A stretch of 64,000 nt of DNA from Spirulina major PCC 6313. Its GTDB lineage: Bacteria; Cyanobacteriota; Cyanobacteriia; Cyanobacteriales; Spirulinaceae. Of the stretch, positions 1-64,000 are shown piece after piece. The first letter of the stretch is position 1, and each line of letters begins with the position of its first letter. The translations under genes and the position numbers were made by a program. The DNA lies in contig NZ_KV878783.1 of assembly GCF_001890765.1 (NCBI RefSeq), forward strand, positions 4,864,771 to 4,928,770. Reading direction: 5' to 3'. The notes beneath the pieces were generated by a model. The model did not search any database, had not been told where the DNA came from, and was given only the letters and a program-made list of their open reading frames with translations.

Positions 1-451
1 CGAGTACCGTACCCGCTCCAAACACACGCCCTTTGGTCGTGCCGGCACTCGCGATCGCCACATGGGTCATAATATCCACCGGATTACTGACGATCAGCAT
101 GACCGCGTTGGAATTTTGCGCGACGATATCCCCGACAATACGGCGCATAATCGCGGCGTTGCGTTGGAGCAGATTGAGGCGACTTTCTCCCGGTCGTTGG
201 GTTGTGCCTGCGGTGATCACGATTAAATTTGCATCGCCGTAGTCGCGCACCGTACCGGCTTGAATTGTCACGGCTGGGAAAAAAGGCTTCCCGTGGGCGA
301 GGTCAAGCACCTGTCCTTGTAGGAGTTCTGTGTTGGTATCAATCAGGGTAATCGTGTTCGCGAGGCCGGTTTGGGCCAGGGCATAGACAAAGGTGGAGCC
401 GACAGCGCCAGCGCCGACAACGACAACTTTGCGTTGGGGAGATGAGGTCAT
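1..451 (-). CDS. L-lactate/malate dehydrogenase family protein (partial, N-terminal part)
   Basis: The gene runs off the left edge, so only the first 150 residues are visible, from an ATG at 451. The N-terminus has the Rossmann dinucleotide motif GAGAVGS, followed by a TLIDTN stretch whose Asp fits NAD recognition. Further on are the ITAGTTQRPGESR substrate-loop region (the second Arg is typical of the family), VSNPVD, and GAGTVL at the cut edge. This order fits the LDH/MDH superfamily. The family interconverts lactate and pyruvate, or malate and oxaloacetate, with NAD(H). The missing C-terminal half carries the catalytic His, and substrate preference cannot be settled from this part. DUF1997 follows upstream on the same strand. 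Confidence 0.88.
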   Translation of the reverse strand, partial: MTSSPQRKVVVVGAGAVGSTFVYALAQTGLANTITLIDTNTELLQGQVLDLAHGKPFFPAVTIQAGTVRDYGDANLIVITAGTTQRPGESRLNLLQRNAAIMRRIVGDIVAQNSNAVMLIVSNPVDIMTHVAIASAGTTKGRVFGAGTVL

Positions 452-576
452 GGTGCTCGGTAAAGGGTTGTGCCTTAGCTATCTTAACGATGATTGTGGC
501 AGGCTTGGGCACAGTGATTCATGACGATCGCTCGCCTCCGATGTTTTGCCGTAATCCTGGACAGGGACGCGATCGC

Positions 577-1158
577 TTACGCTGTGGGATTTTCCACCGC
601 GAGCCACGGGGGGAGCGGCGCACTTTGTTCGCGGTGGGCCCAGTGGTGGTAATCGTGGAGCAGATGGGAGAGAATGCGCTGTTTGATCCGACCGAGGACA
701 TTCTGAACCAGTCCCACCCCGGCTGTTTCGAGAACGGGAACCGGGGCGAGGAGGAAGAAGGGCGGCACATCCACGGACACCACCACATCGGCTCGTCCTT
801 CGAGGTAGGTTTCGCCTTTGCGGTGAACGGGGATCAGCTTGCCTTTCAGTTCAAGACTAAAGCGATCGTTAATGTAGTCAATGCCGCGAATCTCACAATC
901 GAGAGACCGGATACTCACAATGCCGTAGCTATCCGATTTCACCTCTAGGATCACCGTGGGCTGAAAATGATACAGATTGAGGAGGTTGAGGGGGTTGAGC
1001 TTGAGGCGGTAGCGATCGCCCCCTAACACTTCCATCAGTTTTGGGTTAGCGATCGCATTCACCAAGCGTTGTGGTTGCCGGAGATAGTGGTGAATCGGAA
1101 TACTCTCTTCCCGGACATGGAGGGTGACCGGCTCAGACGCTGCACAACGGATTTTCAT
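577..1158 (-). CDS. DUF1997 family protein
   Basis: This 193-residue protein starts at ATG 1158. It has no signal peptide or membrane segment and consists mainly of alternating beta-strand-like segments, with a C-terminal helix ending in an HDYHHWAH cluster. Length and sequence character match DUF1997, a family I know mainly from cyanobacteria and plant plastids and to which no reaction is firmly assigned. It sits 125 bp upstream of the dehydrogenase on the same strand, but the spacing does not prove an operon. No function is inferred. Confidence 0.75.
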   Translation of the reverse strand: MKIRCAASEPVTLHVREESIPIHHYLRQPQRLVNAIANPKLMEVLGGDRYRLKLNPLNLLNLYHFQPTVILEVKSDSYGIVSIRSLDCEIRGIDYINDRFSLELKGKLIPVHRKGETYLEGRADVVVSVDVPPFFLLAPVPVLETAGVGLVQNVLGRIKQRILSHLLHDYHHWAHREQSAPLPPWLAVENPTA

Positions 1159-1280
1159 AAAGCAGGGCTATAGATGAGGATTTAATATTATTTTATTCAT
1201 CCTACTTTACATTTAGTGATTAGTCGCAACAAATTCCCCTCCCGCTAACCATCAGGAGCCGCAACCGAACGCCCAGCGGC

Positions 1281-1754
1281 TCATTCAGGCCCCGGTGCTG
1301 CCATCGGGGACAAGAGTTCGATATGCTCCAAATATTGCCAACATTGCGCCGGAACGAGCAAATCCGGGTCCTGTTGCAGTTCCGAGAGGTGAACCCAGCG
1401 GGCCTCTTTGGTTACACCGTTTTCCTCAAAGGGAATCACTGACTGTTGATAAAAGTTGGGATCGGTGAAGTCCGCCCGATAGAGTTGAATAATTTCATGG
1501 CCCGGTTTGCCTTCGTAGGTGAAAAGGCTTTCCACGCAGCCTAAATATTGGATATTACAGAGCGTGGCGTTGAGTTCTTCGGCAAACTCCCGCTCCAATG
1601 CTGCCGCACTGGTTTCGCCAAAATCCACACCCCCCCCCAAGGCGCGGTAAAAATTCCGCCCCGCGATCGCATCATGGCCCACTGACAGGAAAATGCGATC
1701 GTGGTCTTGAATTAAGGCCAAGGCAATCACTCGGATTTTCGCTTTTTTACCCAT
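1281..1754 (-). CDS. Nudix hydrolase
   Basis: The 157-residue protein contains a nearly canonical Nudix box, GGVDFGETSAAALEREFAEE followed by LNA. The REFAEE glutamates bind the catalytic divalent metal; Asn replaces the usual Gly after the last EE. Nudix enzymes cleave the diphosphate in nucleoside diphosphates linked to another group; the substrate cannot be read here. I place the start at ATG 1754 (MGKKAKIRVIAL); an upstream TTG at 1775 in the same frame is less likely. The DUF3531 gene lies 44 bp upstream on the same strand, so the two may be co-transcribed. Confidence 0.85.
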   Translation of the reverse strand: MGKKAKIRVIALALIQDHDRIFLSVGHDAIAGRNFYRALGGGVDFGETSAAALEREFAEELNATLCNIQYLGCVESLFTYEGKPGHEIIQLYRADFTDPNFYQQSVIPFEENGVTKEARWVHLSELQQDPDLLVPAQCWQYLEHIELLSPMAAPGPE

Positions 1755-1798
1755 GGAATTCTGTTTCACTCTCAACGACTCATTACAAAAAACTAGAA

Positions 1799-2239
1799 CT
1801 AATTGAACATTGCCGCGCTGGATTTTTCAACGGGCCAATCTTCGTTTTCACCCCCAAAAATCACTTGCCGGATGGCGATGTAGTCGTTGCTTAAATGGGT
1901 CAGGGCGTTGATTAAGATATCCAGGGCGATCGCATCACTCGTCCCCAAATCAAACCAACAGCGGCCCCAGGTTTGTAAATATTCAAACTCCCCCATATTG
2001 TGCATCGGTGCAATCATCGCCTGTTCTAGTTGATCCTCGCTATAGTCCATATAGCTAATCTCGATGCCGCGATCGTTCACCTGCATATTTTCGGCATTGA
2101 ATGCCCCCAACTTCCCCAGATAAAACCACGAGTTAAATACTTCTTCCACATACTGTTGCTCTTGGGGCGTGGAGACGGTTTCAAACTCTAGCCAAATCCA
2201 CAGATCAAAGGGATTAAATTCACGAAAAACAATATTCAT
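1799..2239 (-). CDS. DUF3531 family protein
   Basis: This 146-residue soluble protein starts with MNIVFREFNPFDLWIWLEFE, an aromatic-rich N-terminus I recognise from DUF3531, a family of cyanobacteria and plant plastids. A conserved-looking MHNMGEFEYLQTWGRCWFDL block follows in the second half. No catalytic motif is visible, and no function is established that I know of. It starts at ATG 2239, just upstream of the Nudix gene. About 200 bp of non-coding sequence separates it from uppS. Confidence 0.72.
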   Translation of the reverse strand: MNIVFREFNPFDLWIWLEFETVSTPQEQQYVEEVFNSWFYLGKLGAFNAENMQVNDRGIEISYMDYSEDQLEQAMIAPMHNMGEFEYLQTWGRCWFDLGTSDAIALDILINALTHLSNDYIAIRQVIFGGENEDWPVEKSSAAMFN

Positions 2240-2448
2240 CTCAGATCACACTCTCGCTAGGGAAACCCCTCGCACTACGTCAGTCCGTAAGCAGGGGTCA
2301 TGGGTGGGGGTAGTGATGCCGTCTCACGATCAAGGAAGACATCCCATTGACCGCTAAGCCCAGAGGGCAAAGCCTTCAGCATGACACGCCGTTGCTTATC
2401 TTGCCATGATTCTGGCCCACTCTGGGCGGCAAGTACGGCGCGATCGCC
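2240..2448. other. Intergenic stretch with complementary C- and G-runs
   Basis: No open frame with recognisable content was seen. The stretch contains AACCCCT at 2261-2267 and AGGGGT at 2293-2298, which can pair around a 25-nt loop, then a G-rich TGGGTGGGGGT run. The layout recalls the ends of decayed IS200/IS605-type elements, but there is no transposase and the resemblance is weak. Confidence 0.3.
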
Positions 2449-3207
2449 CTAGGGCTTGACCTTACCAAAGCGGCGATCGCGGTCTTGATAATTGAGCAGG
2501 GCTTGATGGAATGCCTCGCGATCAAAATCCGGCCAGGCCGTCTTTGTCACATAAATTTCAGCGTAGGCCATCTGCCAGAGCAGGAAATTACTAATCCGCA
2601 TCTCGCCACTGGTGCGAATCAGCAAATCCGGATGACTCAATCCGGATGTGTAAAGATGCTGCTCAAACAGGGGTTCATCGATCGCATCGAGGGCCAGTTC
2701 GCCCTGTTGGACTTTTTGCGCGATCGCTCGGCAGGCTTGGATAATTTCCTGTCGGCCACCGTAATTCGTTGCCACCGTAAATTCCACATCCTGATTCTGC
2801 CGGGTATCAGCCATCGAGCGGGAAATTTCAAGTTGGAGCGATTTCGGGAGCGCCGTTAAATTTCCCACAAAGCGAATGCGGACATTTTCCGCCATCATTT
2901 CCGCCAACTCACGCCGCAAAACCTGCTCAAACAACGTCATTAAAAAGTCCACCTCGTGCTCCGGTCGCCCCCAATTTTCCGTCGAAAATGCATAGGCCGT
3001 CAGCGCCGGAATTCCCCAGTCTTTACAACAGCGGAGCAAATCTCGTAGTGAATCCACTCCCCGCCGATGGCCCATCACCCGTGGCATCCCCTGTTGTTTT
3101 GCCCATCGACCATTGCCATCCATGATGACCGCAACGTGTTGAGGAAGGCGATTCGGATCGAGATCGGGCGGTAAGGTTTCCAGCAGGGGACTTGACTTAA
3201 CCATCAT
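2449..3207 (-). CDS. uppS: Isoprenyl (undecaprenyl) diphosphate synthase
   Basis: UppS adds isopentenyl units in cis to farnesyl diphosphate, making the lipid carrier for peptidoglycan and other polysaccharides. The sequence shows the family signature [17 protein letters not shown] (the Asp binds the diphosphate), then [19 protein letters not shown], and near the C-terminus [19 protein letters not shown] plus [17 protein letters not shown] 3207 gives 252 residues, the usual family length; a GTG at 3246 in frame would add 13 residues, and no clear ribosome binding site decides between them. It is the last gene of the run lysA-cdaA-uppS on the minus strand, the order of transcription being lysA first. 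A 317-bp gap separates it from cdaA. Confidence 0.95.
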
Positions 3208-3523
3208 AAAAGTGTTGCAGCTTGGAGAATGGTCCGCACGATTCACACCAAAACGGACAGGTCAACTAGTTAAAACAATCAAAACTTGCGTTAAACGTTA
3301 AGCGCAATCAGCAGGACTTGCAATAAATCTTAAAATACACCGTTGATTATACCCTCTGCCTTTCTGCTTCTCTGCATCAATTTAGTCGGATCAAGACTGG
3401 TTTTCTGTCGGTTGGTCGGCTGCCGATCGCAGCGATACCAAGGCGCTTGAGGACTGAATCTGCCTAGACTGCGCTGCGGATATCGTGGATTCGTTCTGGG
3501 TTGGGTGGATTGGGACTGCGAGC

Positions 3524-4417
3524 TTATTTGGAATCGGTGGTTGTGCCGAGCTTGAGGATTCGTTTCACCAGTTCCCAACTTTGGGCCCCCAATTGCCGCC
3601 CAATCCGGCCTACGGCTTCGCGTTCGACGGTGGGCGAGAGTCGCTCTTTCAGGAGTTCGCGGAGTTTGCTACTGGTGAGGGGGCGATTCAGTTGGCGATG
3701 TTCAGCGAGGGAAATCGATCCCGTTTCTTCGGAGACGACAATACAAACACAATTATCCACCCGTTCGGTGATCCCCATCGCTGCCCGGTGGCGCGTCCCC
3801 AGTTGCCGCGAGGCCACCCGTTCCGAGAGGGGCAAAATGATCCCCGCTGCCATGACGCGGGAGCCGCGCACATGCACTGCGCCATCGTGGAGAAGGGTGC
3901 TGGTTTGGAAAATAGTTTGCAGGAGTTCTTTGGAGAGTTCGGCGTTCAGCGCAACACCGGGAACGGAGAAAAAGCGTTCGTCGAGGGGTAGGCCGGTTTC
4001 TAAGATAATCAAGGCTCCGGTGCGATTTTGAGAAAGTTCCTTGATCGCATCCACCATTTCATCGATGACGTTGTCGGGGCGGGAAATGGGGCGGGCGGAG
4101 GGTTTGAAGAGTTGGAAGATTTCGCCGCGGCCGAGGCGTTCGAGGAATTGGCGAAATTCAGATTGGAAGACGACGGCCATGGCGACGGCGGAGCCTAACA
4201 CCAAGCGTTCGAGGACAAAACTCAGATGCCGGAGACCAAGGCGATCGCTCACCACCGCCGACAACATCAAAATTAGCAAACCCCGCACCATCCATAGGGT
4301 ACGCCGCTCTCCAATGACCAGTAAAACGGTATAGGTCAACAGGAGAACTAGGGCGATATCAATGAATTCGCGGATTGAGAGCCAGGGCAGACTCACAGCG
4401 AAACCCAGCGGCGGCAT
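3524..4417 (-). CDS. cdaA: Diadenylate cyclase (membrane-bound, CdaA type)
   Basis: The 297-residue protein has three hydrophobic helices (about residues 17-35, 41-55 and 71-84) followed by a DAC (DisA_N) domain. Both catalytic motifs are intact: DGA at 178-180 within LLHDGAVHVRG, and GTRHRAAMGI at 207-216. It therefore should condense two ATP to cyclic di-AMP at the cytoplasmic membrane. In bacteria c-di-AMP controls potassium and osmolyte uptake and cell-wall homeostasis. Its position between lysA and uppS, both linked to envelope precursors, agrees with that. Start is ATG 4417; no strong ribosome binding site is visible. Confidence 0.94.
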   Translation of the reverse strand: MPPLGFAVSLPWLSIREFIDIALVLLLTYTVLLVIGERRTLWMVRGLLILMLSAVVSDRLGLRHLSFVLERLVLGSAVAMAVVFQSEFRQFLERLGRGEIFQLFKPSARPISRPDNVIDEMVDAIKELSQNRTGALIILETGLPLDERFFSVPGVALNAELSKELLQTIFQTSTLLHDGAVHVRGSRVMAAGIILPLSERVASRQLGTRHRAAMGITERVDNCVCIVVSEETGSISLAEHRQLNRPLTSSKLRELLKERLSPTVEREAVGRIGRQLGAQSWELVKRILKLGTTTDSK

Positions 4418-4533
4418 GAGTAATGGTGGTGGGTGATCATTCCTATTATTAACGATTTAACCCACGCTCTCAGGGGGACGGGGGGGAAGATTCTCATCTT
4501 GGCATCTTTAATCCCCCCCTTGTTCTGTGGCAT

Positions 4534-5910
4534 TTAGGGATTGAGGCGGGCGGGTAAGCGATCGCACCGGATCAGATCCTCGTAGGTTTCCCGTTCTAGA
4601 ATCACCTCCGCCTCGCCCTGGTTCACCACCACGGCGGCCGGGCGGCCGATGCGGTTGTAATTGGAAGCCATGCTGTAGTTGTAGGCTCCCGTGGAGGGCA
4701 CAACCACCACATCCCCGGCTTCCGTGGGGGGCAGTTGAGCATCGTGGATCACCACATCGCCGGATTCGCAATGTTTCCCGGCCACGGTGACGGTTTCCGT
4801 GGCGGCGGCGGACATCCGATTGGCGAGGACGATGCGATAGAGGGATTGATAGGTGATCGGGCGGGGATTGTCGGACATGCCGCCATCAACGGCGATGTAG
4901 GTGCGGATGCCGGGGACGGTTTTGCAGGAGCCGACGGTGTAGGCGGTGGCGCAGGCGGTGGCAATTAGCGATCGCCCCGGTTCACAAATTAAACGCGGCA
5001 GGGGCAGGTTGCGGGCTTCACAGGCAGTTTGGACGGCCTTGGCGGCGGCTTGCACCCATTCGTCAATGGTCGGGGGATCATCGGCTTCGGTGTAGCAAAT
5101 CCCCAAACCGCCGCCAATATTGAGGGTATCGATGGGCAGACCGGCGGCGATCGCTTGCACCATCCAATCCACCAACACGCCACCCAGATCTTGATGGGGC
5201 TGCCGTTCAAAGATTTGTGACCCGATGTGGGCATGGAGACCCGTACAGCGCAATTGGGGGCGATCGCCAATCCAGGCAAACACCTCCGGCAATTGGGTCG
5301 GGTCAAAGCCAAACTTGCTATCAATGTGGCCCGTGCGGATATATTCGTGGGTGTGGCATTCAATGCCGGGGGTGAGGCGCAAGAAGATCTGCGCCGGATG
5401 GGCTGGGGTCGCCAATTCTGCCAGGTGCTCCAATTCCAACCAATTATCCACAATGATCGTGCAGCCCTGCTCGACTCCAAAGCGCAATTCCTCCACGGAT
5501 TTATTATTACCGTGGAAATAGATGCGATCGCTCGTCACCCCCGCTTGCAGCGTCGTCTGGAGTTCGCCCCCCGACACCACATCAAACCCTAAGCCCTCGC
5601 TGGCAACGATCGCACAAACCGCCAAACAACTCCAGGCCTTCGACGCATAGATCACCTGCGACTCGCCGCCATAATAGCGCCGGAACCCATCGCGATACTG
5701 TTGGCAGGCCGTGCGCAGGGTTTGCTCATCCAAAATATAGAGGGGCGATCCGTAGGTTTTAACGAGGTCTAAAACATCACAGCCGCCAAGGGTAAGGTGA
5801 TCCGCTGCGTTAACCTGAGCCGTGAGGGGCAAGATGGCTTGGTTGGGTGCGGTATCTGCGGCGGGTAAATACTGTTGGCCCGTGGTGGGGGTAGATTCTG
5901 TCGCTAACAT
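4534..5910 (-). CDS. lysA: Diaminopimelate decarboxylase
   Basis: LysA removes the carboxylate of meso-diaminopimelate to give lysine, using pyridoxal phosphate. The sequence has the PLP lysine in VIYASKAW (about residue 91), the HAHIGSQIFE motif, the glycine loop NIGGGLGI, EPGRSL, and CESGD, with active-site residues supplied across the dimer. From ATG 5910 the protein has 458 residues; a TTG at 5940 would add ten. It is divergent from rimI, with about 70 bp between the two starts, and is followed by cdaA after 116 bp. Meso-diaminopimelate is also the peptidoglycan cross-linking residue, so the enzyme sits at the branch between wall and lysine. Confidence 0.96.
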   Translation of the reverse strand: MLATESTPTTGQQYLPAADTAPNQAILPLTAQVNAADHLTLGGCDVLDLVKTYGSPLYILDEQTLRTACQQYRDGFRRYYGGESQVIYASKAWSCLAVCAIVASEGLGFDVVSGGELQTTLQAGVTSDRIYFHGNNKSVEELRFGVEQGCTIIVDNWLELEHLAELATPAHPAQIFLRLTPGIECHTHEYIRTGHIDSKFGFDPTQLPEVFAWIGDRPQLRCTGLHAHIGSQIFERQPHQDLGGVLVDWMVQAIAAGLPIDTLNIGGGLGICYTEADDPPTIDEWVQAAAKAVQTACEARNLPLPRLICEPGRSLIATACATAYTVGSCKTVPGIRTYIAVDGGMSDNPRPITYQSLYRIVLANRMSAAATETVTVAGKHCESGDVVIHDAQLPPTEAGDVVVVPSTGAYNYSMASNYNRIGRPAAVVVNQGEAEVILERETYEDLIRCDRLPARLNP

Positions 5911-5981
5911 TTTCAATTTGGCGTAAGTATAAGAAATCAACCATTAAAATAGTTAATCCTCCTAGTGTACAATCCCCCCTC

Positions 5982-6557
5982 GTGACTTTATCAAGCCTCC
6001 AGATTAAACCTCCCACCGCTGACCAATTAGAGGCGGTGGTGGAACTCGATCGCCACTGTTTGGGGGGAATGTGGAGCCTCGACGGCTACCAACGGGAATT
6101 AGAGAGTTCCAATAGTGAACTTCTGGTGATTACGTCGGATCGGGAGGCGGTGCGATCGCTTCCCCTCCTCGGCTTGGGTTGCTTTTGGGCAATTCTCGAA
6201 GAAGCTCACATCACCTTACTAATGATCCATCCCGACTATCACGGTCAAGGTCTAGGGCAATGGCTGCTGGGGGTGCTCTTGGCCCAAGCAGCGGCGCGGG
6301 GTCTAGAGCGGGCGACGTTGGAAGTGCGCGAAGGGAATACGGGAGCGATCGCACTTTATCAAAAATTCGGCTTTCAAGCCATCGGGCGGCGACCCGGATA
6401 CTATGGCACCACAGGTGAAGATGCGTTAATTTTTTGGCTCAATGGCTTGCATCAGCCAGGGTTTACTCTAGAATTAGATGCCTGGCACCATCAGCACCAG
6501 CATCGTTTAGCGCAGCACGGCTGGCAGGTTGATGGCCCCATGCCGATTCGTTGTTGA
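5982..6557 (+). CDS. rimI: Ribosomal protein S18-alanine N-acetyltransferase (GNAT)
   Basis: This 191-residue protein is a GNAT acetyltransferase. The acetyl-CoA binding motif is visible as IHPDYHGQGLGQWLLGVLLA, followed by the typical LEVREGNTGAIALYQKFGF and GRRPGYY segments of RimI. RimI acetylates the N-terminal alanine of ribosomal protein S18. It starts at GTG 5982; no ATG lies in a plausible place. The last 35 residues after DALIFWLNGL are longer than in E. coli RimI and hydrophilic. The gene is divergent from lysA and about 165 bp upstream of clpC on the same strand. Confidence 0.88.
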   Translation: MTLSSLQIKPPTADQLEAVVELDRHCLGGMWSLDGYQRELESSNSELLVITSDREAVRSLPLLGLGCFWAILEEAHITLLMIHPDYHGQGLGQWLLGVLLAQAAARGLERATLEVREGNTGAIALYQKFGFQAIGRRPGYYGTTGEDALIFWLNGLHQPGFTLELDAWHHQHQHRLAQHGWQVDGPMPIRC

Positions 6558-6673
6558 AGATACCGTCGGGAGAAAAGCAACCCAGAATTCACCCCAAAAT
6601 CTGACCGGATTTCGCGCCCCAAATCAATTCCAGTCAACCGATCCCTGCAATGCAACAGGGATCAAAATCCCTG

Positions 6674-6682
6674 TGCTAGAAT
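6674..6682 (+). promoter_or_regulatory. Possible extended -10 promoter of clpC
   Basis: TGCTAGAAT fits an extended -10 box (TGN-TAGAAT) 40 bases before the clpC start. There is no good -35 hexamer at the expected distance, so this is a weak call. Confidence 0.3.
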
Positions 6683-6722
6683 GAGCGCACAACGGGCCAG
6701 CAACAGGTGATTAAAGAGCATT

Positions 6723-9194
6723 ATGTTTGAACGCTTCACGGAAAAAGCTATTAAGGTGATCATGCTCGCCCAAGAAGAAGCGCGTCGCCTCGGACATAAC
6801 TTCGTGGGGACAGAACAAATTCTTCTCGGGCTGATTGGCGAAGGCACAGGCGTTGCTGCCAAAGTGCTGAAATCCATGGGGGTCAACCTTAAGGATGCCA
6901 GAATCGAAGTTGAGAAGATCATTGGGCGTGGGTCGGGGTTTGTCGCCGTCGAAATTCCCTTCACACCACGAGCCAAGCGCGTTCTGGAGCTTTCTCTTGA
7001 GGAAGCACGGCAATTAGGTCACAACTACATTGGAACAGAGCACCTCCTTTTGGGGTTAATCCGCGAAGGAGAGGGTGTTGCCGCACGGGTTTTAGAGAAC
7101 CTGGGGGTTGACCTCTCGAAAGTGCGGACACAAGTGATTCGGATGTTGGGTGAAACGGCGGAAGTGTCTGCTGGGCCAGGTCAAAGTGGCCGCACCAAAA
7201 CCCCAACCCTTGACGAGTTTGGCTCAAACTTGACCAACCTCGCCAAGGAAGGAAAACTTGACCCTGTTGTTGGTCGTCAAAAAGAAATTGAACGGGTGAT
7301 CCAAATCCTGGGTCGCCGCACGAAAAATAACCCGGTGTTAATCGGGGAACCGGGGGTGGGTAAAACGGCGATCGCCGAAGGCCTCGCCCAACGCATTTCC
7401 AACCAAGACATCCCCGACATTCTCGAAGATAAACGGGTGGTCACCCTCGATATTGGGTTACTCGTCGCCGGAACAAAGTACCGGGGTGAGTTTGAAGAAC
7501 GGCTCAAGAAAATCATGGATGAAATCCGCTCAGCGGGGAATGTCATCCTGGTGATCGACGAAGTTCACACCCTGATCGGCGCGGGGGCAGCGGAAGGCGC
7601 GATCGATGCAGCAAACATCCTCAAACCTGCTTTGGCACGGGGTGAACTGCAATGTATCGGCGCGACCACCCTCGATGAATACCGCAAACATATCGAACGG
7701 GATGCCGCCCTTGAACGCCGCTTTCAGCCGGTGATGGTGGGTGAACCCAGCGTCGATGAAACCATCGAGATTCTCTTTGGCTTGCGCGAACGCTATGAGC
7801 AGCACCACAAGCTGAAAATCCTGGATGAAGCCCTCGAAGCGGCGGCGAAACTGTCCGATCGCTATATTTCCGATCGCTACTTGCCGGATAAAGCCATTGA
7901 CCTGATCGACGAAGCGGGTTCACGGGTGCGCTTGATGAATTCGCAACTGCCCCCGGCGGCGAAGGAACTCGATAAGGAACTGCGCCAAGTCCTCAAACAA
8001 AAGGATGATGCGGTGCGATCGCAAGACTTCGACCAAGCCGGAGAATTGCGCGATCGGGAAATGGAAATCAAAGCCCAAATTCGCACCATCGCCGCCGCCA
8101 AAAAAGAGGAAAACTCTGGCGGTAGCGAAGAGGGCCCCTCTGTGGATTCAGAAGAAATCGCCCACATCGTTGCTTCCTGGACTGGCGTTCCGGTCAACAA
8201 ACTGACGGAATCCGAATCCGAAAAACTGCTGCATATGGAGGACACCCTCCACCAGCGGCTCATCGGCCAAGAGGAAGCCGTGCGTGCCGTTTCCCGCGCC
8301 ATCCGCCGCGCCCGTGTCGGACTGAAAAACCCAAACCGACCGATCGCCAGCTTCATCTTCTCTGGCCCCACCGGGGTCGGCAAAACCGAACTGACCAAAT
8401 CCCTCGCGGCCTACTTCTTCGGTTCCGAAGAAGCGATGATTCGCTTGGATATGTCGGAATACATGGAGCGTCACACCGTTTCCAAACTGATCGGCTCCCC
8501 GCCGGGCTACGTGGGCTACAACGAAGGCGGCCAACTCACCGAAGCGGTGCGTCGTCGTCCCTACACCGTGGTGCTCTTCGATGAAATCGAAAAAGCGCAC
8601 CCTGATGTTTTCAACATGCTGCTGCAAATCTTGGAAGATGGTCGCTTGACCGATGCCAAGGGTCGCACGGTGGACTTCAAAAACACCCTGCTGATCATGA
8701 CCTCCAATATTGGGTCTAAGGTGATCGAGAAAGGGGGCGGTGGTCTAGGGTTTGAACTCGAAGACGACCAAAACGAAGCGCAATACAACCGGATTCGCTC
8801 CTTGGTGAATGAGGAACTGAAGCAATACTTCCGTCCTGAATTCCTCAACCGTTTGGATGAGATCATCGTCTTCCGTCAACTCAGCAAACCAGAGGTGAAG
8901 GAGATTGCCGATATCTTGCTTGCTGAGGTCTTCAAGCGTCTGACGGAGAAAGAAATCAGCCTCGGTGTGACCGACAAGTTCAAAGAGCGTCTTGTCGAAG
9001 AAGGGTACAACCCCAGCTATGGGGCACGACCTTTACGCCGGGCGATTATGCGCCTCTTAGAGGATGTGCTCGCTGAAGAAATTCTGTCGGGTCGTCTGAA
9101 AGCGGGTGATTCTGCCCAAGTTGATGTTGATGAAGAAAATAAGGTTGTGATTACGCCGCAAGATAGTCCCCGGATCTTGCTGGAGAAAAACTAA
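6723..9194 (+). CDS. clpC: ATP-dependent Clp protease ATP-binding subunit ClpC
   Basis: The 823-residue protein has the full Hsp100 class I layout. Two N-terminal repeats (residues 1-150, each with a GHN[FY][VI]GTE core) bind adaptors and substrates. AAA module 1 has Walker A GEPGVGKT and Walker [13 protein letters not shown] coiled-coil M domain contains a UVR-like segment ([19 protein letters not shown]). AAA module 2 has GPTGVGKT and [11 protein letters not shown]. The C-terminal D2 domain ends near the [13 protein letters not shown] signature. ClpC unfolds proteins and feeds them to ClpP. In cyanobacteria it is highly expressed, and with NblA it has been linked to phycobilisome breakdown; nblA lies far away at 62.1 kb. 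ATG 6723 is clear. Confidence 0.97.
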
Positions 9195-9220
9195 CCTCCA
9201 ATCCGTGCATCTACATCCAA

Positions 9221-9248
9221 AAAGGAGGTGAATTCACCTCCTTTTTTT
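9221..9248 (+). terminator. Rho-independent terminator after clpC
   Basis: A perfect 10-bp stem (AAAGGAGGTG / CACCTCCTTT) with an AATT loop runs directly into a T tract. It lies 27 bp after the clpC stop and before the convergent DUF2157 gene. Its near-symmetry may let it work in both directions. Confidence 0.92.
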
Positions 9249-9268
9249 GTGGGGTTTAGGTTTAAGGT

Positions 9269-10687
9269 TTAGGATTCGGGGGAGGTTTTGAGGGTGCGGA
9301 CGTAGCGTTCAAACCAGAGTCCAGCCAGGATGACACCCATGCCGCAGAGGAAAAAGACTAGGGCTTTGGCAATTAATCCGGTGTCGTACTCCACCATGCG
9401 CGAGAGAATCTGAAGCACGAGGAGGCTTAAGCCCCACCAAAAGCCTTCCCGTGCGCCTTGGCTGAGGGCTTCTCGGATGCAGGCGATCGCAATCAACAAC
9501 AACAAACCGTTTAACAAGACCGGGGCAATGATCGCGAACGGGCCAAACTGATGGTGACTCCACAGCACCCCCCCCAGGATGAGTAAGAGTCCAGCGAAGG
9601 AACTATCCGTCAGGGTCAGCCGCCACGGGCCGCCCCGTCGTTGTCCCAATTGCCACCAGAGAGCGATCGCGATTGCTCCAAACAGCAGGATCTGAATACT
9701 GCCTGCTGTTAACTCTAGAGCGGCTGGGGTGGCGGTGTTCCAATCGCGACCGTCCCACCAATAATGAAACGAGGCGATATAGCTGTAAATACTGACATAG
9801 GCGATCGCCAGTTTCGGCCCCAAGGCTCCCACCCGCGCCACGGTCATCGGTCGCCACGCCCATAGCAGGGCCGGAATCAGGCACACTGACGCGATTTGAA
9901 TCACCACCAAACCGATGCTATTCGTCCCCGCAACCTGCGCCAGATCCCGGAATAAAATCAGTTGAAACATCGCAGCAGCGAAGATGGTCGCAAGGGTAAA
10001 CAGCGATCGCGACCGACACCATTGCGCCAAGGGGAGATAGAGCGCGATCGCCACCAGGGGAAAATAGTCCAACAGCAGCAACCAAAAACGCGGCGTTTGA
10101 GGATCAGGATAAAACCAGAACGACCCCAGCGCCGCCAGAATCATCGAAAGCATTCCCAACATCGTCAGGCGTAAACTGTAGGCCATCACCAAAACCGCCC
10201 CACCCCACACCAAAAACAGGGTTTGGACGCTGCCCGTTTGGTGAAACATCTGGGAAAACAGCGCCAAATTCGCCCCCACCAAGAGGCTACCCAGTAACAA
10301 TAACGCCTGACCCAGCCGCGATTGCCACCGTTGTGCCGCCCCCCGCCACAAATAAAACCCACCACTATTGACCCCGATAAACACCCCCATCAGCAGCATA
10401 ATTTTGACCGGGCGAGACCAGGCTTGCCAATTGGCCGCCACCAAGGTGATCGCCGCCAAGCCGATTAAAATGCTGCCCAAACCGAGCAAAATCATCACAA
10501 ACTGATTGCGCGTGGCGCGATCGAGGTGCTCGAATTGGTAGCGATCGCCCAACTGCCGATACAGTTCCGGTGAAATCAGACCCTCATCACGCCACTGCGT
10601 CGCCTCTTGGCGCAATTGATAGCGAAATTGATTAGAAGCCATAGTGTTTGAGTTGAGAGGAATTGCATTCATTGTGGCCTGCATCAT
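9269..10687 (-). CDS. DUF2157 domain multi-pass membrane protein
   Basis: About 472 residues. A cytosolic-looking N-terminus (FRYQLRQEATQWRDEGLISPELYRQLGDRY) matches the DUF2157 start, where a helical domain precedes the membrane part. The rest is roughly a dozen hydrophobic helices, beginning with FVMILLGLGSILIGLAAITLVAANW and ending in a short basic tail. No transporter or enzyme signature is seen and the function is unknown. Several starts are possible: ATG 10687, 10684, 10672 or 10642; the last (MASNQFRY) is close to the domain start. It is convergent with clpC and shares the terminator region. Confidence 0.72.
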   Translation of the reverse strand: MMQATMNAIPLNSNTMASNQFRYQLRQEATQWRDEGLISPELYRQLGDRYQFEHLDRATRNQFVMILLGLGSILIGLAAITLVAANWQAWSRPVKIMLLMGVFIGVNSGGFYLWRGAAQRWQSRLGQALLLLGSLLVGANLALFSQMFHQTGSVQTLFLVWGGAVLVMAYSLRLTMLGMLSMILAALGSFWFYPDPQTPRFWLLLLDYFPLVAIALYLPLAQWCRSRSLFTLATIFAAAMFQLILFRDLAQVAGTNSIGLVVIQIASVCLIPALLWAWRPMTVARVGALGPKLAIAYVSIYSYIASFHYWWDGRDWNTATPAALELTAGSIQILLFGAIAIALWWQLGQRRGGPWRLTLTDSSFAGLLLILGGVLWSHHQFGPFAIIAPVLLNGLLLLIAIACIREALSQGAREGFWWGLSLLVLQILSRMVEYDTGLIAKALVFFLCGMGVILAGLWFERYVRTLKTSPES

Positions 10688-10845
10688 GAAGCCATTTCAC
10701 CCGACCCTGTGCCACTTTCTCGCCCCTCCAATCCATAGACACTGTAACCAAGCTGACCCGCATCAATCCGGCTCAGTTCATACCTGACTCACCCCAAAAA
10801 TCGAAAACGTGATCAGCATTATGGCTCACAGATCAGCGATCAGTT

Positions 10846-13089
10846 CTAGGGAGTATTCAACCCGGTGGAAGCAGTATTTTGTTGCGTCACTTGGAGGAGA
10901 GATTCAGCCCCGGTGGGACTAACATCAATCACAAATTCTGTAAACTTGCCCACCTCAGAATTCACGGTAATATTACCTTGATGGACAGAAACAAGGGTTT
11001 GATGGGCGAGAGATAGTCCTAAGCCAGTTCCCTCACCGGTGGGTTTAGTGGTGAAAAAAGGGTCAAAAATTTTCTGATGATGCTCTGGGGGAATTCCTTC
11101 GCCATTATCCCAAATCCGAATCCAAACCCGCCCCTCGTTTGCGGATGTGCTGACCTTTAAATGGGGTACATAATCCGGATTATTCCCCTGTTGACGTTTC
11201 CGCTCCATGGCTTCGAGGGCATTGGTCAAAATATTGATCAGGGCCTTACTAAAATCCTTGGCCACCAACAGCAATGGGGGCAATTCAGGAACTAATAAAA
11301 TCTCTTTTTGAAGGGGCCATTGAGATTGTTTCGCCACCATAGTATGCTCAACCAATTCAATAGCATCATGGAGGATGATATTGAGATCCACTAATTCCGC
11401 TTGCCCGCCTCCTTCACGAGTATGACTGAGCATACTGTCCACAATGCGCTCAATCCGTTGACCATTGTGGCGAATGGTATCGACACATTCTTTGAATTCT
11501 GAGAGGATATCGTCAATGAGTGTTTGGGTGTCGTCTTCAAGTTCCACGCTTGCTAACTCTTCGGCCATTTCTTCGGTTAATTCTCCAGAAATGCGGGCGA
11601 AGTTGTTGACGAAATTCAGGGGGTTTTGAATTTCGTGGGCGACACCTGCTGTGAGGGAGCCGAGGGAGGCGAGGCGTTCTTGGGCGATGATTTGTTGTTG
11701 AGCGGTTTTCAGTTTAACGAGGGTCTGTTCGAGTTCGTGGTTTTTGTGGCGAAGTTCTTCGGTTCTTGTTTCAACTTTGAGTTCAAGGGTGCGGGCGTAG
11801 TCTTCAATTTGGCGATAGGACTGGAGGAGATATTCCAGTAGGGTGACCCCAAATTTGACGGTGGTGGCTCCACTGAGGGCGAGCAAAACTGGGATCATCG
11901 GCATCCACCAACTGAGGAGAAAGGCCCCGTAACTTGCTCCCACGATGACAGCGATCGCACCTGTGAATTGCAAGATGGTGCGCAGTGCGGCCGGACGGGT
12001 TAACCCTTCAACGGTGCGCCAGTGACTCACCCAAAATGTGCCCACGCCTGCGCCGAGAATGATCAGGATGATTTCGACAAGTTCGGGAAGGGTGCGGATG
12101 GGTTGACGATTCCCCAGAGCGACATCGATTAGGAAGCGGGTGGCGTTGGCGTGAACTTCTACCCCCGACATCAGGGTGCTGGGTTGGCGATAGGGGGTGG
12201 TGCTAAAGTCTTGGAGACTGGGGGCAACGGAGCCGATCAGGACGATGCGATTGCGAAAAATAGTCGGGTCAAAATCATCCGCGAGCACCTCATGGAGAGC
12301 AATTCGCGGAAAGTCACCACTCGCCCCGGCATAGTTCAGCATCACCTGATGACCGCCCATATCTTCTCGGATATAACCGCCATCATTGGGATTCAGGGGC
12401 GATAACCAGCCTTTACCGAGTTGGACGGTTTCCCCATCCGGGGCCATCGTCGGTTGTATGTTTTCCGTTGCGTCCAGATATTGCATCGCCAGCTTAAAAC
12501 TGAAGGAAAACCTAGTCTCTTCCTTCGTATTTTTGGCGTAGAGCATGAGACGACGGATAGAATTGTCACTGCTATCAGCGGGGAGATCGTTAAAGCCGAT
12601 TTGTTCAGCGGGGAGATCCGGCGGTTTGGGGATGATTCGGCCATCTTGGGACGAGTCTGTGCTACTGAGGGCTATTTTCGGAATGATTTTTTCAATGGCG
12701 ATCAGGTTAGGGGTGGATTTAAAAAGGGTGCTGAGTTCTTCATAGCCTTCTCTGACGGGCTGATCGCGATAGACATCTAACCCGATCAGCCGAGGTTGTC
12801 CGGCCGTGATCGTTGCTAACAGCTTGGCCATGGTGGCATCGGAAAAGGGCCAATCCAGCTTTTGAATATCGATTTCGTCAAATTCAACGATGATGATGCG
12901 TTGATCTTGGGGCAGAGGGGGGCGCGATCGCACCAGCCAGTCATAGGCCAACAGCTCCCACAGTTCCAGCCCTCCCGCGAAACGAAGGAGAAGCAAAGCC
13001 AGGGAGACTCCCCCCGTAATCACTAAATTACGTCGGAGATGATCGATCTGCTTGAGGTGATTCAAGCACCGTGAACCGAAATTCAGCAC
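10846..13089 (-). CDS. CHASE2-domain sensor histidine kinase
   Basis: This 747-residue membrane sensor starts at GTG 13089; no ATG is available nearby. Domain order: a first transmembrane helix (about 22-38), an extracytoplasmic CHASE2 sensor domain (about 45-330, beginning LLAYDWLVRSRPP and containing NRIVLIGSVAPSLQD), three more membrane helices (about 336-412), and a coiled coil (430-470). The HisKA domain follows with phospho-acceptor His485 in AGVAHEIQNPLNF. The HATPase_c domain has N box NILTNALEAM, G1 DNGEGIP, and G2 GEGTGLGLSLA. All kinase boxes look intact. CHASE2 ligands are unknown. No response regulator is adjacent, so it is an orphan kinase here. Confidence 0.93.
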   Translation of the reverse strand: MLNFGSRCLNHLKQIDHLRRNLVITGGVSLALLLLRFAGGLELWELLAYDWLVRSRPPLPQDQRIIIVEFDEIDIQKLDWPFSDATMAKLLATITAGQPRLIGLDVYRDQPVREGYEELSTLFKSTPNLIAIEKIIPKIALSSTDSSQDGRIIPKPPDLPAEQIGFNDLPADSSDNSIRRLMLYAKNTKEETRFSFSFKLAMQYLDATENIQPTMAPDGETVQLGKGWLSPLNPNDGGYIREDMGGHQVMLNYAGASGDFPRIALHEVLADDFDPTIFRNRIVLIGSVAPSLQDFSTTPYRQPSTLMSGVEVHANATRFLIDVALGNRQPIRTLPELVEIILIILGAGVGTFWVSHWRTVEGLTRPAALRTILQFTGAIAVIVGASYGAFLLSWWMPMIPVLLALSGATTVKFGVTLLEYLLQSYRQIEDYARTLELKVETRTEELRHKNHELEQTLVKLKTAQQQIIAQERLASLGSLTAGVAHEIQNPLNFVNNFARISGELTEEMAEELASVELEDDTQTLIDDILSEFKECVDTIRHNGQRIERIVDSMLSHTREGGGQAELVDLNIILHDAIELVEHTMVAKQSQWPLQKEILLVPELPPLLLVAKDFSKALINILTNALEAMERKRQQGNNPDYVPHLKVSTSANEGRVWIRIWDNGEGIPPEHHQKIFDPFFTTKPTGEGTGLGLSLAHQTLVSVHQGNITVNSEVGKFTEFVIDVSPTGAESLLQVTQQNTASTGLNTP

Positions 13090-13189
13090 AAATTTAGAAC
13101 GGTGATAGGCGTAAAAAAATGGAGCGGCAACAGAGCCGATTGGACAGGATACCCGCGCAATTCCTTTCGACTTTAGCTCACCTATTTGG

Positions 13190-13768
13190 TTAACGGGTAA
13201 TGCGGTTGAGCAGAATTAACGACGAGACAATCCCGGCAAAGTGGGCGGCGATCGTGTTGGTGTTGGCTTGGATCACCAAGAGATCAATGGAGTTCACCAA
13301 TTTGGTGGGGTCGAGATTTGCGATCGCCCCCGGTGGATTCGCCAAGGACTTCGCCAGAACAATCCCCACGATCGCCTCCGCCCCGATAATCGTCAACAAC
13401 ATCCCCACCAAATTCACAATCAACCCCAGGCGAATGATGCTAATCGTATCGGCTCGGTTCGGGCGTTGGGCGGGGTTTTTCGTTTGCAGGAGGCGAGCGA
13501 TCGTCATGTAGCGAAACGAAAAATAAATACTCACCGTCAGGGCAATCAGCCCCCCCACCGCGCAAAACACCCCAAACTCCGTCCCCTGGGTATTCGTCGC
13601 CTCAGTCCGATTCAAAAAACTCGTACTCGAAAACAACACCGTCACCGTCGAAATCACCCCCAACACCAACTGCACCCAAAACCCAATCCGCCCGGCAAAC
13701 TTCAAATCGGCTGAAACCTGCTGAACTTTGGCAGACAATGGAGCGATCTGATTCGTCTTATCATTCAT
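13190..13768 (-). CDS. DUF3611 family membrane protein
   Basis: From ATG 13768 (MNDKTNQIAPLSAKVQQVS) the protein has 192 residues with four hydrophobic helices (starting around IGFWVQLVLGVIS, FGVFCAVGGLIALTV, LGLIVNLVGMLLTIIG and AAHFAGIVSSLILLN). This fits DUF3611, a family of cyanobacteria and chloroplasts with no settled role. The start is supported by AAGGAG seven bases upstream, complementary to 13775-13780. That site lies only about 10 bp from the end hairpin of the isrB element, so the element inserted almost at the gene's leader and may have replaced its promoter. Confidence 0.78.
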   Translation of the reverse strand: MNDKTNQIAPLSAKVQQVSADLKFAGRIGFWVQLVLGVISTVTVLFSSTSFLNRTEATNTQGTEFGVFCAVGGLIALTVSIYFSFRYMTIARLLQTKNPAQRPNRADTISIIRLGLIVNLVGMLLTIIGAEAIVGIVLAKSLANPPGAIANLDPTKLVNSIDLLVIQANTNTIAAHFAGIVSSLILLNRITR

Positions 13769-13787
13769 CAAAAACTCCTTGTGGAAA

Positions 13788-13813
13788 CCCCCACCTCGCA
13801 CCGCAGGTGGGGG
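13788..13813. repeat. End hairpin downstream of isrB
   Basis: CCCCCACCT at 13788-13796 pairs with AGGTGGGGG at 13805-13813 around an 8-nt loop. Its stem is identical to the hairpin at 15174-15202. It could also act as a weak terminator for isrB, though no T run follows on the minus strand beyond TTT. Confidence 0.8.
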
Positions 13814-13907
13814 AGGAAACAAGCGTCAGGCAGCGGGGTTAAATGCCCCACTGACTGACAATCTCTGCGGGCAACTGACTAAAATACCCGTGGCGCGATA
13901 GAGTAGC

Positions 13908-14993
13908 TCAACCTTTGGCAGCACTAAACTGCCCAATACGCTTCCAAGTGAACTCAGAAACAGAAACTTGCCGAGCCGTATCCCCACTCACATAGCCCAC
14001 CGAGACGCGACCTGCCATCTCAGCCCGCACTAGATCGCCCTTCCGGAATCCATGGCGGGTTACTGTGCCCCCATATTTGCGGCGTAGACCCTTCTGACGG
14101 GGAACCATGAGGTGCAGTTGCCTGCGACTGATGGGTGGCCGTTTAATCACCACAAATGGGGCAGATGTGAGCTTAACCTCTCCAAACCAAAGATAACCGT
14201 GACTGCGTTTCCGGTGGAAGGGACGATACTCGATGAAGTATCCACAGGCTAAAGCGATACCATCTACCGCATGGGTTTGGGGAATTTGTTCTGCTTTGTC
14301 CTGAGACCTCTTCAATCCCAAAGCAGAGCGAAGTTGAGCGGTGCCATTGCCATCCTGCTGCCACCCGTAGCGAGTGTAGACGGGGGCAATCTGCTCCATT
14401 TTCTCAATGGCATAGGCTTGCCCCACCATGACCGGAGAGAAACCTTGCCCAGATTTTGCTCCCTTTCGACCTGAGGTTAAGTCCACGTCGGCGCGAACTT
14501 TCTCGTAGCCAATGGTGGCAATGGGGAATAGTTGGGACAACTCCTGAACAACTCGAAACTCTAGGTCTCGGTTAGCTCGGATACTGGGCGCGACTTTCTT
14601 TTTTCTACGGTTGTTAAATCGCTTTTGGCGATGATTTCGTAGCTGGAAGGGTAACTCTCGATTAATCCGCCGACTGCGGCGAGAACGCCGTAGCATTCTG
14701 CGATGATCCATCCGTTCACGCACCCTGGGGTAGGGGAGTTCTAGGTGGGACTGGAATAATGTCGCTTGAGCGGATTGAACGGCAATCCCTGAATAGAGTT
14801 TGCCGGGATCGACCCCGACCACGATGGGCTGGGTATTGCGACCCGATGGCTCCGCTTTCAGGCGCACTACCTTAATCCGTAGATCGTTCTGCACCCATGT
14901 AGCTCTGCCCTGCGCTACCCACCGTTGAGCGCGACTACTCTTGGTGGGCATGGCAGGAGTACCATCAGGGTTTTGGACTGGGATGCGTTGCAT
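13908..14993 (-). CDS. isrB: IsrB: RNA-guided RuvC nuclease of the IscB/Cas9 lineage, without HNH
   Basis: From ATG 14993 the protein has 361 residues, the size of IsrB. Order: a PLMP-type N-terminus (MQRIPVQNPDGTPAMPT, with PAMP for PLMP); RuvC-I VVGVDPG with Asp62; an arginine-rich bridge helix (about 96-135, RRMLRRSRRSRRINR); RuvC-II IGYEKVRAD with Glu164; RuvC-III THAVDGIALA with His241 and Asp244. Only 77 residues lie between RuvC-II and RuvC-III and no HNH motif is present, which separates it from IscB. The C-terminal part (LRRKYGGTVTRHGFRKGDLV) resembles the TAM/PAM-interacting region. IsrB proteins studied elsewhere are omega-RNA-guided nickases. All RuvC residues are kept, so the protein may be active. 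An open frame continues upstream to 15059, but it runs through the RNA. Confidence 0.9.
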   Translation of the reverse strand: MQRIPVQNPDGTPAMPTKSSRAQRWVAQGRATWVQNDLRIKVVRLKAEPSGRNTQPIVVGVDPGKLYSGIAVQSAQATLFQSHLELPYPRVRERMDHRRMLRRSRRSRRINRELPFQLRNHRQKRFNNRRKKKVAPSIRANRDLEFRVVQELSQLFPIATIGYEKVRADVDLTSGRKGAKSGQGFSPVMVGQAYAIEKMEQIAPVYTRYGWQQDGNGTAQLRSALGLKRSQDKAEQIPQTHAVDGIALACGYFIEYRPFHRKRSHGYLWFGEVKLTSAPFVVIKRPPISRRQLHLMVPRQKGLRRKYGGTVTRHGFRKGDLVRAEMAGRVSVGYVSGDTARQVSVSEFTWKRIGQFSAAKG

Positions 14994-15222
14994 GGAAGAT
15001 AATTCCAAAACTATAGGTCTCTTCAGCCAGTGAGTACGGTGTTTCTGGGCTGAACCCACTCCCTGAGATTCCAGGGCCTTACAAATAATCCGATTTAGAG
15101 AAGCAACCGGAAGTGTTGCCGTACTAACCTTGGTGGCCTATTCGCAGCTACGACCGGGTTATCTCCGGTCACTCCCCCACCTCGGCGGATGCCAGGTGGG
15201 GGTCATTGAAAGAGGTGTCGTC
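14994..15222 (-). ncRNA. Putative omega RNA (HEARO-type) with 5' guide
   Basis: The 209 bases between the isrB start and the outer hairpin fold into a series of stems. Pairs in plus coordinates: 15174-15182 with 15194-15202; 15152-15157 with 15165-15170 (GACCGG/CCGGTC); 15103-15107 with 15115-15119 (GCAAC/GTTGC); 15061-15065 with 15072-15076 (CCCTG/CAGGG); 15022-15028 with 15048-15054 (TTCAGCC/GGCTGAA). IscB and IsrB guide RNAs are encoded directly upstream of the nuclease gene, with the guide at the 5' end reaching into the flanking DNA. The guide would then come from about 15203-15222. A scaffold of about 209 nt is close to the roughly 206 nt I recall for an IscB omega RNA. The fold was done by eye; pseudoknots were not resolved. 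Confidence 0.8.
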
Positions 15223-15240
15223 AGAGAAGCTAATCCGTTC

Positions 15241-15246
15241 ATTCTA
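15241..15246 (-). promoter_or_regulatory. Possible -10 box for the omega RNA
   Basis: On the minus strand TAGAAT lies at 15246-15241. A start about 7 bases downstream would put the 5' end near 15234, just ahead of the inferred guide. No convincing -35 box precedes it. Confidence 0.3.
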
Positions 15247-15418
15247 AGATGGTGGCATATTCTGGGCAGGCTCCTCCACCGACTTTGCAACGGTGTTCGC
15301 GTCCGAGTCTGCACCGCAACACCCCCCAGCCACACCATGGCACTTCTAAAGAAGAGCCTGCGTCGTTAAGCTGGCGTGAGTCCTTCGCTGCGATCGTTGT
15401 GTGCAATCGCTTGAACCT

Positions 15419-16660
15419 ATGGCATTTTCTTCCCCCCAATCATCAGGCTTGACCATCTCCCATGAGCAATTTAGTCAGCGTTTAAAGCAGATTAAAAATA
15501 ACCTGCGCACCATTGGCAATAATATTAAAATTCGCAGTACCACTCATAAAAATGACACGACAGAGCAAACTCGCCTCGTTCAACTGCAACAAGAAATTGC
15601 GGCCCTTGTCGTCCTCTTGCCTCGCATTGAAAAGCTCCTGTTAAAGCTCAATACCAACTCTTGGCAACGCTTTTTACGAGTTTTAAAGATGAGTTCTCGA
15701 CAACAAGAACTCAATATTTTATTTGACTATATTGAGATGGCGATCGAGGTATTGAGCTATGAACAACCTAGCTTGTTAGTCGCTCAAAAAATTCGCATTG
15801 ATATTGAACGCACCGTCAACCGTTATCAACATCCGATGTTGGGAATGGTGATTAATCGGTTTATGGATGTGTATCGCTCCGACTCTGACCCGCTCAAGGT
15901 GGTGTGTGGTTTGGCGCTCACCTCGTCGGTGTCGGCGATTTTGTTTTTTGGGGGGTTAGTGGGTCTCTCGCATCAGAAAGACAATATGGCTAATGCGGAA
16001 ATTAATGAGGTGCAAGAACGGCTCACGGAAATTCGTGAAATTTTAGCCCAAGACAATATTGTGATTACGGATTCAGGGGATGTTATTGATGGGAATACCT
16101 CGGTGAATAATGCGAATCCGTTGGGTAATGCGATCGGGGGTGCGATCGCAGACGAAAATCAACAGGAATTAATCCGTGAATTTCGTGAAAAAACGGTGCG
16201 TCTCGATAATCTCGAAGACCGCCAAGCCCAAGAACAACAGGACGCATCAATCTTATTTTTAATTGTGCTGGTGGTGTCCTCCGGAACCCTCGGTAGCGCG
16301 ATTAGTATTTTGATTCGGATTAATGATTTTGAAAAACAGGATGCCACTGATCCGATTATTCCGATTTTTACCGGGGCGTTTAAACCGATTATCGGGTCAT
16401 CCTTTGGGTTGTTACTCTATGCGATGTTTAGTTCGGGGATTATTTCGGTGCAAATTGTCCCGACGGATACGGTGCGCGGTCGTGAATTTTTCTTCTGTTC
16501 CCTGGCGTTTGTGATTGGGTTTAGTGAGCGGCTGGCGAAGGATGTGATTAAACGCACCGAAGAAACCCTCTTGGGGGAAGCGGAACCCTATCAGCCGCCG
16601 CCGCAATCCCTCCCTGCACCGCCCGCCGAGCCGCACCATCCAGACGTGCCACAGGAGTAG
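15419..16660 (+). CDS. Unknown membrane protein with coiled coils
   Basis: I do not recognise this 413-residue protein. From ATG 15419 it has a polar N-terminal half rich in heptad-like segments (for example LQQEIAALVVLLPRIEKLLL), then a hydrophobic segment near 170 (VCGLALTSSVSAILFFGGLVG). A charged coiled-coil section with NENQQELIREFREKTVRLDN follows, then two to four further hydrophobic stretches (ILFLIVLVVSSGTLGSAISILI, PIIGSSFGLLLYAMFSSGII, FFFCSLAFVIGFSERLAKDV) and a proline-rich tail. The FSERLAKDVI end recalls a membrane-anchored C-terminus seen in some cyanobacterial unknowns. A GTG at 15401 could add six residues. It lies next to the isrB element, whose inferred guide flank is about 200 bp upstream. 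Confidence 0.7.
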   Translation: MAFSSPQSSGLTISHEQFSQRLKQIKNNLRTIGNNIKIRSTTHKNDTTEQTRLVQLQQEIAALVVLLPRIEKLLLKLNTNSWQRFLRVLKMSSRQQELNILFDYIEMAIEVLSYEQPSLLVAQKIRIDIERTVNRYQHPMLGMVINRFMDVYRSDSDPLKVVCGLALTSSVSAILFFGGLVGLSHQKDNMANAEINEVQERLTEIREILAQDNIVITDSGDVIDGNTSVNNANPLGNAIGGAIADENQQELIREFREKTVRLDNLEDRQAQEQQDASILFLIVLVVSSGTLGSAISILIRINDFEKQDATDPIIPIFTGAFKPIIGSSFGLLLYAMFSSGIISVQIVPTDTVRGREFFFCSLAFVIGFSERLAKDVIKRTEETLLGEAEPYQPPPQSLPAPPAEPHHPDVPQE

Positions 16661-16677
16661 CGATCGCACCCCAACCA

Positions 16678-18570
16678 TTAGGGCATCCAGCGATCGCGCC
16701 ACAATTCAAACATCAACAGCGTCCACAACAGCTTGCGATGATCGCGCTGGCCCTGGCAATGTTCCTGCCAAAGACGCTGTACATAGTCCGGGTCGAAAAA
16801 CCCCGCATCGCGAAGCCGTGCCGGGGACAGCATCTCTTCGACTAGGGGCCGCAGCGGCCCGACGAGCCATTTCGCCACGGGCATATTAAACCCTTTTTTG
16901 CCACGGCGGAGGATGGCGGGGGGGAGATGGTGGCGCAGGGATTGGCGGAGGATGTATTTTGTGGTGAGGCCCTTGAGCTTGAGGCCGTGGGGCATTTGGG
17001 CCACATAGTCCACAAGGGTATGGTTGAGCAGCGGCACCCGCACTTCTAAGGAGTTGGCCATGCTGGCGCGATCGACTTTGGGGAGGATGTTGCCTTCGAG
17101 ATACAGTTTCATGTCGCAGTAGAGCAGTTGGTTGATCGCGTCTTGGGCTTGCGATCGCTGCTGATGCTCAAACGCCACCTGATAGGTGTCTTTTTCCTGT
17201 AATTGTGTCCAGGGTTGGAGCAATTGACGTTTTTGCGCCACAGCGAAGGAGCCGAGCCATTGGTGATGGCGCATCAACACCGGAATTCCCCGCCCCGCAA
17301 TGAACCGCCGCACCTTAAAGTCAAAACTGATGTTATCAAAGGACACCGGCAAGCGATCCACACACCAGGGAATGAGGCGATGGCGGATCGGGCTGGGGAG
17401 GAGGCGTTCGTAATATTCGACGAGACGATGGGCTTGGAGGGTGGAATAGCCGGCGAACAATTCATCGCCACCGTCGCCGCCGAGGGCAACTTTGACATGG
17501 TGGCGGGTGAATTGAGAGAGCAGAAAGGTGGGAATGATCGAGGAATCCCCCAGGGGTTCGTCGAGGATGTGGCCGAGTTTGGGGACGAGGTCTTGGGTGA
17601 GTTGGGGGGTGAGGGTGAGTTCGTAATGTTCGGTTTGGAGGTGGTGGGCCACTTGGCGGGCGTAGCTCGATTCATCAAAGGACGGGTCATCAAACCGAAT
17701 CGAGAAGCTTTTCACTGGGTTGGGGGAAAGTTCGGCCATGAGGGCAGCGATCGCGCTCGAATCCACCCCCCCACTCAACAGCACCCCCACCGGCACATCG
17801 CTGACCATTTCCTTACGCACCGATTCTCGCAGCACGTCGAGGAGTTCAGCAGCATACTCAGCGGTGGGCTTGGGTTTGATGTTCTCGCTGCGGGCGAGGT
17901 TAATGTCCCAATATTGCCAGAGTTTCAATTGACCGTCTTGGTAGCTGAGGGCATGGCCGGGGGGCAGTTTGGCGATGCCTTGGAAGAGGCTGCGAGGCGT
18001 GGGGACATATTCAAAACTGAGGTATTCATTGAGAGACACCAAATCCACCGAGCGGGGAAAACCGGGATAGGTGAGGATGGTTTTCAGTTCGGAGCCAAAG
18101 ATCAAGGCGTTGTCGTGCAGGGCGTAATACAGGGGTTTGATCCCGATGCGATCGCGCCCAATCACCAACCGCTGCTGCCGTTCATCCCAGAGGGCAAAGG
18201 CAAACATCCCATTGAGATGCTCTAAAAATTCATCGCCAAATTCTTCGTAGGCATGGACAAGCACCTCGGTATCTGTGGCGGTGTAGAACTTGTGGCCGCG
18301 ATGGGTGAGGGCTTGGGTGAGTTCGCGGTAGTTGTAGAGTTCGCCGTTAAACACCACCCAGACGCTGCGGTCTTCGTTGTGGATCGGCTGTTGACCGTGG
18401 TCCAGATCAATAATCGAGAGCCGACGCGACCCCAACCCCACGGGCCCGCGCACATAATACCCCCCTTGATCTGGCCCCCGATGCAGAATCTGGTTAGCCA
18501 TCGCTTCAATCAGTTTGCCGGAAACGGGGCGATCGCGCTCCTCGTAAACCACCCCACAAATTCCACACAC
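16678..18570 (-). CDS. asnB: Asparagine synthase (glutamine-hydrolysing)
   Basis: The 630-residue protein starts at GTG 18570, giving Met-Cys-Gly-Ile-Cys-Gly; Cys2 is the N-terminal nucleophile of the class II glutaminase. The glutaminase domain (1 to about 190) shows HRGPDQGG, SRRLSIIDLDHGQQPI and FNGELYNY. The synthetase domain has the ATP pyrophosphatase P-loop VLLSGGVDSSAIAALM and GGDGGDELFAGY. It should convert aspartate, glutamine and ATP to asparagine and glutamate. Paralogs of this architecture also work in polysaccharide or peptide modification, so the substrate is not certain. The gene converges with the membrane protein gene at 15419, with only 17 bp between the stops. Confidence 0.92.
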   Translation of the reverse strand: MCGICGVVYEERDRPVSGKLIEAMANQILHRGPDQGGYYVRGPVGLGSRRLSIIDLDHGQQPIHNEDRSVWVVFNGELYNYRELTQALTHRGHKFYTATDTEVLVHAYEEFGDEFLEHLNGMFAFALWDERQQRLVIGRDRIGIKPLYYALHDNALIFGSELKTILTYPGFPRSVDLVSLNEYLSFEYVPTPRSLFQGIAKLPPGHALSYQDGQLKLWQYWDINLARSENIKPKPTAEYAAELLDVLRESVRKEMVSDVPVGVLLSGGVDSSAIAALMAELSPNPVKSFSIRFDDPSFDESSYARQVAHHLQTEHYELTLTPQLTQDLVPKLGHILDEPLGDSSIIPTFLLSQFTRHHVKVALGGDGGDELFAGYSTLQAHRLVEYYERLLPSPIRHRLIPWCVDRLPVSFDNISFDFKVRRFIAGRGIPVLMRHHQWLGSFAVAQKRQLLQPWTQLQEKDTYQVAFEHQQRSQAQDAINQLLYCDMKLYLEGNILPKVDRASMANSLEVRVPLLNHTLVDYVAQMPHGLKLKGLTTKYILRQSLRHHLPPAILRRGKKGFNMPVAKWLVGPLRPLVEEMLSPARLRDAGFFDPDYVQRLWQEHCQGQRDHRKLLWTLLMFELWRDRWMP

Positions 18571-18686
18571 CCGCGCTAACCTCCGGCAAAACCTCGATTT
18601 TATCTTAAAATGTTGACCAACAAACCCGACGAACGGGAGACAACTGAATCAACCCCGGTGCTAACAATGAAAGAGCCAACCCAAGT

Positions 18687-21600
18687 TTACTCTGATTGAG
18701 GCTTAATCCATTCGTAGCAGATGAGTTGGATATCTTGACGCTGAATTGATTTCAACATGGCCTCTTTTGTGTCTTCTTCCGGCTCTAGGTGACTGTAATA
18801 GTCATTTTCGATAAATAATTCATCAATCATTTGCATGAATTCATCAATCTTTTGATCCTGGGTGTATTGGTTCCAGATGTCTTTCAGTTCGCGATCGTAG
18901 CTGCGGAGGTTGGTTTCTTTAATCACCTTGAGAATGCGATCGCGCACTTCTTTCTCCACCGTGGATTCCTCGAATAGACTGGGTTGAGTGAGAGCTTGAT
19001 AAATGTGTTGCGGGTATTTTGTCAGCTTGCTGGCGATCTTTGCGGTTGATTTACTCTTTTGTAGAGAGTCTAGAATATTACGGATTGCGCCTTCAAAACT
19101 CATGAAAACAGACGCATCGAACTGAGCGGGGGGCAGATCATCCGGTGCGGGGAAGTCTAATTCTTCACACTGAATCCAGCTATAGATTTTACGGATACTG
19201 TGGACTAGGCTATCGGGTGCGGTGGTGATTGCACCATTGAGTTTGGGGTAGCAGTGCCAGAAGTGGCGATCGCCCGCCCGAAATGCAAAGAAGATGCCAC
19301 CCGCTTTAAAATTAGGGTCGGGAATATTAAAGTTATAGTTGCTGTGGATACCGAGGGGGATTTCTTCAAGTTGGTCTTGGGCAAACTTTTGAAGATACTG
19401 GAGCAGCGGAAAACGCATTTCATCTAAAGAAATCAATTCAGAAGCCTGTTCTAGTTCTTCCAAAATAGCCTGTTTTTCGGCTTCAGTATCGGCGCGTTTG
19501 AGGCGGTAGAGTTCTTCTAGGGAACGTTCGGAGATCGTCTCACCCAAAACTGAGGCATCTAACCCCACTTCCCGATCAATCGTGGCGATTCGTTCCTGTA
19601 AGCGTTGGACTAATCCCAGCAGTTTATCAAGCCCTTCCTCTGGAAAGCAGTTATAGATATAGAGCAAGTCAAAATCAGTACCCAGTCGGTCAATCCGTCC
19701 TGCCCGTTGGATCATCCGCACGGGGTTCCAGTGTAGGTCATAGTTCACTAAAACCCCTGCATCTTGGAGGTTTTGCCCCTCGCTCAATACGTCAGTTGAG
19801 ATCAAGATATCAATGGGATTTTCAAGGCAGTAGTCTAGTTCTTCTGGGTCTTGGGTGTTGGATTTTGGAGAAAAGTGCCTCACTTTTGCTTCGCGCTGTT
19901 TGCCGGATGAATCCCCGGTGAGGATGTCAATGTTGGGAGTTTTGTCCTCGTGGGTCATTTGAGTAAGCCATTCGTGATCATCTAGGAGTGAGCGATAGAT
20001 ATATTTTGCGGTGTCTTTGAAGTAGCTAAAAACGAGGACTTTTTGACCTTTGAAGTTGAGGAGTAATTGTTTGAAGGCGGCAAGTTTACGATCGCTCTCT
20101 CGATCGGCATCTACAGCAGCCTGAATTGCGTCAAGTCTCTCTAGAACGCTATTGAGGGCGGTTAGATCTGCTTCGATTTGGGATTGGAGTTGTTTAATAT
20201 CGTAGTCTTTGGGGTTAATCGCCTCTAGATTTTCGATAATGTCGATTTCGGCCATCTGATCATCATCGTTATCAAGGGCCATGATCAGCTTGCGAAAATT
20301 CTTGCTATCGAGGAGTTTTTTCTCTTGGGTTAGGACTTCATAAAATTTAGTTTGAAAGTTGCATTGATTGCGGAGGGTTTTGGTAAATGCGATGAGGGAG
20401 CTTTCAAAGCGTTTGAAATACAATGCTTTTTGCAGGCATACCAAGGCTTTATTGCGTTTAACTTCACTGGTATCGTCGTTATTTTTCTTTTTTTTGAAGG
20501 CTTTGATGTTATAGGGGGCGAGGTTTAGGGTATCGACTTGATCGGCGATCGCCTCATACAAGCCTGCATAGGTTGCTTCAAAGTTATAGGTGAAGTTTTC
20601 AAGCTGACGTTTTGGGAATTGGATCAGTTGTCCGGCAATGGAGATTTCTTCCCCTGCTGCTTGACGTTTGATCACATCTTGGCGGCTGCGACGTACCACG
20701 GTTTCCATGAGTAGATCGGTGATTTCGGCTTTGCCCTCTTTGAGGGCTTTGAAGTAGCTGTTAAGGTTGCCCACCCCCCAATTGCGATAGGTGATTTCAT
20801 TACCTTTGGTGAGTAGCAGAATTTGGTGATACAGGTCAAAGATGGTGTTATTGATGGGGGTGGCGGTAAGTAGTAATACTTTGGTGTCTTGTCGTCCTGT
20901 TCCGAGAAGTTTTTGGAGATTGCGGTAGCGATTGGTTGCGCTGTTGCGAAAGTTATGGGATTCATCAATCACGATCAGGTCATGATTGCGAAAACGGCGA
21001 ATATCGGCATTTTGGCGGCTGACTTCTTCGTGGGATAAAATATCGGCTTTGATGCCGAATTCATCGAGTTTTTTACGCCAAACTAAATCGCGCAGTTGGG
21101 CGGGGCAAAGCACGAGAACTTTGGGAATATGGCCGGGTTGTCGCAGTTTGATTAAGTAATGTTCAATGACGCGCAAACCGATGAAGGTTTTGCCTAAACC
21201 CACGGCATCGGCGACCATACACCCGTTATGACGTTCGAGGAGTCTGACGGCGCGTTCAAAGCCTTCTTGTTGGAAGCTGGCGAGGGTTAATCCGGTTTGA
21301 AGTTCGCCGTCGAGGAGGGTGTCGTCTTTGAAGCGTTCGTAGAGGGCTTTGATGAAGATTTGGTAGGGGGTGTAGGCTTTGCTGCCAAATTTTGAGGCGT
21401 TGAGGGCGGCGATCAGTTTGGCTTTGTAGTCGGTGTCAACGCTGGGATGATTCCAGAATCGTTCAAACCAGTGGTCTCGCAAATCGCGGGCGATCGCGCC
21501 GATTTTATTGATGATGTTGAGTTCGGAGTTACCGACCAGGCCGGAGGGGGTGAAGTTGCTGGAACCAACGATGCTGAAATCGTCAAAGATGTAGGCTTTG

Positions 21601-21989
21601 GCGTGGAGAAATTGGTTTTTATCGCCTAATGCGCCAAAGAGTCGCACTTGGATTTCTGGTTTTTCGAGGTATTGAATGAGGCGGGTGATTTGGTTTTTGT
21701 AGTCAATGTTGAAGTTTTGCTGTTCAACTTGTCCCTGAATTTCTCGTCTCAGGTGGCGAACGAGGTCGATGCGATCGCTTTCGGCGGGTCGGATGCTGGG
21801 GTCACGGCCAATGAGCAGCCGGAGGGATTTGAGTTGCTGCATGGAGTCTTCGAGGCGTACCCAGGCTTCAATTCTAAAAAATCCGGTGGCTATATCTAAA
21901 ACCTTTTGGTTTTCCTGTTCAATGATTTTGATCAGGATTTCTTGGAGGGTTCTATTTTGGGTGTTGTCGATATAGTCTGGAATTGCCAT
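18687..21989 (-). CDS. PLD-domain SNF2/DEAD-like helicase of a putative restriction or defence module
   Basis: This 1100-residue protein has an N-terminal phospholipase-D-like nuclease domain (about 1-200) with one HKD-type motif, LHAKAYIF, followed by GSSNFTPSGL. A superfamily 2 helicase core follows: DAVGLGKTFIGL (Walker A), LIVIDESHNF (Walker B), LLTATPINN, and in the second RecA-like lobe ISTDVLSEGQNLQDA and MIQRAGRIDRLG. The C-terminal 350 residues are unassigned. PLD-helicase proteins with this order are often encoded beside large adenine methylases in bacterial defence loci. Here the order of transcription is methylase, DUF559 nuclease, this gene, all on the minus strand. ATG 21989 starts the gene. 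Confidence 0.88.
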   Translation of the reverse strand: MAIPDYIDNTQNRTLQEILIKIIEQENQKVLDIATGFFRIEAWVRLEDSMQQLKSLRLLIGRDPSIRPAESDRIDLVRHLRREIQGQVEQQNFNIDYKNQITRLIQYLEKPEIQVRLFGALGDKNQFLHAKAYIFDDFSIVGSSNFTPSGLVGNSELNIINKIGAIARDLRDHWFERFWNHPSVDTDYKAKLIAALNASKFGSKAYTPYQIFIKALYERFKDDTLLDGELQTGLTLASFQQEGFERAVRLLERHNGCMVADAVGLGKTFIGLRVIEHYLIKLRQPGHIPKVLVLCPAQLRDLVWRKKLDEFGIKADILSHEEVSRQNADIRRFRNHDLIVIDESHNFRNSATNRYRNLQKLLGTGRQDTKVLLLTATPINNTIFDLYHQILLLTKGNEITYRNWGVGNLNSYFKALKEGKAEITDLLMETVVRRSRQDVIKRQAAGEEISIAGQLIQFPKRQLENFTYNFEATYAGLYEAIADQVDTLNLAPYNIKAFKKKKNNDDTSEVKRNKALVCLQKALYFKRFESSLIAFTKTLRNQCNFQTKFYEVLTQEKKLLDSKNFRKLIMALDNDDDQMAEIDIIENLEAINPKDYDIKQLQSQIEADLTALNSVLERLDAIQAAVDADRESDRKLAAFKQLLLNFKGQKVLVFSYFKDTAKYIYRSLLDDHEWLTQMTHEDKTPNIDILTGDSSGKQREAKVRHFSPKSNTQDPEELDYCLENPIDILISTDVLSEGQNLQDAGVLVNYDLHWNPVRMIQRAGRIDRLGTDFDLLYIYNCFPEEGLDKLLGLVQRLQERIATIDREVGLDASVLGETISERSLEELYRLKRADTEAEKQAILEELEQASELISLDEMRFPLLQYLQKFAQDQLEEIPLGIHSNYNFNIPDPNFKAGGIFFAFRAGDRHFWHCYPKLNGAITTAPDSLVHSIRKIYSWIQCEELDFPAPDDLPPAQFDASVFMSFEGAIRNILDSLQKSKSTAKIASKLTKYPQHIYQALTQPSLFEESTVEKEVRDRILKVIKETNLRSYDRELKDIWNQYTQDQKIDEFMQMIDELFIENDYYSHLEPEEDTKEAMLKSIQRQDIQLICYEWIKPQSE

Positions 21990-22042
21990 ATTTACTGATG
22001 CTTACTGGATTGATTCAGAAATTAAAATTTGCATGGCAATAA

Positions 22043-22480
22043 TTAATTAGGATTTTGGTTAATGAAGTTCTGGAATTCTTCGAGGGTGGGATTTGGGAAT
22101 TGATGGCGTTCTTTGGTGTAGTTACTATATTTTGGGATTAAGGCTTCTATTTTTTCGCATACGCCTTCAAGATTTTGTAGAATTTCTTGGTTGGTAAAGC
22201 GAATCACTTTTAGTCCATAACCGTTAAGGATTTGTGTCCTAATTTTATCGTATTCAATGGCTTCTTTGGTGTAGTGGCTTTCTCCATCAATTTCGATTAC
22301 GAGTTTTAGGTGAGGGCAATAAAAGTCTACGATATAGTTATCGATTGGGCGTTGACGATGGACGCGATGTTGAAAGGTTCTAAGGTATTCATACCAGAGT
22401 TTTTTCTCGGCGGGGGTCATGTTTTTGCGGAGTTCTTTGGCTCTGGATACTAGGTCTTTGTTGTAAGGTAGGTGGTTCAT
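22043..22480 (-). CDS. DUF559 domain endonuclease-like protein
   Basis: The 145-residue protein carries DUF559, a Vsr/PD-(D/E)XK-like fold: KNMTPAEKKLWYEYLR, then FQHRVHRQRPIDNYIVDFYCP, LVIEIDGESH, and GYGLKVIRFTNQEIL. The Asp of VDFYCP and the Glu/Asp of EIDGESH are the expected metal-binding residues. Such genes are common in cyanobacteria, often beside mobile elements, and their role is not established. Here it lies between the methylase and the helicase, so it may be the cutting subunit of the module or simply a passenger. Start ATG 22480; 53 bp separate its stop from the helicase start. Confidence 0.85.
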   Translation of the reverse strand: MNHLPYNKDLVSRAKELRKNMTPAEKKLWYEYLRTFQHRVHRQRPIDNYIVDFYCPHLKLVIEIDGESHYTKEAIEYDKIRTQILNGYGLKVIRFTNQEILQNLEGVCEKIEALIPKYSNYTKERHQFPNPTLEEFQNFINQNPN

Positions 22481-22519
22481 AGATTGGTTGATAGGGTGTC
22501 TTCTAGTCTATCTTAATCT

Positions 22520-22765
22520 GATCCCCCCAACCCCCCTTGGGAAGGGGGGCTATTTTGGGGAGTTGAAAGTCCCCCTTTTTAAGGGGGATTTAGGGGGATC
22601 TCTTTGGGTTCTCGGTGGGATTGATCCCCCCAACCCCCCTTGGGAAGGGGGGCTATTTTGGGGAATTGAAAGTCCCCCTTTTTAAGGGAGATTTAGGGGG
22701 ATCTCTTTGGGTTCTCTGTGGGATTGATCCCCCCAACCCCCCTTGGGAAGGGGGGCTATTTTTGG
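22520..22765. repeat. Two and a half intergenic copies of the GATCCCCC palindromic repeat
   Basis: Copies lie at 22520-22600 and 22623-22703, with a half copy at 22726-22765. Each full copy (81 bp) begins GATCCCCCC, holds a hairpin with arms CCCCCCTT and AAGGGGGG, then a second hairpin (AGTCCCCCTT/AAGGGGGATTTA) and ends GGGGGATC. A near-constant 22-bp spacer (TCTTTGGGTTCTC-GTGGGATT) separates copies. The half copy contains the stop codon of the methylase gene. Confidence 0.92.
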
Positions 22766-25700
22766 GATTGGATGATTTTGAGGTCGGCGGGGGTGAGGCC
22801 GTAGAGGTGGGCGACTCGTTCATCGATTTCGGCTTCCCATTGTTGGACTCCGATGCCTTTGGCGGTTAGGCATTTTTCGACTAATTTTTCTATCGCCTGC
22901 TTCTCTTCTTCACTGGCTTTAGGGATTGGAATTTGAAAAAGATTTTCTCGATATGCTTGAATGTAGCCATTTTGTAAATCTGTACAAATAAATTTCAGAA
23001 AATACCATCCAATGAGACTATTAAGAATAGATGCAATAAAGCTGTCAACTTGAGAGATCATGTACAAAGCATCATTATGCAAGTAGTGTTCTTGATCGAA
23101 TGCAAAAACAGCACTATTCATAAAGCGACCTAAAATTATTTTATTAGTTTCAAACTCTTCCCAGTACGCACAAGATCGCAATTCCCAAAAATATTTTCCT
23201 TGGTCTGCACGCTTGATAAGCTTATCTTTGTAAATATTAAATCGTTGATAAATCGCAGGATAAGTTTTAGAGAAAATCTTTTCAGCTTCTACTTTCTTCT
23301 TGCCGCTCCAAGGGTGTTCTTTATTTTCTGATGATTCAATTTTGATTAGGTACTGTTCAGCAAAATCTACAGACCATCTTTTGACATCTCGACCCCGAAG
23401 AAAGGGTTTAAGGACTTCAGCGGATGAGGGGTGTTCAGCGATGAGCCGATCGCGCGTTTCTCGATCCACAACAAACGCTTCATTAAAACCCGTCTTAATT
23501 CCATAATAAAAACGACCATTGACATATTCTCCTAAAGGCGTTCCCGCCTTGCGTAGCTTATCCAAAAGTCGCAACACTTCAGGAGACTCTAACCGCCAGC
23601 CGTCCGGCTTCAAATCACTTTGCTTTAACAGAAATTTCTTCTGCTGATAAACCGGAACAAAATCATCAAGCCCATCATTTTCATCCCATGTGAGGACAGA
23701 AGCTTGATGAGATCCCCCCCTGCCCCCCTTGGAAAGGGGGGAGTTTGAAGAGGTTGAAGTCTCCCTTTCCAAGGGGGATTTAGGGAGATCAGATCCCCCC
23801 CTGCCCCCCTTGCTAAGGGGGGAGTTTGAAGAGGTTGAAGTCTCCCTTTCCAAGGGGGATTTAGGGAGATCAGATCCCCCCCTGCCCCCCTTGCTAAGGG
23901 GGGAGTTTGAAGTCCCCCTTTTTAAGGGGGATTTAGGGGGATCTGCCTTTTTGAGCGCAATAATACTCGGATAAGCGATCGCCTCAAATACATTTGCATC
24001 CCCAAAATCAATCACCACCTCAATCGTAGACTTTTCGCCTAGATATTTGCGTAACTTTTCCCCATAACCCGCCCGAAAATATTTGTTAGATGTGATGTAA
24101 GTTAGATAACCTTGGGGCTTTAATAACCGAAAGCCCTGCTCATAAAAATAGACAAATAGATCCGCAACCCCCGTATAACAGTCATATTCAGCCTTTAACG
24201 CGGGCTTGATTTCCTTGAGTTGCTCCTGTCGCACATAGGGCGGATTGCCAACCACAAGATCAAACCCTCCCTTTTCCTCGAACACATCCCGAAAATGGAG
24301 ATAATACTGAAAGAAATTCAAGGAGCGATCGCCCCGCTGCACCGCCGCCTCAAACTCATCCAACCCCGCCAACAGCGCCGCCAAAACCTCCCGCTCCTGT
24401 AACTGCTTCTTCTGAGGCTTTTTAAGCTGCTTCAGTTCCCGCTCCAACTCCTGCTGCTGCTGAATTACCACCCGCCGCTGATCCGCGATCGCCCCCGCAA
24501 AAACCCGCTTTTCCGCCGCCAAAATCTCCAACCGTAACCCCTGCCGCTCCTCCGAACTCACATCAAAATATCGCTTCTCCAACCCCACCAAAACCGCGAT
24601 CGCCCGATCCAGTTCCGTCGTCTGGAACCCAAGACTTAACTGCTCCGCTTGACCCGGCACAGGAATAATCGTTTGACCATTAATCTTCGAGATTAACGAA
24701 TCCCCACACATCAACTTATAATCCAGATTCGGCAACGGCTCCACATCCGCGATCGTCGGAATATCCACCACCAACGACAACCACATCCGCAACTTCGCAA
24801 TCTCGATCGCCTCCGGCTTGATATCCACCCCATAGAGATTGTTCGCGATGATCTCCCGCTTCCACTCCGAAATCGCCAAACTCCCCCGCTGCACCGTCAT
24901 CCCCTCCCGACGCGCGATCGCCTGCCGCACATTTAGGATTAACTGCATCATCCCCAACGGAAACGCCCCCGAACCCACGGCAGGGTCAAGCACCTTGAGC
25001 GAGGCGATCGCCTGCTTTAAACCCCGCGCCTGCTGTGGCGAAATCAACTCATGCAAATCCCGATCCGAAATATCCGGGTCATAATTCACCAACAGTTGCG
25101 CCGTTGCCAACGAGACCCCCGCCTCATCCACCAAATACCGCGCCAACACCTCAGCACACATAAACTGCACAATGCCACGGGGCGTGTAGAACGTCCCCGA
25201 CTTGCCCCGCTCCTCCGCCACCAACATATTCTCAAACACCTTCCCCAACATCTCCGGATCAACCGCCACATCCTCATCCCCCGCCACATTTTCCGCGATC
25301 GTGAAGTTGTAACCATTGAAGAAACCGAGGATGCTCTCCGAATCCCCAGGGTCAAAAATGTGATTGGGCAGAGTGATCAATTCCGGTGTAGCTTTCCCCG
25401 CCCCATCCCGAACACCCACGCCATAATCGCGATCGAATAGACCGCCATTTAGATAGGGAATGCGATCCCCCCCGGCCCCCCTTACTAAGGGGGGAGTTTG
25501 AAGTCCCCCTTTCCAAGGGGGATTTAGGGGAATCTGATCCCCACCGGCCCCCCTTGGGAAGGGGGGAGTATCGGAAAGTCCCCCTTTCCAAGGGGGATTT
25601 AGGGGGATCTCTCTCTGATCCATTGGCGTATTCAAGACATTGAAAAACAGCGGCTCTAAAATTTCGGCGTAGTAGTCCGTCCCGTCCGCCTGGTACTTGT

Positions 25701-26436
25701 TCACCCGGTACTGGGTTTTCAGGAATTGGCGATCGCCCGCCAAAAACTCCTTTTTCTGGAGAAAATATAAAAACATGATTCGCCCCAAAAGCCGCTGGGC
25801 AAACTGGTGGAGGCGATCCATATCCTCAAAATAAGGGTCTGGGTTATGGTCTTGGATGACCTGCAAAACCCGCTCAAACAACCGCTTATATTGCTCATAA
25901 AACCGCTTGGTGAGCTTCTCCACATCAAAAGCGTCACAGTGGGCTTTGTAAAGTTCCAGAGCCGATTTACCTCGGACGGCGATCGCCTCCAAGCGGTCTA
26001 AATCGTAGGCCGTGGGGTTTTGGCGATCGATCAATAACTTGCGGATACTCGCCCGCAACGCCATCTTGTCATCAAAGGATTTGCGAGGATTCACCAGCAT
26101 CAACTGGTTGTAGTCCTTCGTCGCTAAGAGCAAAAATTCTGAGGGACGTTTGCCAAGCTGAGAGGCGATCGCCTTCATCCGCGTGCTGGCCATCGATGCC
26201 GATTCCCAAGCACTCGGCTCCAGCTCAAACAACACAACCTGCAACCCGCCCCGGTCTTGGTCGGCAATCAGAAAAGCTTTCGCGATCGCCTCCTGACTGC
26301 GAGCCGATAGCTCCAACGTCTCGATCTCGATGGGTTCCGCCGTCGCGTTGTAGCCCAACTGCCTAAAGATTTTGGCAATCTTTTCCGGGCTGGTTAAATC
26401 GCGGAGGTCATCAACCTTGAGGATTCTGGGTGACAT
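22756..26436 (-). CDS. Eco57I/PglX-like adenine-specific DNA methylase (restriction-modification type)
   Basis: From ATG 26436 (MSPRILKVDDLRD) the protein has 1226 residues. The N-terminal part (RGGLQVVLFELE...FLLLATKDYNQLMLVNPR) resembles that of type IIG/BREX-like enzymes. The methylase core shows the AdoMet motif LKVLDPAVGSGAFPLGM and the catalytic VVGNPPYVRQ. The C-terminal third resembles a TaqI-type target recognition domain (LKPFLRGRDVKRW). It should methylate adenine in a specific site, as modification or as part of a fused restriction enzyme; no nuclease motif is obvious in it. Repeat-derived peptides interrupt it at two places (25464-25609 and 23711-23943). A TTG at 26448 is an alternative start. 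The stop codon lies within another repeat copy. Confidence 0.88.
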   Translation of the reverse strand: MSPRILKVDDLRDLTSPEKIAKIFRQLGYNATAEPIEIETLELSARSQEAIAKAFLIADQDRGGLQVVLFELEPSAWESASMASTRMKAIASQLGKRPSEFLLLATKDYNQLMLVNPRKSFDDKMALRASIRKLLIDRQNPTAYDLDRLEAIAVRGKSALELYKAHCDAFDVEKLTKRFYEQYKRLFERVLQVIQDHNPDPYFEDMDRLHQFAQRLLGRIMFLYFLQKKEFLAGDRQFLKTQYRVNKYQADGTDYYAEILEPLFFNVLNTPMDQREIPLNPPWKGGLSDTPPFPRGAGGDQIPLNPPWKGGLQTPPLVRGAGGDRIPYLNGGLFDRDYGVGVRDGAGKATPELITLPNHIFDPGDSESILGFFNGYNFTIAENVAGDEDVAVDPEMLGKVFENMLVAEERGKSGTFYTPRGIVQFMCAEVLARYLVDEAGVSLATAQLLVNYDPDISDRDLHELISPQQARGLKQAIASLKVLDPAVGSGAFPLGMMQLILNVRQAIARREGMTVQRGSLAISEWKREIIANNLYGVDIKPEAIEIAKLRMWLSLVVDIPTIADVEPLPNLDYKLMCGDSLISKINGQTIIPVPGQAEQLSLGFQTTELDRAIAVLVGLEKRYFDVSSEERQGLRLEILAAEKRVFAGAIADQRRVVIQQQQELERELKQLKKPQKKQLQEREVLAALLAGLDEFEAAVQRGDRSLNFFQYYLHFRDVFEEKGGFDLVVGNPPYVRQEQLKEIKPALKAEYDCYTGVADLFVYFYEQGFRLLKPQGYLTYITSNKYFRAGYGEKLRKYLGEKSTIEVVIDFGDANVFEAIAYPSIIALKKADPPKSPLKRGTSNSPLSKGGRGGSDLPKSPLERETSTSSNSPLSKGGRGGSDLPKSPLERETSTSSNSPLSKGGRGGSHQASVLTWDENDGLDDFVPVYQQKKFLLKQSDLKPDGWRLESPEVLRLLDKLRKAGTPLGEYVNGRFYYGIKTGFNEAFVVDRETRDRLIAEHPSSAEVLKPFLRGRDVKRWSVDFAEQYLIKIESSENKEHPWSGKKKVEAEKIFSKTYPAIYQRFNIYKDKLIKRADQGKYFWELRSCAYWEEFETNKIILGRFMNSAVFAFDQEHYLHNDALYMISQVDSFIASILNSLIGWYFLKFICTDLQNGYIQAYRENLFQIPIPKASEEEKQAIEKLVEKCLTAKGIGVQQWEAEIDERVAHLYGLTPADLKIIQSQK
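23711..23943. repeat. Three in-frame repeat copies inside the methylase gene
   Basis: Copies at 23711-23790, 23792-23871 and 23873-23943 start GATCCCCCCCTGCCCCCCTT and end in a GATC. The first two have an 81-bp period, i.e. 27 codons, so the reading frame stays open and yields a repeated 27-residue peptide containing SDLPKSPLERETS and NSPLSKGGRGG. The third copy is 71 bp and lacks the GAGGTTGAA section. Confidence 0.95.
25464..25609. repeat. Two in-frame repeat copies inside the methylase gene
   Basis: Copies at 25464-25534 and 25536-25609 encode IPLNPPWKGGL... units just ahead of the conserved IPYLNGGLFD block of the methylase. They belong to the same family as the copies at 23.7 kb and 22.5 kb. 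Confidence 0.93.
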
Positions 26437-26652
26437 GACATTTCCCAAAGACGATAGGAGAAGGGCGCGATCGATATCTAATCGCGAGGCAGAGCGGCCT
26501 GAATCGTGACGCTCAATCTGAATGATTCAGTATATGTGATATATATTAATTTTTTATCTAAATTTAAATTAACTTTAGATAACATGAATTTAGACAACTG
26601 TTGATCCAGTGCGGCCTAAATAACGGCTTCGCTGAATACGATACGCGATCGC

Positions 26653-26781
26653 TTAGCGGGAAATGAGGGCGCGGATGGTGCAGCCTTGGCCCGGTTGGCT
26701 CTGAATTTGGAATTGACCACCGATGGCCTCGATGCGATCGCCCAGACTTCGTAACCCGAACCCCCCAGAAGCGATCGCCCT
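26653..26781 (-). pseudogene. Remnant of a NarL-family histidine kinase C-terminus
   Basis: The translation has GFGLRSLGDRIEAIGG followed by QIQSQPGQGCTIRALI and a stop at 26653. This is the ATP-binding G2 box and end of HATPase_c in two-component kinases with LuxR-type partners. About 43 residues are kept; no N-terminal kinase part is found upstream, where the frame shows no further similarity. It is a deletion remnant rather than a functional gene. Confidence 0.7.
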
Positions 26782-27361
26782 TTGCTTCACTTTGCGCAAT
26801 GAGCTTAGTGTGGCGAAAGAGGTGCAATGGTAGGGCGATATTGCAGCTCTAGATGACAATGACCATTGTCTGCTCATCTAGTGTTGATCTCAGTCCAGGA
26901 CAAAACGCTTGAAAAGAATGTAGAGAGAGGATTTGCTCAAAGTTAGCCTGATTGGACATAACGATCAAGGACATAACTCAGGGTATTCACGGATTTTTTA
27001 ATCAAGACTTCTATTGAGGACTTTTTTGCCTCAGTAGGTGTACGGAAATTTAGGCGTATTCTTTATCAATAATTAACATCTGTTAATACGGGATTGCATA
27101 AAGAGTTTTCGCCAATACCATTAAGGTAAAACCACCAGGGTAGTAACGTTGTTGATTCAGAGACTTCATGCAATCTTGATGGTTGTGGGTAAGAAAGTTT
27201 ACTGAACCTTCACCCATCACTGAAGATAAACCTCTTTAATAGAAAGGGAGAGATGTAGTCTGACGAATCCGCTGAGAGCAAAACCACGCAGCGATCGTCA
27301 ACAGCAGATGGACTGTTCAACGTTGAGAACATCATTCAGTAACCGGGAGAGGATTTTAAAG
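26782..27361. other. Long non-coding stretch before the PEP-CTERM gene
   Basis: About 580 bp without a credible gene. It contains a perfect inverted repeat ATTAACA-TC-TGTTAAT at 27072-27087, which could be a regulator site or an RNA hairpin, and AT-rich stretches that may hold promoters. Nothing else is recognised. Confidence 0.4.
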
Positions 27362-28351
27362 ATGAAACGGACACAGCAATTACTTTGGGGCTTAGCCATT
27401 ATGACGGGATGTGGGGTGTTAGCCTCGCAGCCAGCCTGGTCATTCAGTATCGACTTTGACGATGCTGAGACCAACTATCGGACTTATACCAATGATCCCG
27501 ATCCGGATGCGTTATACAGTTACGGGGAGTCCGCCGCGATTCGGGCCCTCACCGATGGAGATATCAAAACCAACGTCGAACTGACTTACAAGAGCGAGGT
27601 TGTCTCTGAGAATGTCGGATTTGAGGCAACACGGGGTAACCACACGGCTAAGATCAGCAGCGTGACGACAGCAGACTGGGATGAATATGGTCAAGTCTGG
27701 ATGGATGACTTATTCAAGCGCTACAACAGTCTGCAAACCAGTTGGTCTGGTCTCAGCAGTTCTGCCCAGAGTGTATTCACGGAGTCGTTTAAATCTGCTG
27801 GTTTGGGTGATCCCAATATTGCTGAGTTTTCGCTTCAGGATGATGGTGCGATCGCGATGCAAACCGTGGGTTTCTATGATCTCCGCAGCGTCCTCAGCAC
27901 CCGCGCCAGTGCCCAACTCGCCAACTACAACACCTTGCAACAGCTTGCCGGGGCGAGTCCCCTGCAAAAAGCCGCAGTGGCAGCCAAAGCGGGCATCACC
28001 GTTGCTGCTCTAGAGCAACAGATTGCCTCCGCCCCGGCCGTGATCGAGGGGTTAAGTGCTCTCTTGACCACGATTGATAGCCTCAAAGAAGAACTCCAAG
28101 CCAGCGAAGTGGCGAAGGTGGAGCGGTATGAAAACGGCATCCTCCAAAGCACAGAATACGCCTACACCTTTGAGGCTGTGTCGTCAGGGTTGACGGCGTT
28201 AGATGATGGTGAATCTTACAGTGGCTTGTACAGTTGGACTAGCCCCGGTACACCCCAAAATTCTGGCGTTCCGGAACCTTCATTCTTGATTGCCTCGGCT
28301 GTGGCGGGTGGTTTCTTCTCAGCAGCAAAGCGGAAGCAAAAAAAAGGCTAG
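27362..28351 (+). CDS. PEP-CTERM sorting-domain protein (exported)
   Basis: From ATG 27362, preceded by GGGAGAGG, the protein has 329 residues. An N-terminal signal peptide (MKRTQQLLWGLAIMTGCGVL, cleaved near ASQPAWS) and a C-terminal VPEPSFLIASAVAGGFFSAA then basic KRKQKKG tail form the PEP-CTERM signal for exosortase processing. The body is acidic and rich in Ser, Ala and Asp, with helical stretches (LVTIDSLKEELQ-like), and shows no enzyme motif. Family members are secreted or surface proteins linked with extracellular polymer. The exosortase is not in this window. A terminator follows at 28403. Confidence 0.85.
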   Translation: MKRTQQLLWGLAIMTGCGVLASQPAWSFSIDFDDAETNYRTYTNDPDPDALYSYGESAAIRALTDGDIKTNVELTYKSEVVSENVGFEATRGNHTAKISSVTTADWDEYGQVWMDDLFKRYNSLQTSWSGLSSSAQSVFTESFKSAGLGDPNIAEFSLQDDGAIAMQTVGFYDLRSVLSTRASAQLANYNTLQQLAGASPLQKAAVAAKAGITVAALEQQIASAPAVIEGLSALLTTIDSLKEELQASEVAKVERYENGILQSTEYAYTFEAVSSGLTALDDGESYSGLYSWTSPGTPQNSGVPEPSFLIASAVAGGFFSAAKRKQKKG

Positions 28352-28402
28352 GTTTCGACTCCTCTCTCTAAATATTCTCTCTATCTGCACTGATTGTCGA
28401 AC

Positions 28403-28433
28403 GGGGAACTGCGATCGCGGTTCTCCTTTTTTT
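28403..28433 (+). terminator. Terminator with a HIP1 palindrome in its stem
   Basis: GGGGAAC, then GCGATCGC flanked by single bases, then GTTCTCC and seven T. The outer arms pair over 7 bp (one G-T), with the self-complementary HIP1 octamer extending the stem. It lies 52 bp after the PEP-CTERM gene. Confidence 0.8.
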
Positions 28434-28510
28434 CGTGAGTCACGATCGGCACGTCGTTGAGCCAGTGGCGTGATTTATCATGGGGCGAGTTGGGATTGAG
28501 CAGAGGGAAC

Positions 28511-28888
28511 ATGGTACGAGTTTTTTTGGCGATCGCCGCAATTTTGGGCGGCTTATCGGTGATGGGCGGGGCCTTCGGGGCACACGCCTTGAACGATCAA
28601 TTCAGCGAGAAAGCCCTCGCCATCTTTGAGACGGGGATTAAATATCAGATGTATCATGCCCTGGCCTTGCTCCTCGTGGCGTTGCTCCTGGGTCGCGCTG
28701 AAGCGGGGCAAGGGTGGCTCACCGTGACGGGGTGGGCGTTTGTGGCGGGCGTGGTGGTATTTTCCGGCAGTCTCTACGCCTTGAGCTTTTCGGGGATTAA
28801 CTGGCTTGGCGCGATCACGCCGTTGGGCGGTGTGGGGTTGATGATTGGCTGGGGTTGTTTAGCGGTGGCGGCGTTCCAGTACCGTTAA
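28511..28888 (+). CDS. DUF423 family small membrane protein
   Basis: From ATG 28511 (preceded by GAGGGAAC) the protein has 125 residues with four hydrophobic helices. Near the start it shows LGGLSVMGGAFGAHAL and, further on, FETGIKYQMYHALALLLV, the typical DUF423 (YgdD/SdpI-neighbour) pattern, and ends with ITPLGGVGLMIGWGCLAVAAF. Members are inner-membrane proteins of unknown role. The gene lies 37 bp upstream of the gamma-glutamyltransferase on the same strand and may be co-transcribed with it. Confidence 0.85.
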   Translation: MVRVFLAIAAILGGLSVMGGAFGAHALNDQFSEKALAIFETGIKYQMYHALALLLVALLLGRAEAGQGWLTVTGWAFVAGVVVFSGSLYALSFSGINWLGAITPLGGVGLMIGWGCLAVAAFQYR

Positions 28889-28925
28889 CACAGCACGAAT
28901 AAGCAGGGACATCAGTTAGGGATTC

Positions 28926-30674
28926 ATGATGATGGGTAATAAAACGGTACGGTGGGGCGTGATTGGGGTTGTGGTGGCGCTGTGGGTGGCGTTGAGCGGT
29001 GGGCCGATGCGATCGCAGTCGTTCACCCCGATTTTTGACTACAGCGATCGCACCCATCCTGTGCTTGCCGAGCAGGGCATGGTGGCCACTCAAGAAGCCC
29101 TCGCCACCGAGGCCGGACTCGCGGTGTTAAAACAGGGCGGCAACGCCATTGATGCAGCGGTAACGGTGGGGTTTGTGTTGGCGGTGACCTTGCCACGGGC
29201 GGGGAATTTGGGCGGCGGGGGGTTTATGGTGCTCCATCAGGCGGCAATGGATGAGACGGTAGCGATCGATTACCGAGAAACAGCACCCCAAGCGGCCACA
29301 CGGGATATGTTTCTGGACGCAGACGGGAACGCCGACCCGCAAAAATCGCGGTTTAGTCATTTGGCCGTGGGTGTGCCGGGGACGGTGGCCGGGTTAGCGC
29401 AGGCGTTGGAAACCTATGGCACGATCGCCCTTGCTGATGCACTCCAACCGGCGATCGCCCTCGCTACTGATGGGTTTCCCGTGTCCCAAGATCTGTACGA
29501 ATCATTATGGCAAGGGCGCGATCGCCTCACTGCCAACCCCGCCACCCGTGCCATTTTCTACCACGACGACGGCACGCCCTACCGGGTCGGGGAAATCCTT
29601 AAACAGCCCGATCTCGCCCGCAGTTTGCAACAGATCGCCGATCAAGGAATTGGGGCGTTTTATCAGGGGGAGATTGCCGAGGCGATCGCCTCGGAAATGG
29701 CCAATAATGGCGGCTTAATCACCCAAGCCGATCTCGCTGCCTATCGCCCGGCTCTGCGTGAACCTGTCCAGGGCAATTACCACGGTTATCAGGTCTATTC
29801 GATGCCGCCCCCCAGTTCCGGGGGCGTGCATCTGATCCAACTGCTCAACATCCTCGAACCCTTTCCCCTGGATCGCTGGGGACATAACAGCGCAAAAACC
29901 ATTCACCTGATGGCCGAGGCGATGAAGCGGGCCTATAGCGATCGCGCCCAATATCTCGGTGATCCGGATTTTGTGGATGTGCCCGTAGCGGGCTTAACTT
30001 CACGAGCCTACGCCGCCGAACTCCGCGCCCAAATTAACCGCGATCGCGCCACCCCCAGCAACACGATCAAGCCCGGCAACCCCATCCCCCCCGAAAGCGA
30101 CGAAACCACCCACTATGCGATCGTCGATCGCTTTGGCAATGCCGTCGCCAACACCTACACCCTCAACTTCAGTTACGGCAGCGGCATCACCGTCCCCGGT
30201 ACAGGCATTTTGCTCAATAATGAGATGGATGATTTTTCGGCTAAACCGGGAGTTCCCAACGCCTACGGCTTGATCGGAGGGGAGGCGAATGCGATCGCAC
30301 CGGGAAAACGGATGCTCAGTTCCATGAGTCCGACGCTGGTGATGCGGGACGGCAAGCCTGTTTTAATCACGGGCAGTCCGGGGGGCAGTCGGATCATTAC
30401 CATCGTGTTGCAAATGATTCTGAACGTGATCGACCACGGCATGAACATCGCGGAAGCCAGTGCCGCCCCCCGCATCCATCACCAATGGCTCCCGGATCAG
30501 CTTTATGTAGAAGAGGGGATCAGCCCTGATACGATCGCCCTCCTCCGTCTGATGGGCCATGATGTGCAGCCTCAATATGCAGCGGGCAGTGTGCAGAGTA
30601 TCTTGATCGAGGGCGATCGCATCACCGGAGCCTCCGACCCCCGCAAACCCGATGCCTTAACCTTGGGATATTAG
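28926..30674 (+). CDS. ggt: Gamma-glutamyltransferase
   Basis: The 582-residue precursor has an N-terminal hydrophobic export segment (about 10-25). The maturation site is intact: ESDETTHYAIVD, where Thr394 becomes the N-terminal nucleophile of the small subunit after self-cleavage. Other family marks are GGNAIDAAV, GNLGGGGFM, PPPSSGGVHL, and later SSMSPTLV and GSPGGSRI, which form the oxyanion and glutamate pocket. It cleaves or transfers the gamma-glutamyl group of glutathione in the periplasm. The start could be ATG 28926, 28929 or 28932. Its last four bases overlap the end of the convergent Hsp70 gene. Confidence 0.94.
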   Translation: MMMGNKTVRWGVIGVVVALWVALSGGPMRSQSFTPIFDYSDRTHPVLAEQGMVATQEALATEAGLAVLKQGGNAIDAAVTVGFVLAVTLPRAGNLGGGGFMVLHQAAMDETVAIDYRETAPQAATRDMFLDADGNADPQKSRFSHLAVGVPGTVAGLAQALETYGTIALADALQPAIALATDGFPVSQDLYESLWQGRDRLTANPATRAIFYHDDGTPYRVGEILKQPDLARSLQQIADQGIGAFYQGEIAEAIASEMANNGGLITQADLAAYRPALREPVQGNYHGYQVYSMPPPSSGGVHLIQLLNILEPFPLDRWGHNSAKTIHLMAEAMKRAYSDRAQYLGDPDFVDVPVAGLTSRAYAAELRAQINRDRATPSNTIKPGNPIPPESDETTHYAIVDRFGNAVANTYTLNFSYGSGITVPGTGILLNNEMDDFSAKPGVPNAYGLIGGEANAIAPGKRMLSSMSPTLVMRDGKPVLITGSPGGSRIITIVLQMILNVIDHGMNIAEASAAPRIHHQWLPDQLYVEEGISPDTIALLRLMGHDVQPQYAAGSVQSILIEGDRITGASDPRKPDALTLGY

Positions 30675-32269
30675 GACAATTCCGCCACGATCGCAGCTTG
30701 TAATAATGTTGTTTGGGTGAGTAAATCTTCCACCGTGAGCCGGAGGCGGCGTTGAGCATCGACGGAAAAGAGAAGTTTGAGGCGATCGCGCCCCGGCACA
30801 CCCGCCGGGGACAGGATAGCGATCGTCCTGGCTCCGTCGCGATCGTTCAAGGGTTTAACGGCCACATCGCCGCTCTCGATGTTGCGAGTGACGAGGCGAT
30901 CGCCATCAAAATACACCTCGGTGCTGCTGGTTTGGGTCCCCAACTCGCCGATGATCAATTCGACGCTGGGCTGATTTTCCACCGATGCCCCTAACAGGAG
31001 TTCAATCGGTTCGGCCATGGGGTAGGGCTGGCCAGCGGGGATGATCGGATGCCAGGCGTGGCGTTTGTCGCGGCGATGCCAATAGCGGATGCCGTAGCTG
31101 TGATAGAGAAAGTCTTTCAGTTCAAAACCTTGGGCCAGTTGCAGCGCACCGAGGGCGATCGCTCCAAAGGGATTCTCTGCCCGAATCTTGTCGCGCTCCA
31201 CATACCTTCCGATCCAGTCCTGTACCGCTGGGAGTTGTGTCGTGCCGCCCACCAATAGCACCGCGCCGATATCCTCCCAATCGACCCCTTGCGATCGCCC
31301 CTGCTGCAAGACTTGGGTCATCAACTCATCCAACTGCTCAAAAAAGCCCCGTTCCGTTAAAATTTCCTCAAATTTCGCCCGCGTCAGTTTGAGGCTGTAG
31401 CTGTCAAGGGTTTCATCGTCGAAATAGGCTTCTTCGGCGGTTTTTTGACTGGAGAGGCGAATTTTTAACCGTTCGGCGAGGCGGGTGGTGAGGGTAGATT
31501 TAGGAAGATTTTGGGTGGTGGCGAAGTGATCAACCAGCCAATCATCAAGATCTGAACCGCCGAGATTTTGCCCGGCTTTGGCGAGGACTTGGGCAGTTTT
31601 GACCCGTTGGGTGGTGCGATCGCCCAGCAATTGATCACCCCATTTCAAAATAAATCCCAAGGGTTTTTTCCCGGCACTTTTCTCCTCCGGCTGCAAATCC
31701 ACCAGGGAAAAATCCACCGTCCCGCCACCAAAATCCACCACCAGCACCGTTTTTGTTCCAAAACTGGCATAGCCCAAGGCCGCCGCCGTCGGTTCATCCA
31801 ACAGCCGCACCTGGGGAATCTGCAATTCTTGACACACATCGGTTAACCAACGGCGATAGGATTCAAAACTATCCACCGGAACCGTGAGCACCAGGGATTC
31901 AATCGGCTCTTGGGCTTGGAGTTGCGTCAAAATCTGCGTCAAAAACCAAGTGCCCGCCTGTTCAAAGGTGATCGTTTTACCATCGAGTTCTGGTAAAAAT
32001 CCCTGCACCTCCGCCCCAATTCCCCGTTTAAACCGCCGAAAAAAACGTGGATCATTGCGCACATCTAAGCCGCGATCGCACACCTGCTGACCCACCAACA
32101 CCTGCCCCGTTGCCCCCTGTTCCACATAGAGGAGACTGGGAACCAAGGGCGGATTTTGTAAAAACTGCTGAGTCAGCGGGGGCAATGTCACCAATTCCCC
32201 TTGCTTCGTGGTGGCTGAGAGGCGAGCAATAGCCGTATTGCTCGTTCCCAAATCAATCGCAACAATCAT
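30671..32269 (-). CDS. Short Hsp70-family (DnaK-like) protein
   Basis: The 532-residue protein has an Hsp70 nucleotide-binding domain: VAIDLGTSNTAIA (phosphate 1), LLDEPTAAALGY, VLVVDFGGGTVDFSLV (phosphate 2), and VLLVGGTTQLPAVQDWI (adenosine). After about residue 370 only some 160 residues remain, which fits a beta-type substrate-binding part without the helical lid of DnaK (usual length about 640). Such short Hsp70s are common in cyanobacteria, alongside true DnaK, and their clients are unknown. It starts at ATG 32269 and is convergent with ggt, overlapping by 4 bp. Confidence 0.9.
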   Translation of the reverse strand: MIVAIDLGTSNTAIARLSATTKQGELVTLPPLTQQFLQNPPLVPSLLYVEQGATGQVLVGQQVCDRGLDVRNDPRFFRRFKRGIGAEVQGFLPELDGKTITFEQAGTWFLTQILTQLQAQEPIESLVLTVPVDSFESYRRWLTDVCQELQIPQVRLLDEPTAAALGYASFGTKTVLVVDFGGGTVDFSLVDLQPEEKSAGKKPLGFILKWGDQLLGDRTTQRVKTAQVLAKAGQNLGGSDLDDWLVDHFATTQNLPKSTLTTRLAERLKIRLSSQKTAEEAYFDDETLDSYSLKLTRAKFEEILTERGFFEQLDELMTQVLQQGRSQGVDWEDIGAVLLVGGTTQLPAVQDWIGRYVERDKIRAENPFGAIALGALQLAQGFELKDFLYHSYGIRYWHRRDKRHAWHPIIPAGQPYPMAEPIELLLGASVENQPSVELIIGELGTQTSSTEVYFDGDRLVTRNIESGDVAVKPLNDRDGARTIAILSPAGVPGRDRLKLLFSVDAQRRLRLTVEDLLTQTTLLQAAIVAELS

Positions 32270-32418
32270 GACCGTTTGCTAGTACAAGACTTTGAGGGGC
32301 ATCATACGCCATGGCCCAAACCCCATCGTACTTTTTTAGCGGCGAAGATTTGTTACATTTTGAAAAAGTACGGTATAACCAATGCTTAAACCCGTGTTAA
32401 TCGAGAGGAGGATGGCTC

Positions 32419-32853
32419 GTGAATGCGGCAGAACAAGCCCATAACCTACAACTGACGAGCAAAATTGCAGCGATCGCCAACATATTCAAAACCACATTCC
32501 CCGACGCGAAAGCCGACCTCACCCCCTGGCGGAGCGACCCCGACACCCAAGAATGGGTAGACCCCGACTCCATTGATCTCGGCTTCCATTTCCCCGGCTG
32601 GAGTCCCCGCCTCCAAGGTCGCAGCATCCTCGTCCAAGTGCGCTTTCACTGCGATCTAGACACCCAAGTCCAGCGCCTAATCGGAGTTGAGGTGGCGGCG
32701 TTTAATCATCGCGGCGAAGCCTGGCGACTTTCCACCATTGACCATTGGCGCATCGAAGGCCAAGACCTGCCTTACCCCGATGTCACAGACAAGCTGAAAA
32801 GCGTGTGCCGTCAGATTTTTGAATTGTTTGCAATCTCTGACTCAGCTTGTTAA
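32419..32853 (+). CDS. Unknown small soluble protein (cyanobacterial type)
   Basis: I do not recognise a named domain in this 144-residue protein. It starts at GTG 32419 with GGAGG about seven bases upstream; the ATG at 32412 is in another frame. The sequence is mostly polar with aromatic residues (WRSDPDTQEWVDPDS, LGFHFPGWSPRLQG, VQVRFHCDL), no signal peptide and no membrane segment. It is followed 15 bp later by tRNA-Thr, so the two may be read together. Coding is supported by the start/ribosome-site arrangement and the frame; function is open. Confidence 0.7.
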   Translation: MNAAEQAHNLQLTSKIAAIANIFKTTFPDAKADLTPWRSDPDTQEWVDPDSIDLGFHFPGWSPRLQGRSILVQVRFHCDLDTQVQRLIGVEVAAFNHRGEAWRLSTIDHWRIEGQDLPYPDVTDKLKSVCRQIFELFAISDSAC

Positions 32854-32868
32854 GATATCTAACTGGTC

Positions 32869-32941
32869 GCTAGCATAGCTCAATTGGTAGAGCACCTCAC
32901 TTGTAATGAGACGGTTGCGGGTTCAAGTCCTGTTGCTAGCT
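32869..32941 (+). tRNA. tRNA-Thr (TGT)
   Basis: A cloverleaf fits: acceptor GCTAGCA/TGCTAGC (7 bp), D arm AGCTCAATTGGTAGAGC, anticodon arm with loop CTTGTAA (anticodon TGT), and T arm around GGTTCAAGT. Position 73 is T at 32941; CCA is not encoded. Confidence 0.95.
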
Positions 32942-32981
32942 TAGTTTGAAGCCCAATTCAGTTTGCGCTGTGATGGGCTAA

Positions 32982-33927
32982 TGCGATCGCCCTCATCAGG
33001 GCAGCGAGCTCATCAGGGCAGCGAGCTCATCCGGGCAGCGAGCTAGAAGCTCGCACTCCAGAGGATGTCAGTCATTGGTAGTGTGAGCCTCTGGCTCACT
33101 CCTGCTATAGAGGATTACAGTCGTGGTAGCATGCGATCGCCCTCATCAGGGCAACGAGCTCATCCGGGCAGCGAGCTCATCAGGGCAGCGAGCTAGAAGC
33201 TCGCACTCCAGAGGATGTCAGTCATTGGTAGTGTGAGCCTCTGGCTCACTCCTGCTATAGAGGATTACAGTCGTGGTAGCATGCGATCGCCCTCATCAGG
33301 GCAGCGAGCTCATCAGGGCAGCGAGCTAGAAGCTCGCACTCCAGAGGATGTCAGTCATTGGTAGTGTGAGCCTCTGGCTCACTCCTGCTATAGAGGATTA
33401 CAGTCGTGGTAGCATTCGATCCCCCTCATCAGGGCAGCGAGCTAGAAGCTCGCACTCCAGAGGATGTCAGTCATTGGTAGTGTGAGCCTCTGGCTCACTC
33501 CTGCTATAGAGGATTACTGCTATAGAGGATTACAGTCGTGGTAGCATTCGATCCCCCTCATCAGGGCAACGAGCTCATCCGGGCAGCGAGCTCATCAGGG
33601 CAGCGAGCTAGAAGCTCGCACTCCAGAGGATGACAGTTGACAGTCATTGGTAGTGTGAGCCTCTGGCTCACTCCTGCTATAGAGGATTACAGTCGTGGTA
33701 GCATTCGATCCCCCTCATCCGGGCAACGAGCTCATCAGGGCAGCGAGCTAGAAGCTCGCACTCCAGAGGATGACAGTCATTGGTAGTGTGAGCCTCTGGC
33801 TCACTCCTGCCATAGAGGATTACTGCTATAGAGGATTACAGTCGTGGTAGCATTCGATCCCCCTCATCAGGGCAGCGAGCTAGAAGCTCGCACTCCAGAG
33901 GATGTCAGTGAGTCTCTGGCTCACTGT
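32982..33927. repeat. Nested tandem repeat with two hairpin motifs
   Basis: Seven copies of a unit of about 110-170 bp. Each has the hairpin GCGAGCTAGAAGCTCGC, then CACTCCAGAGGATG, CAGTCATTGGTA, the hairpin GTGAGCCTCTGGCTCAC, TCCTGCTATAGAGGATTACA and GTCGTGGTAGCAT. The unit length varies because a 17-18-bp subunit (CTCATCAGGGCAGCGAG, with G/A and A/C variants) occurs one to three times ahead of the first hairpin, and because short pieces (TGACAGT, TGCTATAGAGGATTAC) are duplicated. Copies of the first hairpin lie near 33036, 33186, 33321, 33436, 33604, 33744 and 33876. No open frame of note runs through it. Confidence 0.93.
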
Positions 33928-34210
33928 CTACCAGATCCAGACTCCCAGATCCAGACTCGTGCTTGGGTTATGGATAATATCTAGGGAGGGAGGCGAGGAG
34001 CGTGGCATGGCTGGAAGGGTCGCGGTTTCGATCGCGGTGGATTATGGTTTTTGTGTAAACAGCCCGAAAGCGTCGGTCAGATTGGCCCTGACTTTGACGT
34101 GAGATAGAACTGCCGTCTCTGAAAATCTATATTACGGGTGAGATGAAACCCTGAACATTGCGCTAGGCTGGAAGTAAGCATAGTTTTGAAAACCACACTT
34201 AATTACTTTA

Positions 34211-34226
34211 GGAGGAAAGGACTATC
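34211..34226 (+). promoter_or_regulatory. Ribosome binding site selecting an AUC start for infC
   Basis: GGAGG at 34211-34215 is followed eight bases later by ATC at 34224. No ATG, GTG or TTG lies in the infC frame between the upstream TAG (34209) and ATG 34242, which is 26 bases from GGAGG and has no closer ribosome site. The layout points to AUC as the start codon. Confidence 0.7.
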
Positions 34227-34709
34227 GCTAAGAAACAACTCATGAACCACCAGATCAAATCAACCCATGTGCTTTTGATCGACCACGAGAATAATAATCG
34301 CGGCTTGACTGAGACCAGTGAAGCCATGCAACTGGCGAAACAAGTGGGACTGGATCTGGTGGTGGTCTCCACCGATAAAGAAGCCCCCGTGGCCAAACTG
34401 ATTGACTACGGCAAACATAAATATCAACAGAAGAAACGGCAACGCCAAACCTCCAAACCCACGATGAAAGAGGTCAAACTCCGTCCTAATGTGGGAGATT
34501 CGGACTATGGTGTGCGAATTAACCGGGCCACGGAATGGCTGGCCAAGGGAAATCCGGTTAAATTTCAAGTCCGGTTACGAGGCCGGGAACATCAACACCG
34601 CGATCGCGCCGCTCAACTTCTCGAACGGGTTATCGAAGACCTCAGTAAAACTGCTACGGTTCAATCCTTTGATCGGCGCAGCTTAATCCTCCAACTTGCA
34701 CCCACCTAA
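34224..34709 (+). CDS. infC: Translation initiation factor IF-3 (probable AUC start)
   Basis: IF-3 binds the 30S subunit and checks start codon and initiator tRNA. The sequence shows the N-domain start LMNHQIKSTHVLLIDHENNN, the linker region PVAKLIDYGKHKYQQKKRQRQ, and the C-domain EVKLRPNVGDSDYGVRINRA plus VKFQVRLRGREHQH. From ATC 34224 the protein has 161 residues, from ATG 34242 155; other IF-3s begin a little ahead of the L[IM]N..I motif, so the longer form fits better. In E. coli infC starts at AUU and is repressed by its own product, which rejects such starts; the AUC start would allow the same feedback here. The leader from 33930 to 34210 contains nothing else recognised. Confidence 0.88.
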   Translation: MAKKQLMNHQIKSTHVLLIDHENNNRGLTETSEAMQLAKQVGLDLVVVSTDKEAPVAKLIDYGKHKYQQKKRQRQTSKPTMKEVKLRPNVGDSDYGVRINRATEWLAKGNPVKFQVRLRGREHQHRDRAAQLLERVIEDLSKTATVQSFDRRSLILQLAPT

Positions 34710-34907
34710 GGGTCTGGTTGAACGCAGACTAATTTTTTGAAGGGATTCGTCAACGTCCCCCCACAAATCAGAGTGCAACCCCATCACAAGTTCGGTTCAC
34801 TCTGGTTTGTGTCGCAGGTCAACCCAGGGTTTTTGGCCGTGCAGACCGCAATTGTTTGCTAGAGTTGAAGTGAGCATCATCCACTCCGCCCCGTGATCTA
34901 GTTCAGA

Positions 34908-35780
34908 ATGTTTTTTAATGCGACAGAAATTCTGATCGATGAGTTTGTCAAGCGTTTGCGGGCTGCCTATCAACGCACGTATGGTGGTTTAAAGCCAGAT
35001 TACGCAGAGATTATCACCTGGGCGGGAAGCATGGCGATGGAAAATATTGCCAACAGTGACGCACTCTACCACAATGTGGAGCATTCTATTTTAGTGACTC
35101 TGGTGGGGCAAGAAGTGCTCCACGGGCGACATATCCGCGAAGGGGGGGTGTCCTGCGAAGATTGGCTCCATTTTTCCATTGCCTTGGCCTGCCATGATAT
35201 CGGCTACGTCAAAGGAGTCTGCCGCCAAGACAATGAACTCGAACGCCTCTACGCCACGGGAAAAAATGGCGAAATGGTTCACTTGCCGTCGGGCTGTTCC
35301 GATGCGTCCCTCACTCCGTATCATGTGGATCGCGGCAAATTATTTATTGAAGAACGGTTTGGTGGTCATCGCCTCATTGATGCGATGCTGATTAAACAGA
35401 GTATCGAACTGACTCGTTTTCCAGTTCCCAACCAGGATGATCATCGCTGCACAACAGATTATCCGGGCTTGCTGCGAGCGTCTGATCTGATTGGTCAACT
35501 CAGTGACCCGCGCTATCTCCGTAAAATTAACGCGCTGTTTTATGAATTTGAGGAGACGGGAGCGAATGCGCTGCTGGGGTTTAAAACGCCGGCGGATTTG
35601 CGGCAAAATTATCCTCAGTTTTATTGGCATGCGGTGTACCCCTTCATTGAAGATGCTCTGCAATATTTAGCCCTGACCCAAAAGGGCCAGCAGATTATCG
35701 CCAATCTTTATGCAAATGTGTTCACGGTGGAACATGCGATGGCGACGGAGGGTAAGGCTCCTTCGTTTCCGTTGGCGTGA
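34908..35780 (+). CDS. HD-domain metal-dependent phosphohydrolase family protein
   Basis: The 290-residue protein begins with a helical region, then shows ALYHNVEHSILVTLVGQ, LACHDIGYVKGV (the HD pair near residue 104), and the later Asp of LLRASDLIGQLSDPRYL. Together these give the H...HD...D set that binds metal in the HD superfamily. Such enzymes cleave phosphate monoesters or diesters, often nucleotides, but the substrate here cannot be read. It starts at ATG 34908 and ends 12 bp before the convergent DUF3352 gene. Length and layout fit a cyanobacterial subgroup, not RelA/SpoT or dGTPase. Confidence 0.82.
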   Translation: MFFNATEILIDEFVKRLRAAYQRTYGGLKPDYAEIITWAGSMAMENIANSDALYHNVEHSILVTLVGQEVLHGRHIREGGVSCEDWLHFSIALACHDIGYVKGVCRQDNELERLYATGKNGEMVHLPSGCSDASLTPYHVDRGKLFIEERFGGHRLIDAMLIKQSIELTRFPVPNQDDHRCTTDYPGLLRASDLIGQLSDPRYLRKINALFYEFEETGANALLGFKTPADLRQNYPQFYWHAVYPFIEDALQYLALTQKGQQIIANLYANVFTVEHAMATEGKAPSFPLA

Positions 35781-35791
35781 TTTGTTGGGGT

Positions 35792-37414
35792 TTAAAACAG
35801 GCTGAGGTTAAACAGGAGGGTGGCGCGGCTGATGCCGTCGGCTTGGCCGGTGCTGGTGAGGGAGAGCGATCGCACATGTTCCAAAATGGGTTTGGCAGCC
35901 ACTTCAATCACCTTGACGACGGGGAATTTTTCGGTGATCAGGGGTCGCACTTGGGGCCAATCGAGATATAGGAGGCCATTGTTGGGGGTGGGCAGGGGGG
36001 CGATCGCTGCCTGAAACGCCTGGCTGGTGGTGAGGTTGGCACGGCGCGATCGCACCAAATTACTCACCACATTCAGGGAATTGGACAGCACGAGATAGTC
36101 GTCAAGGGTGGTGTAGGCTCCCTGCACTTTGGCGGTAATCTGGCCCCCGGCGGCGGCGAGTTCGGCCCAAGCGGTGACGGGTTGGTCTTGGATGCTTACG
36201 GTGCTGATCGTCAGGTTTTGGGCTTGGGCGAGGCTGTCAAGTTCCCCTAGGGCGGCGGGGGTTTGCTCCGTTTGCCGCGTGACAAAGACCCAATCCCGAT
36301 TGGGCAGCACCGACAGGGCATAATCCCCCGTCACCCAGGGGAAAATCGCCTCGGTGGGATCGAGGTCGGGGCTGAATTGGGTGAGGGCGGTGGTGAGGAG
36401 AGACACGACGGGGCTGTCTGTGCCGAGGCTGGTGGTGATCTGCTCCCAAAACTGCTGGAGGTCTGTACCGGCGGCGGTGAAACTGGTTTTGGGGGGGAGG
36501 TATTGGAGAGCGGTGACGGGGGCGGTGAGGCTGGGGGGTTGGGCTTGGTCAGTGGCAAGTCCAGCAACGGCGGTATCGGCGATCAACCCTTCCGGGCTGA
36601 GGCCGAAGGCCAAGGTGAGGGTGGGAATAGGATCGGTGGGTTCGGTGTCAAAGGCTTTGGCAACGGCGAGCAGATTGAGGTAGGCGACGCCGATGCGGGG
36701 GCGGTTGATCGGGGCGAGGGCTTGTTGATAGGCGGTGCTTTGGGCAAGGTTTAAGGTAGGAACTTGGACGTTGTTGATTGCATCGCGGAGGACTTTGGGA
36801 TCATTGGCGAAGAGGACGTAGCGATCACCCACGACGGCACTGGCTAAATTCGCCCCTTGCCCATTGCGAGTTTGGCGATAGATCAAGTTCACGCCTTTGT
36901 ATTGTTCAAAGACGAGATCCGCTTCACCGGCGATCGCCCCTTTGGCATAAAGAATCTGCAAGAACTCCCGCGCCCGCTCGCCATCCTGGGCCGCCACGGC
37001 CAACAGATAGCCCATTTGCGCCCCATTATCCGGGTTGCGATCGTAGTCCAGGGAGGTGATGGCCAGGGTGATTTCGTCACCGAGCCAGCCTTGAATATCG
37101 CGGCGATAGTTGAGGCCCGTCTGGGCGAGGAGTCCCGCTTTGAGGCGATCCAGTTCTTGGCGGGTGCGAGGGCGATCGCCCAAGGGAGTCCCCACCTGCA
37201 CCAAGGATTCTAAACGAGTGGGATTCACCAACAGCGACACCATCAGCGGCGACTGTTTCGGGATGAACATGGCCGCCGTTGGAGTCGCCTCCACGCCGCC
37301 ATCGTTGAGGTTTAGCGGGCTTTGGGCCAACACCCAGGCCACGCCTCCCCCGGCGATCGCCAGCAGCACCAACACCGCCGTAAGGAGCGCGATAAAAAAT
37401 GATCGCAACGTCAT
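35792..37414 (-). CDS. DUF3352 domain protein, membrane-anchored
   Basis: The 540-residue protein starts at ATG 37414 with a signal anchor (FIALLTAVLVLLAIAGGGVAWVLA), followed by a large domain with FIPKQSPLMVSLLVNP, WLGDEITLAITSLD, and FLQILYAKGAIAGEADL-like segments, which match DUF3352. The domain is predicted to lie outside the cytoplasmic membrane. Pro- and Gln-rich stretches separate repeated beta-strand-like blocks. No catalytic motif is seen and no function is established. It is divergent from the methyltransferase-like gene at 37520. Confidence 0.78.
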   Translation of the reverse strand: MTLRSFFIALLTAVLVLLAIAGGGVAWVLAQSPLNLNDGGVEATPTAAMFIPKQSPLMVSLLVNPTRLESLVQVGTPLGDRPRTRQELDRLKAGLLAQTGLNYRRDIQGWLGDEITLAITSLDYDRNPDNGAQMGYLLAVAAQDGERAREFLQILYAKGAIAGEADLVFEQYKGVNLIYRQTRNGQGANLASAVVGDRYVLFANDPKVLRDAINNVQVPTLNLAQSTAYQQALAPINRPRIGVAYLNLLAVAKAFDTEPTDPIPTLTLAFGLSPEGLIADTAVAGLATDQAQPPSLTAPVTALQYLPPKTSFTAAGTDLQQFWEQITTSLGTDSPVVSLLTTALTQFSPDLDPTEAIFPWVTGDYALSVLPNRDWVFVTRQTEQTPAALGELDSLAQAQNLTISTVSIQDQPVTAWAELAAAGGQITAKVQGAYTTLDDYLVLSNSLNVVSNLVRSRRANLTTSQAFQAAIAPLPTPNNGLLYLDWPQVRPLITEKFPVVKVIEVAAKPILEHVRSLSLTSTGQADGISRATLLFNLSLF

Positions 37415-37519
37415 AGCTTTTTCATCCCTAACAGTCTTCTGCTCTTCATTATTTCAGGTTGCGCTACCCTTAAGCAGTGCCGCGCTCAACTTCATTCCCT
37501 TCACTCTCGTTCCAAACCG

Positions 37520-38209
37520 ATGGTTTTTCAACTCGAAGAAATTGTGCCGTGGGGGCGCTCTAGTGCAGACTACCACGCCATGTTTAACCTCACTGACGCA
37601 GATCTTGCCGGGGTGATTCTTGATTGTGCCGGCGGGCCCGCTAGTTTTAACGCCGAAATGACCGAACAGGGACACCACATTATTTCCTGTGACCCAATCT
37701 ATTACTATTCCCCCGCCCAGCTTGAACAGCGGATTGAGGCCGTCTATCCGATCATTGTTCAGGGGATGGAGCAAGCGCGGGATCAATTTAACTGGCAACC
37801 GGGGGAAACGCCCACGAGTTTAGGCGATCGCCGCCTCCTCGCCATGCAAACCTTTCTGGAGGATCTGATTCCGGGGAAAGCTGCCCGGCGGTATCAGGTG
37901 GCGGAACTACCGACGCTCCCCTTTGCAGATCAACAATTTTCCCTTGCGATCTCGTCCCACTTGTTGTTTACCTATTCTGAGCAACTTTCCCTAGCGTTTC
38001 ATCAGGCGGCGTTGGTGGAATTGGCGCGGGTAGCGGCGGAGGTGCGGATTTTCCCGATTGTGGAGAATTTCACGGGGGAGCGATCGCGCCACTTCGACAC
38101 GGTTTATGACTCCCTCACGACTCAGGGCTATCACCTCCACCTCTGCCCCGTCTCCTACCATTTCCAAAAAGGCGGCAACGAAATGCTCATCATCCAACCG
38201 CCCACCTGA
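37520..38209 (+). CDS. SAM-dependent methyltransferase-like protein
   Basis: The 229-residue protein has a Rossmann-like start, LAGVILDCAGGPASFNAEM, close to the class I AdoMet motif I (DxGxGxG), then GHHIISCDPIYYYSP as motif II with an acidic residue for the ribose. Later come LPFADQQFSLAISSHLLF, typical of motif IV regions, and ALVELARVAAEVRIFPI. Motif I is imperfect (CAGGPAS), so catalysis is not assured. The substrate is unknown. Start ATG 37520; the gene is convergent with the CNNM/CorC gene, 19 bp between stops. Confidence 0.75.
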   Translation: MVFQLEEIVPWGRSSADYHAMFNLTDADLAGVILDCAGGPASFNAEMTEQGHHIISCDPIYYYSPAQLEQRIEAVYPIIVQGMEQARDQFNWQPGETPTSLGDRRLLAMQTFLEDLIPGKAARRYQVAELPTLPFADQQFSLAISSHLLFTYSEQLSLAFHQAALVELARVAAEVRIFPIVENFTGERSRHFDTVYDSLTTQGYHLHLCPVSYHFQKGGNEMLIIQPPT

Positions 38210-38228
38210 ATCATCACCGCCGCTCAAC

Positions 38229-39635
38229 TCAATCGTCTAATGGATCGTTATCTAGCTCGGTTGCCGGTTCCGGTTCGTGGCGATAGATCCGGATCGTATG
38301 GAGGCGGGGGCCTTCAGCGGTGACGACGGTTAACTCTAGGTTGTCGTAGGTGAGCACTTCGCCCTCTTGGGGGATTTTTTGGAAATGGTAGAGGACAAAA
38401 CCGCTCAGGGTCTGGTATTCATCGGTGAGGGGCAGATCTAACCCCAGCATTTCGTTGACTTCTTCGAGGTCTAGTTGAGCCGGGACGAGGGAGGTTTGTT
38501 CGTCAATGGTGTGGATCGTCAGTTCGTCGTTGGGATCGCTGATCTGTTCATCGCCGATGATTTCCGCGATTAAATCATTGAGGGTGACGAGGCCCGCTGT
38601 ACCGCCAAATTCATCCATGACCATCACCATTTCCAGGTGCGATCGCTGCATCAAGGTCAATAACTCATTGAGGGGAATCCCTTCCGCCACAAAGCGAGCG
38701 GGCTTCACCCAGGGGCGGATTGGGGTATCGGGGGCGAGGAGATTTTGTGCTAGGGGGATCGCCAGATCTTTAAAATCAATAATCCCCACAATGTCATCGA
38801 GGGAATCCCCCGTTAGAGGATAGCGGGAATGTTCAGTGCTGACGACAAGATTAATCAGGTCGGTAAAGGTGGCCGTGGAATCAATGGCCGTCAGTTGGGT
38901 ACGGGGGATCATCACCTCCGCTGCCGTCACTTCCCCGAAGGCGAAGACGTTTTTCAAGAGTTCTCGCTCTTCGACTTCTAAGCCGGTGGATTCTCGCTCG
39001 GTGGTGATGATGAGTTGCAATTCTTCTGGGGTGACGCGGTTGTACCAGGCTTGGCCCGCATATTCAACACCACCGAGACGCAGGAGCCAGCGCGTCGATT
39101 GATTGAGAATCCAAATAAAGGGGTTAAAAAAACGGGCGATCGCTAAACTCGGCGGCGCGAGCATCCGCGCCAACTGCTCCGAATAAATCAACGCCACGGA
39201 TTTCGGGCAAAGTTCCCCTAGGACAATTTGTAGATAGGCCAGGGCAAAAAAGGCGATCGGCGTGGCGAGGGAATGGGACAGAAACCAAGGGCTAAACCAG
39301 GGAATCCCCAAATTGTGAATCATCGTGCGCAGGATGAGAGCGATCGTCCCTTCGCCAATCCACCCTAGGGCCAAACTGGAGAGGGTGATCCCGATCTGGG
39401 TTGTGGAGAGGAGGCGTTCCATGCGGTTTTGCAGCGTCTGCACCATCCGCGCCTGAAGATCCCCCGCTGCCACCAGTTGGGTAATGCGCGATCGCCGCAC
39501 CGAAACAATCGCAAACTCCGCCGTCACAAAAAAGGCATTAATCGCAATCAGCAGCCCCACCGACACCAGGCGCAGCCCCAGAGCTTGACCCGTCAACGGG
39601 ATCGCATCAAACGTTGAAACCATCAAAACGTTCAT
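38229..39635 (-). CDS. CNNM/CBS/CorC_HlyC membrane protein (hemolysin-like family)
   Basis: The 468-residue protein has a CNNM (DUF21) membrane domain over the first 200 residues, with four hydrophobic segments (VGLLIAINAFFVTAEFAIVSVRRSRI near the start). Two CBS domains follow (VMIPRTQLTAIDSTATF..., VAEGIPLNELLTLMQRSHLEMVMVMDEFGGTAGLVTL), then a CorC_HlyC domain (LSGFVLYHFQKIPQEGEVL). Family members are linked with magnesium efflux or tolerance; the old hemolysin name is misleading. ATG 39635 starts the gene; other in-frame starts lie a few codons downstream. Confidence 0.9.
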   Translation of the reverse strand: MNVLMVSTFDAIPLTGQALGLRLVSVGLLIAINAFFVTAEFAIVSVRRSRITQLVAAGDLQARMVQTLQNRMERLLSTTQIGITLSSLALGWIGEGTIALILRTMIHNLGIPWFSPWFLSHSLATPIAFFALAYLQIVLGELCPKSVALIYSEQLARMLAPPSLAIARFFNPFIWILNQSTRWLLRLGGVEYAGQAWYNRVTPEELQLIITTERESTGLEVEERELLKNVFAFGEVTAAEVMIPRTQLTAIDSTATFTDLINLVVSTEHSRYPLTGDSLDDIVGIIDFKDLAIPLAQNLLAPDTPIRPWVKPARFVAEGIPLNELLTLMQRSHLEMVMVMDEFGGTAGLVTLNDLIAEIIGDEQISDPNDELTIHTIDEQTSLVPAQLDLEEVNEMLGLDLPLTDEYQTLSGFVLYHFQKIPQEGEVLTYDNLELTVVTAEGPRLHTIRIYRHEPEPATELDNDPLDD

Positions 39636-39662
39636 AGGGAGACGGTGTGTCTCATTGCCTCC

Positions 39663-40412
39663 TCACTCAACGGCCGCCTCGGATGTCACCGGAATTCCCG
39701 TGAGATTGAGTTGTAAATCTTGGTCAGGATAATTGGTCAGGGCCAGGGAGAGGGTTTGCGCATCAGCGAGAACGACATCGGCGATCCGAATCGTCCCCGT
39801 AAACCAATCCCCATTGGAGGGGACTTCCCCCGGCAGGTCATCGGTGATCGCCGTCAGGGAACGCCCCTGTTCATCCCGAACTTCTAAAAAACTGTAGAGA
39901 AACTGCACCGCCGCACTACTTTCATTTTTTAAATTCACCGTTAAAACCAGCGCACCATCTTGTTGAAATACATTACTCACCTGTAATGTCACACCTTGAG
40001 ACTCCCCTTCAATGGTGGAAAAAGAAGGGTTGCGGATGAGTTGAGTCTCAGCAGACGATTCAGCATCGTCGGGGTTTACAACCTCATCCGCCACTGGCTT
40101 TTCCGGCGGTTCCGGGACTTGATTCGTCCCATTGATCACCTCTTGAGCCTGCTTGATTAAGGTGTTTTCATCAAGGAGAAAATTAAACGTCTGCGGCGTT
40201 CCCGTTGAGGTGTTGGCTGGACTCGCTGGGTCGGGGGAAGAGGCTTCGTTCGGTTGTTGGGTGAGTTTTTTGGACGGACTGACATCAGGTTGACTGACAC
40301 CTTGTAGGGCTAAATCCCCTAAAACATAGGCCCACCAGCCTGTAACCCCGCCTGCTCCCACCATCAGCAGCAGTAAAACCAGCGTGAGCATTAAGGTTGA
40401 GTTCAGTTTCAT
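39663..40412 (-). CDS. Unknown membrane-anchored protein
   Basis: This 249-residue protein starts at ATG 40412 with a hydrophobic anchor (LMLTLVLLLLMVGAGGVTGWW), then a low-complexity linker rich in Ser, Pro, Thr and Asn (about 40-110). A C-terminal beta-rich domain follows (GVTLQVSNVFQQDGALVLTV, FLYSFLEVRDEQG) that resembles an immunoglobulin-like extracytoplasmic fold such as DUF4352, though I cannot confirm this. It lies 27 bp upstream of the CNNM gene on the same strand and may be co-transcribed. Function unknown. Confidence 0.68.
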   Translation of the reverse strand: MKLNSTLMLTLVLLLLMVGAGGVTGWWAYVLGDLALQGVSQPDVSPSKKLTQQPNEASSPDPASPANTSTGTPQTFNFLLDENTLIKQAQEVINGTNQVPEPPEKPVADEVVNPDDAESSAETQLIRNPSFSTIEGESQGVTLQVSNVFQQDGALVLTVNLKNESSAAVQFLYSFLEVRDEQGRSLTAITDDLPGEVPSNGDWFTGTIRIADVVLADAQTLSLALTNYPDQDLQLNLTGIPVTSEAAVE

Positions 40413-40523
40413 AATTCGACACAGGGGATCATCATGCCACCTTAGCGCAAAACAATTCGGTTCATTATACGGCGAAAAACACCCCGCCCCAATTTTGGGT
40501 CTGCAAAGGAGTGGGTCACTCTA

Positions 40524-40529
40524 TATAAT
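40524..40529 (+). promoter_or_regulatory. -10 box of tRNA-Met
   Basis: TATAAT lies 16 bases before the tRNA 5' end, the distance expected for transcription starting a few bases ahead of the mature tRNA. No clear -35 hexamer was found. Confidence 0.55.
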
Positions 40530-40545
40530 GATAGAGAAATTATTC

Positions 40546-40618
40546 CCAGGGTTGGCCGAGCGGTTGAGGCAGCGAACTCATAATTCGCCCTAGACAGGTT
40601 CAACTCCTGTACCCTGGA
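40546..40618 (+). tRNA. tRNA-Met (CAT)
   Basis: Acceptor CCAGGGT/ACCCTGG, D stem GCC/GGC, anticodon stem GCGAA/TTCGC with loop CTCATAA (anticodon CAT), 5-nt variable loop CCTAG, T stem ACAGG/CCTGT. Position 1 pairs with 72 and the anticodon stem lacks the GGG:CCC pairs, so it is not the initiator. An Ile-tRNA with lysidine-modified CAT is the alternative, but the D arm and acceptor look like elongator Met. No CCA is encoded. Confidence 0.9.
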
Positions 40619-41050
40619 TTAGCGAATCGGATTGAGCCAAAATTCTCCCCCCGGCAGCGGTTGATTAAGATTGCTAAAGGAGGGTTCAGTGCGGAGACTG
40701 GAATTATAGGGGTTGGTGAGGTCGGGGGTGCGGAGGATGGGCCCGTTGCTGTATTGCTGGCGGAGGACATCGACGTACATGGAATGGACGATCGCAGCAT
40801 CCCGATTAATTTCTACTTCAGGAAACCCAGTTAAGCCGGTGAGGAAATCAATCTGACGACCGATGGTGAATGTGGTCGAGAAGGCATCTTGGGAACTGTA
40901 GGTGATGCCATTGTCAAAGGCTTCAGGAATAGTTTCGAGCGGAACGGGGAATTCGTTTGTTACTTCGACTTGGGCGATCGCACCGGATGCGATCGCCATC
41001 AATCCACTCACAACACCGCAGGTTACAGCCACAAAACGACGCATTAGCAT
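40619..41050 (-). CDS. Unknown exported protein
   Basis: The 143-residue protein has a signal peptide (RRFVAVTCGVVSGLMAIASGAIA, cut near IAQ|VEVTNEF). The mature part is about 115 residues without Cys pairs or known motif and contains EFPVPLETIPEAFDNGITYS. I do not recognise a family; similar short exported proteins occur in cyanobacteria. Start ATG 41050 or 41044. Its stop codon directly abuts the 3' end of tRNA-Met, which is read towards it. Confidence 0.72.
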   Translation of the reverse strand: MLMRRFVAVTCGVVSGLMAIASGAIAQVEVTNEFPVPLETIPEAFDNGITYSSQDAFSTTFTIGRQIDFLTGLTGFPEVEINRDAAIVHSMYVDVLRQQYSNGPILRTPDLTNPYNSSLRTEPSFSNLNQPLPGGEFWLNPIR

Positions 41051-41121
41051 TACGGTTCTTCTCCAACTTAGGGTTTTAGTGGTTCAATTCTAACCTGAGC
41101 CATTCCCAGACGATGGGATCA

Positions 41122-43521
41122 CTATTCACTCGCCGCCGGAGCATCGGCAGCCGGTTTCGGGGGCTTTTCAATCACAGGGGGGGCTGGCGGTGCGGGGGCG
41201 GGGGCGGGAGCGGGAGCGGGAGCGGGGGCAGCCGCCGGAGGGGGCGCGGGAGCAGCAGCGGGCGGTGGGGCCGGAGTCGGCGGACGCGAGGGAGCCGGCC
41301 GACTCTGGGTGTTTGCCGGTGGACGCGAGGGGGCTGGCTGGCTCGGCTTCGACTCCGTTTGTCGCTTGCGCACATTGTTCGCTGGACTGCTCGCTGGCTC
41401 AGAATTAGAATTTTGAGCGGGACTAGACGGTTGCGATGGACTGGAGGAGGAAGAACCCTGAGGAGCCGAACGATTCGAGGGTGGGGGTTCCGGCTTGGGC
41501 GGCTCTCGGTAGAAACTTTTCTTCGGTTTAATCGGTTCAACTTCGATGGTGGCTTCCCGTCCCCCTAGCTTGTCAGGCCGCGGGGGAAAATCAGCTTTGG
41601 GAATATCATCCACAATGCGTTTCATAAAGGCGTGCCATAGGGCCGCTGCTGTGGTGCTAGCGCCGGATGTGGGGCTGTTGTTATCGTTGCCGAGCCAGGC
41701 CCCGGCCACGAGTTGAGGGATATACCCCACAAACCACAGGTCGCGGTAATCGTCTGATGTGCCGGTTTTACCAGCGACATCACGATCGGGCAGATTCGCC
41801 GCTGTGCCAGTGCCGTAGTCCACGACAGTTTCTAACATCCAGGTCATAATCGCGGTGGATTCAGCATCGATCGCCTGTACAGACTGGCGCTCTGCTTCAT
41901 AGATCACCTCACCATTGCGATCGAGGATGCGGGTAATGCCATGGACGGGGACGTGCTTTCCCTCATTGGCGAAGGTGCCATAGGCGCTGGTGAGTTCGAG
42001 GAGGGTGACTTCGGAAACCCCAAGGGCAAGGGAGTAGGTGGGTTCGAGTTTTGAGGTGATGCCCATTTTTTTGGCCACCTCAATGACGGGGTTCCAACCT
42101 ACTTCGATGAGAGCACGCACGGCCGGAATGTTAACGGAGCGTGTCAGGGCATCAAGCATGGAGATATTGCCCCGATAGGTTTCGTCGTAGTTTTTCGGTT
42201 CGTAGCCATCGACGACGTAGGGCGCGTCTCGATAGCTCTTGTAGGGAGAAAATCCGGCGGCGATCGCCGTTGCATAGACAAAGGGTTTAAAGGTCGATCC
42301 CGGTTGGCGTTGGGCCTGAGTGACTCGGTTAAACTGACCGTTATTCTCTTCACTGTTGTAGTCTTTGCCCCCCACCATGGCTTTGATTTCGCCGGTGGTG
42401 GGGTCAATGGCAACCAGGGCAGCTTGTTGGAAGTCTTGGCTCGAACCATAGCGTTCGGAGATTTCCGCCACGGCTGCTTCGGCGGCGATCTGCCACTCTA
42501 GATCAATGGAGGTTTCCACCGTTAGCCCCCCGGCGGCGAGTTGCTCCTCGGAGAGAATTTCGGGTAGTTTTTCTTGGACGTAGTCGGTGAAGTAGGGAAC
42601 TTGACGATTGAAGCGTTTGGGTTTTTGGGGGTTGAGGGCGAGATCTGAGGCGATCGCTGCCTCATACTCGGCTTGCTCAATAAACCCTTGGTCATAGAGC
42701 CGATTCAAGACGCGATCGCGCTGACCCTGGGCCGCCTCCGGATTTTCCAAGGGTGAATAGGCACTCGGAGCCGGCGCAATCCCCGCCAGCATTGCCGTTT
42801 CCGCCACAGTCAATTCATCAACATCCTTGCCAAAATAGACCCACGCCGCATCAGCGACCCCGTAGGCCCCACTGCCCAAATAGACAAGATTCAAATACCG
42901 TTCGAGGATTTCCTCTTTGCTATAGGCATTTTCAATTTTTTGGGCAATCCGCATTTCCCGGAGTTTACGCATCACCTCTTGGTCTTGGTTGAGGTAGACG
43001 ATCCGGCTCAACTGTTGCGTGATCGTGCTTCCCCCTTCCACCACTTCCCCTGCCCGCAGATTCGCCCAAGTGGCCCGCAAAATCCCCTGATAATCGACAC
43101 CCTTGTGATTCAAAAAGCGACGATCTTCACTGGCGATAAAGGATTGCACCAGGGAGTCCGGAATCTCTTCAATGTCTAATTCTTCATGACTGATCGGGCC
43201 GCGCTCTTGGAGCACCGTATTATCGGCCGCGATCACCCGGAGGGTTTCTTCGCGGTTGTAGGTCATCACCTCATCAACCGATTCTGGGAGGGTCGCTTCG
43301 AGGTCTTGCCACCGTTGATAGAAATAGGCTGACCCTCCACCGATTCCCGTTGCTGTCACGAGAGCCACCCAAATCCAGACCCGTTTGTATAGAGGACGAC
43401 GCGATCGCCCCCCCGCACCCTTTGAGGCGCGAGGCACATTCGGTTTAGCTGTAGCCGGTGTAGAGGATTCCGGTACAGGCATTACGGCTTTTTTTTCAGG
43501 CTTTTGAATAAACTTGGACAC
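41122..43521 (-). CDS. Class A penicillin-binding protein (PBP1A family)
   Basis: The 799-residue protein starts at GTG 43521 with AAGGAG six bases upstream. It has a cytoplasmic tail, one membrane helix (about 47-67), and a glycosyltransferase (GT51) domain with catalytic SEDRRFLNHKGVDYQGILRA (Glu132) and GGSTITQQ. The transpeptidase domain has STFK at 409-412 (nucleophile Ser409), SVN at 462-464 and KTGT. It polymerises and cross-links peptidoglycan outside the cytoplasmic membrane. The last 160 residues are Pro, Ala and Ser-rich low complexity (PAPAPAPAP-type), unusually long, with a GC-rich tandem array in the DNA near 41190-41270. It is more likely a wall-spanning tail than an enzyme part. 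Confidence 0.93.
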   Translation of the reverse strand: MSKFIQKPEKKAVMPVPESSTPATAKPNVPRASKGAGGRSRRPLYKRVWIWVALVTATGIGGGSAYFYQRWQDLEATLPESVDEVMTYNREETLRVIAADNTVLQERGPISHEELDIEEIPDSLVQSFIASEDRRFLNHKGVDYQGILRATWANLRAGEVVEGGSTITQQLSRIVYLNQDQEVMRKLREMRIAQKIENAYSKEEILERYLNLVYLGSGAYGVADAAWVYFGKDVDELTVAETAMLAGIAPAPSAYSPLENPEAAQGQRDRVLNRLYDQGFIEQAEYEAAIASDLALNPQKPKRFNRQVPYFTDYVQEKLPEILSEEQLAAGGLTVETSIDLEWQIAAEAAVAEISERYGSSQDFQQAALVAIDPTTGEIKAMVGGKDYNSEENNGQFNRVTQAQRQPGSTFKPFVYATAIAAGFSPYKSYRDAPYVVDGYEPKNYDETYRGNISMLDALTRSVNIPAVRALIEVGWNPVIEVAKKMGITSKLEPTYSLALGVSEVTLLELTSAYGTFANEGKHVPVHGITRILDRNGEVIYEAERQSVQAIDAESTAIMTWMLETVVDYGTGTAANLPDRDVAGKTGTSDDYRDLWFVGYIPQLVAGAWLGNDNNSPTSGASTTAAALWHAFMKRIVDDIPKADFPPRPDKLGGREATIEVEPIKPKKSFYREPPKPEPPPSNRSAPQGSSSSSPSQPSSPAQNSNSEPASSPANNVRKRQTESKPSQPAPSRPPANTQSRPAPSRPPTPAPPPAAAPAPPPAAAPAPAPAPAPAPAPPAPPVIEKPPKPAADAPAASE

Positions 43522-43665
43522 ACCAACTCCTTAAGTTTCGCGACACCACCAAATCTTGCTACGCATCTAGGTTAACCTGCTTAGAATCGGAGTTACCAGA
43601 TCTAAGATTCACTGCAAATAAACAACAACTGGTGAACGTCGGCGCTTGAAACCCTAGACCAAGCA

Positions 43666-46359
43666 TTAAGGCAAATTATGCTGAATCCCGTACCGTAGTA
43701 AATGCTCTAACCCCATCAAGTGATTGTCCCACACTTTACGGCGATAGGGGGAAGCGATCGCCGCCCCTTGCCACTGCTGCCCTACCCTAGCTCGAAACTC
43801 ACGGAGCACCCGCTGGGCCTGTTGAGCATGGCGTGCCGACGGGTCAGCCGCCAACCGTGCCAGGGCTTGATCCACTTGGGCCGATCGGGTCGCCCAATCT
43901 TGCCAGAGAGGCTGATCCGCAGGCAAGGCCTCCTGTTGCGCCCAATATTGCCATTCTCGCTCTAAGGCGCGATACCGTAACACGGCGGTTTCAAAAGGTT
44001 GGCGATGGGCGATCGGTTCAGACCCTTGCCGCGTGCGGCGACCTTGAGTTTGGCGGAGGGCGGTTTGTAAGTTGAGACTTAAATTTTCCGCCGCAAACAG
44101 GGCATAGCCCCCCGTCGCGTAGTCCCGTAAGTATTGGATCTGATCCAACGTCCCCACCATCGGCAACTGCAACAACCGAATGCCCGGCAGTAATAACGTC
44201 GCACTGCGCACCCCATGGCCGAGCACCGGAGCCGTTAATGTTTGTAGCTCCGTGGTCGTTGTGGCATAGGTCATCGGTGCTAACAGATCAACATAGCCCC
44301 CCTGGAGCCATGCTTCCCAGTTTTGTTGGAGGCGGGTCAGCCGAATTCGTGTCGGCATCGGAAACACAGCGGCGGAAAGGAGCGTGCCGGGGTGTTTTTC
44401 CTGTAACAGGGTGTGGGCCGATTGCACGAAGGTATTAATCTGCTCAATGCGGAATTGAGTCCACTGAGACCAGAGGGGATCGTTGGGGCGAATGGTCAGG
44501 GGATCAACGCCGGTTTGGCGAGAAAATTGACGGCGGGCTTCAAGGCCAAACCCATAGGTTTGATCCAGGTTGGGATCTTGGAACGGGTAGCGGATGTAGT
44601 CGAGTTGAATCCCGTCTACGTCATAGCGGGTGGCAATTTCGTCAATCAGATCGAGAAGATAGGCGCGGACTTCGGGATGGGCAGGATCAAAAAAGACTTT
44701 GCGGGAGTTGACTTGAAAGGGATCGCCCCGGCGATCGGTGGCGACCCAGGTGGGGTTACGGCTGAGGACGGGGCCGAGGTAGTTGTCGGGTTGCCCAAGG
44801 AGTTGATTGTGGCGTTCATTGGCGGCGGCGAAAATCCAGACCCAGGCGTGTAATTCCATGCCGTGCTCGTGGGCGAGTTTAACCGCAGCGGCGAGGGGGT
44901 CCCAGCCTTGGGTGAGGGGGTTTTGTTCGGGGGCGACGGTGCTGGGATAGATGGGGTAGCTGGCGTTGACGGTTTCAAAGAAAACGGTATTGATGCCAGC
45001 GTCAGCGAGGCGGTTAAAGATGCGGGCAAGATCGGCTTCGGAATGGGTGCGGACGATGGTGCCGCGATCAAGCCAAATGGCGCGGGTTTCGGGATAGCGG
45101 ATCGGTTCCTCGGCGGGGAAGCTGTCCCAGAGGTGGCTGTGCAGTTGACGGGTGGCGGCGGCGGCTTGGGGAAAGGATTGGCTGGCGATCAGGTTGACGA
45201 TCGCAGTGAGGCGATCGCGGGCTTCCTGCAAGGTGGGGGAGGCTGGGGCCGGGCTGCGATCGCCCTTGTTCCGAATTTGGGCCACGGTGTCCTGAAACGA
45301 CTCGGTTAAGGCTTGGGATTCAGCGGCGATCATCGCACTTTCATAGCGTTCAAACAGCCGAGTCACGTCGTGATATTGCGCCCGTAAGGAGGCCGGTGCA
45401 GCCGCCAGCATCGTGGCTACCTGTGGGGAAGAGGGCGGGGCCGTCGTCGGGGCTGCTGCTGAAATCGCAGGGGCCGGAGTCGCCGCCGGTCGCCCTCCTG
45501 GGGGAGTGGTGGGCCGTGGTGGGGCTGGGGGATTGGCTTGGGAAACGGTTTGCGTCACGGTTTGAGTGATCGTGTTTGACCCGGTGGCGCAGTTTTGTCC
45601 ATTGCCAAACCCGGAACTGCGCAGCCGCCCATATTGCTGCAACAACGCTTCAAACCAGGCTACATCGGTATTCACGGAGGCCACTTGATCATTGCCCCAG
45701 CGCCAGCCTAAAAAGACGGTTTGATCCGTGGCGACAATCGCCGGGGTTGACCGCTGGGTTTGCCAGTGGGCCAACACCCGGCTCTTGCCATCGGTGGGGA
45801 GAATGGCCGCGCCTTGGAGGGGGGTGGCCAGGGGGAGGGCCGGCACAGGGAGGGTGGCGTTTAATTGCAGGGCTGTGGGGGTGGTGAGGGGAAAGCCCCA
45901 GGTGGCACCGAGGAGGGTTTGGAGTTGGGTTTTGACGGCTTCGGGGGCGAGGCTGCCGGTGTTGCCGGTGGCAATAATTCGTCCGCCTTGCTGGAGCCAG
46001 GCGGCGATCGCCATCCCTTGGCTGGCATTGAGAGCCGATATATTGGCCAGCACCATGACGGCATTCGCCGGTTGAGGTAAACGCTGGGGGTGTAGATCCG
46101 TTCCCTCTAGGACGCAATAGGCCACGTCGAGGGCTTGTAAGCGGCGCGTAATACCACTCCATTGGGTTTGATTCGACGGATCACGAACAACGGTTAAGGA
46201 TAGATCTTGGGCGATCGCTGCTGCGGGCACGGTCATCAACAGCAATGATCCGGGCAAAATTCTTAACACCACACGACGGAGAAATGACCAGCGCAACACA
46301 ACGTTTAACACGGCAATAGTATTGTTGAGGACAATGAGGACCAGCAACGCCCGACCCAT
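43666..46359 (-). CDS. Family 10-like glycosyl hydrolase (GHL10/DUF187)
   Basis: From ATG 46359 the protein has 897 residues; a TTG at 46374 would add five. Two hydrophobic segments near the start, the second ending in VPAAAIAQ, fit an exported protein. The middle holds a Pro/Ala-rich linker and a helical stretch. The GHL10 (DUF187) domain follows from about 430: ETRAIWLDRGTIVRT, AGINTVFFETVNASYPIYPS, ELHAWVWIFAAANERHNQ, and DGIQLDYIRYPF, whose acidic residues are likely catalytic. In other bacteria GHL10 members act on glycans, including peptidoglycan. The last 150 residues are helical and unassigned. It is divergent from the gene at 46456, about 100 bp between starts. Confidence 0.85.
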   Translation of the reverse strand: MGRALLVLIVLNNTIAVLNVVLRWSFLRRVVLRILPGSLLLMTVPAAAIAQDLSLTVVRDPSNQTQWSGITRRLQALDVAYCVLEGTDLHPQRLPQPANAVMVLANISALNASQGMAIAAWLQQGGRIIATGNTGSLAPEAVKTQLQTLLGATWGFPLTTPTALQLNATLPVPALPLATPLQGAAILPTDGKSRVLAHWQTQRSTPAIVATDQTVFLGWRWGNDQVASVNTDVAWFEALLQQYGRLRSSGFGNGQNCATGSNTITQTVTQTVSQANPPAPPRPTTPPGGRPAATPAPAISAAAPTTAPPSSPQVATMLAAAPASLRAQYHDVTRLFERYESAMIAAESQALTESFQDTVAQIRNKGDRSPAPASPTLQEARDRLTAIVNLIASQSFPQAAAATRQLHSHLWDSFPAEEPIRYPETRAIWLDRGTIVRTHSEADLARIFNRLADAGINTVFFETVNASYPIYPSTVAPEQNPLTQGWDPLAAAVKLAHEHGMELHAWVWIFAAANERHNQLLGQPDNYLGPVLSRNPTWVATDRRGDPFQVNSRKVFFDPAHPEVRAYLLDLIDEIATRYDVDGIQLDYIRYPFQDPNLDQTYGFGLEARRQFSRQTGVDPLTIRPNDPLWSQWTQFRIEQINTFVQSAHTLLQEKHPGTLLSAAVFPMPTRIRLTRLQQNWEAWLQGGYVDLLAPMTYATTTTELQTLTAPVLGHGVRSATLLLPGIRLLQLPMVGTLDQIQYLRDYATGGYALFAAENLSLNLQTALRQTQGRRTRQGSEPIAHRQPFETAVLRYRALEREWQYWAQQEALPADQPLWQDWATRSAQVDQALARLAADPSARHAQQAQRVLREFRARVGQQWQGAAIASPYRRKVWDNHLMGLEHLLRYGIQHNLP

Positions 46360-46455
46360 CAAGGTCTGAGGCAAGGGCTGGGGATGAGCGTGTTATTATT
46401 ATGCACATTCTGCACTGCAAGACTTGAACTCACGTGCATTACTGTGGGGTTAGCG

Positions 46456-48426
46456 ATGAAACCAAATGATTATTCTCAATTGCCATCCTCCCCTCACGCC
46501 AACCGGGAACAGTCCTTAGATGACGGATTTCACCTGATTGGTGCATTGCCCCGTTCTAAGTTTGTCCAGCCCACCCCGCCAACCCAGACTCGGCCTGCCC
46601 CCCAGCCTGAGCCTGAGGCATCGGCAGAACCTGAGCTTGCCCCCCGCCGTCTCAATTGGCAAGCGATCGCCATTTTTCTTGTCCTCTGCACCGGAGGCAT
46701 TGGGTTCACCGCCACGGCTCTGCTATTGAAGTCGCCCGCCGTTCCCAACTGCCCCCAGATCTTTTTACCCACGGCCTCGGCTTCCATGCGGCTTTACTGT
46801 GCTCAGTTGGCCGCCAATAAGGGGACTATTCCCGATCTGATGGAAGCCTTGCAACTGGTGCAGAATCTCCCGGTGGATCATCCCCTTTATCCCGAAATTG
46901 AACGCTACACCGAAATCTGGATTGAGGAATTACTGCGCTTGGGGGAATCCACATTTCAAGAGGGCAATTTAGAGGAAGCGATCGCCCTCGCCACCCAAAT
47001 TTCCAGCCAGTTTGATGATCCCACCCTGATTCAAGGCAAAATTCAACGCTGGCAAGAGATTTGGGACGAAGCCGAAGCTATTGAAGCCGAAGCTTTGGCA
47101 CAAATGGATGAAGGGCTATGGGGTCAAGCCTTCCAAACGGCGGCTGGACTGACCAAATTAGAGAATCGCTACTGGGCGACGACCCGGTATGACCAGCTTT
47201 TTGAAACCCTCAATACGGCCCGCGAAGAGAGTAAAAAATTAGATGCGGTGTTTGCCCAAGTTGATCAGGGCGGCCTGGATAATTTACTGGCAGCGATCGC
47301 CACGGCCCAACAAGTGCCCAAAACAAGCTCCACCTATAACGAAGCCCAAACCTTAATCAATCGCGCCAAAGAAAAGCTGGTGGAGTTGGCCATGGTCAAT
47401 CTGCGGCAGGGAAGATGGCAAGCCGCGATGCAGGTGGTGAATAAAATTCCGAGCACCTTGCGGCTAGAGGATGAAATTGCCGACATTAGCACCCTGGCCG
47501 ATGCGGTGTCGGTGGCGAGTTTTGGGACGCAGATTAACTATGAAGATGCGATCGCCACGGCGCGAGAAATTGCCCCTGGCCGCCCACTGTACAACCAAGC
47601 CCAAGAACTGATCAGCCGTTGGCAAGATTCCATTGAAGGCGGCTTAAGTTTAGATGCGGCCATTGCCTTGGCGCGGGGGGGAACCCAAAGCGCCCTAGAA
47701 GCGGCAATCTCCCAAGCCCGCACCGTCCCTCGCAATAATCCCCGCTATGCCGAAGCCCAAGGCTTGATCAATGACTGGACGCGCCAAATCGAACGCACCG
47801 CTGACCAACCGATCTTGGATGCTGCGGCAGAATTGGCGCGTGCCGGTAATCTTGAAGGGGCAATTCAACGCGCTCGCCAGGTGAGTTCTGGGCGGGGTCT
47901 CTACGGGGAAGCTCAAGAACAGATTGATGATTGGCAACGGCAACTCGAACGCGAAGAAGACCGCCCCACTCTGGATCGAGCGATCGCCTTAGCCAATCGG
48001 GGGCAATACCTCGAAGCGATCCAAGTGGCACAACAAATTTCCTCCGGGCGGAGCCTCTACGGGGAAGCCCAGCGGCAGATTGAAGGGTGGCAGCAGGAGG
48101 TGCGGGGCGCAGAACAGCTTGCTCAAGCGACCCAGCGGGCCCAAGCCGGTACACCTGAAGCCCTCCAAGCTGCCATTGCACTGGCGCAGCAAGTCCCCAG
48201 CAATAGCCGCCAAGGGGCCACCAGTCGGCAACGGATCAATCAATGGAGTGGGCAGATTTTGGCGATCGCCCGTCAGCGATCGGGGTCAAGCTTGACTGAG
48301 GCTGTGGCGATCGCCCGCCTTGTGCCCCCCAATACGGCTGCCTATAGTGCCGCCCAAGCCCAAATTGAGACCTGGAATCGTTTGCTCAATCCCTCGGCCT
48401 TGCCGCCCATTCCTGAATCCCCCTAG
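46456..48426 (+). CDS. Membrane protein with tandem helical repeats, unknown function
   Basis: From ATG 46456 the protein has 656 residues. A cytosolic Pro/Glu-rich start (about 30-55) is followed by one membrane helix (LNWQAIAIFLVLCTGGIGFTA), then over 500 residues of helical repeats. These recur with a period near 56-60 residues and share the pattern ALARxGxxxxAIxxARQVxSGRxLYxEAQxxIxxWxxxx; the clearest copies lie about 360-600 (SSGRGLYGEAQEQIDDW, SSGRSLYGEAQRQIEGW). This is a solenoid of the TPR type, likely for binding partners. The family is often labelled chromosome segregation ATPase in cyanobacteria, but no ATP-binding motif is seen, so I do not use that name. Confidence 0.8.
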   Translation: MKPNDYSQLPSSPHANREQSLDDGFHLIGALPRSKFVQPTPPTQTRPAPQPEPEASAEPELAPRRLNWQAIAIFLVLCTGGIGFTATALLLKSPAVPNCPQIFLPTASASMRLYCAQLAANKGTIPDLMEALQLVQNLPVDHPLYPEIERYTEIWIEELLRLGESTFQEGNLEEAIALATQISSQFDDPTLIQGKIQRWQEIWDEAEAIEAEALAQMDEGLWGQAFQTAAGLTKLENRYWATTRYDQLFETLNTAREESKKLDAVFAQVDQGGLDNLLAAIATAQQVPKTSSTYNEAQTLINRAKEKLVELAMVNLRQGRWQAAMQVVNKIPSTLRLEDEIADISTLADAVSVASFGTQINYEDAIATAREIAPGRPLYNQAQELISRWQDSIEGGLSLDAAIALARGGTQSALEAAISQARTVPRNNPRYAEAQGLINDWTRQIERTADQPILDAAAELARAGNLEGAIQRARQVSSGRGLYGEAQEQIDDWQRQLEREEDRPTLDRAIALANRGQYLEAIQVAQQISSGRSLYGEAQRQIEGWQQEVRGAEQLAQATQRAQAGTPEALQAAIALAQQVPSNSRQGATSRQRINQWSGQILAIARQRSGSSLTEAVAIARLVPPNTAAYSAAQAQIETWNRLLNPSALPPIPESP

Positions 48427-48536
48427 GTCGGTGCGTCGCGCCATCAACGGCGATGTGCTAGGAGGCGATCGCTGGGGTGTATAGTAAATGGGAAAAATTT
48501 TTGAGATGCGGGCATTTCCCCATCAACGGCAACCCT

Positions 48537-49166
48537 ATGGCCAAACTTTCCACGGAATTGAATCGCTATTTTTTTGAAGAAGAACGCGCCGAGACAGTGA
48601 AACTCAACGACGTGCTGCTACTGGCCGGTGAGCGGGTTTTTGGCTTTTTATTTGTGATTTTGGCGTTACCCTCAGCCCTGCCAATTCCAGCACCGGGCTA
48701 TTCCGTGCCCTTTGGCCTGCTCATTTTTGTCCTGGCGGTGCAGTTTATGACCGGGTCACAAAAACCATGGTTGCCGCAGCGGATGGTGAATTGGAGCATC
48801 AAAACCAAGCTAGCGCAACGGTTTGTTAAAGCTGGGTTGCCCTGGTTACGTCGCCTCGAAGGGATCAGCAAGCCCCGCTTTACCGCCGTCTGCACGAGTT
48901 TACCGGGTCGTCTCTGGGTGGGCAGTGCGATCGCCCTCATGGCCATTTCAATGATGATCATCATCCCCGGCACGAATACCCTCCCCGCCATGGGGATTTT
49001 TCTCACCGGGATTGGACTCGTGGAAGACGACGGCGCGATCTGTGCTGCCGGTGCAACGGCTTGTATTGCGATCGCGGTGGTCATGGTCTCCGTGATTTGG
49101 GTGTTCTATCGCGGTGGAGCCAGCATCCTCGACATGGTTAAAACCTGGATTACCGGCACACCCTAA
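48537..49166 (+). CDS. ExoD family membrane protein
   Basis: From ATG 48537 (MAKLSTELNRYFFEE) the protein has 209 residues with four to five hydrophobic helices. Marks of ExoD are VFGFLFVILALPSALPIPAPGYS near residue 40, which is the family's strongest motif, VPFGLLIFVLAVQFM, LPAMGIFLTGIGLVEDDGA, and a C-terminal helix AIAVVMVSVIWVFY. ExoD was first described in Sinorhizobium as needed for normal exopolysaccharide and alkali tolerance; the biochemical role is unknown. It lies 110 bp after the repeat protein gene and may be part of the same unit. Confidence 0.88.
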   Translation: MAKLSTELNRYFFEEERAETVKLNDVLLLAGERVFGFLFVILALPSALPIPAPGYSVPFGLLIFVLAVQFMTGSQKPWLPQRMVNWSIKTKLAQRFVKAGLPWLRRLEGISKPRFTAVCTSLPGRLWVGSAIALMAISMMIIIPGTNTLPAMGIFLTGIGLVEDDGAICAAGATACIAIAVVMVSVIWVFYRGGASILDMVKTWITGTP

Positions 49167-49221
49167 ACCCTCACCCCCACCGGAAGCGGTGGACGTGATT
49201 GGCGATCGCGCCTAGCAACAA

Positions 49222-49244
49222 GCAAGGGGCTTGCCGCCCCTTGC
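49222..49244. terminator. Hairpin between convergent genes
   Basis: GCAAGGGGC at 49222-49230 pairs with GCCCCTTGC at 49236-49244 over 9 bp with a 5-nt loop. There is no T run on either side, so termination here is uncertain; it lies between exoD and the convergent gene at 49279. Confidence 0.4.
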
Positions 49245-49278
49245 CAATGAATCGCCATGGATCTAAACCTTGAACGGG

Positions 49279-50172
49279 TTAAATTTCGGCAGCAGCCCGC
49301 TCAATGAGTCGTCGGGCCAGGGTTTGAGTCCCGGTATGCTCGTAGTAATTCGTGGTGACATCCAGAAACGCCGCCAGGTAATCGAGCTTACTATCCGACA
49401 CCTCAATAAACTGCCCTAACTTGCCCGTTACCTTCGCCACGGATAGATCATTCCGGTTCACAAATCCGCCCATCCAACCTTTGACGCTGTCGAAACTCTC
49501 GCCGATAAAGGCTAATTGTTTCGGGGTGCTTTGGCCCGGAATGAGTTTTTTGACTTGGCTAAACACCGCATTATTTTCGAGATCTTGGGGCGAAAGGCTG
49601 TTCAGCTTGGCCTGAGTGCCTTGGATAAAATCCGGGCCAAGGGGAATTAACGCATCAAAACACACCAAGGCGGCCATCCGCATCAGGGATTCACCGCTAT
49701 AGTCCGCGAGGGATTTGACAAAATCGCCGATGCTATCGCCGGGAATGCCGTTAATTTGGCAAAAGGCCACCACTTCGACCACCAGCTTCAGGCAGAGGTC
49801 AATGGTTTGGGCTTTATCGGCTTTGGGGGTCAGGTTGCTCATGAAGCCCAAAAGGGGCACTTTTTCCCCGACTTTATTGGCCAACGCCGCCGCTCCGAGG
49901 GCACTGTCGGCGCTATCGACGGTTTGATAGAGCCAGAGGGCGCGTTGGTAGCCTTCGGATTTGTCGTTAAAGAGCCAGACGGCGCGATCGCCAATCTGTT
50001 TCACCAGTTCCGGATCGGTTTCGCCCGTCACGGTGCGGATTGTCTCCTTAAACCCCACCAGATTGTTCCACTCACCGGGCACGAGAAAATCCAGCGCCTT
50101 GAGGGCACGGACGGTCATATTTTGCTCAGGCAATTCGTCAACAAGTTCAAAAATCGGTTTGCTCATGGTCAT
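49279..50172 (-). CDS. Unknown soluble protein
   Basis: I do not recognise this 297-residue protein. It has no signal peptide or membrane segment and is largely helical, with segments such as PIFELVDELPEQNMTVRALK, NKVGEKVPLLGFMSNLTPKA and TQTLARRLIERAAAEI. No active-site pattern stands out. It starts at ATG 50172 (or 50166). The lipoprotein gene at 50264 lies upstream on the same strand, 91 bp away. Coding is supported by length, consistent frame and start; function is open. Confidence 0.7.
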   Translation of the reverse strand: MTMSKPIFELVDELPEQNMTVRALKALDFLVPGEWNNLVGFKETIRTVTGETDPELVKQIGDRAVWLFNDKSEGYQRALWLYQTVDSADSALGAAALANKVGEKVPLLGFMSNLTPKADKAQTIDLCLKLVVEVVAFCQINGIPGDSIGDFVKSLADYSGESLMRMAALVCFDALIPLGPDFIQGTQAKLNSLSPQDLENNAVFSQVKKLIPGQSTPKQLAFIGESFDSVKGWMGGFVNRNDLSVAKVTGKLGQFIEVSDSKLDYLAAFLDVTTNYYEHTGTQTLARRLIERAAAEI

Positions 50173-50263
50173 CTCTGGAATAAAGGAACAGGTAGAGACA
50201 AAGGAGCGGGCAGGACAGGTTGATCTCGCTCCTCAGCATTCAACATTGGACGCGATGGTGGGG

Positions 50264-50776
50264 TTAGGGACTGTCGAGGGCCGCGAGACCATCGAGGTTG
50301 AACTGTTCAAGCCAGGCTTGGCGATCGCCCTCCGTAAAACTCTCCGCACGGGATTGCACCTTGACTTGAAAGCGATCCGCCACCAGTACCCCCGTTCCGG
50401 TGTTTCCCTGCGCCGCCAACGGATAACCCCCTAGGGTCTCAGCACTGTCGGCGTATTTCTGGGCCGCATCGGGGTTGTTGCGAATGTCAGCGATGGAGAG
50501 CACCGCCACCTCCGTCCCGGCTTGCTTAAGCTTCGCCTGGGCAAACCCCGTTTTTTCTTGGGCGTACACCAGATCATAATCTTCTGCCGGTTGCGGAAAA
50601 TATTGGTTTAAACTGCCGCCACTGACGGCGGTATCTGCCACTGCCGCAGCCCCCGATTGGGTACTTTCCTGTTGGGCTTGGTCAAACTCCGACGGCGGCG
50701 CTGCGGTACAAGATGTTAAGAAAAGTAATACCGCTAAACAAAATGATGTAAACCAGGTACGAGGCATCATAGCCAT
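50264..50776 (-). CDS. Unknown lipoprotein
   Basis: The 170-residue protein has a lipoprotein signal peptide, with the lipobox LLFLTSC (Cys23 from the first Met) cut ahead of CTAAPPSEF. The mature part is polar, Gln- and Ala-rich and begins with a flexible linker; a block QAKLKQAGTEVAVLSIADI then VADRFQVKVQ could be a small beta-rich domain. No family is recognised. Starts at ATG 50776, 50770 or 50767 are possible. It may be co-transcribed with the unknown gene at 49279. Confidence 0.72.
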   Translation of the reverse strand: MAMMPRTWFTSFCLAVLLFLTSCTAAPPSEFDQAQQESTQSGAAAVADTAVSGGSLNQYFPQPAEDYDLVYAQEKTGFAQAKLKQAGTEVAVLSIADIRNNPDAAQKYADSAETLGGYPLAAQGNTGTGVLVADRFQVKVQSRAESFTEGDRQAWLEQFNLDGLAALDSP

Positions 50777-51026
50777 TGAATCCCCTTTGTAGTTATAGGC
50801 AACACCTCCATTCTGCCGTACTCGTTTTGGGTTTTGATTTTTCTTTACTCGAATCTTTTAGGTACGGATTCAGTAGGATAGAAAGCGGAGTAGATAGTTA
50901 AGACGTTGCGTTCGTGGGACGCAAATTGATTTTTTGGGTTGAGTTTGTCATCAATGGAGTGCCATCTATCCGTCTTGATGCCGTTTGGCGATCGCTCCCT
51001 GCCGTTCTCTCATCGTCTCCCAATTT

Positions 51027-52292
51027 ATGCGTATCCTCATTTACTCCTATAACTACTACCCGGAACCCATCGGCATTGCGCCCTTGATGACCGAGTTAGC
51101 AGAAGGATTGGTCAAACGTGGTCATGAAGTGCGGGTGATCACCGCGATGCCCTGGTATCCTGCCGGCGAGATTTTTGAAACCTACCGGGGCAAACTCTAC
51201 TGCACAGAAGAGATCAATGGTGTGACGGTTCAACGCTGTTATGTGCGCATCAGTAAAAACCGAAACCTGATCAATCGCGGCCTTTTTGAACTGAGCTTTA
51301 TGCTGTTGAGTTTTTTGCAAGCGTTGCGGGGGTGGCGGCCCAATGTCATTTTGATGACGGTTCCGGGGTTGCCGGTGGGAGTACCGGCGGCCGTGCTGGG
51401 ATTCCTTTATCGTTGTCCGGTGGTGCTCAATTTGCAGGACATCTTGCCCGATGCCGCGATTCAAGTGGGCCTGTTACGGAATCCGGTGGCTGTTAAGATT
51501 TTCAAAGCATTAGAAAAATTTAATTATCTCATTGCCACAAAAATTACAGTTATCTCTGAAGGCTTCATCGAAAACCTGACGCAAAAAAACGTCGATTCTC
51601 AAAAGATTTGTTTGATTCCCAATTGGGTCGATGTTAATTTTATTCGCCCGTTGGATCGCTACGATAATGCGTTTCGTGCGGAGCACAAGCTCGGCGATAA
51701 ATTTGTGGTGCTGTATTCCGGAAATATTGCCCTCACCCAACCGCTCATTAATGTGATTGATGCCGCTCGGAAACTCGCTCACTTACCAGAGATTGTGTTT
51801 GTGATCGTTGGCCCTGAGGATGCGCTTCATCCTTTGCGCCGCCGCGCCCGTAAACGCAATCTCCAAAATGTGCAATTCCTGACGTTCCAACCCCGTGCCC
51901 AGCTTCCCACAATGCTGGCGGCGGCGAATGTGGGTTTGGTGGTGCAAAAATTCAATGTGGTGTCCTTTAATATGCCCTCTAAAATTCAGGTGCTGCTGGC
52001 CAGTGGTTGCCCGATCTTGGCGGCGGTTCCGGAGGAGGGGACGGCGGCGATGGCGATTCGAGCCAGTGGGGGCGGGGTGTTGGTTCCGCCGGAAAATGCG
52101 AAGGCGTTGGCGGTGGCGGTGGAGGCGTTATATCGTCAGCCCGAAGAGCTTGAACGACTGGGGCAAAAAGGGCGACAGCATGCGATCGCCAATTACGCCT
52201 GCCGGTCTGCCATTGATCGCTATGAAGACCTTTTTCTCAAGCTCATCCAGCCCGAACCCTGTATCACGGTGGGCGATGAGATTCTGAAATAA
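51027..52292 (+). CDS. Glycosyltransferase family 4 (WcaI-like)
   Basis: From ATG 51027 (MRILIYSYNYYPEPIGIAPL) the protein has 421 residues. The N-terminus with YYPEPIGIAP and a later MPWYPAGEI matches the WcaI-type GT4 subgroup. The C-terminal GT-B half has FVVLYSGNI, VIVGPEDALHPL, and the nucleotide-sugar loop SKIQVLLASGCPILAAVPEEG, where the Glu lies near the donor phosphate. It should add a sugar in a surface polysaccharide pathway. No further polysaccharide gene is next to it. It overlaps nothing; rsfS starts 117 bp downstream. Confidence 0.9.
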   Translation: MRILIYSYNYYPEPIGIAPLMTELAEGLVKRGHEVRVITAMPWYPAGEIFETYRGKLYCTEEINGVTVQRCYVRISKNRNLINRGLFELSFMLLSFLQALRGWRPNVILMTVPGLPVGVPAAVLGFLYRCPVVLNLQDILPDAAIQVGLLRNPVAVKIFKALEKFNYLIATKITVISEGFIENLTQKNVDSQKICLIPNWVDVNFIRPLDRYDNAFRAEHKLGDKFVVLYSGNIALTQPLINVIDAARKLAHLPEIVFVIVGPEDALHPLRRRARKRNLQNVQFLTFQPRAQLPTMLAAANVGLVVQKFNVVSFNMPSKIQVLLASGCPILAAVPEEGTAAMAIRASGGGVLVPPENAKALAVAVEALYRQPEELERLGQKGRQHAIANYACRSAIDRYEDLFLKLIQPEPCITVGDEILK

Positions 52293-52408
52293 TGCTGGTG
52301 GGGGATGGGGCGGCGATCCGTAGGCACATCAACAAAACATTGCAACTTTGGGACGACCGGAACAGGCTTCGTTATGATCGGGGGAGTTCTGTTTTTCTAA
52401 TTTTGTGC

Positions 52409-52834
52409 ATGACCCAACAACGATCGCCCCTTTCTCCTCCCTCACTGCCGGCACACCTCGCGGCTGATCCCACCTCTCAAATGGCCTGGACGATCGCGAT
52501 CGCTGCCGATGAGCGCAAAGCCGCCAATATCACCCTCTTGCGCGTCACTGATGTCTGTTACCTCAGTGACTATTTCATCGTGGCAAGTGGGTTTTCGCGC
52601 ACTCAGGTGCGGGCGATCGCCGATGCCGTCGAAGCCAAAATGGAAGAGCAGTGGCAACGCTACCCCCTCCGCACCGCCGGCAAAACCGAAGGCAGTTGGG
52701 TCTTGCAAGATTACGGCGAAATCATTGTTCATGTGCTGCTGCCCACCGAGCGAGAGTTTTATAATTTAGAGGCATTTTGGGGTCATGCCGAGCGCATTGA
52801 TTTCCCCACTGATGATCCGGAGCCGCTACTGTGA
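52409..52834 (+). CDS. rsfS: Ribosome silencing factor RsfS
   Basis: From ATG 52409 the protein has 141 residues. The first 25 are a variable tail; then comes the RsfS (Iojap) domain with VTDVCYLSDYFIVASGFSRTQVRAIADAV in pieces, GSWVLQDYGEIIVHV, and FYNLEAFWGHAERI. RsfS binds L14 on the 50S subunit and blocks joining with 30S when nutrients run low. The last four bases overlap the start of the CGLD27 gene (GTGATG), so the two are translationally linked. Confidence 0.93.
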   Translation: MTQQRSPLSPPSLPAHLAADPTSQMAWTIAIAADERKAANITLLRVTDVCYLSDYFIVASGFSRTQVRAIADAVEAKMEEQWQRYPLRTAGKTEGSWVLQDYGEIIVHVLLPTEREFYNLEAFWGHAERIDFPTDDPEPLL

Positions 52835-53346
52835 TGTCCTCTGAACCTTCCACCCGGTGTCCTGTCCCCGAAGAGCAACAGCCCCTCAATGAATACGAGC
52901 AGTTGCGCGAAGCCTGGCTCTTTAACTGGACGGTGCAATCGCGCTTTGTTTATGTGCGTAAACTGGTTTGGGTGTGGGCCTGGAGTTGGGTGATTGCGGG
53001 GCCAACGGCGGCGGCGAGCTTTCCACCGGAACGGCTGCCCCTGCAATTTGCCTTAGCCGCCAGTGGTGGAGCGTTGGTGATTGTGGTGCTGCTGTTGCTC
53101 CGCCTCTATTTAGGGTGGCTGTATATTCGCGATCGCCTCTCTCAAACCGAGGTAGTCTACGAAGAATCGGGCTGGTACGACGGTCAACGGTGGCAAAAAA
53201 CCGATGAAGTGTTGATGCGCGATCGCCTCGTTGTATCCTATCAAGTGCAACCCATCCTCCAACGTCTCCAGACCACATTCCTCTGGATCGCCCTCAGTAT
53301 CCTCGGCGGCAGTGCCCTCTGGTTCGTAGCCGATACCTACCTTTAA
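52831..53346 (+). CDS. CGLD27 (DUF1230) family membrane protein
   Basis: The 171-residue protein shows the family opening CPVPEEQQPLNEYEQL, then LFNWTVQS, two hydrophobic helices early (WVWAWSWVIAGP, FALAASGGALVIVVLLLLRLY) and a third at the C-terminus. YEESGWYDGQRWQK with VLMRDRLV is the conserved core between them. CGLD27 occurs in cyanobacteria, algae and plants; a plant member has been linked to plastid function, but the biochemistry is not known to me. Starts at GTG 52831 or ATG 52834, within the rsfS stop overlap. Confidence 0.88.
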   Translation: MMSSEPSTRCPVPEEQQPLNEYEQLREAWLFNWTVQSRFVYVRKLVWVWAWSWVIAGPTAAASFPPERLPLQFALAASGGALVIVVLLLLRLYLGWLYIRDRLSQTEVVYEESGWYDGQRWQKTDEVLMRDRLVVSYQVQPILQRLQTTFLWIALSILGGSALWFVADTYL

Positions 53347-53397
53347 CTCACCAGTGATCCCCTTCCCTATTCTTTATCCCATTGCTAAAACGCTATT

Positions 53398-54351
53398 ATG
53401 ACGCGAGGCCTTCGGAACCCAGCCCCAGAATTAGAAGTACAACTCCTCCGAGAAGGTATTCTTGAATCCACCCATCGCGTCACAGCGGTGATTGCCGACC
53501 ATCGCGGGCGCTTGCTCACCCAAGCCGGTAATGCGGCCATGAGCACCTTTATCCGTTCGGCCCTCAAACCCTTTCAAGCCCTCGCCGTCACCAGCACCGG
53601 CACGATCGAACGCTACGGCCTCACCGATCGCGACCTTGCCGTCATCTGTAGTTCCCACCACGGCAGCGTCGAACACGCCCGCCAAGTCTTCAATATTCTC
53701 TGGCGCTGTGACATTGATCCCACCGCCCTCCAATGTCCCACCCCCCCCGACAAAGACAGCCCCCTCCAACATTGCTGCTCCGGGAAACACGCCGGGATGC
53801 TCGCCGTCGCCCAACAGCGGTACTATCCCCTGGAAACCTATCTGCACCGTAGCCACCCTGTCCAAAAACTGATCATCACCAAAATCAGCGAACTCCTGGG
53901 GATGCCCGCCGATGAATTTATTCGCGCCCGTGATGATTGTGGTGCGCCGATCTATTCAATGCCCCTGATCCAGATGGCAAGTTTATACGCTCAACTGGCA
54001 TCGGGGGAGCATCTTGATCTCGAACGGATTGTGCGAGCGATGACCTACTATCCGCATTTGGTGGCGGGAGAGGGGGCCTTTGATACGGAATTGATGCGGA
54101 TGACGGAAGGGGAATTAGTGAGTAAAGCCGGAGCCGAAGGCATTCAATGTATTAGCCGCGCTGGGGAAGGATTAGGCTTGGCGATTAAGGTGCATGATGG
54201 GGCGAAGCGGGCGAAGTCGGCGATCGCGATCCACATTCTGCGGCAACTGGGCTGGATCACGCCCCCCGTTGCCGAAACCCTATCGGAACAATTCATGAAA
54301 CTCAGTCCCTATAAACGCCTGGAGGTGGTGGGGGATCTCACCATGCTCTAG
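53398..54351 (+). CDS. Asparaginase (asparaginase II family)
   Basis: The 317-residue protein belongs to the asparaginase_II family (rhizobial thermolabile type), not to the E. coli AnsA/B fold. Visible marks are RSALKPFQALAV, VICSSHHGSVEHARQVFNIL, HCCSGKHAGMLAVAQ with the Ser-x-Lys pair likely catalytic, ARDDCGAPIYSMPL, and VAGEGAFDTELM. It should release ammonia from asparagine. Start ATG 53398. asnB, the opposite reaction, lies at 16.7 kb, not nearby. Confidence 0.88.
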   Translation: MTRGLRNPAPELEVQLLREGILESTHRVTAVIADHRGRLLTQAGNAAMSTFIRSALKPFQALAVTSTGTIERYGLTDRDLAVICSSHHGSVEHARQVFNILWRCDIDPTALQCPTPPDKDSPLQHCCSGKHAGMLAVAQQRYYPLETYLHRSHPVQKLIITKISELLGMPADEFIRARDDCGAPIYSMPLIQMASLYAQLASGEHLDLERIVRAMTYYPHLVAGEGAFDTELMRMTEGELVSKAGAEGIQCISRAGEGLGLAIKVHDGAKRAKSAIAIHILRQLGWITPPVAETLSEQFMKLSPYKRLEVVGDLTML

Positions 54352-54517
54352 GGGCATTCCGTCCCAGTTTTTGGTCAAAATGAGCGATCGCCCCCCGGAT
54401 CACCCCGGAATTTTCCACAAACTTGGTGGATCACTGGGCACTTGTCTTAAAATAAATGAAAAGATATGTAAACTTTTTTTAACCATCCTGCTGTCCTCTG
54501 CCGATTGGGGCGTACCA

Positions 54518-55489
54518 ATGACCTCTGTAAAATCCTTGTTTTCTCCCGTAGAAGCCGACCTTGACATTCTCAGCACCAACCTTAAAACCCTCGTGGGGGC
54601 CAAGCACCCGATTTTAAGTGCGGCAGCAGAACACCTCTTTGGCGCGGGAGGAAAGCGGATGCGACCGGCGATCGTGTTGATGGTGGCGCGGGGAACCATG
54701 GCCGGGCAAGAGATTACCCCCCGCCACCGTCGCCTCGCTGAAATCACCGAAATGATTCACACCGCCAGCCTCGTCCATGATGATGTCGTCGATGAGTCAG
54801 AGTTACGCCGCAATGTGGCCACGGTGAATAACTTTTTTGGCAATCGGATCGCCGTGTTGGCCGGTGATTTTTTGTTCGCGCAGTCGTCGTGGTATCTCGC
54901 CAATCTGGATAATTTGCAGGTGGTGAAATTGCTCTCAGAGGTGATTCGTGATTTTGCCGAGGGGGAAATTCGTCAGGGGTTAAACCGCTTTGATACGGAT
55001 TTATCCATCGAAGCCTATCTCGAAAAAAGCTATTACAAAACCGCGTCATTGATTGCCAACAGTGCCAAGGCTGCCGCTGTGCTCAGTGATGCATCGGTGG
55101 AGTTAACCCAAGACCTCTATCATTTTGGCCATCATTTCGGCCTGGCGTTCCAAATTGTGGATGATATTCTCGACTTCACCGCCACCAGTGATGTGTTGGG
55201 GAAACCGGCGGGTTCGGATTTAGCGAGTGGGAATTTGACGGCTCCGGTGCTCTACGCCATGGAAGAGAAGCCCTATATTGCAGCGTTAATTGAGCGCGAA
55301 TTTAGCCAAGCGGGGGATCTGGAGCAAGCCTTAGCAGCGGTGCGGGAAACGGACGGTATTGAGCGATCGCGTGCCTTAGCAGCCCATCATTCCCAACAGG
55401 CGATCGCCCACCTCAAAACCCTGCCCCCCTCCCCCTGTGCCCAAGCCCTCGAAGATCTCTCGTCCTATATCCTCACCCGGATGTATTAA
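54518..55489 (+). CDS. sds: Solanesyl diphosphate synthase (trans-prenyltransferase)
   Basis: From ATG 54518 (MTSVKSLFSPVEADL) the protein has 323 residues. The first Asp-rich motif is in LVHDDVVDESELRRN and the second in AFQIVDDILDFTATSDVLGK; GGKRMRPAIVL is also present. The enzyme extends allylic diphosphates in trans; in cyanobacteria the C45 product is the side chain of plastoquinone. Chain length cannot be proved from motifs, though small residues ahead of the first DDxxD fit a long product. An in-frame ATG at 54380 and an earlier GTG exist, but the family start supports 54518. Confidence 0.92.
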   Translation: MTSVKSLFSPVEADLDILSTNLKTLVGAKHPILSAAAEHLFGAGGKRMRPAIVLMVARGTMAGQEITPRHRRLAEITEMIHTASLVHDDVVDESELRRNVATVNNFFGNRIAVLAGDFLFAQSSWYLANLDNLQVVKLLSEVIRDFAEGEIRQGLNRFDTDLSIEAYLEKSYYKTASLIANSAKAAAVLSDASVELTQDLYHFGHHFGLAFQIVDDILDFTATSDVLGKPAGSDLASGNLTAPVLYAMEEKPYIAALIEREFSQAGDLEQALAAVRETDGIERSRALAAHHSQQAIAHLKTLPPSPCAQALEDLSSYILTRMY

Positions 55490-55656
55490 GGGTGCATCAT
55501 TCCTTGCTTTGAACCCAAGGGGCTAAAGCCGCCTTGTCTGGGCGTTTTGATCGGCGGAAGGGTGATCAATTTTCCGGCCGCAGAGTGGCAGATTCAGGGC
55601 TGGGACGGGACAATGGAAAAGCGGATTTGTACAATCAACGCCATGGGAGAACGGGT

Positions 55657-55980
55657 ATGGAAAACACCAACTGGATTCAAGAAATGCTCATGATTGGCGT
55701 GGGCACAACCTCATTCCTAGCGGAAAAATTAACCGAGGTCGGCGATCAATTAGTGACCGAAGGCAAGATTGATCCGGAACAAGCCCGCACGATTATTGAT
55801 GAAGTGGTGGGCAAAGTGAAGACAGAACAGGGTAATTTTGAAGAGCGGATGCAGATCCAACTGCGGAATGTGCTCCAGGATTTTGGGGTAGCGCGGCAGT
55901 CGGAAGTGGATGAACTGCGCGGCCGCATTGACCGCTTGGAGCATCAAGTGCGAGATTTAGAAAATAAACTGTGGCGTTAA
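55657..55980 (+). CDS. Phasin-like coiled-coil protein
   Basis: From ATG 55657 ([20 protein letters not shown]) the protein has 107 residues, almost all helix, ending in a regular coiled coil ([22 protein letters not shown]). This layout, an amphipathic start followed by [21 protein letters not shown], matches small phasin-family/PHA granule-associated proteins of cyanobacteria. Whether it binds PHA granules is not shown; no PHA synthase is near. The gene lies 16 bp upstream of the FKBP gene and is likely co-transcribed. Confidence 0.75.
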
Positions 55981-55996
55981 GAGAAACAGAGTTTTT

Positions 55997-56545
55997 ATGC
56001 GTGAAATTTGGATTAGTTTTGGCGTGATGGCTGTCTGTGCGGTGGTTTTGATCACCTCGTTGGTGTTGGGTTTGGGGGCGGGGCCGAGTGCGATCGCCGC
56101 TGAAAGTCAGCCAACCCCTGATACACTGACGGAACGTGAGGCGGCTCCGGCCCCCACCATTGTTTTTGATGAGGAAGAAGCCCCTGTGAGCGACAGCACC
56201 ATTGTGACAACGGATTCCGGTTTGCAATATGAAGTGATTACCCCCGCACCGGAAGGGGCAGCAAGTCCCACAAAGGGCAAACGGGTGACGGTTCACTATA
56301 CGGGCACGCTGGAAAATGGGCAAAAGTTTGACAGTTCCCGCGATCGCGGCACGCCTTTTTCCTTCAAAATTGGCGTGGGTCAAGTGATTAAAGGCTGGGA
56401 CGAAGGCGTGTTATCGATGCAGGTGGGTGAACGCCGCAAGCTGATCATTCCGCCGGATCTGGGGTATGGGGCGCGGGGGGCTGGCGGCGTGATCCCCCCC
56501 AATGCTACGCTCATTTTTGACGTGAAATTACTGGCGACCCAGTAA
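55997..56545 (+). CDS. FKBP-type peptidyl-prolyl isomerase (exported)
   Basis: The 182-residue protein has an N-terminal signal anchor ([22 protein letters not shown]), a Pro/Glu-rich linker of about 45 residues and one FKBP domain. The domain shows [54 protein letters not shown], and [20 protein letters not shown]. The pocket Tyr, Asp, Phe, Val-Ile and Trp are all present, so it should be active in the periplasm or thylakoid lumen. Start ATG 55997. A hairpin follows at 56566. Confidence 0.93.
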
Positions 56546-56565
56546 GCGCGTTGGTTTGGATCGCG

Positions 56566-56595
56566 ATCCCTTTCGGTGTCTGCATCGAAAGGGAT
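56566..56595. terminator. Hairpin after the FKBP gene
   Basis: ATCCCTTTCG (56566-56575) pairs perfectly with CGAAAGGGAT (56586-56595) around a 10-nt loop. No T run follows on the plus strand (TCTGGTGTTT), so it is either a weak terminator or an RNA-stabilising stem between FKBP and anmK. Confidence 0.55.
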
Positions 56596-56629
56596 TCTGG
56601 TGTTTAAGGTGAATCGGGAGTAAAACAGC

Positions 56630-57781
56630 ATGCGGGTGATGGGGTTGATGAGTGGCACGTCCGTGGATGGCATTGATGTGGCCTGTGTGACGATTGAGGG
56701 GCAGGATCTGGAGATTTGCGTCACCCTCGAAGCGGGGATCACTGTCCCCTACGCGCCAGAACTGCGATCGCATATTCTCGCCGTTTGTGGTGGGGAACCC
56801 CTGACGGTGGCGCAGTTGACGACCCTCGATGATGCGATCGCCGTTGCCTTTGCCGAAGCGGCCCAACACCTCCAGGCCAGCACCGGCCCCGTGGATTTGA
56901 TCGGTTCCCACGGCCAAACCGTCTTTCACCGCCCTCCCCAGGGCGATCACCTCGGCTACAGCGTCCAACTGGGCCGGGGAGAAGTAATCGCCCAACTGAC
57001 CCAAACGCCGACGGTGAGCAATTTCCGCGCCGCAGATTTGGCAGCGGGGGGCCAGGGTGCGCCCCTAGTGTCGCGTTTGGATGTGGCCCTCCTCAGCCAT
57101 CCCACGGAGCACCGCTGCATCCAAAACCTCGGCGGCATCGGCAATGTTACCTATCTACCGCCGCGCCACATGTCAGATTGGCAACACCACATCATGGGCT
57201 GGGATACCGGGCCGGGGAATGTGCTGATCGATTTAGCGATCGCCCAACTCACCCATTACCAACAAACCTACGATCTTGGCGGTCAATGGGCGGCCCAAGG
57301 TCAACCCTGTGCTGACCTGATCGACACCTGGCTGCAACATCCCTTTTTCCACCAACCGCCCCCCAAATCCACCGGCCGCGAACTCTTCAGCCCGGACTAC
57401 CTCCAGCACTGTTGGGAACAGGCCCAAGCCCACGGCCTCAGTGATGCGGATTGGCTCGCCACCCTGACCGACTTCACCGCCCGCACCGTCGCCCTCAGTT
57501 ACCGCACCTTTTTACCCCACCCGCCCGATCGCATCCTTCTCTGTGGTGGCGGCAGCCGTAACCATTATCTGCGCGATCGCCTTGCCCACCACCTCGCCCC
57601 TGCTGGGGTGGAAACCACGGATCAGCACGGCGTAGATTCCGGCAGTAAAGAAGCGATCGCCTTTGCCGTCCTGGCCTATTGGCGCTGGCAGGATGGCAGT
57701 CCTGGCAATGTCCCCGCCGTCACGGGAGCCAAGCAGGCCTGTACCCTCGGTGAGATTCATCCCGTCATCCGTCAGTCCTGA
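56630..57781 (+). CDS. anmK: Anhydro-N-acetylmuramic acid kinase
   Basis: The 383-residue protein begins MRVMGLMSGTSVDGIDVACV, the AnmK phosphate loop, and continues with LIGSHGQTVFHRPP, NFRAADLAAGGQGAPLV, NLGGIGNVTYLP, GWDTGPGNVLID, and ILLCGGGSRNHYLRDRL. AnmK opens the anhydro ring of 1,6-anhydroMurNAc and phosphorylates it, recycling peptidoglycan. The start at ATG 56630 is fixed by the N-terminal motif. PBP1A, another wall gene, is 13 kb away. Confidence 0.95.
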   Translation: MRVMGLMSGTSVDGIDVACVTIEGQDLEICVTLEAGITVPYAPELRSHILAVCGGEPLTVAQLTTLDDAIAVAFAEAAQHLQASTGPVDLIGSHGQTVFHRPPQGDHLGYSVQLGRGEVIAQLTQTPTVSNFRAADLAAGGQGAPLVSRLDVALLSHPTEHRCIQNLGGIGNVTYLPPRHMSDWQHHIMGWDTGPGNVLIDLAIAQLTHYQQTYDLGGQWAAQGQPCADLIDTWLQHPFFHQPPPKSTGRELFSPDYLQHCWEQAQAHGLSDADWLATLTDFTARTVALSYRTFLPHPPDRILLCGGGSRNHYLRDRLAHHLAPAGVETTDQHGVDSGSKEAIAFAVLAYWRWQDGSPGNVPAVTGAKQACTLGEIHPVIRQS

Positions 57782-57823
57782 GGGTATACTGGTGCATGAA
57801 AACCTATCGTCTAATATTGCGCC

Positions 57824-58279
57824 GTGTCTCACACCTTTCTGCTAGAGGAAGGACGCTGGACGTTCAAAGGTCACTGGTTAGAACGCAGTGGTGTACCCAT
57901 TCCAATTCAGGGCAAAACCTTAATCGCCTGGGGACAAGAAAACTGGTTTACTTGGGTGACTCGCTTGGATTTTCCCAATAGTGAGCAGCCACCCATTACC
58001 CTACAGTACAGAGGCCGTCTAGATTTAGGCGATCGCCTCTATAATTTCGTCCTTCAACACAGTGTCTTTGGGCATATTGAAGGGGAAGGGTGGGTTGCAC
58101 CGGACTCAATTGTGCAAACCTATCGTGTGATTAGCGATGATGAACGCCAAAGCCAGCGACAGAGCGGATTCGAGAGCCTATATCGCCTTGATGATCAAAC
58201 CTATCTGCTTTCTAGTGGTATTTTTGTCGGGAATGCCATGACCACCACCCTAGAAGCAACCCTTCGTCGTCAAGGTTAG
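57824..58279 (+). CDS. Unknown soluble protein (cyanobacterial type)
   Basis: The 151-residue protein starts at GTG 57824, 43 bp after anmK; no ATG is better placed. It is beta-rich with many aromatic residues (WTFKGHWLERSG, TLIAWGQENWFTWVTRLDF, YRGRLDLGDRLYNFVLQHS), and has no signal peptide or membrane segment. The pattern suggests a small beta-barrel or lipocalin-like fold, but this is not confirmed and I do not know the family. Confidence 0.65.
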   Translation: MSHTFLLEEGRWTFKGHWLERSGVPIPIQGKTLIAWGQENWFTWVTRLDFPNSEQPPITLQYRGRLDLGDRLYNFVLQHSVFGHIEGEGWVAPDSIVQTYRVISDDERQSQRQSGFESLYRLDDQTYLLSSGIFVGNAMTTTLEATLRRQG

Positions 58280-58397
58280 CTCTGTATATTTACTAAATTC
58301 TGTATGAAAATCAAGCCATAATGGTGGGGAAAGGCTAGCCTGCGCCTGAAGCCATTCCACCTCCATCACCCATGGCTCTCAGAAGGGAATCGTAACT

Positions 58398-58943
58398 ATG
58401 ACTGACCCAAACCTTGGTCGTCGCTTATCTAATCGCTATCATCTGGTTGAACTCGCGGGGAAAGGCGCGATGGGGCGTGTTTATCGTGCGGAAGATACGC
58501 TGTTGGGCGGGGTTAATGTTGCAGTCAAGTTTTTGGCGCAGACCCTGTTAAATCAGCGGATGCGCGATCGCTTCGAGCGAGAGGCCACCATTTGCGCCCT
58601 CCTGGCCGAAAAAACGATGCACATTGTCCGCGTTAAGGATTACGGCGTGGATGACCATGATGTGCCCTACTACGTGATGGAGTTTCTCCAAGGGGAAAAC
58701 CTCAGCGACATGATCAAAGCCAACGCCATTCCCTTCGGACGGTGTTTGAGTATTGTGCGCCAAGTGTGTCGGGGGCTGAACTGCGCCCACCAAGGCATCT
58801 TATTTGGTAGTGCATTAGATTATTGTGGGGAAGGAGAGGATATCCTGCCAACTCCAGCGATGGTCAGTCAATCCTGCTCGTTGTGCCGCCGTGCTCTTGT
58901 AGCGACTGTGCTGCCAGATCCAGTTGAAATAACTCACCACTAA
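58398..58943 (+). pseudogene. Ser/Thr protein kinase, N-terminal fragment (split by IS1)
   Basis: The frame starts at ATG 58398 and codes 136 kinase residues up to the IS at 58806, then reads 45 residues of IS sequence to a stop. The N-lobe is present: glycine loop GKGAMGRVY (21-29), VAVKFL with ATP-anchoring Lys44, and the helix C Glu region, up to the hinge VPYYVMEFLQGENL. The catalytic loop is missing. The rest continues at 59716. Joining both halves and removing one target duplication gives one open frame of 504 residues. As it stands, no active kinase can be made unless the element excises precisely. Confidence 0.9.
58798..58805. repeat. Target site duplication, left copy
   Basis: TCTTATTT lies directly before the IS1-family element and again directly after it at 59708-59715. 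Eight bases is in the range for IS1. Confidence 0.92.
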
Positions 58944-59707
58944 ACGCACCGTCACCTTTGTCTGCTGCCACAGTTTGCCAAACTTGTTCTGTCGTCGATG
59001 CCACCTACCCGTCTGCTGCCTGATAATTCCATTGGTACGCTCCAACCGTTGCGTTTGGTCTTTGCCAATGTAGTGCTCAATTTCCAGCGGCAGTACCCGC
59101 TCATATCCTCCCCAGTTGTCACTATTCCATTGCTGGCAATGGGTCTTTCCCTCCGTGCTCACCACCAGTTCTTCAATCAGTTCATCGGTGTGTTTCCCCA
59201 CTCGTGCTGCCAAGATTAACCCGCTCGAATCTGCCAAACTCATCGCAATCCAGCAATCGCCTACTTCAACTTCTTCGGGCAAGCATTGTTTGTTTTTTTT
59301 TCACGAATGACCACATCTCATCAGCACTCACGTCCTCCGTTTCCACGCCCTGCACTTGGTCGTTATGAACCAGCAAAGCTTTAGCACTGGCGGCACGAAT
59401 AATACTGACCACGGTGTTATAGGCTAATCCGCTGATGCGGCTGACTCCTCGCAAGCTAGTGCCTTCACTGTGGGCTTGAAGTACTTGCTCAATCTGCTCC
59501 GGAGTAACATGGCGATAGTAGTAGAGGGTGTCAAAACTCTCGGCAAAGGTTTGCTGGCAGTGAGGGCAGAAGTAGCGTTGATGACCATTGGGCATTTTGC
59601 CGTGTTTGTGGGTTTTGGGATGACCGCAGAGCCGACATTCCATAGTTTTAGTGCAGTGGTAACGATTCCTCTACTTTACCAAACCCACATCATTTTGACG
59701 CACTACC
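58806..59707 (-). mobile_element. IS1-family insertion sequence
   Basis: 902 bp bounded by inverted ends that begin GGTAGTGC (left GGTAGTGCATTAGATTATTG, right, read inward, GGTAGTGCGTCAAAATGATG), the ends typical of IS1. An 8-bp TCTTATTT duplication flanks it. It holds one transposase region on the minus strand, split into two frames. It is inserted in the kinase gene in the opposite direction to the kinase. Confidence 0.94.
58815..59643 (-). CDS. IS1-family transposase (two frames, fused by slippage or frameshifted)
   Basis: The upstream frame (59643-59266) has a zinc-ribbon start (CRLCG...CPHCQQ) and an HTH-like EGTSLRGVSRISGLAYNTV, then ADEMWSF with the first catalytic Asp. The downstream frame (59282-58815) has GDCWIAMSLADSSGLILAAR, DNWGGYERVL (second Asp) and RTNGIIRQQTGRW preceded by the catalytic Glu. 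The frames meet at a run of nine A (minus strand, 59301-59293). Loss of one A would join them in phase as FVKKNKQCLPEEVEVGD. A change of +1 is needed, not the -1 known from E. coli IS1, so the copy either relies on transcriptional slippage or is a homopolymer-frameshift mutant. Confidence 0.88.
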
Positions 59708-59715
59708 TCTTATTT
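59708..59715. repeat. Target site duplication, right copy
   Basis: TCTTATTT, identical to 58798-58805, follows the right IS1 end. Confidence 0.92.
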
Positions 59716-60822
59716 AAAGGGGAACCCAGCCAAATCATTCACCGGGATATTAAACCCAGTAACATCCTCATCACCCAAGATCCCAGCGTCGGGGAACTGG
59801 TGAAACTGCTGGATTTTGGGATTGCGAAATTAATCGAAGCCAACCGGGATCAAACCCATTCTTTTATGGGGACGTTGGCCTACTGTTCGCCGGAACAGAT
59901 GGAAGGGAAAGAATTAGATCATCGCTCGGATATCTACAGTCTGGGGGTGACGCTCTACGAGATGCTCTCGCGGGATATGCCCCTGTTGCCGGAAAATAAT
60001 TCCTTTGGGGGCTGGTACAAGGCGCACCACGAATTCCGACCGTTGCCCCTGCGCCCGGAGTTAAAAATTCCGCCGGAGTTGAGCCAGTTGGTGATGCGGT
60101 GTTTGGCGAAAAACCCGGAGCATCGTCCCCAGTCGGTGCAGGAGATTTTGCAACTGATTGAACCGATGGAGGTGGAATTCAACCGATCGCAGAAAATTGC
60201 GCAATTGGATGCGATCGCCACCACCGCCGCAACCTCAACCACCCCTAGTATCCCCTCCACGATCGAAAATGCTTGCTGGAGTAAACAATGGCCCAGCAAT
60301 AAACCGCGCCAAAAAATTGTTTTTCCCCAAATCATCCGCTCTGAAAGCGATGCCGTTGCCTCCCTCTGGGTGATGCTGGAATTAAATGACATTGTTAACC
60401 GACGCTCCAGCACTCGGTATAATCAGTTTCTCTTTTCCACCATTCCCCATCCGATGCTGTTGTGGTTAACGGTGCTTTACAACCGTCAGCACGGAGCGCG
60501 TTGGTTGCCCTGTTATCTTGACCTCAAAACCCCCATGGGTCAGCAAGTGACGCGCTTACTGGGTGAAATTGGCCATTATCGGGTTTTGTTTTTCGCCCTG
60601 GAAAATCCTGCCCGCTGCGAACATGTAACCACCACCACCATTGACCCCGAACAATGCCAACGCCTCCAAGATTGGGTGCAAATTAGCAAGGGCATTCCCG
60701 ACGCGGGTCAAGCGGCGATGAGTAAAGGTTTGCTCCGGCAGGAACTCGAAAAGTTGAAGCCCAAAATCCTGATGAAGCTCGAAGCGAACCACAATAGTGT
60801 TTCCACCCGTCCCCCTTATTGA
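59716..60822 (+). pseudogene. Ser/Thr protein kinase, C-terminal fragment (split by IS1)
   Basis: This part continues the kinase directly after the IS: QIIHRDIKPSNILI (catalytic loop, HRD), KLLDFGIAKL (DFG metal-binding), GTLAYCSPEQMEG (activation loop end), and HRSDIYSLGVTLYEML. The kinase domain ends near PEHRPQSVQEIL, then comes a linker rich in Ala and Thr, and a C-terminal domain of about 150 residues (LWVMLELNDIVNRR..., VTRLLGEIGHYRVLFFALEN) that I do not recognise. There is no membrane segment. Without the N-lobe it cannot bind ATP normally. Any translation would need a start inside the IS or in this part. Confidence 0.9.
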
Positions 60823-60853
60823 CCCCAGGCGATCGCATCACTGACGCAGGGGC

Positions 60854-61735
60854 TTATTCTTGAGGTGAAAAGAAGAGGACGGGAAACCAACTATGGCGCA
60901 AGATTTCGTTGGCAAAGCTCGGAGCAGTCCAATCCATTAACGCGCCTCGACTGACATAGGCTGTTGCGATCGCACTGATATCAAACTCCAGCGCCACATC
61001 ATTCAACTCATCCATCGGGTCTCCCGAACGCACCACCGTTTCCACCTGCAAGCCGTAGGCTTCCAGTTCCGCCTGAACATCTGCTAGTTTTTCCTGGGCC
61101 ATTTGTTCCTCAACCTCGTAGCGAAACTCCCGTCGGCCACCGCTTTCTGTGATCACCCACACCAACAAACAGGCTTGCAAACGCTGCTGATCGTTCTGCG
61201 GGAGGATGGTTTTCAGTTCTTGAATCAAATACTGTGCGGCTTCACTGCCATTGTAGGGAATTAAAAGATAGCGCCAGAGGTGTTGACAGCGGAGGCTTAG
61301 CTCTTCGCGGGTGTAGGTGGAAATCAGTTGCGGGCGCAGGATCATCAGGGGTTGTGTGAGGCTGCGGGTTAACCCCACCGTGGTACTGCCAAAAATGGTT
61401 TCTTGTGCCAAGCTGCGGGTCGGGGTTCCCAGCATAACCACTTGACTGTGGTAATGGGCTACCAACTTAGGGATGGTTTCAGTGGGCTTACCGGACACCA
61501 CTTCAATCTGCACCTCAGTGTCAGCAGGACAATCCATCGTTGCCGCTAGTAGCCGGGTTCGAGCCTGATCTATTTTTTCGTGATCCACCCGTGGCACGCC
61601 CCATTCGTCCCAAAAGGGCACAGTGTGGACAAAAACAATCTGTTGGCAACCGCTCGCCGCTAACTCAGGAACAAAATGGATCAGACGATGTAAACCATCT
61701 GAAAAATCAGTGCAAACCAGGCAACGTTCAAACAT
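60854..61735 (-). CDS. Universal stress protein with two USP domains
   Basis: The 293-residue protein has two tandem USP-like halves. The first (FERCLVCTDFSDGLHRLIHF to about 140) ends with VVMLGTPTRSLAQETIFGSTTVGLTRSL, close to the ATP-binding G-2X-G-9X-G(S/T) pattern. The second (WRYLLIPYNGSEAAQYLIQE to the end) has ISAIATAYVSRGALMDW but a poorer nucleotide motif. USPs help survive starvation and stress; the ligand and partner here are unknown. Start ATG 61735. It converges with the kinase fragment, 31 bp apart. Confidence 0.85.
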   Translation of the reverse strand: MFERCLVCTDFSDGLHRLIHFVPELAASGCQQIVFVHTVPFWDEWGVPRVDHEKIDQARTRLLAATMDCPADTEVQIEVVSGKPTETIPKLVAHYHSQVVMLGTPTRSLAQETIFGSTTVGLTRSLTQPLMILRPQLISTYTREELSLRCQHLWRYLLIPYNGSEAAQYLIQELKTILPQNDQQRLQACLLVWVITESGGRREFRYEVEEQMAQEKLADVQAELEAYGLQVETVVRSGDPMDELNDVALEFDISAIATAYVSRGALMDWTAPSFANEILRHSWFPVLFFSPQE

Positions 61736-61741
61736 AAGCGG

Positions 61742-62073
61742 GAGCGGGTGAAGGGTCAGCTTCCTTTCATTATCCTATGCTTGTTGAATTTCGCTGTGGC
61801 TTGCTTAACACAATGGTGCAGAAGAGGTGCGATCGCACAAGGGTGAGGAGTAAAGGGATCGGCGCAGCACCGCCGGTGGCGAGAAAGGATGCTCCCAGAG
61901 AAATCACAGCCTAATCTTCTGCTGGGGATGAGAGGGTTGTGATTGGGGGGTTACCCGTCGGGTCACGGTTGAGAGTAACGGTCTGAGGGAGCGCCCCGCG
62001 TCCCTAGCATTTTCCGCTGTGGACAGTGCAAGAGAACTGAGGTCGGCCTCGCCGTTCCTGGGGATCTTGTCAG
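61742..62073. other. Non-coding stretch between the USP gene and nblA
   Basis: About 330 bp. A minus-strand frame from 62092 to 61904 exists but overlaps nblA and resembles nothing, so I do not call it. A possible leader of the USP gene lies at the left end. Nothing else is recognised. Confidence 0.4.
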
Positions 62074-62256
62074 CTAGGCTCCAATCCCCCATTCGTGCCG
62101 CAGAAACTCTTTGTACATGTTTTCACGCACCAACATTTGGCGATACATGTTGACCAAGAATTCTTGGGCCTGTTCACGACTCATCTGATTAACTTGAGTC
62201 TCGAACGTGCGGATGTTGAATTGTTGCTCCAAAGATAGATCGATGGGCTTGGACAT
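62074..62256 (-). CDS. nblA: Phycobilisome degradation protein NblA
   Basis: The 60-residue protein reads MSKPIDLSLEQQFNIRTFET, then QMSREQAQEFLVNMYRQMLV and RENMYKEFLRHEWG, which matches NblA along its whole length. NblA forms a helical dimer that binds phycobiliproteins and triggers phycobilisome breakdown under nitrogen or sulfur starvation, apparently with ClpC (here at 6.7 kb). The start is ATG 62256, with GGAGGT ending five bases upstream. An NtcA-like promoter lies at 62331-62373. A longer in-frame extension to 62403 is open but not expected for the family. Confidence 0.95.
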   Translation of the reverse strand: MSKPIDLSLEQQFNIRTFETQVNQMSREQAQEFLVNMYRQMLVRENMYKEFLRHEWGIGA

Positions 62257-62330
62257 AGTGACCTCCAAACGACATAAAGACGTTGAACTGACATCCCAAT
62301 CAGCAAAGCGAATTGGTGATGATATTACAA

Positions 62331-62373
62331 AACATAACAAAGGCTTGACAAAAATGCCAGTCAATATTGATAC
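62331..62373 (-). promoter_or_regulatory. NtcA-like promoter of nblA
   Basis: On the minus strand GTATCAATATTGAC (62373-62360) fits GTA-N8-TAC with one mismatch (GAC for TAC). It is followed 23 bases later by TATGTT (62336-62331), a TA-N3-T -10 box. NtcA-activated promoters have this layout (GTA-N8-TAC, 20-24 bases, TA-N3-T). nblA is known to be NtcA-dependent in several cyanobacteria. Distance to the start codon: about 75 bases. Confidence 0.55.
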
Positions 62374-62617
62374 CGTTTTGTGATTTCTCCAATTCTGACC
62401 CATGGGCGAGGGCGGTGGCTGTTCGTGTTATGCACGTTTTAGCGACTTTCCCCAGGGATAACCGCTCAAACTGAACACAAACTCTGAAAGAATGTTGAGG
62501 AGGACTGGACGACAGAGGAAAGGGGTTCAGGGCTGGGTATACTGCCCGTTTGGACGGATTAGGGCTGGGGTTAATCTCAAAACTCCGGGGGCGTTTGCAG
62601 AGAAGATCGGAGAAAAC

Positions 62618-62647
62618 TTGACGAATTGTGTAAACATTCTGTAATAA
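62618..62647 (+). promoter_or_regulatory. Candidate promoter upstream of the RRM gene
   Basis: TTGACG (62618-62623), 18 bases, TAATAA (62642-62647). If used, transcription starts near 62654, leaving a leader of about 325 nt before the ATG. By-eye call only. Confidence 0.4.
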
Positions 62648-62981
62648 TTAATCGTGGAGCCAACAAAAAAAAGTAAATTGTATCTGGCCTGTCAGTTATG
62701 CAGGAGTTAACAGGTCATTCCCTGCCCAGAGTAGACGTTGTTATACAATCTAGCTGTTGTATGCCTGAAAGCTCTTAGCCGTGTTGTCGGCAGTTTAATC
62801 AGTATTATTTTGGCAAAAAATTCGCGATCGCATCATCATGGGCTGGGAGCACAACATCACTTCAATTCATTTACGTCCCATGCTCCCCGTGCAAAGCGGT
62901 GTTACGGTTTAGCCCAAGTCCACAGCCTGTGACTGGGCGGTTTTGTTCGTTTCGTTTATTCATATCCGGAGATAATAACTT

Positions 62982-63428
62982 ATGTCTATTCGCCTTTATG
63001 TTGGCAATTTGCCGAAAGAATCTGTGGATCGCCAAGCGTTGCACGCCATTTTTGAGGAATTTGGGGAAGAAGTTTCGACGAAGGTGATTAAAGATCGCAA
63101 AACTGGGAAATGTCGGGGCTTTGCGTTTGTGACCGTGCCGACGGATGAAATGGCAGACCAAGTGATTGAAAAGCACAATGGTCAAGCGTTTATGGAAAGC
63201 ACGCTCAAAATTGAGAAAGCGTTGCCCCGTGAAAAAGCGAAGGTAGAAAAGGAAGGGGGCGGCACCAGCAGCAGCACCCCAACCCCCAGCCCGAAACGCG
63301 CCCCCGCTGCGAAAAAGCGGGCTACTACGTCCAGTTCAAGCGGTGGTTCTGTGCAACCTGATCCCCGGTGGGCGGATGATTTGGCGAAACTGAAAGAAAT
63401 GCTGTCTGCTCAAACCAGCAGTTCTTGA
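62982..63428 (+). CDS. RNA-binding protein with one RRM domain (cyanobacterial Rbp type)
   Basis: The 148-residue protein has one RRM: RNP2 LYVGNL (5-10) and RNP1 CRGFAFVTV (about 44-52), both intact with the key aromatics. A Ser/Thr/Lys/Ala/Pro-rich tail follows (PSPKRAPAAKKR region) and then PDPRWADDLAKLKEML near the end, a short helix seen in some Rbps. Cyanobacterial Rbp genes are often cold-induced; the RNA targets are not known from the sequence. Start ATG 62982 with GGAG eight bases upstream. A terminator lies 35 bp after the stop. Confidence 0.92.
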   Translation: MSIRLYVGNLPKESVDRQALHAIFEEFGEEVSTKVIKDRKTGKCRGFAFVTVPTDEMADQVIEKHNGQAFMESTLKIEKALPREKAKVEKEGGGTSSSTPTPSPKRAPAAKKRATTSSSSGGSVQPDPRWADDLAKLKEMLSAQTSSS

Positions 63429-63462
63429 GCGATTCACGCTTTTAATTATTTGAGTTCATTCG

Positions 63463-63493
63463 GGTAAGGGACGTGGGTTCCTTGCCTTTTTTT
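63463..63493 (+). terminator. Terminator after the RRM gene
   Basis: GGTAAGG pairs with CCTTGCC (one G-T pair) across a 10-nt loop, directly followed by seven T. It is placed between the RRM gene and rpiA. Confidence 0.85.
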
Positions 63494-63601
63494 GTGAGCG
63501 ATGGGGATGGGGCGCGATCGCACCCCCCATCTCAACGTATTGATCCCGGTTTCGTGGGATTATGGGAACGGTTTTTGATGCGACTAATCAGGAGTAATGG
63601 T

Positions 63602-64000
63602 ATGACGACCGATCCCGTTCAAGTGATGAAACAGGAGGTAGGCAAAGCTGCCGCCGCACGGGTTCAATCCAATTCAATTGTGGGGTTAGGTACAGGGTCA
63701 ACTACCGCGTTTGCGATTCAATCCTTGGGCGATCGCCTTGCCAGCGGTGACCTGACGAATATTGTCGGTATTCCCACCTCTTTTCAGGCTGAAGTGTTGG
63801 CCAAAAAATATGGCATTCCCCTGACGAGCTTGGATGCTGTGGACAAAATTGATGTGGCGATCGATGGGGCGGACGAAGTTGATCCCCAGAAAAATTTAAT
63901 CAAAGGGGGCGGCGCAGCCCATACCCGCGAAAAAATTGTTGATACCTTGGCGGAGATGTTTATCGTGGTGGTCGATCAAGGGAAGTTAGTCGATCGCCTA
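63602..64000 (+). CDS. rpiA: Ribose-5-phosphate isomerase A (partial, N-terminal part)
   Basis: The first 133 residues are visible before the right edge: [16 protein letters not shown] (phosphate-binding loop), [39 protein letters not shown], and [20 protein letters not shown], which are all RpiA marks, with the catalytic Asp in DGADE and Lys in LIKGGG. It interconverts ribose 5-phosphate and ribulose 5-phosphate in the pentose phosphate and Calvin cycles. Start ATG 63602, with AGGAG eight bases upstream. Confidence 0.95.

Follow-up and report, generated by a model that had tools for sequence, protein, structure and literature searches.

In-frame copies of a dispersed hairpin repeat in a type IIG restriction-modification gene of the cyanobacterium Spirulina major

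A type IIG restriction-modification gene of Spirulina major PCC 6313 holds two blocks of a double-hairpin repeat, GATCCCCC...GGGGGATC, with five units in total. With a probability of roughly 0.85, these blocks represent a non-coding, dispersed hairpin repeat that is located mainly between genes and occasionally lands in-frame in the linkers of proteins. The gene is found in the window, i.e., the complete stretch of 64,000 nucleotides that was analyzed, to which the coordinates refer unless indicated otherwise. The source genome comprises 5.05 Mb in two contigs, HIP1 octamers (GCGATCGC) are present in the window, and the nearest named hosts of homologues are cyanobacteria.

The host gene (22756-26448, reverse strand) consists of 1230 codons and encodes an Eco57I methylase and a TaqI_C specificity domain. 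Its reading frame is open over the whole length, also through both insert blocks, and the DPAVGSGAF and NPPY motifs are intact. Insert A (25464-25609, reverse strand) consists of two tandem palindromic units (25536-25609 and 25464-25537), which start 75 bp apart on the coding strand, and encodes IPLNPPWKGGLSDTPPFPRGAGGDQIPLNPPWKGGLQTPPLVRGAGGD; its peptide IPLNPPWKGGL..GAGGD directly precedes the conserved block IPYLNGGLF. Insert B (23711-23945, reverse strand) contains three tandem palindromic units (23873-23945, 23792-23874, and 23711-23793), which start 81 bp, i.e., 27 codons, apart and encode DPPKSPLKRGTSNSPLSKGGRGGS and two variants thereof. These coordinates agree with an earlier note, which had reported five repeat units at two places in an open methylase gene, repeated peptides beside conserved blocks, and an 81-bp period, the latter applying to insert B. 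The frame in which the element is read differs between the sites, with GATC at codon phase 2 in site A and at phase 0 in site B. The single-stranded DNA of site A folded with a z-score of -3.8 as compared with dinucleotide shuffles. An AlphaFold model of the protein had a mean pLDDT of 44 (9 sequences), which is too low to locate the inserts in the structure.

The repeat also forms a third array (22519-22772) with a period of 103 bp, which is not divisible by 3. This array extends to the 3' end of the gene, which is overlapped by the final copy (from 22725); the TAG stop codon (22756-22758) is located in the edge of this copy. The protein ends with KIIQSQK, where homologues have KIIRG or KIIKG instead. 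Directly downstream on the same strand, a PLD/SNF2 helicase and a DUF559 endonuclease-like ORF are encoded (18687-22480), an arrangement that suggests that they form one defence cluster together with the type IIG gene.

Homologues with ~53-82% identity are found in Planktothricoides, Arthrospira, Aphanothece, Nostoc, Calothrix, and others. The peptides are missing from all readable ones, i.e., from 13 of 13 at site A and from 11 of 11 at site B, where one fragment stops short and one homologue diverges. Because the readable homologues lack the peptides at either site, both blocks are to be considered insertions, and the alignment confirmed the expectation that these are clean and in-frame. In most homologues, the empty site A is composed of codons for Ser-Pro-Trp-Gly (SPWG), which form a mini-palindrome, TCCCC(C/T)TGGGG or similar. 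This mini-palindrome resembles the ends of the element, and its two halves correspond to the junctions of the insert. The insert replaces a few native codons at either site (at site B, about GAAAAACCCAAAGAA in the homologue of genome G048). A target-site duplication was not seen at site A or B, with homologues too distant to define one exactly. The homologues of G048 and of Planktothricoides SR001 look like one and the same gene.

These alignments bear on the possibility that this enzyme subfamily has long had the peptides as functional domain parts, e.g., DNA-binding or spacer loops, and that their likeness to the repeat was acquired later. Their position between conserved blocks and the frame-keeping periods of the arrays would fit such an origin. 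However, the idea that all homologues carry the same peptides is contradicted, since none of the readable ones does. Furthermore, the DNA matches a repeat of dozens of genomes that is mostly located outside genes, and sites A and B read the same DNA in different frames. We regard an origin as old domain parts as highly improbable.

Alternatively, the type IIG gene could be a decaying pseudogene, the frame of which was kept by chance. The gene is accessory and of a defence type, and insertions are found in three places; the chance that a single insert is in-frame is about one in three, multiplied by the probability that the frame is open. Against decay, however, speak the length of the open frame, the intact motifs, and the observation that all units of both blocks keep the frame. 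Also, when the inserts were excluded, comparison with the G048 homologue gave a dN of 0.18 and a dS of 2.07, thus a dN/dS of ~0.09, a rough ratio as dS is near saturation but consistent with long-term selection for function. Finally, widely conserved genes in other genomes, i.e., those for CobN, CobB, and an RsmB-type methylase, show the same pattern. Decay of the gene is therefore an unlikely explanation.

Insertion of a dispersed hairpin repeat, the reading preferred here, is consistent with the form and spread of the element. The consensus derived from aligned copies, GATCCCCCTAAATCCCCCTTnnnAAGGGGGACTT..TTCCCCCCTTnnnAAGGGGGGyTAGGGGGGATC, is about 70-85 bp long and has two stem-loops flanked by GATCCCCC inverted ends. 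Multiplication of the inner hairpin can give rise to arrays with a period of ~27-36 bp. That the repeat is dispersed was borne out by searches of its own genome, in which GATCCCCC gave 399 matches vs. 146 for a reversed control, the 20-base start with up to 3 mismatches 54 vs. 22, and an exact 17-mer 16 vs. 0. Exact matches to the 17-mer CCCCCTAAATCCCCCTT were found in 55 of 99 related genomes, with a maximum of 268 copies and near-zero counts for the reversed control, and 17 of the 18 matching records in a search of 72,556 plasmids were cyanobacterial. Only sub-threshold, chance-like matches were obtained in Rfam, and an exact-pattern search of IMG/VR gave no match. In several genomes, many copies are nested in a larger, genome-specific repeat, which in genome G059 has terminal inverted repeats, AGGACTTACGC...GCGTAAGTCCT; the copies in the type IIG gene are bare cores without the outer repeat. 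A separate dispersed repeat of ~75 bp, AAGATCCCCCTCAATCCCCCTTAAAAAGGGGGAAGTxGCGTTCTCAT..CGCTATA (loci L041, L042, L102, and L106), has the GATCCCCC hairpin start in common with the element. On plasmid pPg_02 of Pseudanabaena galeata (L231), a copy of the repeat provides the C terminus and the stop codon of an annotated oxidoreductase gene that extends into it.

The repeat is chiefly intergenic. Its location was analyzed in 80 evenly spaced 20-kb stretches of its own genome and for copies from four other genomes, with gene status assigned by a crude gene caller and arrays merged; testing 150-bp flanks for coding potential was not sensitive enough, as the core is often embedded in larger repeats. 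In these unbiased samples, only 5 of 148 elements were located inside called genes, at a coding fraction of 0.71-0.79: all 11 copies in the own genome were intergenic, and 5 of 137 in the four other genomes were inside genes. Since most copies are intergenic, those inside genes are rare survivors. Broken genes were looked for among the 10 same-strand gene pairs that flank an element most tightly, and no split gene was found among these ten. Thus, of the suggestion in the earlier note that the repeats spread into genes as translated inserts, the occurrence of in-frame copies in unrelated genes stands, but entry into genes is not a general habit of the element.

In-frame copies of the same or of related repeats recur in unrelated genes and genomes, read in several frames and from either strand. 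CobN of genome G045 contains two in-frame inserts, a comparison that is noisy as the linkers of the homologues are variable and most of the loci compared stop before the first site. CobB has in-frame inserts in G045 and G069 at one linker, which differ between the two hosts, and an RsmB-type RNA methylase of G045 carries an in-frame array of 30-bp units. In the own genome, two CHAT-domain proteins and an MmeI-type enzyme contain in-frame inserts; five relatives are without the insert of the latter, and the MmeI-type enzyme of G069 has a different insert sequence at the same linker. PglX, encoded on a plasmid of Planktothrix agardhii, has an in-frame insert as well and is longer by two 30-bp units, in frame, in a second strain of this species (L408 and L409); in a PglX encoded on a plasmid of Nostoc ATCC 53789, this linker is occupied by a different palindromic repeat. 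In CobN of the own genome (L039; G000:C2:33094-36876), two linkers have LTQPSPTGAGLELPAPGGEGPGMRVSG and LTQLSPAGEGFRLPSPVGEGLGMRVLG, apparently translated from a second family of palindromic repeats.

The periods of the tandem arrays inside genes, i.e., 75, 81, 36, 30, and 30 bp, are multiples of 3 in five of five cases vs. 8 of 24 arrays outside genes. Fisher's exact test gave p = 0.024 for four of four and about 0.01, calculated by hand, for five of five in this small sample, in which in-gene arrays were counted only where the gene was open, so that retention of the frame is partly built into the detection. In this count, site B was included as in-gene, the gene being cut off in that locus, PglX was added, and the true spacing of 75 bp was used for site A instead of the 72 bp given by the program.

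The following scheme would explain these data. A non-coding hairpin repeat would spread, mainly between genes, and occasionally land in a flexible linker of a protein-encoding gene. A given copy has no stop codon in some of its reading frames, so that the gene would stay open if the length and phase of the insertion were right, and selection would retain only copies of this kind. Thereafter, units may duplicate in tandem, with only multiples of 3 persisting. The driving force of the spreading would be an outside enzyme or slippage during replication or repair at the hairpins, and the naked unit may be mobile. The insert-bearing protein is presumably made and the repeat translated, and the inserts probably function as tolerated linkers that confer no new function on the enzyme.

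Perhaps, the inserts have acquired a use, either as an adjustable linker, with the number of units tuning the enzyme, or through hairpins that regulate translation of the mRNA. The presence of different repeats at the same linkers in different hosts, as in CobB, the MmeI-type enzymes, and PglX, and the strain-dependent number of units in PglX could be understood in this way. However, the same facts are explained if linkers repeatedly tolerate insertions, and most copies are kept out of genes, and we give little credence to such a use. A wider form of the insertion scheme, to which we would assign slightly less than an even chance, is that several families of intergenic palindromic repeats across the cyanobacteria keep landing in-frame at the same interdomain linkers of enzymes, after which in-frame changes in unit number vary linker length between strains, so that mobile DNA would constitute a continuing, phylum-wide source of new protein sequence.

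The small dispersed repeats (SDR) of Nostoc, which were reportedly described by Elhai and coworkers in 2008, are said to be very small mobile repeats of 21-27 nt with a predicted secondary structure that are nested in other repeats. The element is similar to these in structure, nesting, and cyanobacterial host, but its unit is about three times longer. Among the papers searched with DNA and peptide strings, none described the peptides or the repeat, although an earlier description is possible. A further comparison is with the Rickettsia palindromic elements (RPEs), which are dispersed palindromes located in-frame in ORFs of unrelated function (PMC10969869, PMC3733652). In R. conorii, nearly half of them are present within ORFs (PMC10969869). 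Like RPEs, the element is a dispersed, hairpin-forming palindrome that is found in-frame in unrelated ORFs, for which insert-free homologues exist. In contrast, it occurs in another phylum, its unit is about 70-85 bp vs. about 150 bp for RPEs, it is read in several frames and from either strand where RPEs encode one conserved peptide, its units expand in tandem inside genes, and the share of copies inside genes (5 of 148) is far lower than in R. conorii. The likeness to RPEs proposed in the earlier note holds for the way of acting, i.e., in-frame with insert-free homologues, but not for a large in-gene share; the repeat acts like an RPE but is not classed as one here, the likeness being one of behaviour.

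Other known elements share part of these features. Cyanobacterial MITEs, e.g., Nezha (cited in PMC3733652), are likewise small and non-coding; the element has inverted GATCCCCC ends, and copies occur inside larger repeats, at least one of which has terminal inverted repeats. However, the copies in the type IIG gene are naked cores, and no target duplication is seen at sites A and B in comparison with the distant homologues. REP/REPIN elements, with their RAYT transposases (PMC3733652, PMC3116915), resemble it in their paired hairpins, high copy number, and mostly intergenic location, but the core lacks a GTAG or CGTC tag, and its consensus begins with GATCCCCC. A RAYT/Y1 transposase was considered as the mover and rejected, as a copy of the repeat was found nearby at 1 of 30 Y1 loci, which is about chance.

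Whilst protein-coding palindromes are best known from Rickettsia, the same outcome is now found in cyanobacteria, where the inserts add new Pro/Gly-rich stretches to proteins. Given the insert-free homologues, the several types of repeats at the same linkers, and the differences in unit number between strains, the question whether such inserts are tolerated or useful is directly testable in growable organisms, with the conserved enzymes CobN and CobB as natural test cases. For annotators, it is relevant that Pro/Gly/Ser-rich stretches in cyanobacterial proteins, like NSPLSKGGRGG, can be translated repeats and not domains.
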